A stretch of DNA of 64,000 nucleotides from Peltaster fructicola (lineage: Eukaryota > Ascomycota > Dothideomycetes), in contig CP051139.1 in assembly GCA_001592805.2 (NCBI GenBank), forward strand, positions 4,588,001-4,652,000. Direction: 5' to 3'. Below the pieces are notes generated by a model. It did not search any database. It saw only the letters and a program-made list of their open reading frames with translations, and had not been told where the DNA came from. Both the position numbers and the translations under genes were made by a program. This document shows positions 1 through 64,000 of the stretch, in pieces. The first letter of the stretch is position 1. The number at the start of each line of letters is the position of its first letter.

Positions 1-272
1 TGTTGTAGTGTTTGTGTATCCTCCTCTTGCACGAGTGTTTCGACATCTGGGCCATATAGCTGTGAGGCTGATGGGTAATACTGCTTGTCCTCGTGTAAGA
101 CTACGGCATTCGAGGGGCCTTCGTCAACGTCCATGCCATCGTCTGCATCTGCTGCGTCCTCCTCCTCGTCATCGAGGTATTTTGCGCCATCGAACGCGGC
201 CGGCTGGTCGTCCTCTTCGCTCTCTTCTGGATCACCGATGAAGTTACCGAACTCATCGTACAGGTCGTCCAT
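1..272 (-). CDS. SNU114: U5 snRNP GTPase Snu114 (EFTUD2), N-terminal part
   Basis: This is the first ~90 codons of the EF-2-like GTPase of the U5 snRNP, which controls Brr2 during spliceosome activation and disassembly. The start at 272 gives a protein opening MDDLYDEFGNFIGDPEES, followed by a long acidic stretch. It then reads VVLHEDKQYYPSASQLYGPDVETLVQ-type sequence, the conserved N-terminal signature of Snu114/EFTUD2. The gene runs off the left edge, so the GTPase domains lie outside the window. No intron is needed in this part. It is transcribed away from the small monooxygenase gene that starts at 883. The family call is strong because the acidic leader and the HEDK-YYP-YGPEVET block occur together. 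Confidence 0.9.
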   Translation of the reverse strand, partial: MDDLYDEFGNFIGDPEESEEDDQPAAFDGAKYLDDEEEDAADADDGMDVDEGPSNAVVLHEDKQYYPSASQLYGPDVETLVQEEDTQTLQ

Positions 273-882
273 GATTCAGGCGTTCGCGACTCATGCGTAG
301 GAGTCTGGTAGCTGTATGAGGCGAATATGCTCGTACGAGCGTGCGAGTGTGTATGTCTATAATTTCTTGAGAGCTTCTTGTGACGTCTCGGCTGACTTGC
401 CGTCCGTGCACATGGTCCGCGCCATAGGTCAAAATATAACGTTTCACTCTACTACCGATGCTCGAGTAACGACTACGACTGACTGCAGTTGAGCTGATCG
501 ATGACAATGCAGCTGACAGCGCTACTAACGGCAATTTGCTCAGATAGTCTGCTGCTGGGAGTGCATCAGCACCCACCCTGCTTGCCTTCGGCATTCGCCT
601 GGCGAGTGCCGACACGTACGACGATCTTGTGCGTGCATCTGGACGATCGTTCCTCACAGAATCGTCGCCTGCTTCATCATCGCCTCGGCGGCTTCGTCTT
701 GGTACCTTGATTGGCTTGCTCACCTGCCGTAACGCTGAGCACAATGCAGGTTGGGAAAGGTCATGCTTCATCAGCAATACTGGGGTCCCAATATCAATCT
801 CAGACCAACATGAGGGCGCTGAGCTGTACAGTATAAGTATGCCGGGTCTTCTTACATGCTTCAGTAATCTCAGCACTCCACG
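273..882. other. Intergenic region between divergent genes
   Basis: Shared upstream region of SNU114 (leftward) and the small monooxygenase gene (rightward). A 207-codon open frame on the minus strand (876-253) overlaps the SNU114 start in another frame and has no recognisable domain. I see no RNA gene or repeat here. Confidence 0.5.
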
Positions 883-1383
883 ATGCGTTTTACTTCGCTC
901 TCTATGGCGGTCTTTGCTGCTTCCTCAACGGTCACCAAAGCCTTCTCCCCAAAAGGCACAAGTGACACCACGATTACGTTGTCTAACAAGATCACAGCAT
1001 GCCCTGACAAGGTTGCAGAAGTGAGTAGCGATACCTTGGGGAGTGGAGGGGTCTGACGAATTGTAGGAACAACAACTTCTTATCACTTTTCTCAAGCAAG
1101 TCAGGGAGGATGAGGCTGGTGTGCTGAAGTTCTTGCTCTATCTTGCTCCAAACAGCAGTACCTTCTTGACATTCGAGATGTGAGCATTGCATAGCCATCA
1201 AGGCATGTGCTGACAACCATCAGATATGCTGATCAAGCTGCCATCGATAAGCACCTGTCTTCATCGTACTTCAACGACCTCATTGCGGCAGAGGCGAAAG
1301 ACAAGACCAAGTGTGCTGAGAACCAGGTCTTAATCCCTCTCGAGGAAGTCTTTGGCTTCGCTCGACATGACAATGGCTATTAG
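883..1383 (+). CDS. Small ABM-type (antibiotic biosynthesis monooxygenase-like) protein
   Basis: Three exons (883-1020, 1067-1179, 1224-1383) join in phase across two GT-AG introns of 46 and 44 nt and give a 136-residue protein. The spliced product has the layout of the dimeric alpha/beta-barrel ABM family: a strand with TITLSNKI, a helix with AEQQLLITFLKQVREDE, a strand FLLYLAPNSSTFLTFEIY, then ADQAAIDKHLSSSYFNDLI. The helix ending in D-KHL-SS-F is typical of quinol-monooxygenase-like proteins. Such proteins oxidise small aromatic or quinol substrates or act as heme-binding folds; the substrate here cannot be read from sequence. The first ~18 residues are not part of the usual fold, so the true start could be an internal Met. 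The domain call rests on pattern recognition only. Confidence 0.7.
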
Positions 1384-1603
1384 GTCAATCGCGAACAAAT
1401 CGTTGGTCTCGTTCGGCATGTCTATGGCCGTCAGTACAGCTATCATACATTTGACGATCCATGGGTTCTCTCGACCCTCGTCTGTGACATACTGGTCACC
1501 ATTGCCGTTGCCTACCACGTTCTTACACAGCTGAAGTCAGGCCATCCAGTATCCCAATATCACAGATGCTCTTCCCATCAGCTACCTGGCTGGAGAACAA
1601 GAC

Positions 1604-4600
1604 CTAGATATCGTACAGCGCTTCAAGGTCCTCGTTACTCAAGAAGTCGTCGTAATCAGAGATGTCAAGGTCCTCTTGATCGGGATCCAGATCACAGAGC
1701 AAGCCTTTCACATCAGCCTCAGTCTCTCTGATCTTGGGTGCCTTTATCTTCAGATGTGGCTCTATTGCTTCAAGGACTCTTTTGCCGCTCTCACTGTGGG
1801 CCTTTATAAAGCACAAAACGCTCTTGTCCAGCCAGAAGGTCGCCTTGTCCTTCATGTGGAACCTATCGAAGAGAATGCTTGTTCGTATGCACTCCCATAA
1901 TGATGGTGCATGTGGTGCTGGTTTGATCTCAGTCCAAGAAAAGGACGGAGGAGGTTGTATCTTCTTGTACAGTTCGAACAATTCCGCTGCCGTCCTAGAT
2001 GGACGATCCGACCATATCTCGTGCCACTGGTTCAACACGTTCCGTATCTCCTTCTCAGCCGTCGCCCTTAGATCTTTGCAAGCAGCGCCATCGTTGAATG
2101 AGTTGCTGACGAATGTTTCGTATGGCCACCTGAGGTCACAGTCCTTCGTAGATACATCCTTAAACTTAGATGTGATCTGTGTCATAGCCACTTTGGCACG
2201 GTCCAGTAGAACTCCAAAGTAGACAGCGTCCAGGATGTTCGTGGAGTGCTCTGATCTCTTGTCTTTGAAGAAGTTGAGTATTATCTTTCTGCGGTTTTCA
2301 GCCAATCGTTCCTTTCGAACAGCCTTTGTGAGCTCCTGATTCTTTGCTCGCCAGGCTGGAGCAGCTGCCTCGACGGTAAAGCCGCATTTTTTCATGGCTT
2401 CATGGTATGTTGCATCGGTGAGCGTATAGCCATTCTTTGCCGCGTCAGCAAGATGATCGTGTAGGTCGGCAAAGTACAGAGCAGCCGCAGATGATATCTC
2501 GTTGGTGCGATAGCTTGTGGCATAGTACTGATTAGTGACTGTACCCAGCCAGGTCCGCTGGAGTTTGAACTCGAAGGCGTGTCTGAGGAATTCATCACAA
2601 TAGTCCACTGTTATACTGCCATCACTGGGGCCAAGGTCCCGCAGTTTCGTCTTGTCTTTTGTGATTCCCAGTTCTGACCATCTTTTGGGCTCCAAGACGG
2701 GTGCGTTCTGGAAGTCTGAGGTAAGTATAGGATCCCAGCACACCCAGAAAGTGTCACCGTCATAGTCTCCACCTTGGAGTTTCGCAGCGCCAGGCATACT
2801 TCCCTGTGAAGAGAAGACAATAACGTCCATGAGGTGCGCCAGCTTGGGCTCGAAGATGCACTGAACTTTCTGCATGTCCGAGTCCCTCAGAGTTGGATCT
2901 CGGGCCAGGATGACATTCTTTCCTGCAAGGTTAGTGATTCTCCGGGATCTGCTGCCATCCTCTATGGCTGTGGAAAAAGAAATATGGACTTTTCCAGGAG
3001 GGACAAGATCAGAGTGGTGTGCGATACCAAGCAACATCACAGATTGCGAGCAAGGTATGCGTATGCTCTGTAGGCTCTGGAGCTTGATCATGACACACAG
3101 CCGCTCATACTCACTTGCCAAGAATCGGTTGGACTTTGACATAAGCCCGCCTTTGCGTAAGAAGAGAGATAGTCGGTTCGCAGGGTGAACGGGCATGTCG
3201 TGAGGGCCAGCTGTGGGTGCCTTGTCGATGTGCTTCTGTAGCAGCAGAGCATATCGAACTGGATCATCGATTGCGTCCAGCATTGCCATCGTCTCGGTTT
3301 CGAGACATTGAGCTGCCATTGACATAATGTCGCTTCGTTTGACTCCACGACTCTCGAGGACCTGCAGGAAATCTCTATGCACTCCAGCGGAGCGAGGAGG
3401 ATGGCTGTAAGTTCTCACGTCGAACGATAGGAGTGTCTTGTCCCGCTGGTAGACGACGTCGAGGTTGTCAAGTGAGTAGCAGTGTTTGACCTTGAGTTGG
3501 CTCTTGCGTATTTCTATCCAGACGTCCAGATCATTGGTATCGCTGGTATTGGGATCAGCGCTGATGTACCATACTCCCTTTGAACCGAATATCCGAGCCT
3601 GAAAAGCGGATGGTATTACTTCGAGACCTTGCTGCTCACATATTAGAAGAACAGCACCAACTGAGATACGTGCACATCCGTCAGTCATGGCTTCGTCTGC
3701 GTCATACTTGCGTGGTAGTCTGTGAGTGGTTCGATATCTCTTGTCGAGGAAGGGATCGTCGTCCTGTTTTGTTGTTGGTCTGAGGTCCTCGACGAGTCTG
3801 ATCTGGTGAGGTCTGAACGTGATTGTCGGGATCGTCCTTGAGAGCACAAGGGAGATCCGAGAGTATGCTTTGCATGCAGGCTGGTCGAGATTGTACTTAG
3901 CTGGGACCGCCCAACGGAGTACAAAGTCGTGTAATTCGACCCTCTCAAGTCCTGGACCATCGACAGCAAAGAACACAGCTCTAAAAGGAAAGTCTCTCTG
4001 GCTATTCCTTTTACTCTGCTGGATCTGCTTCTTGTCCTTCGCCTCCAGTTCAAACGCACGCCACTCTCGTCCGAGCAGATGACAGGGTTGAAGGAGCCAT
4101 TCTCTGAACTTGGACTCCAGTAGTCCTTGATGTGGTCTGATATGCGGGGGTATCCATTTTGGATCGAAGTCAACATATAGGAAGCGATCCCAGCCGTAGC
4201 TCCGTGACGCTCGACATCCCTGGTCTAGACGAATACGAGTGGGATGAAGGATGAACAATGGTCCAACATTGCTCTCGTTCAGGAGAAACGATGCCGTCAG
4301 TACTGGTATCCGTGGCCCGGTCTGTTCCTTGGCGAAAGCTTGTAGGCATGAATGTTCAAATGTTGCACCCTTTGGATGCGCTCTGACGATGTCTTTGAGG
4401 CCAGTAAGATTTCTGATCTTGCTGATGACTCCCTTTTCTAGCCGCAGCACATTGAAAGCTCTGAGGATTTCCCATTTCAACGGCCATGATATGTTGCCAC
4501 GCATAAGTGGATCTGTTACACCAAAACCCATGCTGGGAAAGTCCCGGACTTGGTGTTGTACAATTGTCGGACGATTGTCTACGTTGTTGAGTCGTCGTCG

Positions 4601-5569
4601 TTTGTCATCATGACTATCAGGAGTCTTCGGTCCTTCGATTTGAACGCCGGACGCTCTTGTCATACATGTAATACGCGCAGTCCGTGAACCGATGTCGTGA
4701 CGTTTGTTGGTGGGAGGACTGATTGAGAGTCGTGCGGTGCTAGTCTTTGGTGAGGATCGTTCCTTTGGTGTAGTTGCGATTGCCATGCTTATGTGCTCCT
4801 GCGTGCGTGGTCCCCAGGATGAGCCGTACGGTGTGGCTGGCTCGATAGTATTGCTAGCAAAGGAGATCTCGGCATCTATGTGCTTTTGCGTCTCTAATCC
4901 CCATGAGGATCCATACTGTGTAGCTGGCTCGAGCATGTCGCTAGCAAATGAGGTCTTGGCAGTCTCAAGTTCGCCCGTGGTACCAGCCGTACTGTTGCTT
5001 GATGGTATGGAGTTGTTGGAAGAGCTTGGCGTAGACCCAAATGGAGTTTCGCGTGTCAATGTCCTGGTAGTTCTACGTAGACCTTCAGTGAGGCCTGTTG
5101 ATGGTGTTTTAGTGCGAACAGGAGTGAAGTGTGGTTGTTTGTTCATCTTAACTCGTGGTATATTCTTGAGATCCTCCAGGAAAGCATTAATCCTGGGAGG
5201 GTCGGCTCTGGACGTGAAGGCTTTCTGTTCCCAAGCTTGGAGAAGGTTGTCTAGAGACACCGAATCCTGCCACATCAGGAATTGGATTCGCTTGTGTATC
5301 TCATCGTCATGATGTTTTCCCTTCCATGGACTGGATGGTGTCCAATTCACAGGTCGGTCCTCAATGGTCGTGTTTAGAAGTTGGGCTACCCTTGCGATGA
5401 CAGCTTTGTATCTTTCTGCTGAACTAGTAGGCGCAGGACTCTGCGGCCTATTATTTCGCGGCATTAGACGGTAGGTGCTGGTAGTTGCATTGCTGTTCTC
5501 GTTGTTGTTTGTATCAGGCTTCAAGTATTTGAAGTCCAAGAAGAGAAAGGTGGGGCGTGCAGCATGCAT
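1604..5569 (-). CDS. Cellular RNA-dependent RNA polymerase of the RNA-silencing pathway
   Basis: A 1321-codon uninterrupted frame encodes a eukaryotic RdRP of the QDE-1/Sad-1/RRP-3 class. These enzymes copy aberrant RNA into double strands that feed Dicer and Argonaute in quelling or meiotic silencing. The catalytic loop GGDYDGDTFWVCWDP is intact; the metal-binding DYDGD lies at residues 935-939. Upstream blocks typical of the family include VHPANRLSLFLRKGGLMSKS-like and VLLGIAHHSDLVPPGKVHI-like segments, and NLAGKNVILARDP precedes the catalytic loop. The N-terminal ~340 residues are low-complexity, Ser/Thr/Pro-rich and carry an imperfect duplication (separate entry). A Met at about residue 36 is an alternative start. 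I cannot tell which of the three fungal RdRP paralogues this is. Confidence 0.9.
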   Translation of the reverse strand: MHAARPTFLFLDFKYLKPDTNNNENSNATTSTYRLMPRNNRPQSPAPTSSAERYKAVIARVAQLLNTTIEDRPVNWTPSSPWKGKHHDDEIHKRIQFLMWQDSVSLDNLLQAWEQKAFTSRADPPRINAFLEDLKNIPRVKMNKQPHFTPVRTKTPSTGLTEGLRRTTRTLTRETPFGSTPSSSNNSIPSSNSTAGTTGELETAKTSFASDMLEPATQYGSSWGLETQKHIDAEISFASNTIEPATPYGSSWGPRTQEHISMAIATTPKERSSPKTSTARLSISPPTNKRHDIGSRTARITCMTRASGVQIEGPKTPDSHDDKRRRLNNVDNRPTIVQHQVRDFPSMGFGVTDPLMRGNISWPLKWEILRAFNVLRLEKGVISKIRNLTGLKDIVRAHPKGATFEHSCLQAFAKEQTGPRIPVLTASFLLNESNVGPLFILHPTRIRLDQGCRASRSYGWDRFLYVDFDPKWIPPHIRPHQGLLESKFREWLLQPCHLLGREWRAFELEAKDKKQIQQSKRNSQRDFPFRAVFFAVDGPGLERVELHDFVLRWAVPAKYNLDQPACKAYSRISLVLSRTIPTITFRPHQIRLVEDLRPTTKQDDDPFLDKRYRTTHRLPRKYDADEAMTDGCARISVGAVLLICEQQGLEVIPSAFQARIFGSKGVWYISADPNTSDTNDLDVWIEIRKSQLKVKHCYSLDNLDVVYQRDKTLLSFDVRTYSHPPRSAGVHRDFLQVLESRGVKRSDIMSMAAQCLETETMAMLDAIDDPVRYALLLQKHIDKAPTAGPHDMPVHPANRLSLFLRKGGLMSKSNRFLASEYERLCVMIKLQSLQSIRIPCSQSVMLLGIAHHSDLVPPGKVHISFSTAIEDGSRSRRITNLAGKNVILARDPTLRDSDMQKVQCIFEPKLAHLMDVIVFSSQGSMPGAAKLQGGDYDGDTFWVCWDPILTSDFQNAPVLEPKRWSELGITKDKTKLRDLGPSDGSITVDYCDEFLRHAFEFKLQRTWLGTVTNQYYATSYRTNEISSAAALYFADLHDHLADAAKNGYTLTDATYHEAMKKCGFTVEAAAPAWRAKNQELTKAVRKERLAENRRKIILNFFKDKRSEHSTNILDAVYFGVLLDRAKVAMTQITSKFKDVSTKDCDLRWPYETFVSNSFNDGAACKDLRATAEKEIRNVLNQWHEIWSDRPSRTAAELFELYKKIQPPPSFSWTEIKPAPHAPSLWECIRTSILFDRFHMKDKATFWLDKSVLCFIKAHSESGKRVLEAIEPHLKIKAPKIRETEADVKGLLCDLDPDQEDLDISDYDDFLSNEDLEALYDI
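4786..4965 (-). repeat. Internal duplication in the RdRP N-terminus
   Basis: Two adjacent copies of about 29 codons encode the pattern SFAS(D/N)-(L/I)EPAT-YGSSWG followed by TQ-HI. The DNA copies are still alike, for example the two blocks reading atactg/gtacgg next to gctggctcga. They lie in the disordered leader ahead of the catalytic core. Confidence 0.7.
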
Positions 5570-5867
5570 GAAGGCAGATGGTGCAGCAGTTGGGCTTGAG
5601 CTGCCGCAGATAGCCTTGTGAAGCCGGTCGGCAAAGGTATCATATACATTGTTGTGCAGTTTGCAAGGTGTGAGAGAAGCAGAAGAGTAGTATGAGCAAG
5701 TCGAGAACGAGACAAAGAGGTATCATGAAAAAGTATTTGAGCTTTTGCGAGAGGTCTGCTTACGAAGTACTCACAGAGTCTACGGGTAGTTGCGTGTAAA
5801 AACGATATCCTGCCGGCTCAGAGGTACCGTCACATGCTAGATCGTAAAGGGTAATGCTGTCGTATCT
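5570..5867. other. Intergenic region upstream of the RdRP gene
   Basis: Holds the 5' flank of the RdRP gene and the 3' flank of the TCTP gene; both are on the minus strand. A 64-codon open frame overlapping the RdRP start has no recognisable features. Confidence 0.4.
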
Positions 5868-6560
5868 CTAGACCTTCATCTCAGTAAGACCGTGCTTCCA
5901 GACGGTGATGAATGGTGTGACACCGTCCTCACGGTAGTTGAGAAGGACAACCCTGTCATGATCAGTATGCCTTGAGCCGTTGCTTCTGAAATACTTACAT
6001 TCCATCTGGATCCATGGACTCGCCGATGAAGAATTCGTAATCCTTAAAGTTGGCAACAATCTTCTTTGCATAAGCTGCAGCACCCTTCTCGAATTCGGCA
6101 ACAACTTCATCGCTGGCATCCTTCTCCTTCAGCTTACTCTTGACGGCCTTCATGTATCCTGCCAGGTTTAGCACAGTCCGAGAGATTGCAGAGCTGACCT
6201 ACCCTTGAGGTGGGAGAGGTACGACTTCTTGTCGAAGGAAGTGCTGTTCAATCGGAAAGAGTGGACGATGTCAATGACAGTCTCCTTCGTGTCGTCAACA
6301 TCGTCTCCAGCCTCCTCGGCAGATGCGTTAGCACCGGTGTCTATTGCGTCTCAGCTTCGACTCTTCAATCCTGCCATCTATCTCACCAAATGACTCTCCA
6401 CCGACAGTGATCTTTCTGCAATCGGCCTCGTACACAGCGCCATCAATCTCCTTCAAATCGTAGGAGTCGGAGACGAGCTCGTCCTCGGTGATGATGTCCT
6501 AGTAATGTATTAGTTGAGTAGGACACTCCGCCCTCACCACTCGGCCTTGTAGATGATCAT
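5868..6560 (-). CDS. Translationally controlled tumour protein (TCTP) homologue
   Basis: Five exons read on the minus strand: 6560-6546, 6498-6387, 6340-6203, 6158-5999 and 5952-5868. The last three introns (46, 44 and 46 nt) are GT-AG and in phase. The product starts MIIYK, continues [15 protein letters not shown], and ends [26 protein letters not shown], the hallmark C-terminus of TCTP. The central [12 protein letters not shown]-type region and the helical hairpin ([28 protein letters not shown]) are present. TCTP is a small cytosolic protein linked to growth control, microtubules and mitochondrial stress response in fungi. The first intron is odd: to keep frame the donor must follow codon 5, where the sequence is AAG/GCCGAG instead of GT. 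An in-frame GT donor is not available (see findings). Confidence 0.93.
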
Positions 6561-7012
6561 ATTGACGACTGGAAGAGACTGGACTATGGTGCAGAGCAGG
6601 TGAGGATGAGTTCTGGCAATCTTTTTGCTGAAAGACCCCACCGACTCTTTAGCGCGGGCATCTCTCGAAGTTGTCCTTGTCCTCATCGGGTAGTGGCTAG
6701 AGCGGGAGCTGGCCGCGCGCTAAGCAACGCACACGCGAATTTCACAGCCATATCGCGATGCTTCAAAATTTGTCCTCCATCAATACAACAGGCCCCAACA
6801 GCTAGCCACTATACGAGGTATGTTCCGACAGATGTGCCCTCCAGCAGCCAAGGTCAGCACTCGCAACTGCGATACTGCTGCGCCTCTAGCGACATAGCTG
6901 AAGAACCCTTTGCGAGGGCACTCTTTATGCTGCAATGGCTCAAGGAGACTAACACATCCGCAGATACCTCAAGTCAGAATCGCCTTGAGAATCTCCGCAC
7001 AACACCGTCAAA
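6561..7012. other. Divergent promoter region of TCTP and uS8
   Basis: Shared upstream region of two highly expressed, growth-linked genes. It is locally CT- and GC-rich near 6650-6720. A 138-codon open frame here (from 6600) has no family resemblance and overlaps the uS8 start out of frame, so it is not called. Confidence 0.4.
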
Positions 7013-7607
7013 ATGACCAAGACATCCGTTCTCAACGACTGTCTCAAGAACATCAACAATGCCGAGAAGGCTGGAAAGCGTCAGGTTCTGATCCGACCAA
7101 GCTCTAAGGTTATTGTCAAGTTCCTCCAGGTCATGCAGAAGCACGGTGAGTCTCACATAACCAAGACGTGTAAGAGATGGACATATTGGACACATACCGG
7201 GTAGATAACTAGGCGACGATCTCAAAACCTACACGATCAAAGCCCTATAAGTGCTCGGAAGATTGATACTGGCGAGGATCTTACACGTCTTTGGATTTTG
7301 CCTGAAATGGCACGTTTAATCTTTCGCAACATACTGATACACATCAGGCTACATCGGCGAGTTCGAGGAGGTCGATGACCACCGCAGCGGCAAGATCGTC
7401 GTTCAGCTCAACGGTCGTCTCAACAAGACTGGTGTCATCAACCCACGATACAACGTCCAGCTCCGTGATCTCGAGAAGTGGGTTGTCAAGCTCCTTCCAT
7501 CTCGTCAGTTCGGCTACATCATCCTCACAACCTCGGCTGGTATCATGGACCACGAGGAGGCACGAAGGAAGCATGTTGCAGGCAAGATCTTGGGCTTCTT
7601 CTACTAG
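7013..7607 (+). CDS. RPS22: 40S ribosomal protein uS8 (Rps22 / RPS15A)
   Basis: Two exons (7013-7145 and 7348-7607) join in phase 1 across a 202-nt intron with GTGAGT donor and CAG acceptor. The protein is 130 residues, exactly the usual length of eukaryotic uS8. It starts [25 protein letters not shown] and ends with the conserved [26 protein letters not shown]-type sequence. uS8 binds the central domain of 18S rRNA in the small subunit body. The intron is about four times longer than the others in the window; long first introns close to the 5' end are common in fungal ribosomal protein genes and often regulatory. There is no doubt about identity. Confidence 0.97.
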
Positions 7608-7765
7608 ATATGATACCTTGTGCTTGCGGGACACAGCATTGCATGGCGTCATGAGTTCGTAGAGCATTAAAATGGTGCACTCCTTGTGATACGACAATCA
7701 AATTTTAGTCTACAAAGTGTGGTACATCTTCGTGAATTCTAACTTTGTTTATTCTTCACGACAAC

Positions 7766-8825
7766 ATGGTTCTCGAGTATATCTATGTGGTTCGCCATGG
7801 CGTGAGTAGATAGCGCGCTCACCAGATGCGAGCTGACCTTGTAGTACCGCATGAACTGGGTGGTCAACCCGGCTACTGGTGAATACAACTCATCTTTCCC
7901 GACGCCGACAGGCATAGCTTCTGATCCTACGCTCGCTGCGTATGGTGTCAAGCAGGCAGAGCAGCTAGGAGCTCATCTGCATACTGTACAGCCTCCGGTC
8001 GATCTGATATACAGCTCACCGTGGTACAGATGTCTTCAGACATTGCAACCCTTTGTGACGACCCTGGCAGATAAGCGCAAAATACAACCAGCAGCATACC
8101 CTGGACTTGTGCAGATCAACTTGGAGACTGGACTGGGAGAGTTCTTCGGCCGTGCAAGGTTTGATCATCCTTCGCCGGCACCTGTAGAGGAACTGAAGGA
8201 CCTGTTTCCTAATCTTCATGCCGAGGAGTTCAACATAGTGCCATCGACCAATGGCGAGACGATACCAGGACTACATGATCGAGTAGCATATGCACTGAAC
8301 GAGCTTGTCAAACGTGCTGATGCTGATCCAAATGGACCTAAGACTTTGCTAATATGCTCACATGCTGCTATCATGATCTGCATTGGCCGGATTCTGACCG
8401 GACGAATGCCCGAGGATGAGTGCGAAGACGACTTCAAATGCTACACATGTGCCTTTTCGAGATACTCACGACGATCGCCGCAGACCAAGGCTATTGAAGT
8501 CCAACGATGGTCATCATCGAATCCTGAGAGTATACCTGATGTCTCATGGCGTGGTGGAGCTGGTGTTGCAGGTGGCTGGAACTGCGAAGTCAATGGAGAC
8601 TGCTCCTTCTTGAGTGGTGGAGAAGAACGAGGATGGTAAGTGGTATTGTTCTTGATGAGTGTGTCTGATTGTCTTTAGGGACTTCAGCATGGAGATCAAG
8701 CAGGTTCGGAAATGAATGCTGATCACTACAGGCGTTTCTCTGGCGATGAGAGCTTTCTTAAGGACCCGAATGCGTTCAACGATGCAGCCAACACGAGTAC
8801 ACCTAAGGATAATGCGAAGCTATGA
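7766..8825 (+). CDS. Histidine phosphatase-family protein, Tfc7 (TFIIIC tau55)-like
   Basis: Three exons (7766-7801, 7845-8635, 8732-8825) give 306 residues. The N-terminus MVLEYIYVVRHGYRMNW carries the RHG catalytic motif (His 11) of the phosphoglycerate-mutase/histidine-phosphatase superfamily. A second His lies in LLICSHAAIMICIGR. The pattern RHGYR-NW, the ASP/SSPWYRCLQT block and the C-terminal SFLSGGEERGW segment match the phosphatase-like domain of yeast Tfc7, a subunit of the Pol III factor TFIIIC. Tfc7 itself has a further C-terminal region for tau95 binding that is absent here, so the protein may be a stand-alone phosphatase. The second intron is 96 nt and contains an internal TAG/GT pair that could define a 25-nt cassette, though one flanking intron would then be only 28 nt. 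Confidence 0.8.
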
Positions 8826-8899
8826 ACCGGCGGCATAGATATAGACAGAGTCTCACAATGTGTCAGTTGTGAGCGAAGCAGCTGCATATAAATATAGCA

Positions 8900-10627
8900 T
8901 TACATCTTGTCAAAGACTGCAATGCCAGTCAAGCCTTGCTTGGGGTTTCCATGAGTTCTGAACTCACTCGCTGTCAGCTCGTCATCATCGCCATCGTAGA
9001 GGACGCTCTTCTCTGCTTCAGACCCATGTAGCATGTCGAAGCTCTCACCACTCGAGCTTGCGCTAGGACTCTGCGATCCTGATGGCTTCTCGAATACAGA
9101 GTGGTCATCATTGGTCCGTCCTACCCAGAGTTGGCCGCCGGTAGACACCTTTTGTCGAGACACTTCGTGCTCTTCGTGGGAATATGTTGTGTCGAGTGGT
9201 AGGCTTCGTTGATGCCACTCGCCAATAAACATACCTTCAGGGTCTGCCTTGTTGCGTGCCTCTAACCATTGTGCACAGGTATCTGGATACATGCTCTTGA
9301 TGTCGTCTCGGTCAGTGTAGGTGAAGTTCTTCGCCCAGTGTGGTCTCCCACCCATGTCACGCATGAGCCATTCGAAAGCCTCATAGTATCTCCATCGACA
9401 TGGTGGGTCTTGATGGTATGGTCGATACAGTGTGGCATTGAGAAAGAGTGTCGGTCCATGCGATGCAGTTATGTCAAGATATGGTCGTGGACTCGCAGCA
9501 GAAGTATCACTGACACGAACCTCGATAGGGCAGTGAACATAGAGTCCTTTCGAGGAAAATGGGATGCCACTGCCTGTCTCGCCGTTCATCCATGCACTGA
9601 GGCGCTGAATCGCCTCTGGACCTTTGTGCAATGGAATGGCCCATTCGTTGACGAATTGTGAGTATAAGCAGTTCATCAACAGACCAGAGCGAAGAGGCTC
9701 AATCGCGCTTGTTGTTGTTCCAGTCTTGAAACCATACTGCATGCCGAAGATGAACCACTCGATCCATGGTAAGATTGGTGGGATGTAGTTCGATAGGAAT
9801 AGTAGATTGTGGTAAGTGTGGAAGCCAACCGCACCGCCATACCAGCTGGCAGTTGCTGCTCTCTCAGGTTTGTCTGTTCGTTCTGCTGACCATACAATGG
9901 CTCTTTTAGTATATGGCATCCACCAAACGCGAGTGTATTCCTTCTGCGTCCAGAGTGTAGTGTTCCATGTGTCAAGGATCTCAGCTAGAGGCTTGAGTGT
10001 CTGCTCCCATTCGATGTTGCAAGCATCAGTCATCTCGAACTCGACCTCGACAATGATACCAAGTGCACCAAGGGACAGCAGTGCAGCCTTGAAGAGCTCT
10101 TCGTTCTGTTCCGCTGAGCATCGTACAGCTTGGCCGTTGGAGAGGACAATGCGTAGGGACCTGACCGATTGTGAGAGCAGACCATGCTTCAGCGAGCTGC
10201 CGTGTGTGCCGGTGGATATAGCACCAGCAATACTCTGCTCGTCGATGCTACCAAGGTTTGGCATTGTAAGGCCATGCTTGTTCGCCTCTGCATTCATATC
10301 CCGCATCCTGATACCTGCTTCTACGAGAAGTGTCTTCTTTGCTGCGTCCACCTTCAACACACGGTCGTAGTCGTCAAGGTTGACCATCCACGAGCTGGTA
10401 CAGGTGAGGTCGCTTGGGGAGTGACCGCTTCCCACCACGACGATTCTTCGACGACATCGTCTTGCGACATTGACGATCTTCTGCACTTCTTCAAGGGATT
10501 GTGGTCGCAAGTATAGCTCAGGTCGTGACAGGAACGTGCGAGCCCAGGTATGGTGGAGATGTCGTGTGGTCGATCGGAAGGCGATGTCTGGATCGGTTCT
10601 GTCGATTTCTTGCTGGATCCTGTCCAT
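8900..10627 (-). CDS. ALO1: D-arabinono-1,4-lactone oxidase
   Basis: A single 575-codon exon encodes the FAD enzyme that makes D-erythroascorbate, the fungal vitamin C analogue, from D-arabinono-1,4-lactone at the mitochondrial outer membrane. The N-terminal VAO-type FAD domain (about residues 36-170) has VVVGSGHSPSDL with the His (residue 69) expected to hold FAD covalently. It also has NLGSIDEQSIAGAISTGTHGSS. The C-terminal ALO domain follows (about 200-480), with WPDTCAQWLEARNKADPEGMF-type sequence. The last ~90 residues are Ser-rich and not conserved in the family. The closest alternatives, sugar-lactone oxidases such as L-gulonolactone oxidase, share the fold. In a fungus ALO1 is the likely role. 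Confidence 0.9.
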   Translation of the reverse strand: MDRIQQEIDRTDPDIAFRSTTRHLHHTWARTFLSRPELYLRPQSLEEVQKIVNVARRCRRRIVVVGSGHSPSDLTCTSSWMVNLDDYDRVLKVDAAKKTLLVEAGIRMRDMNAEANKHGLTMPNLGSIDEQSIAGAISTGTHGSSLKHGLLSQSVRSLRIVLSNGQAVRCSAEQNEELFKAALLSLGALGIIVEVEFEMTDACNIEWEQTLKPLAEILDTWNTTLWTQKEYTRVWWMPYTKRAIVWSAERTDKPERAATASWYGGAVGFHTYHNLLFLSNYIPPILPWIEWFIFGMQYGFKTGTTTSAIEPLRSGLLMNCLYSQFVNEWAIPLHKGPEAIQRLSAWMNGETGSGIPFSSKGLYVHCPIEVRVSDTSAASPRPYLDITASHGPTLFLNATLYRPYHQDPPCRWRYYEAFEWLMRDMGGRPHWAKNFTYTDRDDIKSMYPDTCAQWLEARNKADPEGMFIGEWHQRSLPLDTTYSHEEHEVSRQKVSTGGQLWVGRTNDDHSVFEKPSGSQSPSASSSGESFDMLHGSEAEKSVLYDGDDDELTASEFRTHGNPKQGLTGIAVFDKM

Positions 10628-11379
10628 GATGAAGTTGTTGTGCGTGTCTCAGCCGCCGCTGACTGTGATGATCTACTTGCCTTTGCGCATCGCTGACTAT
10701 CGATCACCAGGTCAGGTGAGCATTGTTAGTCAAAGTGACTGTCGTAGTGGTGTGCGAATGAACTGTCGTCCCGCGGGTCCGTGCGTTGAGTCGAATATAT
10801 CCTTGAGAGCTTCCCTTCCTGTTTCATTACACTCCTTCTCTTTTGGATGTGCAGTCTTTCAACACTCTGCACGTCAATCCTACTCTAAGAATCTCCGAAT
10901 CGCTCATCTGTGGCAAGTGCGCCTTGCCACACTTGCGAGTACCAACGCACAAGCTTTCACACCACCGAGTTGTGATGTCTTGCCGAGAGTCGTTAATTGC
11001 GCGCGTTTGAACAGCGGTCACCTAATCAGTATTTAGTGCAAGAGCCTTGTTGATTCCTTACCATTCGTTCTGAAGAATCGTGCATCTTGATCGCGGCACA
11101 AGAAACAGCTTTTGCGCAGCCTCCTGCGGTGACAAACTTGGTACGCATACACGTAGTTGCGGCGTCTGCGGCGCTTAGACACGCACTGCTTGCATATATA
11201 TATCAGCTGGTCTGTATCAGGTTCGCTGTGCTTACCAATTAGTTCTCTGCTATTGACAGACTCCAATCCATCACGATAACCATTATACACAGACCAACGT
11301 CGCCGAGTGACTCGTCGGATACATACTCCCGTTACACAGCAAGCAGTCCGTCAAATTCTTGAATCACTAGTGGTCAACC
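10628..11379. other. Intergenic region between divergent genes
   Basis: Upstream region of ALO1 (leftward) and the ankyrin gene (rightward). I see no coding sequence with family resemblance. A short TATATATA-type run lies near 11197, and CT-rich tracts near 10810-10850 look like fungal promoter sequence. Confidence 0.4.
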
Positions 11380-12333
11380 ATGGAAACATCGACGTCAGCC
11401 GAGTCTGGACTGCAGATAAGCACTTCCCAGTCGCCAAGAGGCACATGGGAGATCCTCACAGGCGAGGACAAGGCTTTACCGATCACTGATGCAAGCTCAT
11501 CTGGCGACTTAGTGTCACTACAGACCTTGCTCTCACAGCCACAATGGAGCAAGGCGATGTTCGACAAGCAACGTACTATCTATTACGTGACCAGGACCCT
11601 TGCTATCAACCATGAGGACACACTGAGCGACGGTCAGACGCGAGAAGTCTCCTCTATGCTATTGACGAACCTCGTGCGTGTCGCGACCATAGCAGCCCTG
11701 AAGGGCCATGCTGCTATTGTAACCACCTTGCTCGCCTTCGCAGCGCAGCATGGTGTCAAAGCTTCTGAGGTAATCTGGAGAATGGCAGTCTGGAAGATTA
11801 TACTGGCTGGACACGCTGACGTGATCGAGGCGATCGTGCGTGCGTGGCCAGGTTTCATGAGGTGGGACATCGATCATGGCAATCGACCTCTATATGAAGC
11901 TGTGAGACGGGGACGGCCCAAGGTAGTCGCTGTGCTGCTCAAGCTTGGAGCAGATCCCTTCGACTCATATGCCTATCGGAAGGTCAACCTCATGCATCTC
12001 GCAGCGAAAGGTAACGGCCCCCGGATGATAGAGTTGCTACTGGACCACGGCGTGCCTATTGCTGACACTCAGGCAATACATTCGGCAGCTTCTGTTGGTC
12101 AGAACGACACTATTCGCTTCTTGATGGAACATGGCGCAGACGTGAACGAAATTTCGAGCAACGGTGACACACCGATGCATCATGCTGCGCACTTCGGTAG
12201 GACTGATACCATGGCGTTCCTAGAGATTATTGGAGCAAACCCTGGTGCGAAGAACGATAGAGGAGAAACGCCGGCAGAGAAGTACGAGCGGGTTAAAGAG
12301 GAGAAGCAGGTGTATTGGACCCGACACCTATGA
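11380..12333 (+). CDS. Ankyrin-repeat protein
   Basis: A 317-codon single frame encodes about five ankyrin repeats from residue ~95 to the end. Clear units include NRPLYEAVRRGRPKVVAVLL-LGADP, LMHLAAKGNGPRMIELLLDHGV, IHSAASVGQNDTIRFLMEHGADVNE and TPMHHAAHFGRTDTMAFLEIIGANP. The first ~90 residues have no recognised domain. Ankyrin arrays bind other proteins; partner and location cannot be told. The frame ends soon after the last repeat, so this is a small stand-alone ankyrin protein, a common lineage-specific class in filamentous fungi. A GTGTAT donor-like site sits just before the stop, so a short further exon is possible. Confidence 0.8.
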   Translation: METSTSAESGLQISTSQSPRGTWEILTGEDKALPITDASSSGDLVSLQTLLSQPQWSKAMFDKQRTIYYVTRTLAINHEDTLSDGQTREVSSMLLTNLVRVATIAALKGHAAIVTTLLAFAAQHGVKASEVIWRMAVWKIILAGHADVIEAIVRAWPGFMRWDIDHGNRPLYEAVRRGRPKVVAVLLKLGADPFDSYAYRKVNLMHLAAKGNGPRMIELLLDHGVPIADTQAIHSAASVGQNDTIRFLMEHGADVNEISSNGDTPMHHAAHFGRTDTMAFLEIIGANPGAKNDRGETPAEKYERVKEEKQVYWTRHL

Positions 12334-12992
12334 CGGTCCGAGTAGAATCTATGATCTGGATCCGGCAGCGACTGCGAAGCAAGCAGCAGACATTAGCCCG
12401 AGCGATGATGGACAAGCTCCACCCTAACCAAAGTCCGAGCACTTACTGTTCTACCAGCCTACCTAAGAAAACTTTGCTGAACGGATGGCGGTGCTATCGT
12501 TGTCGAGCAACCCACTGAGCAAGTCGTCCTCCATACTTGGAGCAAGGATAGGTGAGCTTCATGTGTAGATGGTATGAAAACCCAGTATCTGAGCAGAGAT
12601 CTGGGACAACCTTGCAGGACGACCACATGACCATCATAGCACTGTCGAGTTGAGCAAGGAATGCTGGCCTTGCTATCATTACTGGCAACTCCACGGCCTT
12701 CTGAACCACGAGAGGGTTATAACAGAAGTGCATCGAATGCAGTCCGTCTCCTCGAGAGTTTCCCAATGAATGACAAGATAGCATTGGCGATGCCTCCACA
12801 ATAGCTATGCTGTAGCCAATGTCGTGGATGCCAATATAACTGACTATCATACCTTTCCACATTCTCTTCGTTGAAGTGAGGCACATACCCAGGCATGGTT
12901 CCGAGCAAGTTGACGAAAACAGCATTGCACCGTTGCCAAGTATAAAGCTCTTGCTGGTCAGGCTGCGCACCTTGTTTCCTAACATCACCATC
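12334..12992. other. Intergenic region
   Basis: No supported gene. Minus-strand open frames of 208 and 131 codons (13120-12494 and 13112-12717) are antisense to the start of the secreted-protein gene and have no domain. Confidence 0.4.
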
Positions 12993-13652
12993 ATGCAGCT
13001 GCTTACTCTTGCTTTGATTGCTCTGCTTCCTCCTTCTTTGGCTGCGCCCAGCGAGGACAAGGACAGTCTTCCACCCGCATATACCAGAGAAAGATCCGAC
13101 GAGGTCTGCCATGTCGACATCTACCGATTAGAGAAGCTGATTGACTATGGAACACCGAATCCATTCTACCTCTCAGCAGAGGTCTACGACAACGGCGACA
13201 ACAAGGTGGCCGAGATGAAGCTGCAAAGGTGTGCTCCTATGAACGACCACGGAGGCCAACGCTGCAAGTTCTGGGATGGTATCGCCGATGATATGTACCT
13301 GTCGCCAATTTTCAAGGCCGGAGCTCATCAGTCCCCTGAGCGAGACTACGTGCAGGTTGAGCTGGTAAGTATCGACCTCAGTGATAAGCAGCTACTGATT
13401 GAACAGGGTGTACATACTCGCTTTACCACGGACAATGGTGCTGACGACAAAGGTCTGAGGCACTACTGTCATCAGAAGAGGTACTTCCGTGACAAGTTCA
13501 GGACGATGATTTGGTGGACTTGCAACTTTCAGTGTTGCGAGTCTAACAGTACCCAAGTCAAGGAGATTGTAACTCCAGGAGGTGTACAGTCTTGGGCGGA
13601 CTTGCACAAGGTGCCTTATGAAACAGAGGTTATTGCTGCAGATAGAGGGTAG
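12993..13652 (+). CDS. Small secreted cysteine-containing protein
   Basis: The start at 12993 gives a textbook signal peptide, MQLLTLALIALLPPSLA, followed by APSEDKD. The mature protein has about nine Cys, including HYC, TCNFQCC and QRCKFW, spaced like a disulphide-bonded secreted fold. I do not recognise a family. A likely intron (13365-13406, GTAAGT to CAG, 42 nt) is a multiple of three and has no stop. The gene therefore reads through either way: 205 residues spliced, 219 unspliced. Small size, signal peptide and Cys content fit a candidate effector or extracellular protein, but this is inference. The frame is open upstream to 12876 only by virtue of non-coding-like sequence, so the signal-peptide Met is preferred. 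Confidence 0.7.
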   Translation: MQLLTLALIALLPPSLAAPSEDKDSLPPAYTRERSDEVCHVDIYRLEKLIDYGTPNPFYLSAEVYDNGDNKVAEMKLQRCAPMNDHGGQRCKFWDGIADDMYLSPIFKAGAHQSPERDYVQVELVSIDLSDKQLLIEQGVHTRFTTDNGADDKGLRHYCHQKRYFRDKFRTMIWWTCNFQCCESNSTQVKEIVTPGGVQSWADLHKVPYETEVIAADRG

Positions 13653-14221
13653 ATGGACGTAGCATGCGTGGTCGATCGGCCAGCTCTTCAACTTCAACGC
13701 TCCTGGCTTCCGAGCTCAGCTTCTCAGAGGTCTTGCACAACTCGATATTGGCCGTTTCGGCTTGTGCTATCAGATGGCATATCAATAAGAAGACGCCGGT
13801 CAGGAGAAAGTGGGTGCGGCGGAGCTGCGCTGGAGAGATCAGTTACCTAGTAGTTCAGTGAAGGGATGATTTGTATCATGATCCAGATCTTCGGCTGCAC
13901 AATGTGTGCATGGTTCATCGTTGAATGGTGATGCATTCTCCGTACGAGTGAAGAGCGCTGTCAGCTAAACCAGACGATCTTGTGGCCTTGCTTGCGTCGT
14001 AAAGGTAGGCTGTGTCCGAGTTACTCATCGTCTTGTGAGCTCGATCGCTCCGAATCGGTTGGCTGCGTTGGCCTGCTCCACGGCCCGAGGACGGATAAAA
14101 TCTTGTCGTTATGGCAGGTTTCGAATAGAAGTTCATTGAGTTTGCCCTGCGTTTCAGAATGACGACGATCCTTCCAGAAATTATTCTGAACTCGGCATTC
14201 CACCTCGCTCAACACTGCACC
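13653..14221. other. Intergenic region
   Basis: Upstream region of the SGD1 gene. Small open frames of 60-73 codons on both strands have no recognisable features, and I see no RNA gene. Confidence 0.4.
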
Positions 14222-16561
14222 ATGGGCAGACCAGGACACACTGGTCCTAAGATCCCGTCTATCCTTCTTGATAAGCTCAATGGAGCAGGACCGTCTGCTA
14301 AGGGTAGTCGCAAAGATGTAAGTCGCAAGGACAGGCGCAAAGCCGAGAGACAACAAAAGAAGACCACACACCACAGCAAGCCAGAACTCGCGTCACGCAA
14401 GAAGGATGCTACATTGAAGCCAATCAAGCAGAAGACGCCTTCAGCAGCGTCTCAGAAGCCATCAGACCTGCCACGGAAAACCTTGAAGTCGATCTTGAAA
14501 AGACCAGCTACACTCGATACCTCGTCTGATGAGAGCGAGAAGATCGCAGCCCCAAGGATATCGCGAGCGGTACAACAACGCTTGGACGAAGATGACGCCG
14601 AGATCGCAGCGCTGGAGAAGAAGCTTGGTATCAAGAGTAAGAAGTCGACAGCCTTAAAAGAAGATGGTCTTGACTGGTTGGCAAATGGCTCAGACAGTGA
14701 AGAGTCTGCACCTGGGAAGAGAAAGAGAGCAGAAGATGACGACTGGCTGATAACGAAGAGGCGGAAGGCTGCAGCGGCAGATGAGGTTGTCGAGAGTGCA
14801 CATAGTGAGTCTGAGGAGGATGAGGAGGCAGAGGATATCCATGAAGCCAACCAAGAGAACGACCCCGACAGTGACATGGACGGCCTTGAGAATCCTTTCT
14901 CGGACGACGAACTCAGCGACTTCGACGCCTCCGACGATGAAGCTCCGCCTGTTAAGAAGAAACGAGAGAATCCCTATGTTGCTCCAATGCCGAATACAGC
15001 CAAATACATACCACCATCCTTACGACGACCCGCTCCCGAGGACCTCACTCAGCTAAAGCGACAGGTTCAAGGTCAACTGAACCGTCTTTCTGAGGCCAAC
15101 TTCTTGTCTATCCTGTCAGCTATCGAGGATATGTACACCAATAACGCACGACAGCATGTCACATCGACCTTGATTGAGCTTTTCATGGGACTAATCACAA
15201 GTCCATCGACGCTGAACGAGACCTTCCTCATCCTGCATAGTGCCTTCGCTACTGCTGTTTACAAGGTCGTGGGAGCTGATTTTGGTGCTCAGCTACTGGA
15301 GAGGATTACAGAGGCTGTGAAGGTCTCAAGCGAAGGTAAGCAGGTGCTGAATCTGCTCGCTTTTCTGGCCAACCTATACATAATGCAGCTCGTGGGTCCG
15401 ACCATTGTGTTCGACTACATTCGGACACTGCTGGCCGAGCTTTCCGAGGACAATACAGAACTCCTATTACGGATCGTGCGTACCGCTGGCGTACAGCTGA
15501 GACAGGATGACCCGACTGCCTTAAAGGATATAGTTCTGCTGCTTACACGATCGGTGGCACAAGTCGGTGAGGGTAACCTCTCTGTCAGAACGAAATTTAT
15601 GATTGAGACGATCAATGACCTGAAGAACAACAAGATGAAGACGGGATCAGTCGAGCATGTTGTGCGCATGAAAAAGACTATCGGAACCCTGAACACTAGA
15701 TCTCTTCGAGCTACAGAGCCTCTACAAGTGTCCTTGAGTGATCTTGAAGATGTTGAGAAGAGAGGTAAGTGGTGGCTTGTGGGTGCTTCATGGCATGATG
15801 CTGCTAAGCCTGTGCAATCCAAGATCGACGACGGATATGAGTCTGAGACGCCTGGTCATGTCAACCTGGCGAAGCTCGCGAGATCTCAAGGCATGAACAC
15901 CGACATACGACGAGCGATCTTTATTGCGATCATGTCAGCATCGGACTTCAAGGATGCCCATGTACGGATAGTGAAGCTGCACCTAAAGAGCAAGCAGACT
16001 TTGGAAGTGGCTAAGGTTTTGCTGCACTGTGTCGGCGGCGAGAGCGTCTACAACCCTTACTACACCTTCATCGCACGCAAGCTGTGCTCCGAGCCGAAGC
16101 TTCAGAAAGCGTTGCAGTCGTCGCTGTGGGACATCCTGAGGAAGATCACTTCGGATGCGGAAGATCAGCTGAGCACGACTGCTGTCGTCAACACAGCTCG
16201 TCTGTACGGAACGCTGATCGCAGACGATCACATCAGCATTGCAGCGTTGAAGACTTTGGAGTTCGCCATGATGCCTGCACTTGCACAGACCTTTGCGGAG
16301 GTCTTGCTGACGACGGTGCTATTGAGAGTGTCTAAAAAGGACTTCGAGCAGAATGTGCAAGTTGTCTTCGGACAGGCGTCGAGTGGCATGGTCCAGGGAC
16401 TGCAATTCTTCCTTCGCGATGTTGTGGCACAAGCTGAGATTACCAACAGCGACCAGGAGAAACGAGCTGTGCAGCGTGGCTGTGAGATTGCCATCGAAGA
16501 GCTGTCGCATGCAACTTCAGCTGTACTTTCCTCTGACTCAGAGGATGAGTCCAGCGATTGA
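14222..16561 (+). CDS. SGD1: Nucleolar MIF4G/MA3 protein Sgd1 (NOM1)
   Basis: Single exon, 779 residues from the Met at 14222. An in-frame Met 63 nt upstream exists, but MGRPGHTGPKIPSILLDKL is the conserved family start. The N-terminal third is basic and acidic low complexity, with KRK and DED-rich blocks typical of nucleolar proteins. It then enters ENPYVAPMPNTAKYIPPSLRR, the family signature. A MIF4G domain runs from about residue 275 to 480 (LKRQVQGQLNRLSEANFLSI onwards). An MA3 domain starts near 558 (DIRRAIFIAIMSASDFKDAH). Sgd1 binds the DEAD-box helicase Fal1 and is needed for early cleavages in 18S rRNA maturation. The protein ends in an acidic SSDSEDESSD tail. Confidence 0.94.
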   Translation: MGRPGHTGPKIPSILLDKLNGAGPSAKGSRKDVSRKDRRKAERQQKKTTHHSKPELASRKKDATLKPIKQKTPSAASQKPSDLPRKTLKSILKRPATLDTSSDESEKIAAPRISRAVQQRLDEDDAEIAALEKKLGIKSKKSTALKEDGLDWLANGSDSEESAPGKRKRAEDDDWLITKRRKAAAADEVVESAHSESEEDEEAEDIHEANQENDPDSDMDGLENPFSDDELSDFDASDDEAPPVKKKRENPYVAPMPNTAKYIPPSLRRPAPEDLTQLKRQVQGQLNRLSEANFLSILSAIEDMYTNNARQHVTSTLIELFMGLITSPSTLNETFLILHSAFATAVYKVVGADFGAQLLERITEAVKVSSEGKQVLNLLAFLANLYIMQLVGPTIVFDYIRTLLAELSEDNTELLLRIVRTAGVQLRQDDPTALKDIVLLLTRSVAQVGEGNLSVRTKFMIETINDLKNNKMKTGSVEHVVRMKKTIGTLNTRSLRATEPLQVSLSDLEDVEKRGKWWLVGASWHDAAKPVQSKIDDGYESETPGHVNLAKLARSQGMNTDIRRAIFIAIMSASDFKDAHVRIVKLHLKSKQTLEVAKVLLHCVGGESVYNPYYTFIARKLCSEPKLQKALQSSLWDILRKITSDAEDQLSTTAVVNTARLYGTLIADDHISIAALKTLEFAMMPALAQTFAEVLLTTVLLRVSKKDFEQNVQVVFGQASSGMVQGLQFFLRDVVAQAEITNSDQEKRAVQRGCEIAIEELSHATSAVLSSDSEDESSD

Positions 16562-17066
16562 GCTGTGGCATGACGACGCAGACCGAGGCGCAACGGTATG
16601 TGACGTGTGCCGGGATACGTTTCTACTTGTATATCTCCGCCATCAGAAGATAGCACGAATATCTGTAGTTCGATAACCCACGAACCGCTGTGCTCTAGCA
16701 ACGCCTCAAAGATGTGGTGGCGAAACTGGTCAGCATGGTGGATGAAGACAAGAACTCTCGCAGATCGATTGTCTCAATCACGACCCGACCACGACCATAG
16801 CACACTGCATCTTGGAATCCCGAGATTGGCGCCTCCGATACACAGGTACTCGAGGCATCCGTGCACTGTACAAGGACAGTACGAGTTACTGCTCGGAGCC
16901 CGATCAATGCCCTTGTGTGTTGTCACTACGGGCATCCATGCGGTGGTTGACAGTTCGCGAGAACCCCTTGATACATGCTGGTGCCATCCGCGTTGGCCAA
17001 CATCAATGCAATAACACGAACTGCGCTGCCAATTCATCCTGCTCAGTGTGAGGATCATCTTCATCA
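16562..17066. other. Intergenic region with unassigned open frames
   Basis: Open frames cover most of this stretch on both strands (for example 16607-17014 plus and 17067-16774 minus). None shows a known family, and I could not build a convincing spliced model. A lysine-rich helical stretch reading KDVVAKLVSMVDEDKNSRR lies at 16706-16765. Confidence 0.3.
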
Positions 17067-17246
17067 TCAGCGTCGTATTCGTTTACTCCTCCTCCTGAGC
17101 TTCGTCGTTGGGGATTCCACAATTTCGATATTGATCACGAGCCATTTTCGATCAGACGTCTGGGCCATCTCCTCATAAGCCAAGTACCATGGTATACTCT
17201 TCCTCGAGCCTTTCTTGAGGTAAAGGTTGTCCCATTGGAATATGAA
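17067..17246 (-). other. Exon-like open frame, possible gene fragment
   Basis: On the minus strand a 60-codon open stretch follows a good intron end (TTACTGACGCTTAG) and reads FIFQWDNLYLKKG, then PWYLAYEEMAQ and KWLVINIE, ending in a basic tail and TGA. It looks protein-like, but I could not find a matching upstream exon before the tRNA gene. It may be the last exon of a short gene or a relic. The KWLVINIE block faintly recalls UAS/UBX-protein thioredoxin-like domains, too weakly to name. Confidence 0.25.
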
Positions 17247-17598
17247 CTAAGCGTCAGTAAGTGGTCATCTGGTCTCGCTGCCTATAGAAAACCAGCTATC
17301 CGCTCTGAATAGCTTTATGTTCTTCTATGCTCATAACAAATGAGATCAGTAAATCGATATTATCGTCCTTAGTCGTACTGACATGCAGGACAGTACGGCT
17401 GCCACTTGTTAGATACTTTGTCTAGTCCAGACACATCAGACGTAACACTCGTTGACAGGTTTACGATGCCCGTATTTCAGCTACTATGGGCCTAGGACCG
17501 TCGTCGAGGCTAACTGGTTCCCTGAAGACGTTGAAGCTGACCTCCTTGCTGCTCCGGCATGCAAAAAGATCACCTCGACACATAGAACAAAAGGATAA
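17247..17598. other. Intergenic region beside tRNA-Leu
   Basis: Nothing recognised. It is somewhat AT-richer than its surroundings, and no open frame has family resemblance. Confidence 0.35.
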
Positions 17599-17710
17599 TG
17601 ACAAGAAGGGGATTCGAACCCCTGCGGGCAAAGCCCATGAGAATCCACGTCGATTAAATCGATGAAGCAGCAGCTTGAGTCACACGCCATAACCACTCGG
17701 CCATCTTGCC
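17599..17710 (-). tRNA. tRNA-Leu(CAA) with 30-nt intron
   Basis: The 5' acceptor arm GGCAAGA (17710-17704) pairs fully with TCTTGTC (17606-17600; one G-T pair), followed by discriminator A, as in eukaryotic tRNA-Leu. The D arm is GCC/GGC. The anticodon loop CTCAAG gives CAA. A class II variable arm GGGC-TTT-GCCC and a T arm AGGGG-TTCGAAT-CCCCT complete the fold. An intron of about 30 nt (17673-17644) sits directly after position 37, the standard place. The anticodon stem TGTGA/TCTCA has one T-T mismatch at 29:41. Mature length is 82 nt before CCA. Confidence 0.88.
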
Positions 17711-18088
17711 CATTCGAGCAGGCCACGAGATCGAGAGAGCTCTAGTAGACTCGCTACCAAGGGTCTCGATCGAGGCGAGAAGCCTGCCGGCGACTGTGGA
17801 CACCGCATATCGACCGTGACACCAGAGATGCAGGGCAGCCCTCCAAGGTGACACAGCAGATCGACCATGCCGTTAGATGTGATTTAGCAGGCATGGGACA
17901 TCTGCACGATGTCTCCTTGTGCATAGCGCTCGACAAGCCGAATGTTGACAAGACCAGACGAAATTGCGTTTGCGCGCGCAATGGTTCCGCTTGCGGGCGA
18001 TACACCTCGGCATGAAGACGATCAGGCAGCTCAATTGTAAAGTGCTTGAGAGTCTGTCGACAAGAAGTCTTCGTTACCAACAAGCACC
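17711..18088. other. Intergenic region upstream of the alpha/beta hydrolase
   Basis: Minus-strand open frames of 60-127 codons cross this region and the tRNA. They have no family resemblance and are not called. Confidence 0.35.
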
Positions 18089-19247
18089 ATGGCTCCAAAA
18101 GCACCAACAATCGTCGAGCGGCTCCTCCTGCTGCCAAATGTTGGCAGAATCATCTTCGCAGTCATTCTCCGCTTGCTCACACAGCCATTCATTACTGGTG
18201 TGAAACAGAAGAACGCGATCAAAGATGCATTGTATACGGGTATAAGGACATTCCTGTTGGTGTCTTCGGTTGCACAAGAGCAGTACGTGCTTGGTACAAC
18301 GCAGGGCGTGTACAAACAGCTCACTGGACGGAATCGAGTCAAGCCAGACATTCAGACACTTAAGAGCGGCGTGAAGCTATACTGGTTGGGTAGCCGTTCA
18401 GCCAAGAAGGTCATTCTATTCTTCCATGGTGGAGGATATGTTTTGCCATGTGGCACAGGACATTGGCAGTTCATGATTGATTTGCAGAAGGGTTTGGCCA
18501 AGGACCATGATGTCGCAATTGCTGCACTGGGATACACTCTGGCTCCAGAGATGCAGTATCCAGGGCAATTGAAGCAAGCTTCTGAGGCATTGGAGCATCT
18601 GCTCGTCGACCAGAAGAGGAGTCCATCATCGGTATGTTAGAGCTTCCACTGACCGACTCGACTAAGCGATGCAGATCTTCATTGGTGGTGACTCGGCTGG
18701 CGGTAACTTGACGGTCGCATTGCTTTCGCACATTCTTCATCCTCACTCTCAGGTGAAGGACATCAGCCAGCTGGTCAAGGAGCCATTTGCTGGAGCTGTC
18801 TTGATCAGTCCCTGGATACAATGGATGCCAGCTGGTGGCAGTGCAGACACCAATGCCAACAGTGATATCGTTTCGCCAGCTGCCGGAACCAGGTGGAGCA
18901 AGGCATACCGCGGTATGTGTATCCCTCGTGCAGCTGACCATGACTGACGAGTAGTAGGCAACACGCAATCAGACAACTACCAGGAGGCAGCATTGGCGCC
19001 TACCACATGGTTCGAGAAGCTTCCGACCATCGTGAAAGATGTCATTGTCTGGGGTGGAGAGGTTGAGCTGCTTATCGACTCGATTGTCAGATTCGGCAAC
19101 CTCGTGAAGAGCATCCATCCTAAGGCAGAGATGGTCATCCAGCCAGGTGCAGGACACGAGGACTTCATCACTACTCGTATGTTGCACCTGCCATCGAAGG
19201 ATGACCACGCAAAGCTCATCCAGTCGTGGATCGCGGCTAGGCTTTAG
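18089..19247 (+). CDS. Alpha/beta hydrolase fold-3 esterase/lipase-like protein
   Basis: Three exons (18089-18631, 18675-18912, 18958-19247) join in phase across introns of 43 and 45 nt and give 356 residues. The oxyanion motif FFHGGGY starts near residue 113, and the nucleophile elbow GGDSAGG has Ser 188, as in hormone-sensitive-lipase-type (GDXG) enzymes. The acid is probably the Asp/Glu in VIVWGGEVELLIDS, and the His lies in QPGAGHEDF. A hydrophobic N-terminal helix (about residues 8-30) could anchor it to membrane. Fungal members hydrolyse acyl or acetyl esters of lipids and secondary metabolites; the substrate cannot be told. No other pathway genes lie beside it. Confidence 0.87.
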
Positions 19248-19474
19248 AGGGGAAGAGTCGAGTTTGGGGAGCATAGCGTGAGTGCGGACAGCTTGCAAAT
19301 GGTGCAGACCAGATGAGTGCGCGAATTGTCGTGCGACCGCACTGTCACAAGTGTATAGTTGTACTGCTAGTAGAAGATCCTTGATGTTGCGTGGGAGACC
19401 TAGACAGTGATCGGACATCCTGTGAGTGCAGCTCTTCTCAACCTTCGTTCAACACAGCTCGCTAGCTCATGTAT

Positions 19475-20092
19475 TCAAGTGTGATGCATTTTGTGATCAA
19501 CGTAGCTCTTTCGAAGTGATCCAGTCAGCGCAGTGAAGCTCTCGGAGCTCTGCTGATCCGCTCGCGCATCGACGAGAGACTGCAACTTGTGTATCAGAAA
19601 CTCAGCATCTACCTCAGCATCGTCGTGCTTCCTGAGCGGACTGATCCATCTCCACTGCGGACAGACACTCCATACTTCTCGTCTCGGCGCAAAGTGCATT
19701 GTGACTGCGATTGCACCGCGCGAGGCGATATGTGTTGGCATCGAGCTGATGTGACGTATCCAGAAGGTTACACCCCTAAGGTGGTCGAGATATGGTTGGA
19801 TGCTCTTCACCCAGCAGCACGACTCATCTGCCTTTCTTCCTTCAGTGAAGAAGATGAAGTCGTTGCTGGCATAGAACAAAGGTAAGGCTTCTTGTCGAAT
19901 TTGACGGCTGACCGTAAGCAAAGGTGGTTGTCTAGCCTCCTGATAGTCCTCTTGCTGGTACTCATCGATGTGAAACGTCACCAAAGGCTTCTCAGACATT
20001 AATGCGAACTCAAATATGCGTTCGCGTAGCTCTGCTGGCAGACTCAGCAACATGCTGCGTTGACTGGTCAATCTTGGGATGATCCAAGTCAT
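19475..20092 (-). CDS. F-box-like (2EXR/DUF-type) fungal protein
   Basis: A 205-codon frame. The N-terminal block SMLLSLPAELRERIFEFAL is an F-box-like helix pair. It is followed by PPLLTVSRQIRQEALPLFYASNDF, the arrangement found in the very large family of fungal F-box/2EXR-type proteins of unknown function. The rest has no recognised domain. The better start may be the Met at MLLSLPAELR, 13 codons in. Such proteins are abundant and fast-evolving in Dothideomycetes; some recruit substrates to SCF ubiquitin ligases, but many lack proof of Skp1 binding. Expression is unknown. Confidence 0.68.
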   Translation of the reverse strand: MTWIIPRLTSQRSMLLSLPAELRERIFEFALMSEKPLVTFHIDEYQQEDYQEARQPPLLTVSRQIRQEALPLFYASNDFIFFTEGRKADESCCWVKSIQPYLDHLRGVTFWIRHISSMPTHIASRGAIAVTMHFAPRREVWSVCPQWRWISPLRKHDDAEVDAEFLIHKLQSLVDARADQQSSESFTALTGSLRKSYVDHKMHHT

Positions 20093-20302
20093 GTTGACCG
20101 GTCATGATAACCACAGAGATGAGCATGCGAGCATTCTAATACACGAACGGATGCGGGAACAACATTGGCCGACCTCGCCTGATGACGATGAGGTGCTGTT
20201 GGTTATGCAGGCTAAGCTCAATTTGGTTGCCGGCCGCAATTATTGTAGCTTGCTCATGAAGGACTATTTGATGATACACTCTACCATCTGCGATGGAGAG
20301 CG

Positions 20303-21272
20303 ATGTCCCACGATGACCAAGGAGACAAGTCCAAGGCTCAATCGCCGAAGCGAAGCTACTTTGCTGTGCCACCAGCCCTCAAGCGCGTCTTCGACAAGTT
20401 CCCGTTGACGACTTACACTTCGAACGAGCTGCCAGTATCCCTCCATCGACCAGCAGACAAGCATGTTCTGTACGTGTTCACGACAGCTGAGAGTGCGGAC
20501 AAAAATGCACCAAGCTTCAATCCATCATGCCTCAAGTGGCAGGTAAGAGCGCGGAAATAGCCAAACAGAGCTGTCCTGACGAACACGTCAGACATATATG
20601 AGGATACGAGGAGTTGAGTATGTCACTGCTCCATCAAACAATCACGCGTCGCCATCTGGGTCACTGCCATTCGTGATTCCAGCTCAGGGAGACGCTGCTG
20701 TATCGATCAAGGCTCTGCGCAAATGGATTGTCAAAGAAGCCTCACACGATAGCGTGGTAGCAGAGTCTAAGGATGTCAGATATGAAGCATACTCTTCATT
20801 GCTGGACGGTCGCATACGCTTGGCATGGGTTTGTGTCCCCTACGGCATCGTTCAATCGCGTACTGACATCTACCAGCTGTACCAGCTCTACCTTCTCAGC
20901 CCGAACTCTTCACTCATGCACAGACTATACGTCAGACCATGCTCCTCGAACACAGTCGTCCAGCTGGCTTTACAGTACCAATTGCGCCAAGCTGCCGATC
21001 TCGAGATAAGGAAGAGCACGTCCCGGACAATCTTGGATGCTGAGCTCTTGCGCGAGGCAGACGAGGCGTTCTCAGCCTTGTCAACGCTATTGGGAGACAA
21101 GAGGTGGTTCTTCGAAGACGAGATAAGCCTATTCGATGCTGGTGTCTTCGCTTATACTCACCTGTTGCTGGATGATGCTCTGCAGTGGAAGGAGAACCCA
21201 GTAGGTGAGCTGCTTAGGAAATATGACAATTTAGTAGCGCATCAAGATAGACTCTACAAAGTATATTACTGA
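20303..21272 (+). CDS. SAM35: Sam35/metaxin-like subunit of the mitochondrial SAM complex
   Basis: Spliced from 20303-20542, 20592-20828 and 20877-21272 to 290 residues. The segment PSFNPSCLKWQTYMRIRGVEYVTAPSNNHASPSGSLPFVI is the thioredoxin-like N-terminal domain of fungal Sam35 proteins. A GST-C-like helical domain follows (EADEAFSALSTLLGDKRWFFEDEISLFDAGVFAYTHLLL). Sam35 recognises the beta-signal of outer-membrane barrel precursors as part of the SAM complex at the mitochondrial outer membrane. The second intron (20829-20876, GTTTGT to CAG) is 48 nt with no stop, so unspliced RNA would add 16 residues. Removing it restores the family pattern RLAWLYQLYLL. Other metaxin-like proteins (Sam37) are possible alternatives. 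Confidence 0.85.
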
Positions 21273-21359
21273 ACATCACTCCACCGAAGCCATCGCCGTA
21301 AATGGAAAAGCACATGGCCCGCATGAAGTAACGGAATTCAGCAGCCTGAAAACTAGGTG

Positions 21360-21453
21360 CACCCTACATCCTTCGCACGCAGTACTAGCGGCCAGGAGTG
21401 CGAGCCACACCCTACATCCTTCACACTCATTACTAGCTGCCACGGAGCGCGAG
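21360..21453. repeat. Two-copy imperfect direct repeat
   Basis: Two copies of about 45 bp start CACCCTACATCCTTC (21360 and 21408). They share TACTAGC and end in GCGAG, and lie between SAM35 and the transcription-factor gene. Confidence 0.7.
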
Positions 21454-21521
21454 ACTATGTTCAAGGAGAACACATCACTCGATGACACGCTTTCACCTGC
21501 TTTTGTGCGCAACAGCCATCC

Positions 21522-23914
21522 ATGAATAACCTCAGCGGCAACAAGCCTGTTCGTCAGGCGCGGGGCAGCTACTCGAAGCTGATATGCCTCAATTGTCGCT
21601 CACGCAAGATCAAATGCATATTGCCGGTGCAGGATGAGTCGATCCAGCCTTCGGGATCACCGCAACCACCGGGACGAGCCTGTATACGCTGTCAGCAGCA
21701 AGGCCTGGAATGCATCATCGACAAGACCATCCTCGGTCGACCGAGCAGCAAAAGGAAACCAGCGCAGGAGGATGCGACACAGAACGGCAGAACCAAGTCC
21801 ATCAGCAACGAGAACCCTCTAGACATCATAGAGGATGATGATCTACACGACGATACCGATATTGCAGGCTTCGTCCTTGCTGAGGTCGAAGATGAGATTG
21901 ATCAGGTGGCGTCTCGTCTACCACGTCGTGACAGACCAGAGGATCACGAGAAGTATCAAGCATTGATTGATCCGTACCATCTTATGTCGACAGTCATAGT
22001 GCGCGACAGGAGATATGGCGCAACATGCAGCTCGTCGCTGGCGACATCACTTCCAGATCCCATCAGATTTATGAGAGGACCTCTGATCGATGTCATTGAT
22101 GCCAGGTGTGTTTCATGGCTTGGTAACGAGCTCTGCTAATGTGCAACAGACTTGCCTGGGTACGCTTGTATTTCCCATACATACCTACCATCTCATCGCT
22201 GATGCGCGAAAACATCGCACCTTCAATGGAAGCCGGAACACCAGCAGTCTCGACAAAAGCTTTGGTACTCATACTGATGCTCATTGCTGTCGATGCCCGG
22301 GCTAGCGAGCCACCACCGAAGGAACTCGATCGTCAAGCTATCACTGCTTCGCTTGCAAAGTGTGGCCTCGAATTGCTGTTCATACCACCAACACACCGAC
22401 ACACAATCTACGCCTTGGAATTGATCATGGAGTACTGGCCTACAGCGCTTGTAGCAGGGCAGAACGCAGCAGCAGCCTGTCTCAAGGGAGAGCTCTACGT
22501 GATTCTTATGAAGAGGGTCAGCGACAAGCTCAAACTCGAAGCTGCTCCGAAGATTCTGAGAGCAAAATTGACCAACCCTACTGCGGCGACCGAAGAGATC
22601 GCACCCCTTGTGCTCGATGTTCTGTTGTGGTGCAGGATCTGCTACCTGGACACCAGCATTGGTGCCCTAGTCACGAAATTACCCATCGAATTGGCAGAAG
22701 CCAAAATGCAACTCGAGGAAGGCATCTCAGCTGTATGGATGGCGTTGTCACGATACATACACTTACCACCTTCTGCGAAGTTCCTATACATGAGAATGCT
22801 TGTTAGGGCCAGCGAGATGCAGGCATACAGTGATATCAAGTCACATCGCAGCGATCTACAGTTCCTAGCTACCATCATGACTGCGCACGCAAGATCAGCA
22901 GCTGAACACAAGCGGACCTGCTCGATACTACTCGAACGACATGCCTCGTTGCCAGAAGCACAAGCTATCAAGGACCTGGTATCATTCGACAGCGATTACA
23001 TGCACCAAAACGTCTCTCAGCATGGTATTGCTTACACGGTATTCTCAGGCTTCGTGCCTTTCGATGTCGATCCGACCATTGCAGATGTGCTACAGATCAG
23101 CGATCAAGTTATAGCACATATCAAGACTGGACAGAGCCTGGACTCGCCGCAATCATACTCTAGCGAAGACGTTTTATCATTGGGCATACCTGGGTTCCTT
23201 GCACGCTTTGCACCACCACGTCCTGGAGAAATGTGTCAACTTCTGAAGCATTTCATCAATGGCAGTCAGCGATTATCCTTGAACGGCATAGCATGGCAGC
23301 CACCTTCGCGAGAGATCTCAGCGTCGATCTTGTACCAATGCAAGCTGCTCGTCGAGGAGAACGCGGCCAGAATGAAGGGCTTTGCCTGGCTGTGTGAAGA
23401 TGTCGACACACAGCTCCTACTCTTCGAGGATTGTGCTCGAGAATTCACAAATATGGACATCAGAACTCTCGACGGCCGACCATCCTCGGTAGAAGAGGGT
23501 AGTGTGATCGGTGCAGCTGCCAAGCTCATTCGAAGTCTTGCAACTATTGTCGGCGTCTGGAAGAATCGATTCCTCGAACAGCAGAGAAGGCTCATAGCGG
23601 CTGGCGAGATACCGCAAGGCATATTCGATGTGGTGTCGAGAGTTCCGACGTCGCCGTCAGTGGTCGATACAGACACATTCAAGGCAGCAGAACGTGCAGC
23701 GATGCGAGAGAAATTTCTGGGATCTGCTGACACCGCAGAGCCATATCCTGCTGTTGACGATATCTGGACTGCTACGCATCCCTACGACTGGGCGGAGGTC
23801 AACCTTGACGACTGGTCTGCCTGGCCACAGGCTAACCCGGTGGACTTCTGGAATATGGGTCTGCCGGATGAGGCCACCCATCATGATGGTATTGCACACC
23901 ACGGGTTTGGTTGA
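21522..23914 (+). CDS. Zn2Cys6 transcription factor
   Basis: Two exons (21522-22105 and 22150-23914) join across a 44-nt intron to give 782 residues. The binuclear zinc cluster near the N-terminus is C-x2-C-x6-C, then a long 21-residue loop, then C-x2-C-x6-C (CLNCRSRKIKC and CIRCQQQGLEC), preceded by basic residues. The loop is far longer than the usual 5-12 residues. The splice joins DVIDAR to LAWVRLYFPYIPTISSLM, a fungal-TF middle region seen in Leu3/War1-like regulators. No clear target can be inferred; neighbours on both sides are housekeeping genes. The acidic and aromatic tail (YDWAEVNLDDWSAWPQ) could serve as an activation domain. Confidence 0.9.
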
Positions 23915-23984
23915 GCAAAAGCTGTAGTATGGTCAACACGACAACGAGATGGAAAGGTTGGCGTCGTAAAAGGTTTGCATTGGC

Positions 23985-25884
23985 CTATTTTCGAGCATTC
24001 AAGATCTTTGCCAGACCCCTCAAAGCATCGAGGGCATCAACCTGAGGCCCTGGAACTCGAGATGCAATATCTTGGTCTCGTTGCTTCAGCGCCTTGGCAG
24101 CGTCACTCAGGGAACGATCTGCCATGCGTCCAGCCATGTCCTTCGCAGTAGCGACAGCATGGACTGTGTGAGAGAACTGGTCGACAATGAATTCAACACC
24201 CGAGGACATTCTCTCCAAGCGATTTTGTAAGCTCTCAGGATTGACGTCCGATCCAGCATCGGTCTCTTGGAATTGTCTGAAGATCTCTTGCTGAGAAGGC
24301 GATAAGAGCTCGGGTCGAGGAGGCGAAAAGGGGATGTGGTCAAGGGTCGGCTGTTCGAGCTGCTTGGTCGATGCGTCGGCAGCTTCTGCGATCAAGCCAT
24401 CCCATGTCTGACGCTCAGCTCGTAATCTGGAGGAAGCCGTCAGTACTATACTGATGCAAAACAGAGCACATCTCACCTTTCCAGCTGCCGCTCTAGCTCC
24501 TCGACCTTTGCGGCATTCAGTATGTTCCTCGGATTGGGCTTCTTTCGCAGGATAATAGCAGGCTGTGGCGCTTCTTCATCTCTCGAAAACCACTCGCTCA
24601 GTGTCGCATTTGAGCTAAGCTCTTGTGATAGTTCTTCTTGTATGACGCGAGCTGCCACCTGTCAGTCATTGCATCAGTACAGAGGGTGTTTACCAACCAG
24701 CTTGCAGAGCCTGCAACTCCTCGCTAGCTTCCTTAGAGCTACTCGAAGGTGCTTTTGGCTTCTTAGGCAGTGCTCGATCACCACACCATCCGAGTAACAG
24801 TCGCATACGTCGAGGTTCGGTCAAATCTGGCGTAATCATTGTATAAAATTCTGAGGTCCGGACTTCAGCATGGGGTTGTGCTGTACAATGTCAGCTCTGG
24901 CGTGTGTTGAATGATCATCATCTTACCATTCCACCTGCCATCGTCAATCATGCTGCTCACCCGTCGGCCTCGCATGCCAGAACTGCTTCTCCTGCTCTCT
25001 CCATTTGCCATACTTTGTCGCATATCCTTGTTTCGTCGAATGATGGGCGTATCTGATGCTGGTAGCAGTATACGCGCAGTATGTTCTCCCGCCATTGTAC
25101 TACGATCGTGTTTCCGTCTCTTCTTCTCTATAGTGACAGCTTTTGCGGGACTGGGTATGCGCTCGATATTATCGTACGATCGCGTACACTGCTCGCCCAT
25201 TGGCGACGCTGCTCGCAGCTCTTGCTTCCCATGTGCTGTCATGCTGTCGTCTCGATCAGGTGTAGTTGGGAATCGCCGAAGTTTCTTCTTCGTTTTGATA
25301 GCGGCATCGTCCATAGGTTCCGGCGCTGGTTTCTGGCCTGCTGTTGACAGAACTACTCCATCATTCTCTGCTACCGCCGGTGTGAGCGCCTCCTGCTCAA
25401 CTGTATCCACTCGTCTCTCAAGTTGTACATCCGGCTCTGTAGTCTTCGCGCGCTTGCTCTTGGTGAAAACGAAACCGTCTGACTCCTGATCGTAGTCCTT
25501 CTTCCTCTTCGTTCGCTTTGCTGCATTCGTGTCGGGGTTGCCATCCTGTGTCTTCGTGGAGACAGTCTCAGAAATTGCGCGCATGCCTGTCCTGTGCTTC
25601 TTGCTTCCGAGATCTTGCTCCTCTCGTATACTCTCGCGCGCATGATCTGTTGGTAGTGCTATGCCGTTCATCCCAATCGTTGTCAGTGGCATGCGCGTTG
25701 CGATCATTGACATTGCGCGTCGCTGTTGAGGTCGCTTGCGGCCTGCTCTAAGCAATGTTGCGCATTCGCTCGACGCGCATTCGTTGTCGTCGTCAATCCC
25801 AAGCTCACGCGACTGTCGCGGTTGTCCTGTGATATGTCGTATGGTAGATCGTGCACGAACTGCGTCAATAGGTTGGCTCTTCAA
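23985..25884 (-). CDS. DSN1: Kinetochore MIND-complex subunit Dsn1/Mis13
   Basis: Four exons (25884-24927, 24880-24698, 24651-24477, 24426-23985) join in phase across introns of 46, 46 and 50 nt and give 585 residues. The N-terminal half is basic and disordered. The conserved core begins RRSSSGMRGRRVSSMIDDG and continues LTEPRRMRLLLGWCGDRAL, AARVIQEELSQEL and LSEWFSRDE, then NPRNILNAAKVEELERQLERLRAERQTWDGLI. This is the Mis13/Dsn1 signature. The protein links the Mis12 complex to the inner kinetochore; the RRxSS segment resembles the Aurora B-regulated site that binds CENP-C (known for the family, inferred here). Only the acceptor at 24652 for the second intron restores the frame and the AARVIQEEL core. 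Confidence 0.9.
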
Positions 25885-26229
25885 TATGGATGCTTGACTG
25901 TGACGATTTGGCGCGTGAGGAAGCGGGCATAAACATGGGAAAGTGCACTAAACCGCATTCGTGTTTTGTGTGATGCGAGCGCTGGACTCATCATTATTCA
26001 TCTGTAGCTTCACCAACGTTCTATGTTCAGGGGTGGATGTCCATCCTGCTGACTCTGAGCTCATACATAGGTGTGCTATCGAAGCACGCGTTGTCATCTG
26101 GTAGGGTATAGGCAATCATTTGTGTCTCCTCGGCTTTCACATGCTGATTCCGAGCTACTGATTACTGGACTTCTTCGACAGTCGCATAACTCTTCAGACT
26201 ATACTATACACTTCACGAGACCGCCTGCT
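25885..26229. other. Divergent promoter of DSN1 and the peroxin gene
   Basis: Upstream region of both genes. The peroxin frame stays open upstream to 26071, but this part has no conserved sequence and I treat it as 5' leader. Confidence 0.4.
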
Positions 26230-27681
26230 ATGGCGTCAACTGGCGGCTACATGTTCACAAATCGACGCAATTCAACACAAGAACGCTCCCTCAACTCACG
26301 AGATCGCTCAAGCTCGCCTGCAGGCAGCGTCTTCAGCGACACAGTTAGTGAATCCGGTCACAGACGTGGGTCACGATCGGTGAGCCTACAGGATAGAGTC
26401 TTTTCGAAGATCCTCTCACAAATTTCTGAAGGCGAGATACCTGAGGAGGATGAGTTAGAAGAAGTGAGGGAAGAGCTGGAGGAGAAGCCCAAGGTAGAAC
26501 ACAAGGCGCGGGCGACCAAAGCAGGTTTCAGCCTGCCGAAGATCAATTTGAATCTTATCGAGCTCAATACACGACTGGGCGCGGTGTTCGAGGGCCAAGA
26601 GAGGATCATCGAGTTGTTCACATGGGTACGGCCACATCAGACGTTATGTGTGCTATCTGTGTGGATCCTGATCTGTCTCAACCCACATCTTTTGCCGGTC
26701 ATACCGCTGTTGGCACAGCTATACCTCATCATGATGCCGGCATTCCTCGTAAGGCATCCTGCTGCGAGGAATGATCCTCGACAGCAGCCGATCAATTTTG
26801 GCCCACCCACAGCACCACCAGCCAATCTTCAGCCATCCTCCGTTGCCAGTCGGGACTTTATACGGAACATGCGAGACCTGCAGCACAGTATGGATAAGCT
26901 GAACAAAGCACACGATGCATTGGCGACACATGTCATTCCTCAATTCAATTTCAGCGACGAGAGCCGTACGACAGAGATCTTCATTGCGATCTGGGCATTG
27001 ACCGCTTTCGCATTCATGACAATACATCTTATCCCGTGGGATACTGTCCTGCTCATTGGTGGAAGTGCCGGCATTATTGCAGGTCATCCTGCTGTAGCAG
27101 AACTCCTAAACACACCAGAGAGTGCCAGCAAGTCACAACGGAGGATACAGCATCTACTGAAGATGGTGAGCACCTTCATAGAGGAGGACTGCATTCTGGA
27201 TGAGGCACCGCAAGTGCGACAAGTGGAGGTATTCGAGCTGCAGAAGCATCAGCCAGGCACAGAGAATTGGGAACCATGGCTGTTCTCTCCAACGCCTTAC
27301 GATCCACTATCACCAGCTCGAATAGCAGGAGCACGAGCGAAGGGCACACAGTTCTTTGAGGATGTCATGCCACCTGCGGCTTGGCGATGGAGGGAGAAGA
27401 AGTGGCATCTTGATCGATCGAGCACAGAATGGGTTCAACAGAGGATGATCACTGGTGTTGAGGTCGAGACCAACGGTGATATGTGGGTTTACGATATCCC
27501 TGCTGAGGATGAAGAGGAGTATATGTCTGCCGTTGTTGCAAGCACATCACTCGATGGCAAGGACAAGGCAAAGGCAGTCGCCAAGAGTGGTTGGGAAGAG
27601 GCCAGCGGTATACAGAGACGTGGTGAATGGCGAAGGCGGCGGTGGACAAGAGATGTAGAACGTAAGACAATGCGTGAATGA
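26230..27681 (+). CDS. Dysferlin-domain peroxin (Pex24/Pex29-type)
   Basis: Single exon, 483 residues from the Met at 26230 (MASTGGYMFTNRR). After a Ser/Arg-rich and acidic leader come two hydrophobic regions, residues ~135-175 (LCVLSVWILICLNPHLLPV...) and ~240-285 (IFIAIWALTAFAF..., VLLIGGSAGIIAG), each able to form membrane hairpins. The dysferlin domain begins near residue 330 (QVEVFELQKHQPG, WEPWLFSPTPYDPLSP). It continues with PPAAWRWREKKWHLD and WVYD and ends with the basic Trp motif GEWRRRRWTRDVER. This layout matches fungal Pex28/Pex29 and Pex30-32 proteins, ER/peroxisome membrane factors that control peroxisome number and ER contact. Which paralogue it is cannot be decided by eye. 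Confidence 0.87.
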   Translation: MASTGGYMFTNRRNSTQERSLNSRDRSSSPAGSVFSDTVSESGHRRGSRSVSLQDRVFSKILSQISEGEIPEEDELEEVREELEEKPKVEHKARATKAGFSLPKINLNLIELNTRLGAVFEGQERIIELFTWVRPHQTLCVLSVWILICLNPHLLPVIPLLAQLYLIMMPAFLVRHPAARNDPRQQPINFGPPTAPPANLQPSSVASRDFIRNMRDLQHSMDKLNKAHDALATHVIPQFNFSDESRTTEIFIAIWALTAFAFMTIHLIPWDTVLLIGGSAGIIAGHPAVAELLNTPESASKSQRRIQHLLKMVSTFIEEDCILDEAPQVRQVEVFELQKHQPGTENWEPWLFSPTPYDPLSPARIAGARAKGTQFFEDVMPPAAWRWREKKWHLDRSSTEWVQQRMITGVEVETNGDMWVYDIPAEDEEEYMSAVVASTSLDGKDKAKAVAKSGWEEASGIQRRGEWRRRRWTRDVERKTMRE

Positions 27682-27797
27682 AACGACTGATCTCAATGGT
27701 AAATATGTATAGCATTCTTCCTCACCTCGGCGTGACGTCGTCAAGCCATAACTCCAAGCAACATCTCCACGAATTCGTGATCCTCTCATGCACAACA

Positions 27798-28616
27798 ATG
27801 CGATGGCCAGGCTGGCTATCAGGGAGTAAAGACCAAAACGATGATCAAACATTGACAACAGATTCCTTGCGCCAGCAAGTTCACGATCTCAAGCAAAAGA
27901 CCTCACAGCCAACCAGAACGGTCATCCTCTGCGTCCTTACATCGATCGGCACTCTTGGACTGGCCACAGTCTACCGGCATTATCTACGGCGCATTCCAAA
28001 TGTCACCTATCTGAAGCCGACGTATCTTCACAACCGCAGTCTCTATGGCTATGTCACCAGCGTTGGCGATGGCGACGGTTTTCGCTTCTTTCATACTCCT
28101 GGAGGTCGAATACTTGGCTGGGGTTGGGCACCCAGAAGACGAGTACAGGATCTCACGAGTAAAGAGCTGAAAGACAAGACAATGAGCGTGCGTATTGCTG
28201 GCATCGATGCCCCAGAAATGGCACATTTCGGCAAGGAAGCACAGCCATACTCGCAAGAAGCAATAGATTGGCTGAAGAACTTCGTGCTACATCGCTATGT
28301 CAGGATATACCCATATCGGAAGGATCAATACGAGCGTGTAGTCGCGGCAGCACGGCGTAAGAGATGGCTGCTGTTCAATGCAGATGTTGGACATCAGATG
28401 CTGAAGCAAGGTCTGGCGACTGTCTATGAGGCCAAGTTCGGTAGCGAATTTGGTCAAAAAGAACAGCAATATCGTGATGCTGAGGCCCATGCGAAGGCGA
28501 GAAAGCTGGGTATGTGGCAAGAGCCTGGTATCATTGGAAGGATACTTGGTCAGAAGAAGTCTGCTGTCGAGACTCCCAGGCAGTACAAGAATAGGACGGG
28601 AAAGCTTGCAGAGTAG
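27798..28616 (+). CDS. LCL3: Lcl3, membrane-anchored staphylococcal-nuclease-like endonuclease
   Basis: Start at 27798 (MRWPGWLSG), 272 residues. A transmembrane helix at about residues 41-62 (TVILCVLTSIGTLGLATVY) is followed by an SNase domain. The domain carries GYVTSVGDGDGFRFFHTPGG, VRIAGIDAPEMAHFGK-QPYSQEA and QYERVVAAARRKRW, then DVGHQMLKQGLATVYEAKFGSEFG. These features define the Lcl3 family, mitochondrial or membrane-bound putative nucleases first named from a yeast long-lifespan screen. The frame is open further upstream and slightly overlaps the end of the peroxin gene, but the family N-terminus and hydrophobic spacing favour 27798. It lies 117 bp behind the peroxin gene on the same strand. 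Confidence 0.93.
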   Translation: MRWPGWLSGSKDQNDDQTLTTDSLRQQVHDLKQKTSQPTRTVILCVLTSIGTLGLATVYRHYLRRIPNVTYLKPTYLHNRSLYGYVTSVGDGDGFRFFHTPGGRILGWGWAPRRRVQDLTSKELKDKTMSVRIAGIDAPEMAHFGKEAQPYSQEAIDWLKNFVLHRYVRIYPYRKDQYERVVAAARRKRWLLFNADVGHQMLKQGLATVYEAKFGSEFGQKEQQYRDAEAHAKARKLGMWQEPGIIGRILGQKKSAVETPRQYKNRTGKLAE

Positions 28617-28759
28617 AGTCCTACGTAGTCCATGCTTGTCTGGTCCCGTCCATCTCACTCCCGGTGCAGTAGGCTATACTGCGCATCCTTGAGTGTTATA
28701 CTCTCCTGTCGTGTCCTTCGTCATGACTCGCTCTCCGCCGGCGTGTCGTAATCTGCCGG

Positions 28760-30579
28760 CTACATCATGCCATCGGGTGCAAGGTTGTGAAAGGCCGGTA
28801 TGTCTTGGCCTAAGAAGACATTCCAGTCAAAATCTGAGTTGTTGAGGTAATCCAGGTTCCATTCTTCCGAGCTGCTAGCTGTCGGAGGACTTCCATCGTG
28901 CTCCTGCATAGGTCCAACGTACGTAGTGAGAGGTGCTGGTTGTGCAGGTCGTGGCGCTCGTTGACCATGATTCGATACTTCAGTGAGCAGACTATGACTC
29001 AGCACTTCAGAGTCCTCGTCCTTCTTCCGCTTTGAAAGCTTGATCAAGGATCTGGCGTTCTTCAATGCCTCTCGGATTGATGGTGAAGGAAAGCGCTCAG
29101 CTACGTACTCGAGTGTTCGCATTGCTGGAGCGATATGTGAGAGGGATTCCTTGCTGTCAATAGCCAGGAAGACACATATTGATTGGAACGGAACGTTGGC
29201 GACGTGCCACCAAGGCATCGATCGACTTGCAAGTGTCTTTGCCGCCTGTAGTCCAGCACGAGCCAGATTGATGATACGATTGATGATGTCGCTAGGGAGG
29301 TTGGGATTTGCAAGACGTAAACGGCGGTATGCACAGAGTCCGAGGTTCGCCTTCGATAGTTGCATGCATTCATGTCGTGCTTCGAAGCTCTCGAGTTGGT
29401 GAAGGAAGTCTTCCCATTGTCCTGGCTTGTCAAGTAGTTCCGGGTCAAGACAACAAGATATGCTGTACAAGCTGATGTACTCTCGGGTGAAGTCTCCTTC
29501 CCGCCGCTCTGGCAGATGACAGGTAATGCCTCGTAATGCCACACGACTTCGACCATACTCAAATGAGACCCATGTATTGAACATGCGGCCGATCCAGAAC
29601 GAGCGGCGCCGTAACTCCGGGTCGTCTTTGGGTTCTTGCGGTAAAGCGTAGATGATGGACGCACTCAGTTCTTGATGTAGTCCCATACATTCGATGAGAT
29701 GCATTGTGAGGTTGCTAGCGATCCAGCATGAGTGAGGACTACCGCAATTAGCTTTGTACTTGTGGTCAGGTCTACTTACTGTCCCGAGCACCGCAGGTAG
29801 ATCACACGTAAGAGCCAAGCTTGCACATCGGAGAGTGTGGGTGGCTGACATGTGCTTGTGCTCTCTAAGGAAAGCTTGGCTGCCTCTACCAATGCAGGCA
29901 CTACACTATCGATGACACCTGGCGCAAACTGAGCTCCAAGCACGGCTATTCCAGCAAAGATATGATCCGGGCAGTACTGCAGCTGTTCGGTCTTGGTAAA
30001 GCGCACCATGATCTGTGACATGACCCAGTCCTTGTCCAGGAAGCCGTAAAGTGGATGTACATGCTCGAAGTAGACTCGTGCCATGGTGAGCAATTGATTG
30101 AGGTCAAGGTAGGTTGTGATAGATGGTATCTGAGTCAGCGACCTTGGTGTTGCACCTAGATTCCAGCCAAATGTAAAGAGCTTCGGTCCTGCAGTCGCAT
30201 CGAGTCGCATGCCTAGTAGTCGTGTGAAAGCAATGCCAGAGTTGGCTTCCATTGAGCGCAGCTTCGAAATCTCCTCTGGTGCAGCTCTCTCTGGTTTGGG
30301 ATCCAAGCCTGGTTTGGCCACGCCTGTAGAGCCGAAGTCATTGTACTGCGCAGGCGTTGTGAAGCCGTTCTCAGCAGCATCTTTCTCGACAATCTTAGAT
30401 CGCTTGCGTGAGTGCTTCTCAAAGTAGCATTTGTACTCGAACTTGACGCACATGTTGCAAGGCATTTCGCCATCGCAACGTCGCTTTCGCAGTCTACATG
30501 GCTCACAAGCTTGCTTTGCTCGTTGACGCTTGTGTGATGGTGGACTCGTACTAGCATTCTGTCCTGTGGTGGAATCCAT
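28760..30579 (-). CDS. Zn2Cys6 transcription factor with fungal-TF middle homology domain
   Basis: Two exons (30579-29780 and 29738-28760) join in phase 2 across a 41-nt intron to give 592 residues. The zinc cluster ACEPCRLRKRRCDG-PCNMC-YKC is a canonical C-x2-C-x6-C-x6-C-x2-C-x6-C near residues 25-51, followed by basic HSRKRSK. The middle homology domain follows: YFEHVHPLYGFLDKDWV, AQFAPGVID, then CWIASNLTMHLIECMGLHQEL and the RRSFWIGRMFNTWVSFEYGRSR-type helices. This resembles CEP3/Xlr1-like and Gal4-type regulators in general. No cognate pathway genes are adjacent. The tail (DYLNNSDFDWNVFLG) is acidic-aromatic, as in activation domains. Confidence 0.9.
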
Positions 30580-31621
30580 GGTTAGCTTCCCAGCCGCCTG
30601 TGTGTGTCGTACTGTAGTGAGAGCGCAGACATCTAGAGCTGGAGTGTTTTGCGCCTATTTGGTGGTTGTTGTCGATGATGTACGAGCTACGACGTGTGCC
30701 GTAGCACCACAGAGAGCTTGGAGTGAAGTCAAAATGCTGACTCATCGCAGCTTACCAGATGGCTTCAGACTTTTGCTACTGGACGTTCCAGGCAAGCACT
30801 CACTCCTGAAGACTGCTAGACATGTGCTGGACGCTCGTATCTCCATTCTGGAGCATGGCGAAAAGTTTTCGTGGCTCACTAACTTGGCGTAGCAGCACTT
30901 CAATGTTGTCCTAAGTGCTTGAGCTGGTTGTGTGCTGCTCACAATTGACAGCACCTACACCCACGAAGGCACTTCGGTGAAATTGCACCCTGGTCCAGCA
31001 CTGTCAGAATGAATGCATCTCGACGTCAAAGGTGGAGACGAGGACGCCTCTTTGACAGGGTATTGAGTTGGCTTGCAATTCTTTGTTCAGCTAGAGATCG
31101 TCCTCAATGCTTCGATACACTTTTCACTCCGCAACCGCGGTTTACTGCAAGAGCACACCAATACAGTCCACTGTCGCGTACGACCAAAGCAAGATCTAGT
31201 GTGCCACCATCCGGCCACTATAGCATAAAAGACGGAAGATGAAGCCCACCAGTTCATTGTGACAACCTCTGAGCCGCGTCTGCATTTCAACATTGTCTTT
31301 GCGTCTATTTTCATCTGTGTCGCGGTGTCTGCTTGATCCGGCGACTTATGAAGCTTTTCGATCGGCCTACATCCTTGCTCCGATGCAGCCTCATATGCAG
31401 CTAGCAATTCAATAAGAGGTTCTCCGTGACACAACGGGTTTTGGCCGAGGACATGGAGCACCAGGATCAGCATTGGACAGGTCATCATACCGATCTCTCC
31501 CTGCAACGCTCATGGCGTCTCAAGCTAGTTTGCTAGACTGAGGTGAGTAGCCATGGCATTTCATAAGGTCCCTTGAGTTTGTTCTGAGCTCGTTCTTCAT
31601 CCAACGTCTTCTTCGAGAGCC
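30580..31621. other. Intergenic region between divergent genes
   Basis: About 1 kb upstream of the transcription factor and of the secreted protein gene. A 139-codon minus-strand frame (31506-31087) has no recognised domain, and I see no RNA gene or repeat. Confidence 0.35.
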
Positions 31622-32673
31622 ATGATTGTTCAAAGAATTACATTCGTTCTTGCATGCATCACACCCCTGGTACTCTGCGTATGCGAGTCGTACGGCATAG
31701 ACTTTCAGAACGGTGGTACATACTTCCAGAACTCGCTCTCCACAGATCCTTTTACAGCCTTGGAAGAGTTTGAAGGTTGCCAGAACGATACCGCACATAA
31801 CGTCTTCGTCGATCCACAAGGCGATCAGTCTGAGTGCTCCGAGACGGCGCTCACACCAGACGACGTACCGCAATTGATCACTTGCAGTCAGTGGCCTAAG
31901 AATCAGCTCTATACTGGGGAGTGGTCGCTCATTGTGGTTTCCAACAATGGTAATGGGGATCCAATCGCCTACCAGAGGGACTTCTCCTTGATTGTTGGCC
32001 CACAGCAAACCTTGACAGCTGCTACACCTACGATTACCGGCGGATCTGCAGGCACAACGACAATCATTCCACCACCTGCTTCGACTGTCATCACGAAAGG
32101 CATTCTCGAATTCACGGACAGTGTTCGACTGACAGTGACAGCATCGACAACGACTGTCGTTCCCGCTTCATGCTCAACGACTCCTACATCGTCGATCAAG
32201 GATCCATTAGCTTCGCTGATTCCCTCGGTCTTAGGCGAGCTGAATGCTGTTGCGTCCAGTGTGATCAATGGCGGCAGAAAACGTTCGGAGCCAACGCCTC
32301 TGCCGGCTCTTGCCAAGTTCAAGAGAGAATTGCTGGAAGGTCGAACGGTCAACGAGGAAACCAAAGCTGCCTTTGTCGAGGCGCGCAGGGCAGCGTTGAA
32401 GCTTGCAAAGCGAGCTCCCGATGCTCCCACGATCACCGTTACACCTCAGCCTGTGTATGTCACTTCGACTGTGACGGCTGAGAGCACTACTGTGACGCAG
32501 ACGTTGTACGTGCTGTTCCACATCACCACGATCTCAACGACCGTAACCACAACGTAAGTCTGGTATGCTACCTATGTGATTCTGTTAACCGCTTTAGATC
32601 TACAAGCACTATTAGGACCGCATCTTCAGGAGCTGCAGCTTCGTGTTCTAGTGCTGGAGGAGTCTTGGTGTAG
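31622..32673 (+). CDS. Secreted Ser/Thr-rich protein with dibasic (Kex2-type) sites
   Basis: Two exons (31622-32553 and 32598-32673) join in phase 2 across a 44-nt intron to give 335 residues. The N-terminus MIVQRITFVLACITPLVLCVC is a signal peptide. An N-terminal globular part (about residues 20-130) with YGIDFQNGGTYFQNS and TCSQWPKNQLYTGEWSLIVVSN resembles fungal wall-associated 'fibronectin/Ig-like' leaders but I cannot name it. A Thr/Ser-rich region follows. Residues ~220-275 contain several dibasic sites (GGRKR, KFKR, LAKR) suited to Kex2 processing. The last exon ends in a hydrophobic AGGVLV tail that is weak for a GPI signal. It is probably an O-glycosylated extracellular protein, possibly cleaved into peptides; this is inference. 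Confidence 0.72.
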
Positions 32674-33284
32674 GAGCAGCTGTGACCTGCAGAGCTTAGC
32701 GAGAGTGGTTCATGGCATGTCTGAGCGTGCTAGACTCGGGGAGTGTTGCTGGGATCATCTACAGCTTCTCTGGACGGTTGACAGTCATACCATGCTGCTT
32801 GCCGCTACAGAGACGTCAGGTTGCTGCTAGAGTCATGGCTAACGGTATCATGCCACAGTCAGTCCCGGTTATGGCTACAGATTGACGACCGTCTTCTTGC
32901 TTGAACGAGCCAGAGTATCAGCTGTTGGGCATTAGCAATGATATAGACAGACAATGCAGTATGTCTCCCTGCTGATTGACGAACTGTACCGTGTATTGTT
33001 AGACGCCGTTCGGAACGACCGTGATGCCTTCAATGTCGGAGCGTCCAGCCGAAATTCCGAGCTATCGGCCGACGAGCTGACGACCCAAACCAGGGTGTAG
33101 TATGGGCTACGAACATGTCAACGACATGATATGTATACCAATCGATAGCCCTTGACGTGGCGATGCTGCTGGTAGTAATGACGATGTCGTATCTCCAGAT
33201 TTGCGGTGCCGAGTGTTGATATGGCTCCAAATCCCCAAAAGTCAACAAAAATCGAAAAATAAACCGCCACAGACGGCGGCAACA
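32674..33284. other. Intergenic region
   Basis: No supported gene between the secreted protein and the tRNA-Asn gene. The AT-rich run just past the tRNA 3' end (T-rich on the minus strand, 33239-33262) may act as Pol III terminator. Confidence 0.4.
33262..33284 (-). terminator. Possible spacer and Pol III terminator region of tRNA-Asn
   Basis: Downstream of the discriminator base the minus strand reads a GC-rich hairpin (GCCGCCGTCTGTGGCGG), then runs of T from about 33262 on. The T runs are split (TTTATTTTTCG), with one run of five. Placement of the real termination site is inferred. Confidence 0.35.
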
Positions 33285-33418
33285 CTCCTCCGGTCAGGAT
33301 TGAACTGACAGCCTCCAGATGCACCGTGGGATAACAGTCTGACTTGAAAGGGATTAGTCCATGAGCCATAATGATCGAGAGAACCACATACCGCGCTAGC
33401 CAATTGCGCCACGGAGGA
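33285..33418 (-). tRNA. tRNA-Asn(GTT) containing two introns, one non-canonical
   Basis: The acceptor arm TCCTCCG (33418-33412) pairs perfectly with CGGAGGA (33292-33286), discriminator G. The D arm is GCGC-AATTGGCTA-GCGC; the T arm is GTCAG-TTCAATC-CTGAC with no mismatch; the variable loop is AGGCT. The anticodon stem is TCAGA (33342-33338) with TCTGG, and the loop CTGTTA-A reads GTT. To obtain this fold two inserts must be removed. One is 11 nt after position 37 (33331-33321), the normal tRNA intron site. The other is 49 nt after position 26 (33391-33343). With both removed the tRNA is 74 nt, the usual length for tRNA-Asn, and every stem pairs. A box (TGGCGCAATTGG) and B box (AGTTCAATCC) are intact. 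The perfect stems argue for a functional gene. Confidence 0.82.
33343..33391 (-). other. 49-nt spliceosomal-intron-like insert inside tRNA-Asn
   Basis: Lies between the D arm and the anticodon arm (after nucleotide 26). Its first bases are GTATGT, a consensus fungal 5' splice site. GGACTAATC (CTAAT branch-point type) lies about 13 nt before the 3' end, and it ends TTTCAAG. Length and layout match the 41-50 nt introns of protein genes in this window. An alternative boundary shifted by one G gives the same tRNA. Confidence 0.7.
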
Positions 33419-34200
33419 AGGAATGATGGAGCTGGGGGCCTCATGGCTCATAGAGGACAGTCAGAGCAATCTCCAGTGAGAGCCTCGGCTGCACAGTCTG
33501 ACTGGGTGGCTGTAGGGTGCCGGAAGCAGCCAAAAAGCAGTGCCAAGCCTTTTGTGACCACCGAATTCGGTCCGGGGGTGGACACCATGAACCAAGCGGC
33601 TCAGACGATCGATGATGACCTGATAGATGTGACTGCAAGTTTTCGAGTCTTCTCGGCAAGTATTGGGCCTGTAATCATCCATCGAAGTCCGAATTGAAGT
33701 CGGGACGACATACTGGAGACCGTGACGATGACATGAAGGCACACAGAGCTCAGGATAAGAAAGAGATCAGACGAGGACACACAAAGGAAGCACAGGAACT
33801 TACTATCATAGACAGTTTCGATTTGGACCTTATAGGAATGTAGAACGTACTACAGGTGACGTCCAGCTTGACAAAGCGGAGCGAGAGAAGGTTCGAAGAA
33901 ATGATAGTAGATACTATGACACTACCGTCATGAGCTATCTTGTACAGCCATTCTCGAAGACAACACCAGGAGCCGCAGGACGACGGCTTCAGCAGTGTCC
34001 TTTCGAGTCGTCATACCACCACTCAGTCACTGAGTCTACTCTTGAAGTCGGTATCCGGGCCAGCTGCAGTTGCATTCAACGCCAGTGGGTGGTTGCAACA
34101 AGATCGGCAAAGTCGTCGTGCCATCGCTCAATCGCTGGAGGTATACTCTGCGTAGGTAGCCGCCCTCTAAATGTATCCTTTTGTGGAATATCGTCATTCA
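33419..34200. other. Intergenic region
   Basis: Open frames on both strands (for example 33371-33697 plus, 33742-33461 minus) overlap one another and the tRNA and lack family resemblance. No gene is called. Confidence 0.35.
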
Positions 34201-35622
34201 TCATGCATAGCAGAGTCCACCCTGCTCATCAACCGTCCAGTCTCCGGAGAGTCCCTTACAGTTGGGTACGTGCTCTGCCTGCTTCTCAATCACTGCCAGT
34301 TTGACACCGGCTGGACCTTTTTCCTTGCTGAGAAGTCTTTTGGCCCAGTCTGCGATAGCTGGCTCAGCGGTTTCGTCTCGCGCTTGTCGAAGGAACGGAA
34401 TGAGACTGCTACCGCCAGTACCCTTGAGGCTCTTCTTGTCGTCCTTCGGCCGACTGGCCAGATTGATCTTCTTTGTTATCGAGGTTCCATCTTTTGCCTT
34501 CTTAGACTGTACGATGATATACCTGCTGACGATCTGAATGTGCTTGTCACGTAGAGCGCTCAGCATTGCTAGAGCAGCATCATAAGCCAAAGTCAGAGCT
34601 GTATCCTTGGAGTGTGACTCAACGAATGCACGGATATTTGCGATCTTCTCCACCTGTGCAAGGAACCTTGCGTGTGGTCCTGGCATGTATTTGCGCATTT
34701 CATGGATGAAATTCGGCGGCGGGGCTCGCTTTTTCATCGTCTCTGCATCTGCCCTTTCGCCAGTCGGGCGGTGCTGCACACTAAGCACCACATCGAAGAA
34801 CTGAAAGATGCTGCTCTGAGCATTGCTGCCGCCAGAATACTGCACGTATCGCTGCTTGTGCATAGGTCCTCCGTTATCGAAGATGACACCATTAGGTAGG
34901 CCAGCGTCGGCCATGTTCTTGCTGCCTGCTAGGAAAGGACGAATGCGATTGTAGAAGACATACGGATCGCAGTGCTCGTACATCTGCGAGAGGAGCGCGC
35001 CTAGCTCATCAAGCCGTTCGGCAAAAGCCCGAAGAGCTTTAGTTACTGCTGCGATGTCACCTTGACGAACCGACTCGATCGCAGACAGCATGAGCGGGAT
35101 GGCTGCTGCGCCCCTTGCTTCGATGGCGACCGATATCAGGTAGAACCACTTCTCATCCATAGAACCAGTGAAGGTATGGATGGCATCCAGGTTGGCCAGA
35201 GTATCTGTCCGCTCGGCCTCAAATAAAGGTTTCCAGTTCCAAAGGACGACACTGGCGTATGTCGCGACTGAAGGCACTTCGAGGTGCTTGCAAGTGGCCA
35301 GGAACGGTACACTTATCGATGGAGGTACTCTTTCTGCAGGCTTGTCTTCAGCCCAGATGTATGCATGTGTCATGAATGCTAGTATACAATATGCTCGTCG
35401 CCACTCTGCTTCCGATTTCAATGTGGCAGTGGACAACACTGGCATAGCATTGACCGTGCCTCGCAATCTCTTACTCAGGATCAAGCCTTGCAGGTTCCGT
35501 ACAATATGTTCCCATGGCTGGAAGTAGTCGTCTGACAGACTCTCGAGTGGTGGTGCGGTTGGCAGGAAGCCATTGGTAGGCGAGACGTCGTAGTCCTCGA
35601 GGACTGGGATCGCCGTTGACAT
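34201..35622 (-). CDS. Indoleamine 2,3-dioxygenase
   Basis: Single exon, 473 residues from MSTAIPVLEDYDVSPTNGFLP (start at 35622; a longer open frame begins at 35667 but the family starts here). IDO is a heme enzyme that opens the indole ring of tryptophan to N-formylkynurenine, the first step of the kynurenine route to NAD. Family landmarks are the N-terminal EDYDVSPTNGFLP, WNWKP, IAIEARGAAAIP-like and FYNRIRPFLAGSKN segments. GGSNAQSSIFQFFDVVL and MRKYMPGPHARFL also match, the last with the proximal heme His at residue 317. Fungi often have two or three IDO paralogues (BNA2-type and low-affinity ones); which one this is cannot be told. No other NAD-synthesis gene is nearby. Confidence 0.93.
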   Translation of the reverse strand: MSTAIPVLEDYDVSPTNGFLPTAPPLESLSDDYFQPWEHIVRNLQGLILSKRLRGTVNAMPVLSTATLKSEAEWRRAYCILAFMTHAYIWAEDKPAERVPPSISVPFLATCKHLEVPSVATYASVVLWNWKPLFEAERTDTLANLDAIHTFTGSMDEKWFYLISVAIEARGAAAIPLMLSAIESVRQGDIAAVTKALRAFAERLDELGALLSQMYEHCDPYVFYNRIRPFLAGSKNMADAGLPNGVIFDNGGPMHKQRYVQYSGGSNAQSSIFQFFDVVLSVQHRPTGERADAETMKKRAPPPNFIHEMRKYMPGPHARFLAQVEKIANIRAFVESHSKDTALTLAYDAALAMLSALRDKHIQIVSRYIIVQSKKAKDGTSITKKINLASRPKDDKKSLKGTGGSSLIPFLRQARDETAEPAIADWAKRLLSKEKGPAGVKLAVIEKQAEHVPNCKGLSGDWTVDEQGGLCYA

Positions 35623-37245
35623 GACTGTGTGCAATAGCCAGACGCAGGCTTGCGACGCAGGAGACAAAGGTCTACACGCAACGCAGCAAGCCCAGCCGTA
35701 CGGTTCTCCTTGCTAATGGTCGTAAGTGTCGCGTGTCGTGTGAAAATCACAACGGATGGAGGCGGTTTTGGGTCGTTGAGGCTCTCGTCGTCTAGTAAGG
35801 CCGGTCGCGGCGCTGGTGGAGAATGGTGAAATTTGTCTCGACGGATGATGTCGGGTAATGATGATGTGCCTGTAGACGTGAGAGTGAGATGCAGAACGGC
35901 AGGGAAGAAGCGAGTGAAGAGGAGCAGGCTATGTAGATGACAGAATAGAAGAGCCTGCCCTACGGATGGAAGGCTTTCTTACGGCAACCTTCTCGATCTT
36001 TTACTAAGCCGTGTACCAAAAGCAAGCGATGAGGCTAGGACGAAGTCTTTGTTGTGCGAGCAGATAGCGCCCACGAGGACTGCGCGTCCAATGGCAGACA
36101 CATGGTGGTGATCAAGCACTGTCAGGAACTGCCGGATGTGTCCTCATAGGTGCTCTGTCGTTCTATCGTGCGATGTCGATGTCGATGACATGACGTTGTT
36201 GTCTGCGGCAAACCCTCCATGTGCGCGTAGCCGAGCTTTGCGGCTAGGCCTCTGACCTCATCTCTTTCTGCTGACTCCAGTCTTGTTCACCACGTCGTTA
36301 CGCCTAATTGTTATTGGGACCGCCACGCGCAATGCCAATTGAGCCGCTTAACTGTTCGCTTTCACCTGCCATGCGCCATTCTTGTCATCGAGCGCGCATC
36401 CTTGTGATAGCGGCCATATCGATGGTCTCAAGAAGTACACTAAACGACGGTATGACTAACACGTTAGCACAGTGTCAAGTCAGCATGAGATTATTCTTCA
36501 TCTCATGATGACGATCGGTATCGCTACTCCTGCTTACTGGATCCATGGCTGAGGCTGGAATTGCAGCTGAGATGGATCCTGTGCACGCAACAGGACCATT
36601 GGCGCCATAGTTGAAGAGACTGGTACATTCATTATCTGCGCCAGGCACCGGTCGCACACGAATAGCACTGGTATTTGTTGGGATCAACGTCTTGTTGCTA
36701 GCCGTGCGTCTTCGCACTATTACCGACTTAACAACGATCAACTCGTTTGTCTCAGACGAATTGTGAATTCACAGATCTCGCAGGAATGCGTATGGTGCAA
36801 GTATTTGCGATCTTGCTAGCAAGCATATTTCCTGCACATCAGATCAGACAAGAAGGGAGAGTCGCTCCAACCACAAGGTTCGTCGGTGAGCATACGAACA
36901 CTTACCATCCTCTTACACTACTAACTTGATCATAACAGATCAGATCCCGCCTATTCCTCCTGCTTACTAGCGACATACCATTGGTAGAAAGTATGGCAGA
37001 CGATACTGCTCGTGTGCTTGGCAGGTAATGTAAAGTCTGCCGAACAAAGTCCTCCCACCGCCACTGTCGCTGCTGCTGCTGCTCTCGAGTCGAGCAGGGC
37101 GACTCCATCCGGTTCCAGTCTCGACATACACTCTTTGCGACAAGATTGACCATCCCGAAGAACTCGCGTCTGCAATAGCCTCACCTCGAGTGAGATAGCG
37201 ATCTGCCGCATCTTCACAAGCTGTCCTGTGCACAACAATCCCTTC
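35623..37245. other. Gene-poor intergenic region
   Basis: I see no gene with family resemblance. Short open frames (60-100 codons) occur on both strands, for example 37266-36967 minus. The region leads into a 13-bp tandem array. Confidence 0.35.
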
Positions 37246-37359
37246 GTTCTCACAATCCGTTCTCACAATCCGTTCTCACAATCCGTTCTCACAATCCGTT
37301 CTCACAATCCGTTCTCACAATCCGTTCTCACAATCCGTTCTCACAATCCGTTCTCACAA
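37246..37359. repeat. 13-bp tandem array (minisatellite)
   Basis: Eight exact copies of GTTCTCACAATCC plus a 10-base partial ninth, with no spacer. Copies are identical, which suggests recent expansion. It lies in non-coding DNA. Confidence 0.97.
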
Positions 37360-38094
37360 GCATCTGCTGAACAATCCTCATAGCATGTATCTGGCAAGTC
37401 GGCGATGACGAGAACGTCAAGGAGACATAGGAGGGTTAACCAGAGTATCACATGCTCGAGAACAAGAGGTGGGCAGTGGTGGCAAACCGATAACTGGAGA
37501 GGTGCCTGCTACCAGGCAAGGTGTACTTATAGCTGAGCAGGCATGAATGCTTATTGTTTCGTTGCAGTGAGATACAGATCTTATACATGGAGCGTCCGCG
37601 CCTTGTTGATGTCCTACACAGTGGCATGTGTCTGTCAGAGGGATGTTGCCTTGCTCTGTATGTCATTGTGGCATGATGTTGCGCCATCTGTCCAGCCTCC
37701 CCAAGACGGCAGTACGCTCTGCTACAACGCCTGGCACCGCTGACATGGGGACCTTGACTCGGTTTTCCCAAGGCGTCAGCACTGTTTCGTTGTTCTCACA
37801 TGGCATGGTCAATGCTGGGATCTCACTGCGAAAGGCACTTGGTGAAGACGGCCAAGATGTGTGTATTGATGTATATAGGAAGCAAAAACATAACCTTTCC
37901 TCATCCCCAACCCTTAGGAACCCGTTGATCTTCCTTCTCCTTGCCTGCCTCGAAATAGTCTACCATCTCAGCATCCAGCTGCGTGCCCTCTGCTGCTGCT
38001 GCTGTGGCGATAGTGGTGGTGGTGGTGAAGGAGGAGGTGGCAGTGGCAGTGGCCACCTCTATACCTGCTTGGCAGGTCTTTTCTTCCTCGGCCT
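37360..38094. other. Intergenic region with GT/GGT-rich end
   Basis: Just downstream (minus strand) of the trinucleotide-rich gene. From 38090 to 37925 the minus strand reads an open, coding-like stretch (AEEEKTCQAG..., Thr- and Ala-rich runs, then DAEMVDYFEAGKEKE). It may be a further exon of the gene at 38095-38487 in another frame. No joining intron could be settled. Confidence 0.35.
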
Positions 38095-38327
38095 TTAGGC
38101 ATCATCCTCAGCAGCACGCTTCTTGCCCTTCTGTGTATAGTCAGCTATCGAATCTTGCTGTGTGGTGTGCAGACTTACTGAGCGAGCACGGCACTCTCCG
38201 AGCACCACAGCACGCATTGCTTCGGCTGTCAATGGATGATCAAGATCAAGAATATTGCCACTATTCTTGAGGAAGGTGATGATGGCGGCGGCGGCAGCGG
38301 TGGTTGTTGTTGTCGTTATTGTTGTTG

Positions 38328-38369
<42 letters not shown>

Positions 38370-38487
38370 CTGCTTCTTCTTCTTCTTCTTCTTCTTCCTC
38401 TTCTCTTCTTCTCGTCGCCCTTTCTGGGCAGGCATCGTAACCCCGGAGACGCTCCTTGGCGCCACAATCGGAACAACGCTTCGTCAT
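38095..38487 (-). CDS. Small protein with poly-Glu/poly-Ala/poly-Thr tracts
   Basis: The start at 38487 gives MTKRCSDCGAKERLRGYDAC, then RRREEEE..., a run of Ala, Thr-rich runs and more Ala. A more normal C-terminal part reads IITFLKNSGNILDLDHPL, then AEAMRAVVLGECRARS and KGKKRAAEDDA. A probable intron (38178-38131, GTAAGT to CAG, 48 nt) is a multiple of three and lacks a stop; spliced length is 114 residues. I do not recognise the family. The Cys pairs at the start might bind zinc (inference). The basic/acidic tail KGKKRAAEDD could be a nuclear signal. The frame is open upstream to 38580, which would add ~30 hydrophobic residues. Confidence 0.5.
38283..38413. repeat. Compound trinucleotide microsatellite inside a coding region
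   Basis: On the plus strand GGC, then GTT, then GCT, then TCT repeats follow each other over about 130 bp. On the minus strand these encode Glu, Ala, Thr and Ala runs of the protein at 38095-38487. Confidence 0.93.
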
Positions 38488-39329
38488 AACTGACAGTTTC
38501 TTGTTTAAGAGAAAGGAGAGAGTAGTGAAGAAGAGAAGAGAAAGGGCGGCAGGAAATTGATGCAGAGAGGTGAAAACCAAAAGGGCCCACCATTCCCACC
38601 GGTGTCTAAGATGGAAGGCACGCTGTGCTCCTGCAGCACAATCTGCTGACGATGATGTAAAATTGCAGAAAGCGTTGTGGTGAACGTCAACGTAAACGTG
38701 GACTCTCAGTGTGCTATGTCGCCTCTAAGAATATCAATGCTGCATACTCCCAAGTCTGAGTCCAATGTGTTGTTCGCTTAACAGTTGAGAAGCAAGTGTG
38801 ACGAACCCAACATGCTGTATTCCTTGTGCTTTCCTCGGCATGCTCTTGCTTTCGCAAAACAGCAGCAAAACAGCAGGAACTGTGGCCGTGCCTTTAAAGG
38901 TGCACTTCGATCTGATCTTTGCTCAATAGAAAGCTTCTTCCTACATTCGAAACGACCATGGTATGTCTGGCTCCTGCTCAATGTCACTGTGTATTGAATG
39001 TCCTTCAAAAAGGCCATTCAGTGTTAGCACTGCCATGAACAACAGCCTTTACTTGTTACAAGCAATGCTGACTTCAGTCAGAAGCATAATCCGAATGTGA
39101 CCATTCAACCTACCGTGGAGGATCGTACCGTTACTCGGACAAATCTCTTCAAGGTGAGTGCTTCAGCCACAGTCGAGGACATCTCAATGCCGTCACAAGC
39201 AAAGGGCGTCTTGGCCATGACCTGCCTGAAGATACATCATTACTGAAATAGTCTCACAGAAGCCAGCAGGGAAGCCAGCAGAGAAGCCAGCAGAGTATAC
39301 ACCTGATCAATCCTCCATTGAGACCTCAA
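38488..39329. other. Gene-poor region with one coding-like stretch
   Basis: Around 39075-39235 the plus strand reads an open stretch (SQKHNPNVTIQPTVEDRT, then VSASATVEDISMPSQ). It could be an exon or a relic. A short CCAGCAG(A/G)GAAG repeat lies at 39261-39292. Nothing else is recognised. Confidence 0.3.
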
Positions 39330-39545
39330 CACTAGCCATTATGCAGAGGAGAGAGGTCGCAAGCGACCATACGAAGAGGTGGAGGCGGAGAGTTCGCGCG
39401 CCGAGGATGCCCTGTCGGGAGCGGAGGTCGTGGACGAAGCTGATGAATATGAGGAGGGCCACATCGAAGTCGAGATGGACGGCGTGGGAGTTGTGGCTGA
39501 AGCCAACCAGGGGTGCCCAGACGTCCGACAGCGTCTGCAAGGTAT
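39330..39545 (+). other. Exon-like acidic open frame, possible gene fragment
   Basis: About 70 codons read HYAEERGRKRPYEEVEAESS and then very acidic sequence (DEADEYEEGHIEVEMDG), ending at a GTATGT donor-like site near 39542. A nuclear-signal-like RGRKRP precedes the acid tract. I could not join it to other exons, and no family is recognised. Confidence 0.25.
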
Positions 39546-40591
39546 GTCCCAAATCCCTTCGCCAAGGCTGATGTGTTTGATGCAGTTGCTCGACGCCTAA
39601 CTGGAGAATCTATCAGCAAGCTGTGCAGCAAGACTGAAGGGCGGAGGTCCTCATGAACAAATCCTTTCTCGACTACATCTCAGGCTAGGAGTCTGGCTTG
39701 CTGGAGACCAATGCCTTGGGAAACTTATCAGAGCCATTCAAGCTGTGCCTTGGTTGCGAATCCTGGACAGTGGAGCTGCTACACCGCTTGACAACTTCGA
39801 GCGAATGTCTGGTCTACAAGGGGCTATACTTTAGGGTTCATGGCCAGGTACTGTTCGTCGGGTCCTCTTGTTGCTTGAAGTTTAGGATCGCCAGTCATAT
39901 CGACAGTATTGATCACAGCCGTTTGGGGGACCGGATATCGACGAGCATGTGGTACGGACTTGTGTTGAGAAGAAGGAACCCGAACGGTGCCGGTGGACTT
40001 CGCCTTCATCGCCATCAACACCATTCAAGAGGAATCCATACTCCTGGAGAACTTCACCTTCATCGCCATCAACACCAACCGAGTGGAAACCTTATCCCGG
40101 AGTTTCTGGAATCCATTGTGATTTCGATTGCGAGCACCCTTACACTGAGTTAACATTCGCCCTACTGGTCTTCAACAAGCGGACTGGATCGCCGGCGATG
40201 CCAAGTTTCCCTTGTCGACGGGCTACACCCAAGCATCTTGGAGGACTGTTCGCGTGGCTGCTACAGGAGCTCCATCACCACCAGCAGTACTAGGTACAAG
40301 AAGGTCGATTGGAGGATCGACAAAGTGCCCTGCCCGCACTGTTGTTGAGCGACGTCAAGCGATGCTACAGTGGTCTGCGGCCCTTTGCTGATATTAGCCT
40401 CAATGCTGTCAAAATTGGGGTTGATACGGGCGAAGGCAGAGACGGAAATTGCTTCTGATACATCGGGGATCGAGGTATCTTCAGATCGGCCTTGTGGACG
40501 GTTTATCAGGGCCTGGGGCTGGTGAAGTGGCTTCATGGTAGGCCTCGGGCGGGATGTAAGCAATTGGTCTCATCTTGCTGATACCGGGATC
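39546..40591. other. Gene-poor region with a 54-bp tandem duplication
   Basis: Open frames are short and unconvincing. A two-copy 54-bp tandem duplication occupies 39994-40101. Confidence 0.35.
39994..40101. repeat. 54-bp tandem duplication
   Basis: Two adjacent imperfect copies share ACTTC(G/A)CCTTCATCGCC and ATCAACACCA, 54 bp apart. The period is a multiple of three, and the plus strand stays open across both copies. Confidence 0.8.
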
Positions 40592-40705
40592 AAGATGTCT
40601 GCGGATGGGTCTTGTGAAACAGGATGTCTGCGGACGGGTCTTGTGCATCAGGATGTCTGCGGATGGGTCTTGTGGATCAGGATGTCTGCGGACTGGTCTT
40701 GTGGA
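40592..40705. repeat. 29-bp minisatellite, four copies
   Basis: Four tandem copies of a 28-29 bp unit starting AGGATGTCTGCGGA(T/C)GGGTC and ending TTGTG. The copies differ at a few positions. Confidence 0.92.
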
Positions 40706-42002
40706 GGTTTCAGTCAAGGTCTGGGGTTCCTCAAGTGGATTTCGTACTTCGTCAAAGTTCGACTTCCAGCCCTGGGGGAGGATGATAGCTGCTGTTCTGG
40801 CATCATGAGAGCAGTTGCTTGACTCCCCATCGTAGCTCTCGGCACGATCGCTGAAGCACGGAGGGGAGTCTGATGCTGAATATGATACCGGTGAGGCATT
40901 CTACGGAGATGGAGGTCGTCAAGGATAAGCAATTCGTCGGTTGGAGTGAGCATCGATCCTGTGTCGATGGAGAGGCGTCATACCACGATCGCCACCTGTC
41001 GTGAAGCCCTGCAAGGGTTTAACAGCTTGCAAAGGCATGATCACCAGTAGGATTGTGGTAGAAAGGTGAAGAGTTGATGGCAGTCAGTCAACAAATACCG
41101 GCTTATCTGGCCAGATCCTTCGTGGATGTCACGTGATGATCATCAAGCACGACAGAACAACTAGCAAACGAGGTACATTGTGATGTCTAGCAAAGGCAGA
41201 TCATTCGGCCGCTCAGCAGTGACATATCGCTGCAACATACATATTCATGCCCAGGTCGGAGCATGTTGCACAAATACTGCGCTGATGGGGTGTACCTAAG
41301 GTTTGTTATTACAGCGACCGGCGTAGCGACACAACTCGATTGGCCTCAACCGTAGAGCGATTGAAGTGATGGCGTCAATCCATTGAACTGTTCCTTACGA
41401 GCAAGTCTTACCACAACCAGGCTGAGCAGCGCAGCAGACGACTGTTCCGAAGATCATTAGTTCAGATGCACGTTGAATCTCAGGATATTCACACTGAAGC
41501 CTGTGGACCGACCGCAACTCAAGAACGTTAGAAGTACTACAAACCACAGCATCGCCACGATGTCACATCAGACCCTGACTCTATCACGTCAAGCGATGGC
41601 GGCAGAGTGCAGTGAACGTGGACAATCACCAGCACATTCAATACTAGCTCACGTATTGTCTCCATAGTTGCACCTCTTCAGCATCATAATGTGACTCTAG
41701 GCTGTACACTTACGCTGCAGATTTCCATTGTGGCAGTGAAAGAGCCAACGTGTCATGGATCAGGTACGCTCAGAGATGCCACGCCTGCGTATCACTACGC
41801 TCAGTGCTCAGTGCTCAAGTGCCAGAAGTATGACTATCGGACGTTGAGGACAACGCTGAGCACATTGATCGGTATGAGACAGTCTCAAGTACTTTGCATA
41901 TGCTAGGATGACAGCAAATACACTGTCTCTGGACTTCATACTGGTCGTAAATAGTGCTGAGCTTATTGATGGGTATCATCCCTCCTCCATTACCTGTCCT
42001 TC
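40706..42002. other. Gene-poor region
   Basis: I see no supported gene, RNA gene or mobile element. A short CAGTGCTCAGTGCTCA repeat lies near 41801. Confidence 0.35.
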
Positions 42003-43898
42003 CTAGAACATTCCTCCTTCGCGATTACGTATTGGCAGCGCAGTGAACTCCGCTGGTTGCGCAGCTGTCGATGACACCAAAAAGCCTCCTGGCTGCGCAA
42101 GTTGAGGCAGTGCAGAGAATCCGCTCGTCTGCTTTGGAGTCTTGAATTCATCGTATGCCATCTCATCCGCCTCCGCCATATATCCAAGCTGCTCCCTCTT
42201 CTCCAACCGTGGTGTGCGGTCTTGCTGAATATTCCTCTCCGGCGTCTCATCAATACTGTCCTGTGTAGCACCAGCCTCGCTCTCCTGCCTGGTCGAGGAA
42301 CTAAATCTGCTCACGACCTTGCTCGTCATGACCACTGGAGGGCTCATACTGCGTCGTGAGAGCCCTTCAGCCTCCGCTAGCAAGTCCCTCAATCGCGATG
42401 ATCCTGCAGTCACGTCAGATGCCGTAGGGAAGAGATAGCTGCTGCGTTGACTCTGAACTTGACTCTGTCCGGAGACCTGCTGTTGCAGATTCGTGATCAC
42501 AGTACGCATATCGCTGAGTTGCGACTCGAGGCGGTGCCGTGCCGATCGCTCGTCATTCAACATCTGATACAGGGATCGAAAGGTAGCGTTATCGGATATT
42601 GGCGTCACTGGATCGTCAGGTCGCGAGGGTCGCTTGGGTGCGTGCTGAACAGGCTTCGGCTCAGCAATCGCCTGTCTGATCGTAGGGACTGGCGGAATGT
42701 TCTCATCAGGTCTAGGTGGTCGAGTAGGTCGTGTCGGCGCAGTTGCTGGTCGACCCATAGGCTCGAAAGCATACTGATACTCTGGTGCCACAAAGGGGAT
42801 GTGTAAGTCTTCGGCGAGCATGCTGGGTGTGCGGTAGTCAGCGCTGTCGCGTCTACCAGTTGTTGGAGATCGAGCTTCGATGACACCTGCTCGTCGAGCT
42901 TTTCCAGATTGCAACCTGTTCAGAGACCGCTGGAAGAACTGTAGATTGGCCTCGAGCTTCGCCACTCTGTCTTCGAGATCTCTTGAGAACTCAGTGCCGA
43001 AGACTGAAGGAGAGGCATCGAATATGCGACTATTTCCGTCGGTGTCGAACAGACGACTTCCTCTATTCTCGAATGTGCGACCATTCCCATCGGTATCGAA
43101 CAGACGACTATCTCCGGTGCTGCGAGGAGGCGTTCTGACCTCTTCCGGCTCGATGAATGGTGCAGTCTCAGGATCGATGTAGTTGCTCGTGCGGATCGCG
43201 GTTTGAATGCTTTCCCGCCAGAAACGTATCTCATCACTCCTCTTCCTCAATGGTCCTGCTCTCAATGCATCCTTCATATCGCCAGCACTTCTCGACCTTC
43301 TCTTCGCCTTCTTGCTTGTGCTCACCGTAGGAAGCGGCTCAGGAGATGTGTGTATGGCAGCAGCTATCTCTTTCGCATCCTCTGGGGACACAAGTATGCT
43401 CGGTAGCGTCTTCCTCCTCCTGAGTGTACTTCTCGGATCGTCGAATGGCGTTGGTAGGATGAGCGGCTTGAGGTGTCGACTCTTCGGAAACTCAACAGCA
43501 TTCGGTGAGCGAATGCGTGGTAGGTCTACAGATGCTGCCTCTCTACGCAATGGTGCTGACAGAGCTCTCTCTGCTTCTGCGATCGCAGACTGAGACCGCT
43601 CTGGTGGTTGGCTGTTGTGAGGGTTGAGCTTGGACGGAGTCGTTTGCACACTCAGAGGAGGATCCACCTTTGATCTTCGAGTGAATATCCTGCGAACAGC
43701 ATCTCGAATGGAGCTCTTCCTGTTGTGATTCGAGTCAGGAAGAGGTCTCGCCAAGCGATTTGCATCTGATCTTACACGCCTGACAGAGCGCTTCTTCTGA
43801 AGTCGTACTGCAGACGTCGTCGACTCAATGCTAGGGCGACCAGGTAATGGTTCAGTTGAGTTGAAGGCGTACGTCCCATTTCCAAACGAACGCTCCAT
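42003..43898 (-). CDS. Uncharacterised coiled-coil, largely disordered fungal protein
   Basis: Single exon, 631 residues. Basic Ser/Arg-rich stretches dominate (for example KKRSVRRVRSDANRLARPLP, KKAKRRSRSAGDM). Two heptad-like helices stand out: residues ~300-330 (FSRDLEDRVAKLEANLQFFQRSLNRLQS) and ~445-475 (LNDERSARHRLESQLSDMRTVITNLQQQV). Between them lies a Pro-rich block with PTRPTRPPRPDENIPPVP, a possible SH3-binding region. A short internal duplication reads SRLFDTDGN twice (about residues 265-285). The layout is conserved-looking for Pezizomycotina cytoskeleton or polarity proteins, but I cannot name it. Long open frame, low stop density and matching codon use support a real gene. Confidence 0.75.
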   Translation of the reverse strand: MERSFGNGTYAFNSTEPLPGRPSIESTTSAVRLQKKRSVRRVRSDANRLARPLPDSNHNRKSSIRDAVRRIFTRRSKVDPPLSVQTTPSKLNPHNSQPPERSQSAIAEAERALSAPLRREAASVDLPRIRSPNAVEFPKSRHLKPLILPTPFDDPRSTLRRRKTLPSILVSPEDAKEIAAAIHTSPEPLPTVSTSKKAKRRSRSAGDMKDALRAGPLRKRSDEIRFWRESIQTAIRTSNYIDPETAPFIEPEEVRTPPRSTGDSRLFDTDGNGRTFENRGSRLFDTDGNSRIFDASPSVFGTEFSRDLEDRVAKLEANLQFFQRSLNRLQSGKARRAGVIEARSPTTGRRDSADYRTPSMLAEDLHIPFVAPEYQYAFEPMGRPATAPTRPTRPPRPDENIPPVPTIRQAIAEPKPVQHAPKRPSRPDDPVTPISDNATFRSLYQMLNDERSARHRLESQLSDMRTVITNLQQQVSGQSQVQSQRSSYLFPTASDVTAGSSRLRDLLAEAEGLSRRSMSPPVVMTSKVVSRFSSSTRQESEAGATQDSIDETPERNIQQDRTPRLEKREQLGYMAEADEMAYDEFKTPKQTSGFSALPQLAQPGGFLVSSTAAQPAEFTALPIRNREGGMF

Positions 43899-44899
43899 TG
43901 AACCGCAGTTGCGACTCCATTCAGAATGTAGCTGTTGTCAGGGTACGAGAGCGGCCGCAGGAATGTAGGCGTCCGGAAGGTTGAGTACTAGGAGCAGCCA
44001 CAGGTAGGATGATTCGTACCGTCGAGTGGTAGATAGCAAGCCGCAGGTGAGATCTCTCGCAGCTCACACACCGCTGAATGATTGCGTCTCTGCCAACAAT
44101 AGTTTGTTTATGCTAAGCGAAGCATGTAGATCGGCGTTTGAGCGGAACGAATCGATGAGGGTGGCTTTCGGTTAAAGAATGGATGGATGCGCAATAAGGC
44201 CAACCAAGGAGTGCTGTACCTTGCCAGAGTAGGCTGAAACAAGACTAGAGAGCTTGAAATATGTGCAGCTGCATATAGGTCTTGGTAAGAACAAGGCAAT
44301 GGTTCAGCTGAGTGTGTTCGCAGTCATATGGGTATCATCTGTTCTGGAGGTGGTGCGCTGGACGTCCTTAAGATGTTGAGCAGTGTCTGCTCTTGAAGGC
44401 AATGCCCGCGAGGAGCAGCGACGAGACAGGAGAGGATAGACAAACGAGAGACAACAAGAAAGGAAAAGCAGAGCTTAGATGACAGAGACGAACACGGTCG
44501 TTTCTAGGGATAGCAAATGCCTGCTGACTAGGTCGATCTACCACGGTCGTTCGTTTGAAGAAGTAGTTTATTAAAGACATCACAGCAGGGCCGGCGCCGT
44601 CTGCCGTGGGGAGGGCAAAGAACAGTTGGAGAGCGTGTGATGTGACCAGGTTCGTGTGGATTGGGAAGAAACAGCAAGAGGTCACAGCGTTTTTTTCCCT
44701 CCACTTTCTGTGAGTGAGATAGGCAGGACAAGGGCCCTCGCTCGCTGGGCTTGAAATTACCACACCCTAATTCGCGGCAGAGCCTTGCATCATGCGGCTC
44801 GCCATCTTCGGGCATGATGCTGTTGTGGTCTTCATGGTGTGGACAGCGACCTCTTGCGTCAGTGCTCTGTCTCAACTGTACCAATGTTGTTGTTTGTAG
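43899..44899. other. Intergenic region
   Basis: Upstream of the coiled-coil gene. Minus-strand open frames of 118-131 codons (44884-44368) overlap each other in different frames and show no family resemblance. A TTTTTTC/CT-rich tract lies near 44690. Confidence 0.35.
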
Positions 44900-45051
44900 A
44901 GTCGGCCGCTGCGGGATGTGATAGTGGTGGAGAACAAAGACGATACTGTAATAGAGCCGTTTGCTCTAACGAAAAGCCAAGATATCATGCCAATCTATCC
45001 ATTACCCGAAGATCTCATCCATGAGGTGGCGGAGGAGACAGCCTTTCTGAG
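44900..45051 (+). other. Exon-like stretch, possible gene fragment
   Basis: Between a TTTGTAG acceptor-like site and a GTGAGT donor-like site, about 50 codons read DVIVVENKDDTVIEPFALTK, then DIMPIYPLPEDLIHEVAEETAFL. It looks like genuine coding sequence, but no clear partner exons or start are visible. It is possibly part of a small gene or a relic. Confidence 0.25.
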
Positions 45052-46119
45052 GTGAGTTGAAGACGATCGAGAGCTGCGTTGCTCAACGTAATCATAGCCA
45101 TCCGTGTGTTCTGACTCGAGCATGAAAGCTCAGCACACATCAACTCGCATCGACAGTCCAAGCTTTCAACACGATGGAAATAGACTTCTGTTAGTCTCTA
45201 TAACAACCGGCTTGCAAGTTGGCGTAAGAGTTTAGACACGATGCACCTCAGGTGACAGCGTGTAGCGCTAGATTGATCCGCAAGCTCGCGTAACAAGCAA
45301 GGATGCAGGCCAGAACGACACATGGTAAAGCGAGGGGGATTAGGCTTCGTTGATCTCTCTTGTTGTCCATCTTCTCCGCACGCCTCATCGTGTGGCATGT
45401 AGTCAATCGCATATGAGGAGCTCGTGTGCAGGAGATCGCATGGACGACACTCATGCTGTCCGAGCAGTGATCGATAGCGTCGTCGGCTAACCAAGCAATG
45501 GTCGACCACCTAATCAGACGTGTACCCGATCGTGGATCAAGAGATTGATGTCCTCTCGAAAGACCGAGAGTGTGTCCAGGTTGGCTACTGCTAACAAGCG
45601 CTGCTTCCGCGGTACCTTCGATCATGTCGACATTGCGCAAGAAGATACACCACGACAAGGATTACCATGTCAGGGCAATAACCTAGTGTTCTCCAGATCC
45701 ATGTCCGCGCAAGAGCCTAGTATTCTCGTTCCTAGATTTGCCCTTGTGGCAGTTGAACGCATCTGGTCCAGCTCGTTGTAGATGATCTGGTAACGAAAGA
45801 GACCATTTCGAAGTCTATAGGAGCCGCTTGGGTTGTCGAAGATCGTGAAGCAAGGTGGAACCCTGGTAAGCGCCTTCATGCACAGCAGCATGTCATTAAC
45901 TCAGGTTGGACATCTGCATTGACTGGCAACCAGTCATCAGTTTCTTGTATAAGCACAAACCTGTTGTGAGATTCGATGCAGCACACTAAATCTCGAGCCC
46001 CCTTGAGACCTGCATAATGGCTAATGCGTGGACCGCTTCCTTTTTGCGACGTGTTGCGCGAGCGTTGGATGAGAGCTGCTGAAGCGCGACAAGCTATCCC
46101 TCCTGTTGCGGCACTACAG
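45052..46119. other. Intergenic region
   Basis: Downstream of the helicase gene. Several open frames of 70-136 codons (for example 45658-45248 minus) have no recognisable features. Confidence 0.35.
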
Positions 46120-48526
46120 CTACCCATGTGTCTGGAGCACTTCTGCCACGTCAGGATACCGTAGATCGGCGTGATCTTCTAAGAAGCTCATCCAGGCCTT
46201 GAGGAATTTCGTACTGCGGCAAAAGTTAGCATTTGTGTTGCTGACATGTCTTGTGCCTGCAGCACAAGCGGAAGATCCATGTAGTGACCATTCCAGAGAA
46301 TGCTGTTCCTGCAGAATAGGTAGTCGCACAGGAGAGACCCGCAATCTCCACGACTTCATGATCGTGCATCATTGGTGTTTGAGATGTGTATGACAAGGAG
46401 GAATGAAGCACTCACCGTCCGACGGACTCGGAGTCTCCAATAATACAGAGATGTCGTTTGGGTCGAGTCATTGCGACTGAGCAGTCAGCAAACGTATAGG
46501 GTGCGCCATGCCAGCACTTACCATTCAATCTCCTCTTCTCGGCAAGAAAACCAACCTCTTTCTCAGGATTGCTTCGTACGAGACTCACAATAATGGCCTC
46601 CTTCTCACGACCTTGGAATCCATCGACACTGCCCATTTCCAGTCCAGGATATTCCGGTTTGAGCATCGCCGCAAGTAATGCAAGTTGACCGTTGTAAGGT
46701 GTCACGATCGCGATATCTCCCGGCTTCACTCCAGCCTCAATAAGTCTTGAGACATGCATCTTAACCAGTGCTGCTTCATTCGGATTGACCTTGCTTTCGG
46801 CGAGCAGTGCTCCTTTTGTCGTGGTATCCTCGAGCTGTTCGGGGAATTCACCTCCTTGGGTGTCCCAAAACACGATCGGACATGTGGTGTCTTCAGTTTC
46901 TGAGACATTAGGGAGTCCATGCAGTAAGCGTTCCCTTACGGCATCTGCGGCGATGAGCTTGTTTTCGTATAGTGCAGCTGATGGGAAGCGCATGATAGAC
47001 TCGTGCATGCGATATTGCGTGGTCAGCATGCACTTGATATTGTCGCCGTGTAGGTTGAGCAATCTATCGAAGAGTGTTGTTGAAAGTGTTGTGTTGTTAT
47101 CGACCAGCTTCACAACCTTCATTGTTTCTTCAAGCGTGCTGTCGTCGTCGTCTTCTAGCTTCACCTCCTTTGTGCCGTCCTGGTGTACCTTGCTAGCTTC
47201 CTTCGTCTTACTTGCATCACTCTTGGACTTGATGGTTGGCGGCAATTGTAGATGATCTCCAGCAAGAATCAACTTGGAGACACCTTTCACACTCAACACA
47301 GGAATCCAGCATTGTGCTTCAAGCGCTTGACTCGCCTCGTCCACGATGACACAGTCGAAGTTCTGGTCTTTCAGATGGTGGCCGCCGGCGCCATGCAGAG
47401 TTGCAAGCACGACCTGAGATGTTCTCAATAGATCACTGACCACTCTGGCTTCTCGTTGTCGGAACTCCTTTCTGAGATCCTTGAGCTCCAAATAGATACC
47501 TCGTCGTTCTCTGCTAGACTTGGTTTTCCGGAGGGAAGCCTGCTTGCTGTCCATCTCGTCCCGGATGTCATCCACAATCGCGGCTGCATCACTCGTTCGT
47601 GTGAGGATGTCCAGACTATGGTTGAGAACACTTGGTAGTAGACGTGCTGGATGACCAAGTCGTACCATACTCACCTTATGCTTGGCAAGTCGCTCAACAA
47701 TATTGTCCACACTGATATTGCTAGGTCCACAAACAAGGACACGCTGCTTCCGAGAGATAAGCTGTAGGATCAACTCGATCAAGGTGTGAGTCTTGCCAGT
47801 GCCTGGCGGACCATGAATCAATGCTACCTCTCGAGAGGCAAGTGCAAACTGAATAGCAGCCTTCTGACTATCATTGAGAGTGTCGTCGATCCACTTGACA
47901 TTAACGTCCTGCTGCTGAGGTGTGGGCGAGCTCAACCCGAGGAGTACGTCAGTTAGAGAGGATGTTTCTCCTGGTGTGAGCTTGGATAGACGTGTCATCG
48001 TCTGGTTGAGTCGTTTGTGTGTAGATTCATTGCTGAGCTTGAGACTGTCACCTACCATCAGCTTACCGTTCTGAGCTCACGTAGCAACGTACAGCCATAG
48101 CTTTGCACCACTTGGAGCCTCTGCATCTTCTTTGTCCAACGCGACAGTGATGTCTTCTCTTCTGACCTTAGTGATGACACCAGTGACTCGTGTCTGCTCT
48201 ATGCCTTCCCGCTCTTTCTTCCGCTCGCTACCCTTGGGTTGCTCAGCGACAGCACATATATCGCCAACGCGAAGACCATGTTCGGGTAGCTCTCCAGTAC
48301 TGATTGCTGGATCGAGAGAGAGCTCTAGCAATGTCTTGCCGCCGAAGCCAGTACGCTGTGTAGACACGTGAAGATTGAGCAGTGCAAGGCCAGCACGTTG
48401 CAACACTGTAGGTGCATGTGTTGACGTCAGGATCGCGGTCTCAGCAACTTCAGCAGCTTGTTCTGCTCTTAGCAAGTCAAGCTGTCGCGTTGCGAATGCA
48501 GAAGGATCTGTTGAGGGCGGCATCAC
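46120..48526 (-). CDS. UPF1-like SF1 helicase of the Hcs1/IGHMBP2 group
   Basis: Four exons (48526-48081, 48044-46522, 46476-46416, 46213-46120) join in phase and give 707 residues. An N-terminal OB/1B-type region has LELSLDPAI and RVGDICAVAEQP. The first helicase domain has Walker A GPPGTGKTHTLIELI (about residues 226-240), Walker B VIVDEASQALEAQ and GDHLQLPPTIKS. The second has TQYRMHESIMRFPS, VDGFQGREKEAIIVSLVRSN and NVAMTRPKRHLCIIGD. The last exon reads FLKAWMSFLEDHADLRYPD, typical of fungal Hcs1/IGHMBP2-like proteins. These 5'-3' helicases associate with ribosomes and DNA polymerase alpha (Hcs1). The metazoan R3H and zinc-finger tail is absent, as in fungi. The first intron is only 36 nt; the last is 202 nt. 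Confidence 0.9.
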
Positions 48527-48770
48527 TGGATGAGCATACAGCGAAGTCTCGACAGATTCTACAGCCTGTGAGATTGGTCGCTTTGCGAACGCGAAGAGAG
48601 CTGTTGAAGGTCGCGTCGTGTCCGCATGATATTAGTAGGAAGATGGATGAGGGAAGCAAGGCAGGAGCTGTGGATTCGTAAATTCATCACGTCACGTCAC
48701 GTCTTGTTCACACACGCCAAGCTCGTCAGTCAATGTTATACACAAATATACAGTATACTGCTGGTCAAGA

Positions 48771-50636
48771 CTATGTGGTACCCTTGCCCAAGCCGAGCGT
48801 GTCAGTGGTAGCACCCTTGCTATGTGCTTGAGCCAGGCTGGCGATGTCGTTGGCAGCACCACCAATAGCACCACCACCACCACCAACAGCGCTGCCCACA
48901 GCACTACTACCACTATCATCAGCGATCCTCAGCTGCGTATACTCCTTCGAGCCGTACAGTTTGAGCATGGCAGTCCATGTGTCCCTGAAATAAGTGTGGG
49001 CGAAATGCTCTGGCCGGAACCACATTGCCCAGAGCTTCTCGTGTATGACCTTGATCACACCTTCATCTTCTGGCTCAGTGAAGATTGCATTCCATACCCG
49101 GTCGACGAGCTGGTAAGGAAAAGGTCCTTCCGGTCTGAAGGCATAGTTCAGGAAAGCCTGCTCAACAAAGTCTTGATCGAAATTGTCAGCATTCTGACTT
49201 TCCCTCAGCAGATACTTGTGCATTGCTGGATTCGGCTGAATAACCAACATGCCAGCGTTGAGGCCACCGTTATTCTTGTCGTATGCTGCCAGCAGAGTGT
49301 AATCACAAATCTCCTCCTTCACCAGCCGCTCCTGTGATGAGAGCTCGTCACTTTTACAACGCTGAGCTTCCGCCATGTCGAAGAGCTCATCAATGTTTTC
49401 CAGAGGGAAGGCATCTGTGTCGAGATACAATATTCGACTGTACTCGGTCTCGTTCCAGAAGTTGAGCTTCGAGAACATGTCTTTCCATCTGGGTGCAGCC
49501 TTCGACTTGTGTGTAGGCTGCCATTCGATAAGCTCAAGCTGTCGCACAATGGCACCTGAAGCAGTGAGATAGTCTCGCTGATTCTTCGGTATGTGAGGAG
49601 CCACATATACCGTAAATGGATGGTGCTTGGACCTGATCTTGGGGTCCCATAACAGGCGATATGCTTGCTGTAGTGTTGCCAGGAAGTATGGATCTTGGAG
49701 GGAGTTGTTTCTCGTTGACAAGAAAGTGGCATATGTCTCGTGGCCGGGACCTCTGTAGTTATGAGGTGCCTGATCCTTGAGCTTCTCGATGTCGAATGTG
49801 GGCAGTGGAAAATCGTTCAGATCGTCTTGGAAGAACCAGTAGTCGCTGTTGTCGAAATTGTCCTCAGCTGGCATATTCGGATCTCCAGTGATGTGCTTTG
49901 CTGTTGTTACTGATGATGTTGTTGCAGCATGACTAGCAACAGCTGTATGCGTCGAATCTCCTGCTGTCAAATATGCATACTCGTCGACGCTTGTGGTCGC
50001 AGATAGATAGGCAAACATCTCCTGTTCCTCTTGCTTCTGTCCTCCAATGTTTGCGACCTTCGTGGGCTCGCTCCCATGTGCTGATGCAGTACTTATCAAG
50101 TAGGCGTACTCATCAACACTAGAGGGAGCGGCCAAATAGGCATATTCATCTTCTGATCCTTGCAGTGCTGCAAATCCTTCTTCCTGCAGTGCTATACTGC
50201 TTTGTGTGTTGTGAGGATGAGCTGCACCACTCACACTGGCGGGAGCTTGTGTTGTTTGTGCATGATGCTTGACTGAGGTGTGCGCGAGCTCCTGTGCTAT
50301 GTTCGAAGTAGGTGATCTCGCCTGGGATGTCGCTGGTTCTGGAAACAGTACTGCTGATGTGCTTGTCACGACTGCAGCCGCCAACGTCGTAGGAGGGGAA
50401 GGAGGAGCATACTCTTGTGCGGGCTTGTTGTCTGGTCTTGAAGGGGCATGTTCTTGTGCGGGACTTTTGTCTGGTAACGAGGGAGCATGCTCTTGCGCTG
50501 CCTTACTGTCTGGTTTCGTGTCTGTGTGCGCGGTGAACGAACTGATCGGAGGAATCCTTGCTGGTTGGCGCCATAGCAATAGGAGGACAATTACACCCAC
50601 GAGAATGTAGAGCGCGAATCGCCGCTGTCCCGGCAT
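48771..50636 (-). CDS. Type II membrane GT8-family glycosyltransferase (glycogenin/Gnt1-like)
   Basis: Single exon, 621 residues. A short cytosolic start (MPGQRRF) precedes a signal anchor at residues 8-23 (ALYILVGVIVLLLLW), so the enzyme should face the Golgi lumen. A ~230-residue stalk carries two repeat types: three copies of the PAQEHAPS-PD pattern and four of the (D/E)EYAYL or MFAYL pattern. The catalytic domain starts near residue 300 (YATFLSTRNNSLQDPYFLATLQQAYRLL). It contains the nucleotide-sugar/metal motif ILYLDTDAFPLENIDELF, with DTD at residues 406-408, and NGGLNAGMLVIQPN. This fits GT8 enzymes such as fungal alpha-N-acetylglucosaminyl- or glucosyl-transferases. Donor and acceptor are unknown. 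The C-terminus is Gly/Ser-rich. Confidence 0.87.
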   Translation of the reverse strand: MPGQRRFALYILVGVIVLLLLWRQPARIPPISSFTAHTDTKPDSKAAQEHAPSLPDKSPAQEHAPSRPDNKPAQEYAPPSPPTTLAAAVVTSTSAVLFPEPATSQARSPTSNIAQELAHTSVKHHAQTTQAPASVSGAAHPHNTQSSIALQEEGFAALQGSEDEYAYLAAPSSVDEYAYLISTASAHGSEPTKVANIGGQKQEEQEMFAYLSATTSVDEYAYLTAGDSTHTAVASHAATTSSVTTAKHITGDPNMPAEDNFDNSDYWFFQDDLNDFPLPTFDIEKLKDQAPHNYRGPGHETYATFLSTRNNSLQDPYFLATLQQAYRLLWDPKIRSKHHPFTVYVAPHIPKNQRDYLTASGAIVRQLELIEWQPTHKSKAAPRWKDMFSKLNFWNETEYSRILYLDTDAFPLENIDELFDMAEAQRCKSDELSSQERLVKEEICDYTLLAAYDKNNGGLNAGMLVIQPNPAMHKYLLRESQNADNFDQDFVEQAFLNYAFRPEGPFPYQLVDRVWNAIFTEPEDEGVIKVIHEKLWAMWFRPEHFAHTYFRDTWTAMLKLYGSKEYTQLRIADDSGSSAVGSAVGGGGGAIGGAANDIASLAQAHSKGATTDTLGLGKGTT

Positions 50637-52076
50637 CTTGACCTCTCAGAGAGAATGCGCCAGAATAAGAGACATCATGTCTTCAGGCGATGTCTGCGAA
50701 AGGGTACTTGACTAGCATCATTGAAGTAGTGTAGGATGATCGATATAGCTCAGCCACGATCAAGCATCTCGTTAAATCAACCTCGGAGAGGCGGTACAGA
50801 TATTTCGACCTCTTTCACCTGTTCTTCGTGCCCAACGACGCATCATCACCTTCTCATTGTCCCTGACTTGCTCATCGTGCTACTCACTCGACGATGCTGA
50901 TGCGATTGCAATGCTTGGAAGCTCTGCGTATACTTGTTGACGTCGAGTTCAACGCGTTCAGCTTACCAACACCTATGATCCTGCCCAGTACAATCGGCGA
51001 TTGGGTCGAACGGCGACGTCTGCGTCCAGTGTTACCCTGTCGACGAGTCGAAAGGTCACACACTCTTTTCGATGGATCGACCAGGCGCATAATAGTCCTA
51101 CATCCGGGACTGTGCAGTCTTATCAGGTAGTCTGCCATTGTTCGCTACCAACGATTTCCTCTCACCTCGATCAAAAGCACGGAAGTTGGGTAGAGCTACA
51201 AAGCACTCTTTTGTAGGAGCAGCATGGACATATCAAAGGGCTGGTCGGACTACATGCTCACTCATGCGCTTCATCACCGCCTATCCTACCCAATGCGCCT
51301 TGCTGGCAGCCCAATATCGATGTTTAGGTACCGTTGTACGCAGGTAACGAGGAGTGTTTCAGAGCACGCAGTCGAGGATCTCGCACTTAGTATGGGCAGT
51401 CTAGATCTACGCCAAGCGTTCAGACTGCTGAGAGCTTCCTCGTATAGGGCATAGATCTGCTCAAGGAGTAAAGTCACAAGGTGATTCAAAGGCCATGAAC
51501 CCATGGCAAATGCTGCTAACAGAGCAACAGCTATACTCTCTCGCGAGTTTGAAGGACAATTCAATGGCCACGGCCAGGTGCGCGCTCTTGTCAATACATT
51601 TTCCCAGTGCAGGAACAGCATGAGGACCTTGCCAATCACGATTCCAGTCGGCGCAGTTCTACACTGAGCTGCAGAGGCCGTACGTCCTCTGTTTCGCAGG
51701 TAATGACGAGCTCAGATGCAACATTATCTCAAGAGGAATACAGTCCTCAAGGCGTGAAACGCTACAAGCACTGCTGACGGAACATACCCCGATGAGATGA
51801 CAGGCCACGCAGAACTGCTGTCAGAAGCTCAATAGGTACGTCCAGGTCAAGATGGACACAATGGAAAATCTCAACCACGTCAACAATGTACATTCCAAGA
51901 GGAAGTTGAGGAATGCATGCTCCAGGTGTGGCGAGCTGAACATCGAACTGATTACTCTGGACGGGTATAGCACCACATGAAGCTGCAGCAAGAGGAATGT
52001 CATGGAGTAAACTCAAGTCAAGTACGAGTATATCAAGCATGCGAGCAACCAAGTCAGAGCAGCGGCACACGCAACC
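50637..52076. other. Intergenic region with a possible exon
   Basis: On the plus strand 50894-51130 stays open for 78 codons and reads LEALRILVDVEFNAFSLPTP, then ILPSTIGDWVERRRLRPV. This recalls fungal F-box-like proteins but lacks a start, partner exons or a domain. Nothing else is supported. Confidence 0.3.
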
Positions 52077-53024
52077 ATGTTGAGCTTACAGGGCATCAGC
52101 ATATTCATTGCTATAGTGGCAGCGCAGTCTCCAAGTGAGTGTCCTTGCTTTCTAGAGGCATAGCTGATACGCCCAGACTACTGCTCAAGTGTCGAGTTCC
52201 TGTACCGTCCGTCTTATTCGTCGTACATCGCCCTGGGAGACAGCTACGCCGCCGGACTGGGATCTTTCGAGAGACTTCGGGTCTGCAATTCAACAGAATC
52301 ACAAGCATCCTCCATCTGTACTTCAATCGCCAACTACATTGGCATCGGTTGTGACAAAGATGAAGGCTCTTACGCCTTCCAATTCGCATCCAAGCATGTC
52401 ACAACTGGTGGCTTCTCATATCCAGCATGCTCAGGAGCAACAACAGCGGACGTGACGAAAGATCAGCTGGTGTTCGTCCAGAGTCAAGAGCTTGTCACCC
52501 TTCAGGTCGGTGGTGATGACAACTCTGCATTCTCCACCGTCCTGAAGTATTGCTTGGTCGATGCTCCTCAATGCGCGGACTTCATCAACCAGACACGAGC
52601 CAACTTGACCGATGTCATCAACAACAGAATCGATGGCATAATGGCAGCCATCACCACGAAGGTGCCAGCTACGACGACGAAAGTGCTGGTGGGATACCTC
52701 CAGTTCTTCGGCCAGAATGTCAACTGCACCATTGACATTGGACCGTTGTCTCCTGGTGGAGAAGATGTCAAGCTAAGTCCCTCACTCAGCAACAGAATGC
52801 TGGTCAACGGTCTCGTTGCAGATGCCAATCAGCGTCTAAAGCTCGCCGCTGTCAATCGAGGCTTCGTCTATGCAGACGGTGATGCTGGATTTGCTGGGCA
52901 CAGATGGTGTGATGTTGAGCTGCCGTGGTTCTTCATCCCGACCTACAACATCAGTGGGACAGATACCGACAACAAGAACTACACAGAGTTAGCCATTGGC
53001 CATCCTACCTATGATGGACAATAG
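52077..53024 (+). CDS. Secreted SGNH (GDSL-type) esterase/hydrolase
   Basis: Two exons (52077-52134 and 52177-53024; intron 42 nt) give 301 residues. MLSLQGISIFIAIVAAQS is a signal peptide. Block I of the SGNH fold is YIALGDSYAAGLGS with nucleophile Ser 42. TLQVGGDDNSAFSTVLKYC supplies the GGDD/N-type oxyanion block, VLVGYLQFFGQN the third, and GFAGHRWCDVELPWF contains the C-terminal His. Even Cys content (CNST, CTS, GCDKD, ACSG, YCLVDAPQC) fits disulphides, and several NxT/S sites fit glycosylation. Relatives hydrolyse lipid or polysaccharide esters. The first exon encodes just the signal peptide, a common arrangement for secreted fungal enzymes. Confidence 0.88.
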
Positions 53025-54116
53025 GTGTACCGCCGTGCGCTCGAGAGTGTCCTCCAGTTGTCGTAGTCGGGTAGCGCTCACTGTATACATTGTGCGTCAC
53101 CATATCTCTCACAGCTTGGCAGTCGGACTGCGTCATCGTGTACCCTGCCGCCTGTACATGTAGTCTGGTGAGCGGCCTAACGTACTTGCACCTCTTGTCG
53201 CTTGCATGTTAGTCAAGAGATTGCGTGGGTTCTGTCCCATGAATTGATGGCTATGCCGGCACACATGGGCTTTGCAATGGCGATGAGAAACATGATCTGC
53301 TATGCTGGCATTGGAACCCTGTCGGAATTACCAGTTCCATGCTCAAGGTCTCGGCTATCGTTGAAGCCAAGAACGATAGACTTCGTCAACTTCGATAAGC
53401 ACGGTTGTCTGCTTGTAATCAGATGGTGCGCTTTTTGGTCGATTCGTGAGCAGCTTCCACAGACTATCAACGATGCAAGCAGAGCGTTGCCCATGCTGAA
53501 ATGGGTAGTCATGATACCAGCATTGTCTGCTGGCATGCAGGGACGGACACCTCACCATACTGCGTTAGAGTTGACGGACATTTGACCATGGAGCACATGG
53601 AACCCTAAACGGATCTCGCACCGAGATCATATCAGATTCACATCAGCGCCGCCGAAACTTAATTTGTGTCTGCTCGAGCCAAACCACAACCTCGTGGAAA
53701 GTCTGAAGTTTCGATCACGACGCACTACCTCAAAGCTCCTGAAATCTCTGGAAGAGTATGGGGTCGTGGCATTCGCGTGGAGCATGTACACAAAGGCTCT
53801 CGTACATGTTACAATGAGCTGTCCGTAGTGTTGGTGGATGGATTAGATGGCCATGCAGAGAGGAAAAGCATTTGAAGACACCAGTGTGACAGGTGACAAC
53901 CTTGTTGATAGCTGAAGCTTTCATGCTAGAAATCCTTTGCTTCGTCGTGTCGTACTGCCGTGGCAGCCAATTACACTTCATGAATCGTGTCGGACGTGTG
54001 GCAACGTGTGCGTGATAGCAGATAGACTAACCGTCAAGGTACACATTCGCTTCGAATCATCAGAGTCATGACATGTTGTCCTCAGTGCCTAGCCTGAAGC
54101 AACGTCGGCATTTGGA
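53025..54116. other. Intergenic region
   Basis: A 127-codon plus-strand frame (53202-53585) has no family resemblance. I see no RNA gene or mobile element before the minisatellite starts. Confidence 0.35.
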
Positions 54117-54626
54117 CGAAATGGAGATCTCAGGCCTTCGTGCGGATACTGAATGTCAACGGTCATATACGCTCAGAGTGACTAGAACGCGACGTCGATG
54201 TATGGACGAGGTTGGGATCTTAGCTATCGTACGGTAGCGAATTTCGACGCACAGAGTAACGATGCCGTGATGTCCGTGTATAGACGAGATGGGGATATTG
54301 GCCATCGTGCGGACACTGAACGTCGATGGCCATATACGGCTGAGAGTGAGTAGAACGCGACGTCGATGTATGGACAAGATGGGGATCTCAGCCATCGTGC
54401 GGATGCGAATCTCGATGCACAGAGTAACTATGCCGCAACGTCGATGTACAGACGAGATGGGGATCTCAGCCATCGTGCGGATGCAAATCTCGACGCACAG
54501 AGTAACCATGCCGCGGGTTCGGTGTATAGACGCAATGGGGATCCAGCCATCATACGGCTCCAATCTCGATGCACAGAGCAACCATGCCGCGGGTTCGGTG
54601 TATAGACGCAACGGGGATCTCAGCTA
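54117..54626. repeat. Degenerate minisatellite with 78- and 90-bp units
   Basis: Seven copies marked by the core (A/G)TGGGGAT(C/A)T recur at intervals of 90, 78, 90, 78, 78 and 76 bp. The 90-bp and 78-bp types have different middles: one with CATATACG...AGAACGCGACGTCG, the other with CACAGAGTAAC.ATGCCG. Most periods are multiples of three, and open frames run through the array on both strands, each with a ~26-residue repeat. It touches the 3' end of the gene at 54624-55947. Confidence 0.9.
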
Positions 54627-55947
54627 TCGCGCTGCACGTCTTACCGTCACATCCGCGACCAGATTGTACGTATCCACACCGTTATCGATCTGCCGCAGGC
54701 AGTGCAGAAACGTCGGAAATGAATCACGAAATCCTCCACGCCTCAGGACGATCCTCCGAAGTTCTTCTGGAGTGTCGGAGTCATCGTCACCAGTGCCGAA
54801 AGTCAGCTCGTGCGCCTTTTCCTCGTGCTCTTGCATCGTTTCATCGATTTTCTTAAATAACGCTTCCCTGCTGACACACCTGGCCAGGTTGATAATCACG
54901 ACATCGCCAGTCGTGGGAACGCGAAGTTCTAGGTATATTCTTCGCAGGAGGTTCAGTGTGGCATCTCTCGACTTGGCGCTTTGCAGGTCGATAGGGCCTT
55001 GAGAGAGCTGCAATAGCTTCTGTTCGTCATTCGCAGAAAGAGGTGCGTTCCAGGTGAGATCGCGACTGGCATGTGCCTCCGATTCGGTTCCCGCAGAGCT
55101 CGGCTGCTCAGAAGTCCGAGTCTGCGTTTGCGCACTGCCGGATGCAGCCGTTAGAAGGGACGCCGAATGAGAAGTACTCGATGTCGAGAATGAGAATCTG
55201 CCTTCGCGTGGCTGTGAACGCAGATGGCGATCGTTGCCCTCGCGAACTACGACACTGGCTCCTCTGGTCTCGTGCCAATGCTGTAAGTCAAGATCTCTCC
55301 TTCGATCCTGCCAGTCCCTATCGGCAAAGTCACCATCATCATCATCCTCCTCGTCCGCCCTGCTCTCGTCGTCAACACTGACCTCATCTCGAGATTCACC
55401 TGATGCTTGTATGTGGTTCGCAGAAGTGACCGCTGTTGGTCGATCTTTCTGCCTTCGATTCTGCCGGAATGCACGGCACTTGACCAAGATCATGTGACGG
55501 AACAGCGACTTCAGCCTACCGAGCTGTCAGTGCCAACCGAGAAGTGTACTCGCTGCAGTAAACTGCCTACCTCTCATGGTCTTGAGGGTCGTGGAAACGC
55601 AAGTCCTTCTTATACAACCCTCCACATACTCCAGTACCAGCGTCCGCCACCCATGCAGGTTTCGAGGGATGCGCTCTTCCAGGCCAGACGCGAGCTCCCA
55701 CCTGCTCGTATAAAGCATCTGAGGCTCTTGCAATCTCCGCGGATGTGCGTATCGCCTGTTGACCAAGTGCGAGCGCACGTTGCTTTATAACATCAATGCC
55801 TTGCACAATCTCTGCAATCAAGTGGTCGTGATCATATTCGCGCAGCCCGCCTCTCGAGATTCCTTTGGAAAACAGCCATCCTAAACACTGTTCTGCACTA
55901 AGAACACTCCTGCTGTGTACCATGTAGGGCAAGGTGGCTAAGAACAA
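54624..55947 (-). CDS. Unrecognised two-exon gene product
   Basis: Exons 55947-55571 and 55515-54624 join in phase 2 across a 55-nt intron and give 422 residues. The N-terminal part (MFLATLPYMVHSRSVLSAEQ, then LIAEIVQGIDVIKQRALALGQQAIRT) is helical. The middle is highly charged and disordered, with DDESRADEEDDDDGDFADRDW and Ser-rich stretches. The C-terminal ~150 residues look folded (DATLNLLRRIYLELRVPTTG, VVIINLARCVSREALFKKID, LRRIVLRRGG). I do not recognise the family. The frame ends just inside the minisatellite, and a GTAAGA donor-like site lies six codons before the stop. An original 3' exon may have been lost or lie beyond. Confidence 0.6.
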
Positions 55948-57941
55948 CGTCGAGCTGTCTGGCGAGGATTCTTGCGTGGTCCGTACGAGGATTGCAGAGG
56001 AGTAGAGGTCGACAGTGGTAACGAGTCGTGTGGAGAGGTGTTGTTGTTCAGGAAGTCTAGGAATCTTTGGTGGGATTACCAGTGCAAGGGTGGTCTATAT
56101 CGTCCAGTATAGTGGATCGATGCTGTGGATAAGTACAGGTACATGTATTGCTCAGTGACGAGGCACACGGTGATCTGAACAGTATTGCCAATGCCGACGC
56201 GAGAGCCTAGTTTCGAGGAATGCACGGACCACAGATGCCATTGCGGGCATTCAGCCTACATGCACCGCTGTAGAGCTTACATGTATGGCATCAGTACCAT
56301 ACCATAGTGCATTCTTATTCGCCTGTGCTAACAACACCTCTCAGCTATCCTCAAGATGTCCTGTCCTGGTCGGACTTTCGGTACATGCTACAGTCACACA
56401 CACGACAAACACAATCTTCGACAAACACAATCTTCAGGTGCGATTGCCTTGGTTCCACAGGGATCAAATGGCTTCAGGACCTCATGCAAAGGGCATCAGA
56501 GCCCACGAGGACGCGAGAAGATGCTATGTGAGGGCTATCGGACAGAATGGACGTGGTCCAAACTGGTCTATAGCATGATCGACAAATCTGGCGTCGATAT
56601 CACAATTCAATTAGGTCGACGAGTTGACACGAGGAGAGACAATCGAGGAGCTGCCTGACGGATGGTGACCCTCAAGATCAAGACACAAGCCGCTGAAGAT
56701 GTTGATCAGACTGAATGGGGCACTGTGAAGGGTTCCTCTGGCTACAGAGACGGCTTCCATCGACGTGGCGCTGCCTGAGAAGGAGCTACTATGGCGAGAC
56801 GCAGAACTTCAAAGTACTGGCTGGCCAGCAGATACTCAAGCTCCAGACACAGGCAATCTGTGATTCTGCGATGACTGCGTAGCCCTGACATACTACCTCA
56901 ATCTTGGGCACCAGTTGGAGCTCATTCACAGGGACCATCAGACACACAACTTCGGGACCCCCATGTTTTCGACTGGAATAACAATTCGGACTTGGAACTA
57001 GCAGAGTGGCAATCTGGCTTACCATCTTAGCATTCCGATGTCACATAACATCGGATTGACTCAGACTCGACCCTTAGAGCTCGTTGCTGAGCGCCACCAC
57101 CATGGCCTGTCGTCTCCACATCTTGCAACGGCATATTGGAAGACACTAACATAGTTCATTGCGACGAGACACGTCAGCATATAGGGCTTGCAGATGCCTC
57201 TGCTTGAAGGGATGCAGATCAGCAGTCGATCGTACCAATGCATATGCAAGACGATATCGTCGACCGTACAATGCGCTGCAGAGGGGTTTGCAACGCAAGC
57301 TGGTACGTCTTCTTGCATCTGCAAGATGATTATATGCTCGGCTTCTGCTTGCCCGAGTTCAGATGATGTCGGAGCCGAGAAGACAGACCTGACGCGACCT
57401 AAGATATTGGCCGGTCTGTGGCAATCATGCTAACCATACTGAGATCTTCATTAGGCATAGAGCGCCAATACACCGATGGTCATACTTGTACCGTCCCAGA
57501 CTCACTCAATTTGTAACATCATCTTCGCCAGGCTTGCCTTGCATTTCGGATCCAGCGGTAGAACACGATCAAGTACATACCTCTTATGACTTGTGGCAAT
57601 GCGGTTTTCGCCACCGCCGAACACAAAACTGCTCGGTATCAGGATATCGATACTGGCACCCTATCCTAGGCCATAACCCTTGAACCAGCGAATCTGCAAT
57701 CGGTAACACTTCCGTGCACTATCTTAAAGCTATCAAGATGAGTAGCATGGTAATGGATGAGACACCCGGTCACATGCCTCGAGCATACACTGCTTCTGGT
57801 TAGATACCTGAGCAGCGATAGTCAGGCATCAATTTACGTGGTGATGTGAATGGCTATAAAGAAGATGCTCCTGGTCCGCACATGCAGCCATCCAAACAAC
57901 CAGCTAAACACTAGAGAGTCCTGGCAGTAAGACAGCTCAAC
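55948..57941. other. Gene-poor region with small unassigned frames
   Basis: Candidates are weak. A 38-codon Cys/His-rich frame lies near 56192, and a 100-codon plus-strand frame (56356-56658) contains WTWSKLVYSMIDKSGVDITI. Several minus-strand frames occur at 57325-57061. A 16-bp direct duplication (ACAAACACAATCTTC) lies at 56403-56434. None supports a gene call. Confidence 0.3.
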
Positions 57942-58871
57942 ATGTTGTCCAGCAATTACCTTCGTCAAATCATCCTATTCATCACTTGTGGTCGAACGGC
58001 TCTAAGCATGCCGGCGTCCCGAGATCTGCAGCATTCCACAGCGAGGCAGCCAACGATAGCCTCGAATTGGTCACGTTGTGGAACAGATCAATCGAGCGCT
58101 TCTGATCACTTCAAAGACACAGTCTCGCATCTCCACCGGCGCTCTTTGGATGAAGCTCCGCGAGTGCCTTTACGCATTCGAGACGTTACCGTCAACGTCA
58201 ACACCTACGTTCATGTCATTACCGACATTCACATGGCAACTTCTGTCGACAAGGCCTCCGTTGTCAATCAGATACAGACGATGAATGCGGTTTACAACTC
58301 AGTCGGTCTGAATCTCGTTCTCACGGCTACGACGCTGACTGTCAATGATGCCTGGTCAATTGGTGCAGGGTCTGACCTCGATGCTGCGAAGCAAGCCTTG
58401 AGACAGGGCACTTATGCCGACCTCAACCTTTATTTTCACACAAACCTCACAGGAGGTATCCTTGGCACATGCACTCTGCCGACCTCTGTGCCCTCTGACT
58501 GCGATCCTGTTGTCTACGCTTCTGATGGTTGCAATATCCACGCTGGCACCATGCCTGGAGGTTCGACCTACGGCTATAACAGTGGCCTCACTGCCGTTCA
58601 CGAGGCTGGACACTGGTTCGGCTTATTACATACGTTCGAAGGCGACTCTTGTTCAGGCGACGGGGACTTCATTGCGGATACTCGACAGGAAAGCGTCAGC
58701 ACGAGTGGGTGTCCTACTTCACCTGCAAAGAACAGCTGCCCTGACCTGCCTGGCAACGACCCAATACACAATTATATGGACTACTCCATTGATGCTTGCT
58801 ACGAAGCGTTCACGAGCCTCCAGGAGGAAAGAATGCATGACCTTTGGCAGGCCTATCGTCAGGGACACTAG
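57942..58871 (+). CDS. Secreted M43-family zinc metalloprotease
   Basis: Single exon, 309 residues. The N-terminus MLSSNYLRQIILFITCGRTAL is a probable signal peptide, followed by a short pro-region ending near HLHRRS, a likely processing site. The zinc motif HEAGHWFGLLH starts at His 220 and fits HExxHxxGxxH. The Met-turn is NYMDYS near residue 277, and paired Cys (CSGDGDFIADT, SGCPTSPAKNSCPD) match fungal pappalysin-like (MEP1-type) proteases. The region MNAVYNSVGLNLVLTATTLTVND is the usual strand-helix lead-in. These enzymes are secreted during nutrient scavenging and host or insect infection. The gene stands alone with about 2 kb of apparently non-coding DNA upstream and a TATAAAG sequence near 57855. 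Confidence 0.93.
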   Translation: MLSSNYLRQIILFITCGRTALSMPASRDLQHSTARQPTIASNWSRCGTDQSSASDHFKDTVSHLHRRSLDEAPRVPLRIRDVTVNVNTYVHVITDIHMATSVDKASVVNQIQTMNAVYNSVGLNLVLTATTLTVNDAWSIGAGSDLDAAKQALRQGTYADLNLYFHTNLTGGILGTCTLPTSVPSDCDPVVYASDGCNIHAGTMPGGSTYGYNSGLTAVHEAGHWFGLLHTFEGDSCSGDGDFIADTRQESVSTSGCPTSPAKNSCPDLPGNDPIHNYMDYSIDACYEAFTSLQEERMHDLWQAYRQGH

Positions 58872-59214
58872 GCGACGCTGTACTATACCAAACTTTCTGG
58901 TGTCCCCGTCACTTGATACTACCTGTTCATAGCTCTAGTCAATAGAAACACATTCCGGCTGCTTAGAGTTCACATCGTCCTGCGACATGCAGTGGCTTGT
59001 TGCGTATTGCAAAGTCTCGTCGTTCGTTCATCCCAGCGAAATTTGTGAGGTTGCGGTGCGACCATTGGAAACTCCAACCAGCGCAAATTATGTTACATTA
59101 TGGTTGCTGCTAAGTAATACCTAGCCAGCTGCGCCAACAACAAGTGAGGAGCTGAACGTATGCAAAAGGTCATGACGATCGTGCATATGAATAGTGAAGG
59201 TCCACTAAGGCTAC
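58872..59214. other. Intergenic region
   Basis: 3' flank of the metalloprotease gene; nothing recognised. Confidence 0.35.
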
Positions 59215-59742
59215 TTATGCTCTACCATTATGAAATGCTCCGCATAACGCCTGTAGTTGTTGCACCGCTTCTGCTGCACAGCCAGCCTTCTTCACAGCAT
59301 CGATCGCTCTAGCACTGATGTATCGTTCCTTCGCAAGAGCTTCTCTGCGTCGGCGGGACCGACATCGCCGCGATCCAGACGGCGAGACACCAGCAGACAG
59401 CTTACGTGCATCGTCCTGAGTGTAATTGATGAACATGGTGGTAGGTCTTCGTGGACAGGAAGGACCGGGTAGGCCACGATCGGGCGTGGGACGATACGCG
59501 GACTGTCGAGTTTGCTGACAAGCAGTCTGCTCCGTCCGCGATTGGCGGCGAGTGCCGTGAGCTGGCGATGAGGAGGTTAGACGACTTGGCTCCGAAGTAT
59601 GGTAGTTGGTGCTTTTACAGTCAATGGCGTCGACATCGAGACATCGAGTAGAGGAGAGGTCGTGTTGCACGGTCGCAGTACTAGTCGAAGCAGTCGCTGT
59701 CAGCAAGATCTTCGCAACCCTAGTCAGTGCTTGGTGCGGCAT
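59215..59742 (-). CDS. Uncertain open frame downstream of a small gene
   Basis: A 175-codon frame reads MPHQALTRVAKILLTATA..., Ser/Thr- and Arg-rich, ending with ARAIDAVKKAGCAAEAVQQLQALC. It starts 19 nt inside the end of the gene at 59724-60253, in another frame. It may be a separate small gene, an alternative C-terminus of its neighbour, or chance. No family recognised. Confidence 0.25.
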   Translation of the reverse strand: MPHQALTRVAKILLTATASTSTATVQHDLSSTRCLDVDAIDCKSTNYHTSEPSRLTSSSPAHGTRRQSRTEQTACQQTRQSAYRPTPDRGLPGPSCPRRPTTMFINYTQDDARKLSAGVSPSGSRRCRSRRRREALAKERYISARAIDAVKKAGCAAEAVQQLQALCGAFHNGRA

Positions 59743-60253
59743 TTATACCTCGATTCATCTTGCTCGGTGATCTCTAAGATGGATTGTGACGGACGACCCA
59801 GGCATGCTCGTTTCACACCTGGTTCGGGCAGCTCCTCAAATCGTGGTGTACACCTCTGCACTGTTGTAACATCTACCAGGAACATATGGTCAGTGGGATC
59901 GGGATCTCTGTGTTCTAGCACAGGAGCTTACCTCTATTGCTATGCTGATCACGATAGCGTACATGCCGCCACCAACGCATCGAATCTCCATGCTCTGCCT
60001 GTGTTTGCAAGGGAATCTGCTGGTGAACGCCAATGTAGACGCCACTGATACTCTCATCAAAGGTCTTTACATGACCGTTTGCCGGGATAGTGAGCATTAT
60101 CGCGCTTGAAGGGTCAAGAGGTATGTGAGCTGTGACATGGATTGCATGTGTGAGTGAAGGATACAGATGAGATCGTAATGGCTGGCAATATGGTGCTGCT
60201 AACATTGGCAGGTACATGTCGGAGTGCTCGGCGGTCGAGAGCTTGTCGTTCAT
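59724..60253 (-). CDS. Small two-exon protein of unknown function
   Basis: Exons 60253-59932 and 59860-59724 join in phase 1 across a 71-nt GT-AG intron to give 152 residues. The spliced sequence is soluble and ordinary in composition (HVTAHIPLDPSSAIMLTIPA, FDESISGVYIGVHQQIPL, then VQRCTPRFEELPEPGVK). I do not recognise it. Support comes only from a clean intron that joins two open frames. The frame continues open upstream to 60646, so the start is uncertain. Confidence 0.4.
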
Positions 60254-61269
60254 TATTGTAGAAGTGGATGTGAGGTAAGAGTTCAGAAGAGGATGTTTGG
60301 AGCGATAGCAGAAATGCTTATAGGAAGGTCGAGGTGCTAGACTTATACCACATACGACCAGAACAGGACTGCCATACACCACACGACGTGCATGTGTGTC
60401 CGTAGGCTCATCCCAATGCCAGACTGAAACGAGCCATGCCCTGTTGTAACCAGCTGGAAGCGGCTGATGCACTAGGATATGGTGCCGATGGCATCCTGGC
60501 GTTCTCGTATCTCGTCGCCCGACTATGGGACATCCACTCGGGCCGATCGAGGCATAGGGACTGCTCGGTTCAGAACATGACCGTGACCTGTGGATAGAGC
60601 AGCATAGCTGCTTCGGACAGTCCAAGGGAAAGGGTCGGCCGTACAAGCAGATGGTTTACCGTTTGCAGAAGTCCAGTCTGTCACCCTAGTTGGCCAGTGC
60701 GATTGCAACCGACTTTGAGTGTGAGAGAAAGGATGCACTGTGGGTATACTTCGCTGGTGGGCCATAGCATAGCATGGTCTCAGACATATATTGCTGGTCA
60801 TTCCTTCTACTGCAATAGCAATAGTCCGACATTGCGGTAGAGGATGACCTCGAGTCTGGAAAGGTATAGGTGGTCTTGAAGGGTGGGCGACTGGTATGAC
60901 GGTGATGTTCGGTCGTTGTAGCTATAGCGATTAGGGTATTGCATAGTATGGTTCGTGTAATGCTTCGCGACGAGCAATGGTAGATTCACCTTGGATCTGG
61001 CCGTCCTGAATGAGCCCAGTCCAAACGACTGAGCCGTCTCGGTGGACATCTTCATTCGCCCGATCATCGTTTGTTTCGCCAATGATTCAGGATAGGAGCC
61101 TGCGACATTCCAGATACGGAGCGCATCATAATCGCCATGGTGGTAGCATTCTGGCAAGGAAATCGCGAGGAATGTTGTATGACTGCGCGTATCTGCAATA
61201 CATAAGCATAGCTTAGAGTTATTGCTGATCGCTTGTAGTGCATTATCAGGTTCTTCTGTTGTTGCAGAG
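60254..61269. other. Intergenic region
   Basis: Upstream of the mucin-like gene. Minus-strand open frames (60801-60523, 61343-60807) are without family resemblance and partly antisense to the mucin start. Confidence 0.35.
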
Positions 61270-64000
61270 ATGTTAAAGTTATTCCTATCATTGATAGCGC
61301 TTGCGCATCTCGCTCTATGCCAAAGTTCGTCACTCCTGTGCAAGGACGATGGCTATCTCCGGGTGCTCGAGACCGATCTCGCCGACACGATTCCATTTTG
61401 TACATCATTTATCGGCGTCAGTCTCCTTGTGGCGACATCAACCATCAACGCTCTCGCGACAGTGTGAGTGATGCAAGTCAGTGGCTTGTGAAAAAGGTTT
61501 GCTAACGTCCAACACAGTACTCAGGCTCAAACCCTCACAAACAGTGGAACAACTGCAACTTCTACAGTCATCGTGACAATAGCTGTGAAGCGTGCTGTCA
61601 CTCCACGGCTACTAAACGACTCGTTTTCATACTCGATCGACCAATCCTCTGAACTCCGGAACGACATCATCTACCATGCCTTGGAGAGAGTTGAGCCTCA
61701 ACGAGCACGACTATGGGAGCGAGGTGACGATCCTGCCTTGGCTCGTTCAGTCTCGAGTGCCTGTTCCTGTCTGAACCTCACGCAGTACACCGCCACTACA
61801 CTTCTCGTCACGAACACGGCAACCTTGACAACTGATACCGTTGTTCTTGCGACGCCTCTGACCGTTATTACTCTTACAACAACAATCAGCTCTAGTCGAA
61901 CGACCTCTTCTGCAGGCTCTCTGTCAATTATTCCATCGAGCAGTCTCGTGTCAGGCACTTCCTCAACAGCGTCACAACAGAATTCAAGGACTACATCCGT
62001 CAGTGCATTGACATCGCCGAGCAGCGAAGTCGTGACTCTCTCTTCGAGTGCATCATCGACGCTGAGCAACACAACATCAGCAGCCTCTCTGTCTGGAACC
62101 AGCTCGTTGTTTCCGCCCATATCGAGCTCTCCAGCCTTGTCAACAGGCTCTAGTACGCTCTCGTCTTCGCACACAACATCATCCAACTCAGTAAGCCAAA
62201 CGGACATCAGCAGTACCAGCACATTGGTCACAAGTAGTTCGCCATCCATCATCACGAATTCGACAGCCGTATCAGAGAGCAGCTCTCTCGGCTCCCTGAT
62301 CTCTTCGAGTGCATCGACAACAACAGCAACAACAGTAGTGTCTAGTGGTTCACAGACAGGAAGTACAAGTTCAATAGTAAGCCTTTCGTCCACGCTACAG
62401 AGCATAGGTTCGAGTAGCACCTCATCTGGCTCACAATCGTCGATAATCTTGTCTACGAATGTTGTCTCCTCACATGCTTCCACGCAGAGTACAGCCTCGA
62501 CTATCATCAGTTCCTCTACTTCCGACACTCACCTAAACAACCCTTCAACGAGTCAGACGCAAACGGTCACCGACGCTTCGACGACCCTCTCGGCGAGTCC
62601 TACAACGAGCCTATCAGCAAACCTTTCGACGAGCTTGTCACCGAGCTCTGACACGCTTTCTAGCTTCACAACACACCCCCCATCTAGCCTAGCAAACAGC
62701 ATATCTGAGGCAGCAGGGACCTCGTCTAGCCAAGCGCATACAAGCAGCTCATTGGAGTCGTCGACGATCAGCACATCATCCAGATCGACGAATACAAGTC
62801 CTTCGCCTATGTCACAAAGTGTAGGTACATCAAGTCTAAGCGTAACGAGCACAACAACCCAAGCGACTATTACGTCCACGACCAGCATATCATTACTGTC
62901 TTCGTCTACAGTGCAGGAGAGCAGCAGTCTCCACCAGAGCTTATCCTCACAAAGTGCATCTCTTTCGACGACGAGCTCAGGCAATGACAATACAAGAACG
63001 ACGTCGATATCAGGTCTTAGCAGTATCTCATCTACTGGCCTCTCTCAAAGCATGCTGGCCTCGTCTGCCACATCGTCTGTTTCTTCTATTGTGTCTGGAT
63101 CGGTGGCTACAACAATTCCAAGTCTCTCACCATCTTCGCTTTCTTCGAGCTTGACGATTTTGTCCTCCGTCACCACATCCGGTCTGATATCGACCAATAT
63201 CTCGACGACTATAACGACCACAACACTTCTATCGAGCTCAGCTAGCCTTTCAGCTCCAAACAGTTCTTCGTCACTCGCAACCCTGATGTCGAACACTAGC
63301 AGATCGTCTCTGTCTTCCACGATCACTGCAAGCACTGTGAGCTTGTTATCATCCTCGATATCTGTCTCGACCTTGACAGGACAGTCTCTTTCTCTAGTCT
63401 CTTCTTCCTCGTCAGCCTCCACGCCGATCTCGACCGTCAGTTCTACATCTTCAGTGCTTTCTACCACACTGCTGACCTCCACATCGACGAATTTGTCGTC
63501 TTCCGCCACTTCTACGATAAGTCCAAGCACGTCAGCTTCGACTTCTCAGAGCTTGAGCAGCACATCTTACTCCCAGAATGCTACCACAAACTCGATCACA
63601 TCGTCCTCAACATCGACTGTTACGAGGGCCACGCTCAGCTCTACATCTCCATCTCTCGCCGGTTCAACTTCGGTCAGCGTCACTCCATCAACTGCTGTCT
63701 CGAGTCCAAGCACTCAATCTTCAAGTCTCTTTTCAGCTTCGTCCACCACAACGTCTTCGACAAATGTACCGACAAGCGCAACATCTTCTACTCAATCTAG
63801 TGCAACAAGTCTGGTGATCTCTTCGGCACGAACGAGTCAAAGTACAGACCTGGCCTCACTGAGCTCTGTCTCGCAGTCTTCCACATCTCAGAATTCTAGT
63901 CTGGAAACAACAGCATCAAGCCTAACAGCAATCACCTCGAGTACTTTGACCACAAGTATTATAACAAGATCATCCACAAGTAGTTCTCTGGTGGTAGTAT
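61270..64000 (+). CDS. Large Ser/Thr-rich mucin-like cell-wall protein, 5' part
   Basis: Exon 1 (61270-61463) and exon 2 (61518 onward) join in phase 2 across a 54-nt intron; the gene runs off the right edge after about 890 codons. The start MLKLFLSLIALAHLALCQSS is a signal peptide. Residues ~20-190 are ordinary sequence with Cys (LLCKDDGYLRVLETDLADTI, then ACSCLNLTQYTATTLLVTNT). From about residue 200 to the window end the protein is almost only Ser and Thr with Ala, Leu, Gly and Val. This is typical of heavily O-mannosylated wall adhesins or sensors such as flocculin- or Wsc/Msb2-type proteins. Whether a GPI signal or membrane helix follows lies outside the window. The acidic, Val-rich frames on the other strand are its mirror image, not genes. 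Confidence 0.87.

Follow-up and report, generated by a model that had tools for sequence, protein, structure and literature searches.

GT-AG inserts of mRNA-intron type interrupt eleven tRNA genes of Peltaster fructicola, including the only tRNA-Asn gene found

Introns of tRNAs and of other small structured RNAs

The canonical introns of nuclear tRNA genes lie at position 37/38 and are removed by the Sen/TSEN endonuclease. One account, as far as its accessible text goes, confines nuclear tRNA introns to 37/38 but mentions ectopic introns in Cyanidioschyzon merolae as well (PMC3978253); another, in the sections available, assigns the non-canonical tRNA introns of eukaryotes to red algae and nucleomorphs, regarding other inserts as pseudogenes (PMC4090602). 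In C. merolae and in nucleomorphs, a tRNA can carry more than one intron, and the D, T and anticodon arms can be interrupted (accessible parts of PMC4090602 and PMC3978253); the bulge-helix-bulge introns of archaea likewise come several to a tRNA and at many sites. A 2026 review, in its accessible portion, lists tRNA splicing as independent of the spliceosome (PMC13149111). Where spliceosomal introns do enter small structured RNAs, the available text of one study names U3 and U6 as the only such RNAs known to be often interrupted, and cites a reference for the intron of fission-yeast U6 (PMC5832005).

These introns of U6 snRNA and U3 snoRNA are the nearest precedents for the inserts that we describe here in Peltaster fructicola, a fungus with a small genome that grows on the skins of apples; like them, the inserts have GT-AG ends and a branch motif inside a small structured RNA. 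U6, moreover, is a Pol III product. The difference lies in the hosts, which here are tRNA genes: 11 of the 45 located are interrupted, at 12 sites, and nine of the 11 (tRNA-Asn included) also carry an endonuclease-type intron at 37/38. From canonical introns the extra inserts differ in lying elsewhere in the gene and in having GT-AG ends with a branch motif, and the introns at comparable sites in Guillardia are 3-24 nt long, whereas ours measure 48-54 nt and are of GT-AG type. Our search of the open-licence literature turned up no paper that describes a nuclear tRNA gene with a spliceosomal intron, and the accessible parts of PMC6461891 and PMC11782384 hold nothing of this kind. A U6 snRNA gene of P. 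fructicola itself (C5 near 1564300, minus strand) is apparently intronless; it is followed by a T-run and, further downstream, by GTTCGAATCC, maybe an external B box.

The tRNA-Asn(GTT) locus

Our starting point was a window of 64,000 nt, in which a tRNA-Asn(GTT) gene with two inserts occupies 134 nt of the minus strand (33285..33418, letters checked by coordinates), 33418 being its 5' end and 33285 the discriminator G. Exon 1 (33392..33418, 27 nt, likewise checked) comprises the 5' strand of the acceptor stem, the D arm and position 26. It is followed, between positions 26 and 27, by the GT-AG insert (33343..33391, 49 nt), which we read as a spliceosomal intron and which begins with GTATGT (33391-33386), contains CTAAT (33357-33353) and ends in AAG (33345-33343). 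Exon 2 (33332..33342, 11 nt) holds the 5' strand of the anticodon stem and the loop up to position 37, including the anticodon GTT; the canonical 37/38 intron follows (33321..33331, 11 nt), and exon 3 (33285..33320, 36 nt) runs from position 38 to the discriminator. All of these features lie on the minus strand. Joined, the exons of 27, 11 and 36 nt give a mature form of 74 nt that ARAGORN names tRNA-Asn(gtt).

Once both inserts are taken out, the gene shows a cloverleaf with all stems (7 acceptor, 4 D, 5 anticodon with one T-G, and 5 T-stem pairs), carries GTT as its anticodon and has both promoter boxes and a likely terminator. The A box TGGCGCAATTGG (33400..33411, minus) is whole and lies 5' of the 49-nt insert, the B box GTTCAATCC (33297..33305, minus) is whole and lies 3' of both inserts, each assigned by the box consensus, and the first run of at least four T beyond the gene (33255..33259, minus) is the likely Pol III terminator. 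The initial annotation, made from the letters of the window, had claimed just these perfect stems after removal of 49 and 11 nt, with the 49-nt insert after position 26 and the 11-nt insert at 37/38, and these claims hold. For example, among all 2,635 single deletions of 35-65 nt, two lead to a class I cloverleaf, and the two are equivalent placements of one and the same 49-nt deletion, one placement being GT..AG; widening the range to 30-80 nt (4,080 deletions tried) gave the same single product. An earlier, looser scoring had passed six deletions with three products, one of them GT..AG. Once the 49 nt are removed, ARAGORN itself reports the 11-nt intron.

Uncut, the gene is hard to recognize. 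It has no Rfam tRNA match, ARAGORN at default settings reports no tRNA in the window, and when long introns are allowed the program names the uncut gene His. The only Rfam tRNA of the window is a tRNA-Leu(CAA) with a 32-nt 37/38 intron (17599-17710, minus). Two further features were seen around tRNA-Asn. Directly 3' of the gene (33284-33255, minus), a GC-rich hairpin GCCGCC...GGCGG and, after it, TTTATTTTT resemble a hairpin terminator; most other tRNA genes of the genome end in a plain T-run. Additionally, ATGAGCCAT in the 5' leader (33451-33443, minus) is the exact 9-nt complement of ATGGCTCAT in the 49-nt insert (33369-33361, minus), through which leader and insert could conceivably pair.

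Twelve inserts among 45 tRNA genes

The genome of P. fructicola comprises 18.99 Mb in five telomere-to-telomere chromosomes, with 1.36 introns per gene, a median intron of 50 bp and 44 tRNA genes by tRNAscan-SE, according to the accessible text of the genome paper (PMC7181583). Our own census, which combined family, protein, DNA and pattern searches with fetched regions and scripts, located 45 tRNA genes, all distinct: 31 parsed by script, two read by eye (L010 and L022), Val-AAC and the 11 with GT-AG inserts. A search with Rfam family RF00005 gave at least 29 matches, 28 of them above the cut-off (63 of 380 candidates were scored), and B-box patterns, A-box patterns and DNA queries extended these to 45; we fetched 40 of the 44 new matches of one B-box pattern and 20 of the 47 of one A-box pattern. 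No anticodon occurs twice except CAT, which serves initiator and elongator Met. A tRNA-His(GTG) was not found in this census, and when yeast tRNAs for His, Val, Glu and Tyr served as DNA queries, Glu-TTC alone came up. For three Leu genes (L012, L024 and L039), the script placed the anticodon one base off; L012 and L024 were read by eye, and L039 is TAG. We rejected L028 as Pro(CGG), its loop reading Arg(TCG); Pro(CGG) is L096/L100.

Some assignments carry oddities of their own. The gene that we read as tRNA-Gly(CCC) (L010, C3:228742-228820, minus) has C, not T, at position 33. A candidate tRNA-Tyr(GTA) (C4:1612128-1612212) is one base short between the acceptor and D stems and is without the C1-G72 pair, which is the usual pair of tRNA-Tyr. 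A tRNA-like sequence (L118, on C2, B box at 2905699-2905709, minus) has an A box, a T arm and a 7/7 acceptor stem, with no readable anticodon arm.

The initial annotation had raised the prospect that other tRNA genes carry the same insert at 26/27. We found 11 more inserts in 10 other tRNA genes, none of them at 26/27. Since these are of equal size and grammar, the tRNA-Asn insert is more than a chance occurrence. The interrupted loci came from the tRNA searches (Rfam, A-box and B-box features), in which no GT-AG filter was applied, and insert boundaries were placed by eye first and tested afterwards. The 12 inserts outside 37/38 occupy 12 different sites, from the acceptor stem to the T loop, and none of the GT-AG inserts is at 37/38. 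Starting from the 5' end, Pro-CGG is interrupted in the acceptor stem at 4/5 (49 nt), Ile-AAT in the D loop before the GG (50 nt), Leu-AAG in the D loop after the GG (49 nt), Pro-AGG in the D stem at 24/25 as counted against Pro-TGG (49 nt), and Asn at 26/27. Further along, Glu-CTC has its insert in the anticodon stem at 29/30 (51 nt), Ser-CGA (L029) has two, at 39/40 and 40/41 (48 and 49 nt), which flank a 1-nt exon next to a 10-nt 37/38 intron, and Ser-GCT is interrupted at 43/44 (54 nt). In the T arm are those of Gln-TTG (T stem, 51/52, 51 nt), Arg-TCT (T stem, 52/53, 53 nt) and Arg-TCG (T loop, 59/60, 51 nt). For Pro-CGG, GGCC followed by GT had been noted as the missing acceptor piece before the upstream DNA was fetched, and it was then found there.

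What do the inserts have in common? All 12 begin with GTNNG(T/C), end in AG and contain a YTRAY branch motif that starts 14-18 nt before the end, and their 48-54 nt compare with the published mRNA intron median of 50 bp (PMC7181583, accessible text). GT..AG ends occur in none of 32 parsed 37/38 introns, a set that excludes L010, L022 and Val-AAC and in which the three Leu introns are possibly off by one base; shuffled inserts have GT..AG ends in 0.35% of cases on average and the full grammar in 0.005%. For mRNA introns of the window, we used the annotated proteins AMS68_002017 and AMS68_002010, which place four gaps of 48, 45, 202 and 44 nt. These begin with GTACGT, GTAAGT, GTGAGT and GTAAGT, have GCTGAT, GCTGAC, GCTAAC and GCTAAT before the 3' AG, and thus share GT(A/G)NGT, GCTRAY and YAG. 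The likeness in design and size that the initial annotation had noted between the tRNA-Asn insert and the mRNA introns of the window is borne out in this small sample of four, three being 44-48 nt long and one 202 nt. Other routes to window mRNA introns were rejected: coding potential gave one and then seven unconvincing candidates, and joining open frames gave 10 clusters, mostly ambiguous. The 12 inserts show no sign of a mobile, introner-like family, their best pair score of 22 equalling the median of the top pairs of shuffled sets (22), and avoidance of T-runs is not significant, TTTT occurring in one of the 12 inserts with 3.4 expected from shuffles (P ~0.1). With mRNA-intron grammar in 12 of 12 inserts and in none of the 32 parsed 37/38 introns, the proposal that a spliceosomal intron had landed in the tRNA-Asn gene is strongly supported, and we consider it very probable that the 49 nt are such an intron, of the ordinary major class, in a nuclear Pol III gene, and one of 12 in 11 of the 45 tRNA genes located.

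The fit of the inserts to their hosts was tested by deletion, by tRNA naming and by comparison with relatives. In none of the 12 deletion tests did the uncut gene reach a cloverleaf score, and in 10 of them the GT..AG deletion was among the best-scoring. It made up one of two best deletions in Asn, one of three in Gln-TTG, one of four each in Arg-TCT, Arg-TCG and Pro-CGG, and one of five in Glu-CTC; the two tests of Ser-CGA had 22 and 11 ties, and in Ser-GCT (191 ties) and Ile-AAT (29) the test says little about the junction, which the fold leaves unfixed. In Leu-AAG and Pro-AGG, the best deletion is not GT..AG, the GT-AG one lacking one D-stem pair. An earlier scoring with other bonuses had a GT..AG deletion in the best set in eight of 12 tests and, for Ser-GCT, a different GT..AG deletion. 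Pro-AGG and Pro-CGG each carry one mismatch in the acceptor stem. Given the fully spliced forms, ARAGORN arrives at the expected tRNA for all 11; with only the GT-AG inserts removed, it is right in nine of 11, Leu-AAG being shifted to TAA and Pro-CGG misread; given the uncut genes, it is fully right in none (five not found, five wrong, and Ser-GCT with the right anticodon and another intron). A warning follows for tRNA gene prediction, in which such genes can be overlooked or given a wrong name. Against intact relatives, four spliced genes align without gaps: Ser-CGA with Ser-AGA (73 of 81 positions matching), Gln-TTG with Gln-CTG (64 of 72), Glu-CTC with Glu-TTC (60 of 72) and Asn with Lys-TTT (57 of 74). 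The other seven have 0 to 11 gap columns against their closest relatives.

Could the inserts be artefacts of assembly or analysis? The assembly is based on long reads (PMC7181583, accessible text), and the boundaries were first placed by eye. However, base-calling errors do not produce such inserts, all 12 have grammar and size in common, and the gapless relatives fit the joined exons. An automatic search for GT..AG deletions, run over 92 fetched loci, picked out 14 that reach score 22; all 14 are tRNA genes, two being the same gene. The search overlooked Tyr, Cys and Pro-CGG, and for Ser-GCT it preferred a different GT..AG deletion. We regard the chance of an artefact as negligible.

A second alternative, which the initial annotation had also named, is that these tRNA genes have fallen out of use and are dead or dying, and that what landed in them is mRNA-type introns or other DNA. 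Inserts in tRNA arms elsewhere mostly occur in one of many synonymous copies and are taken as pseudogenes, according to the available text of PMC4090602. Here, in contrast, each of the 11 interrupted genes is the only one found for its anticodon, where "only" applies within our searches, as these were heuristic and the pattern matches were partly fetched. With RF00005 and DNA queries, no second copy of any of them was seen, and the search for an intact tRNA-Asn elsewhere in the genome likewise found none. Additionally, the stems are intact across the inserts, and exons align without gaps to relatives. The dead-gene reading is thereby weakened, and we rate it as extremely unlikely.

Transcription signals and proposed routes of removal

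Presuming that the inserts are spliceosomal introns, how would a mature tRNA-Asn arise? Pol III would transcribe the gene by way of its A and B boxes and halt at the T-run, and the spliceosome would take the GT-AG intron out of the uncapped precursor, as it does with the mRNA-type intron of fission-yeast U6. The joined RNA could then fold as a tRNA, from which the tRNA endonuclease and ligase would excise the 37/38 intron (in nine of the 11 genes), and the ends would be trimmed as usual. We infer the spliceosomal removal, the order of the steps and the function of the tRNAs from sequence. Ser-CGA would be demanding for the spliceosome since its two introns flank a 1-nt exon.

We also infer Pol III transcription of the 11 genes: ten of them match the A box, and each of the 11 has a B-box-like sequence and, 2-28 nt downstream, a T-run of at least four. 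These same signals weigh against the idea that the tRNAs are real and derive from Pol II transcripts, with the spliceosome acting on a capped precursor and the tRNA being cut out later. Such a route would ease the spliceosomal step, and in two genes the inserts do split a promoter box (the A box in Ile-AAT, the B box in Arg-TCG), so intron bases must replace promoter bases there or promoter strength suffers; the 11 genes nonetheless look like Pol III genes, and we think a Pol II origin unlikely. The insert of Arg-TCT contains TTTT, which could stop Pol III.

The remaining alternative, put forward in the initial annotation beside the spliceosomal one, is a tRNA splicing endonuclease that accepts new sites: it would cut the inserts as ectopic introns of the sort seen in Cyanidioschyzon and nucleomorphs, and the GT-AG ends would be inherited or accidental. 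The genome has two genes for catalytic subunits of the tRNA endonuclease family (PF01974), and eukaryotic endonucleases can cut at other sites in red algae and perhaps in nucleomorphs (PMC4090602, available text). The ectopic introns of C. merolae go with bulge-helix-bulge motifs, and in archaea it is likewise a structure that the protein enzyme recognizes. We looked for the core of that motif in its strict form, a four-pair helix between intron bases +2 to +5 and bases +2 to +5 of the 3' exon. It is present in none of the 12 inserts, in two of the 32 parsed 37/38 introns and in 3.6% of shuffles. Three of the four pairs can be formed in seven of the 12 inserts against 20% of shuffles, an excess that is tempered as a point for the endonuclease because the real inserts have more equivalent placements. 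Moreover, the enzyme requires no GT, no AG, no branch motif and no 50-nt length, and all 12 inserts keep all of these, at 12 sites that all differ. Cutting by the endonuclease at new sites is thus weakened as an explanation, and we hold it to be very unlikely.

Should removal follow what the sequence of these introns says, the spliceosome would be working on Pol III precursors that have no cap, fold tightly and contain tiny exons, and decoding would rely on it. It seems to us quite probable that a two-machine pathway matures roughly one quarter of the nuclear tRNAs, among them the only tRNA-Asn found. In this pathway, the spliceosome would act at any point along the tRNA, from the acceptor stem through the D loop, the D stem, 26/27, the anticodon stem and the variable arm to the T stem and the T loop, and the endonuclease at 37/38; spliceosomal introns would then have invaded the tRNA genes of Pol III, and translation would be spliceosome-dependent through its tRNAs. 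Such a genome would offer a natural system for the meeting of spliceosome and Pol III, for intron gain outside any reading frame and for the persistence of these introns in a compact genome. Elsewhere in the window, a long open frame on the minus strand (1607-5722) has an RNA-dependent RNA polymerase domain (PF05183), and the protein encoded at 8903-10648 (minus) is AMS68_002001, with 100% identity over 95% of the query.
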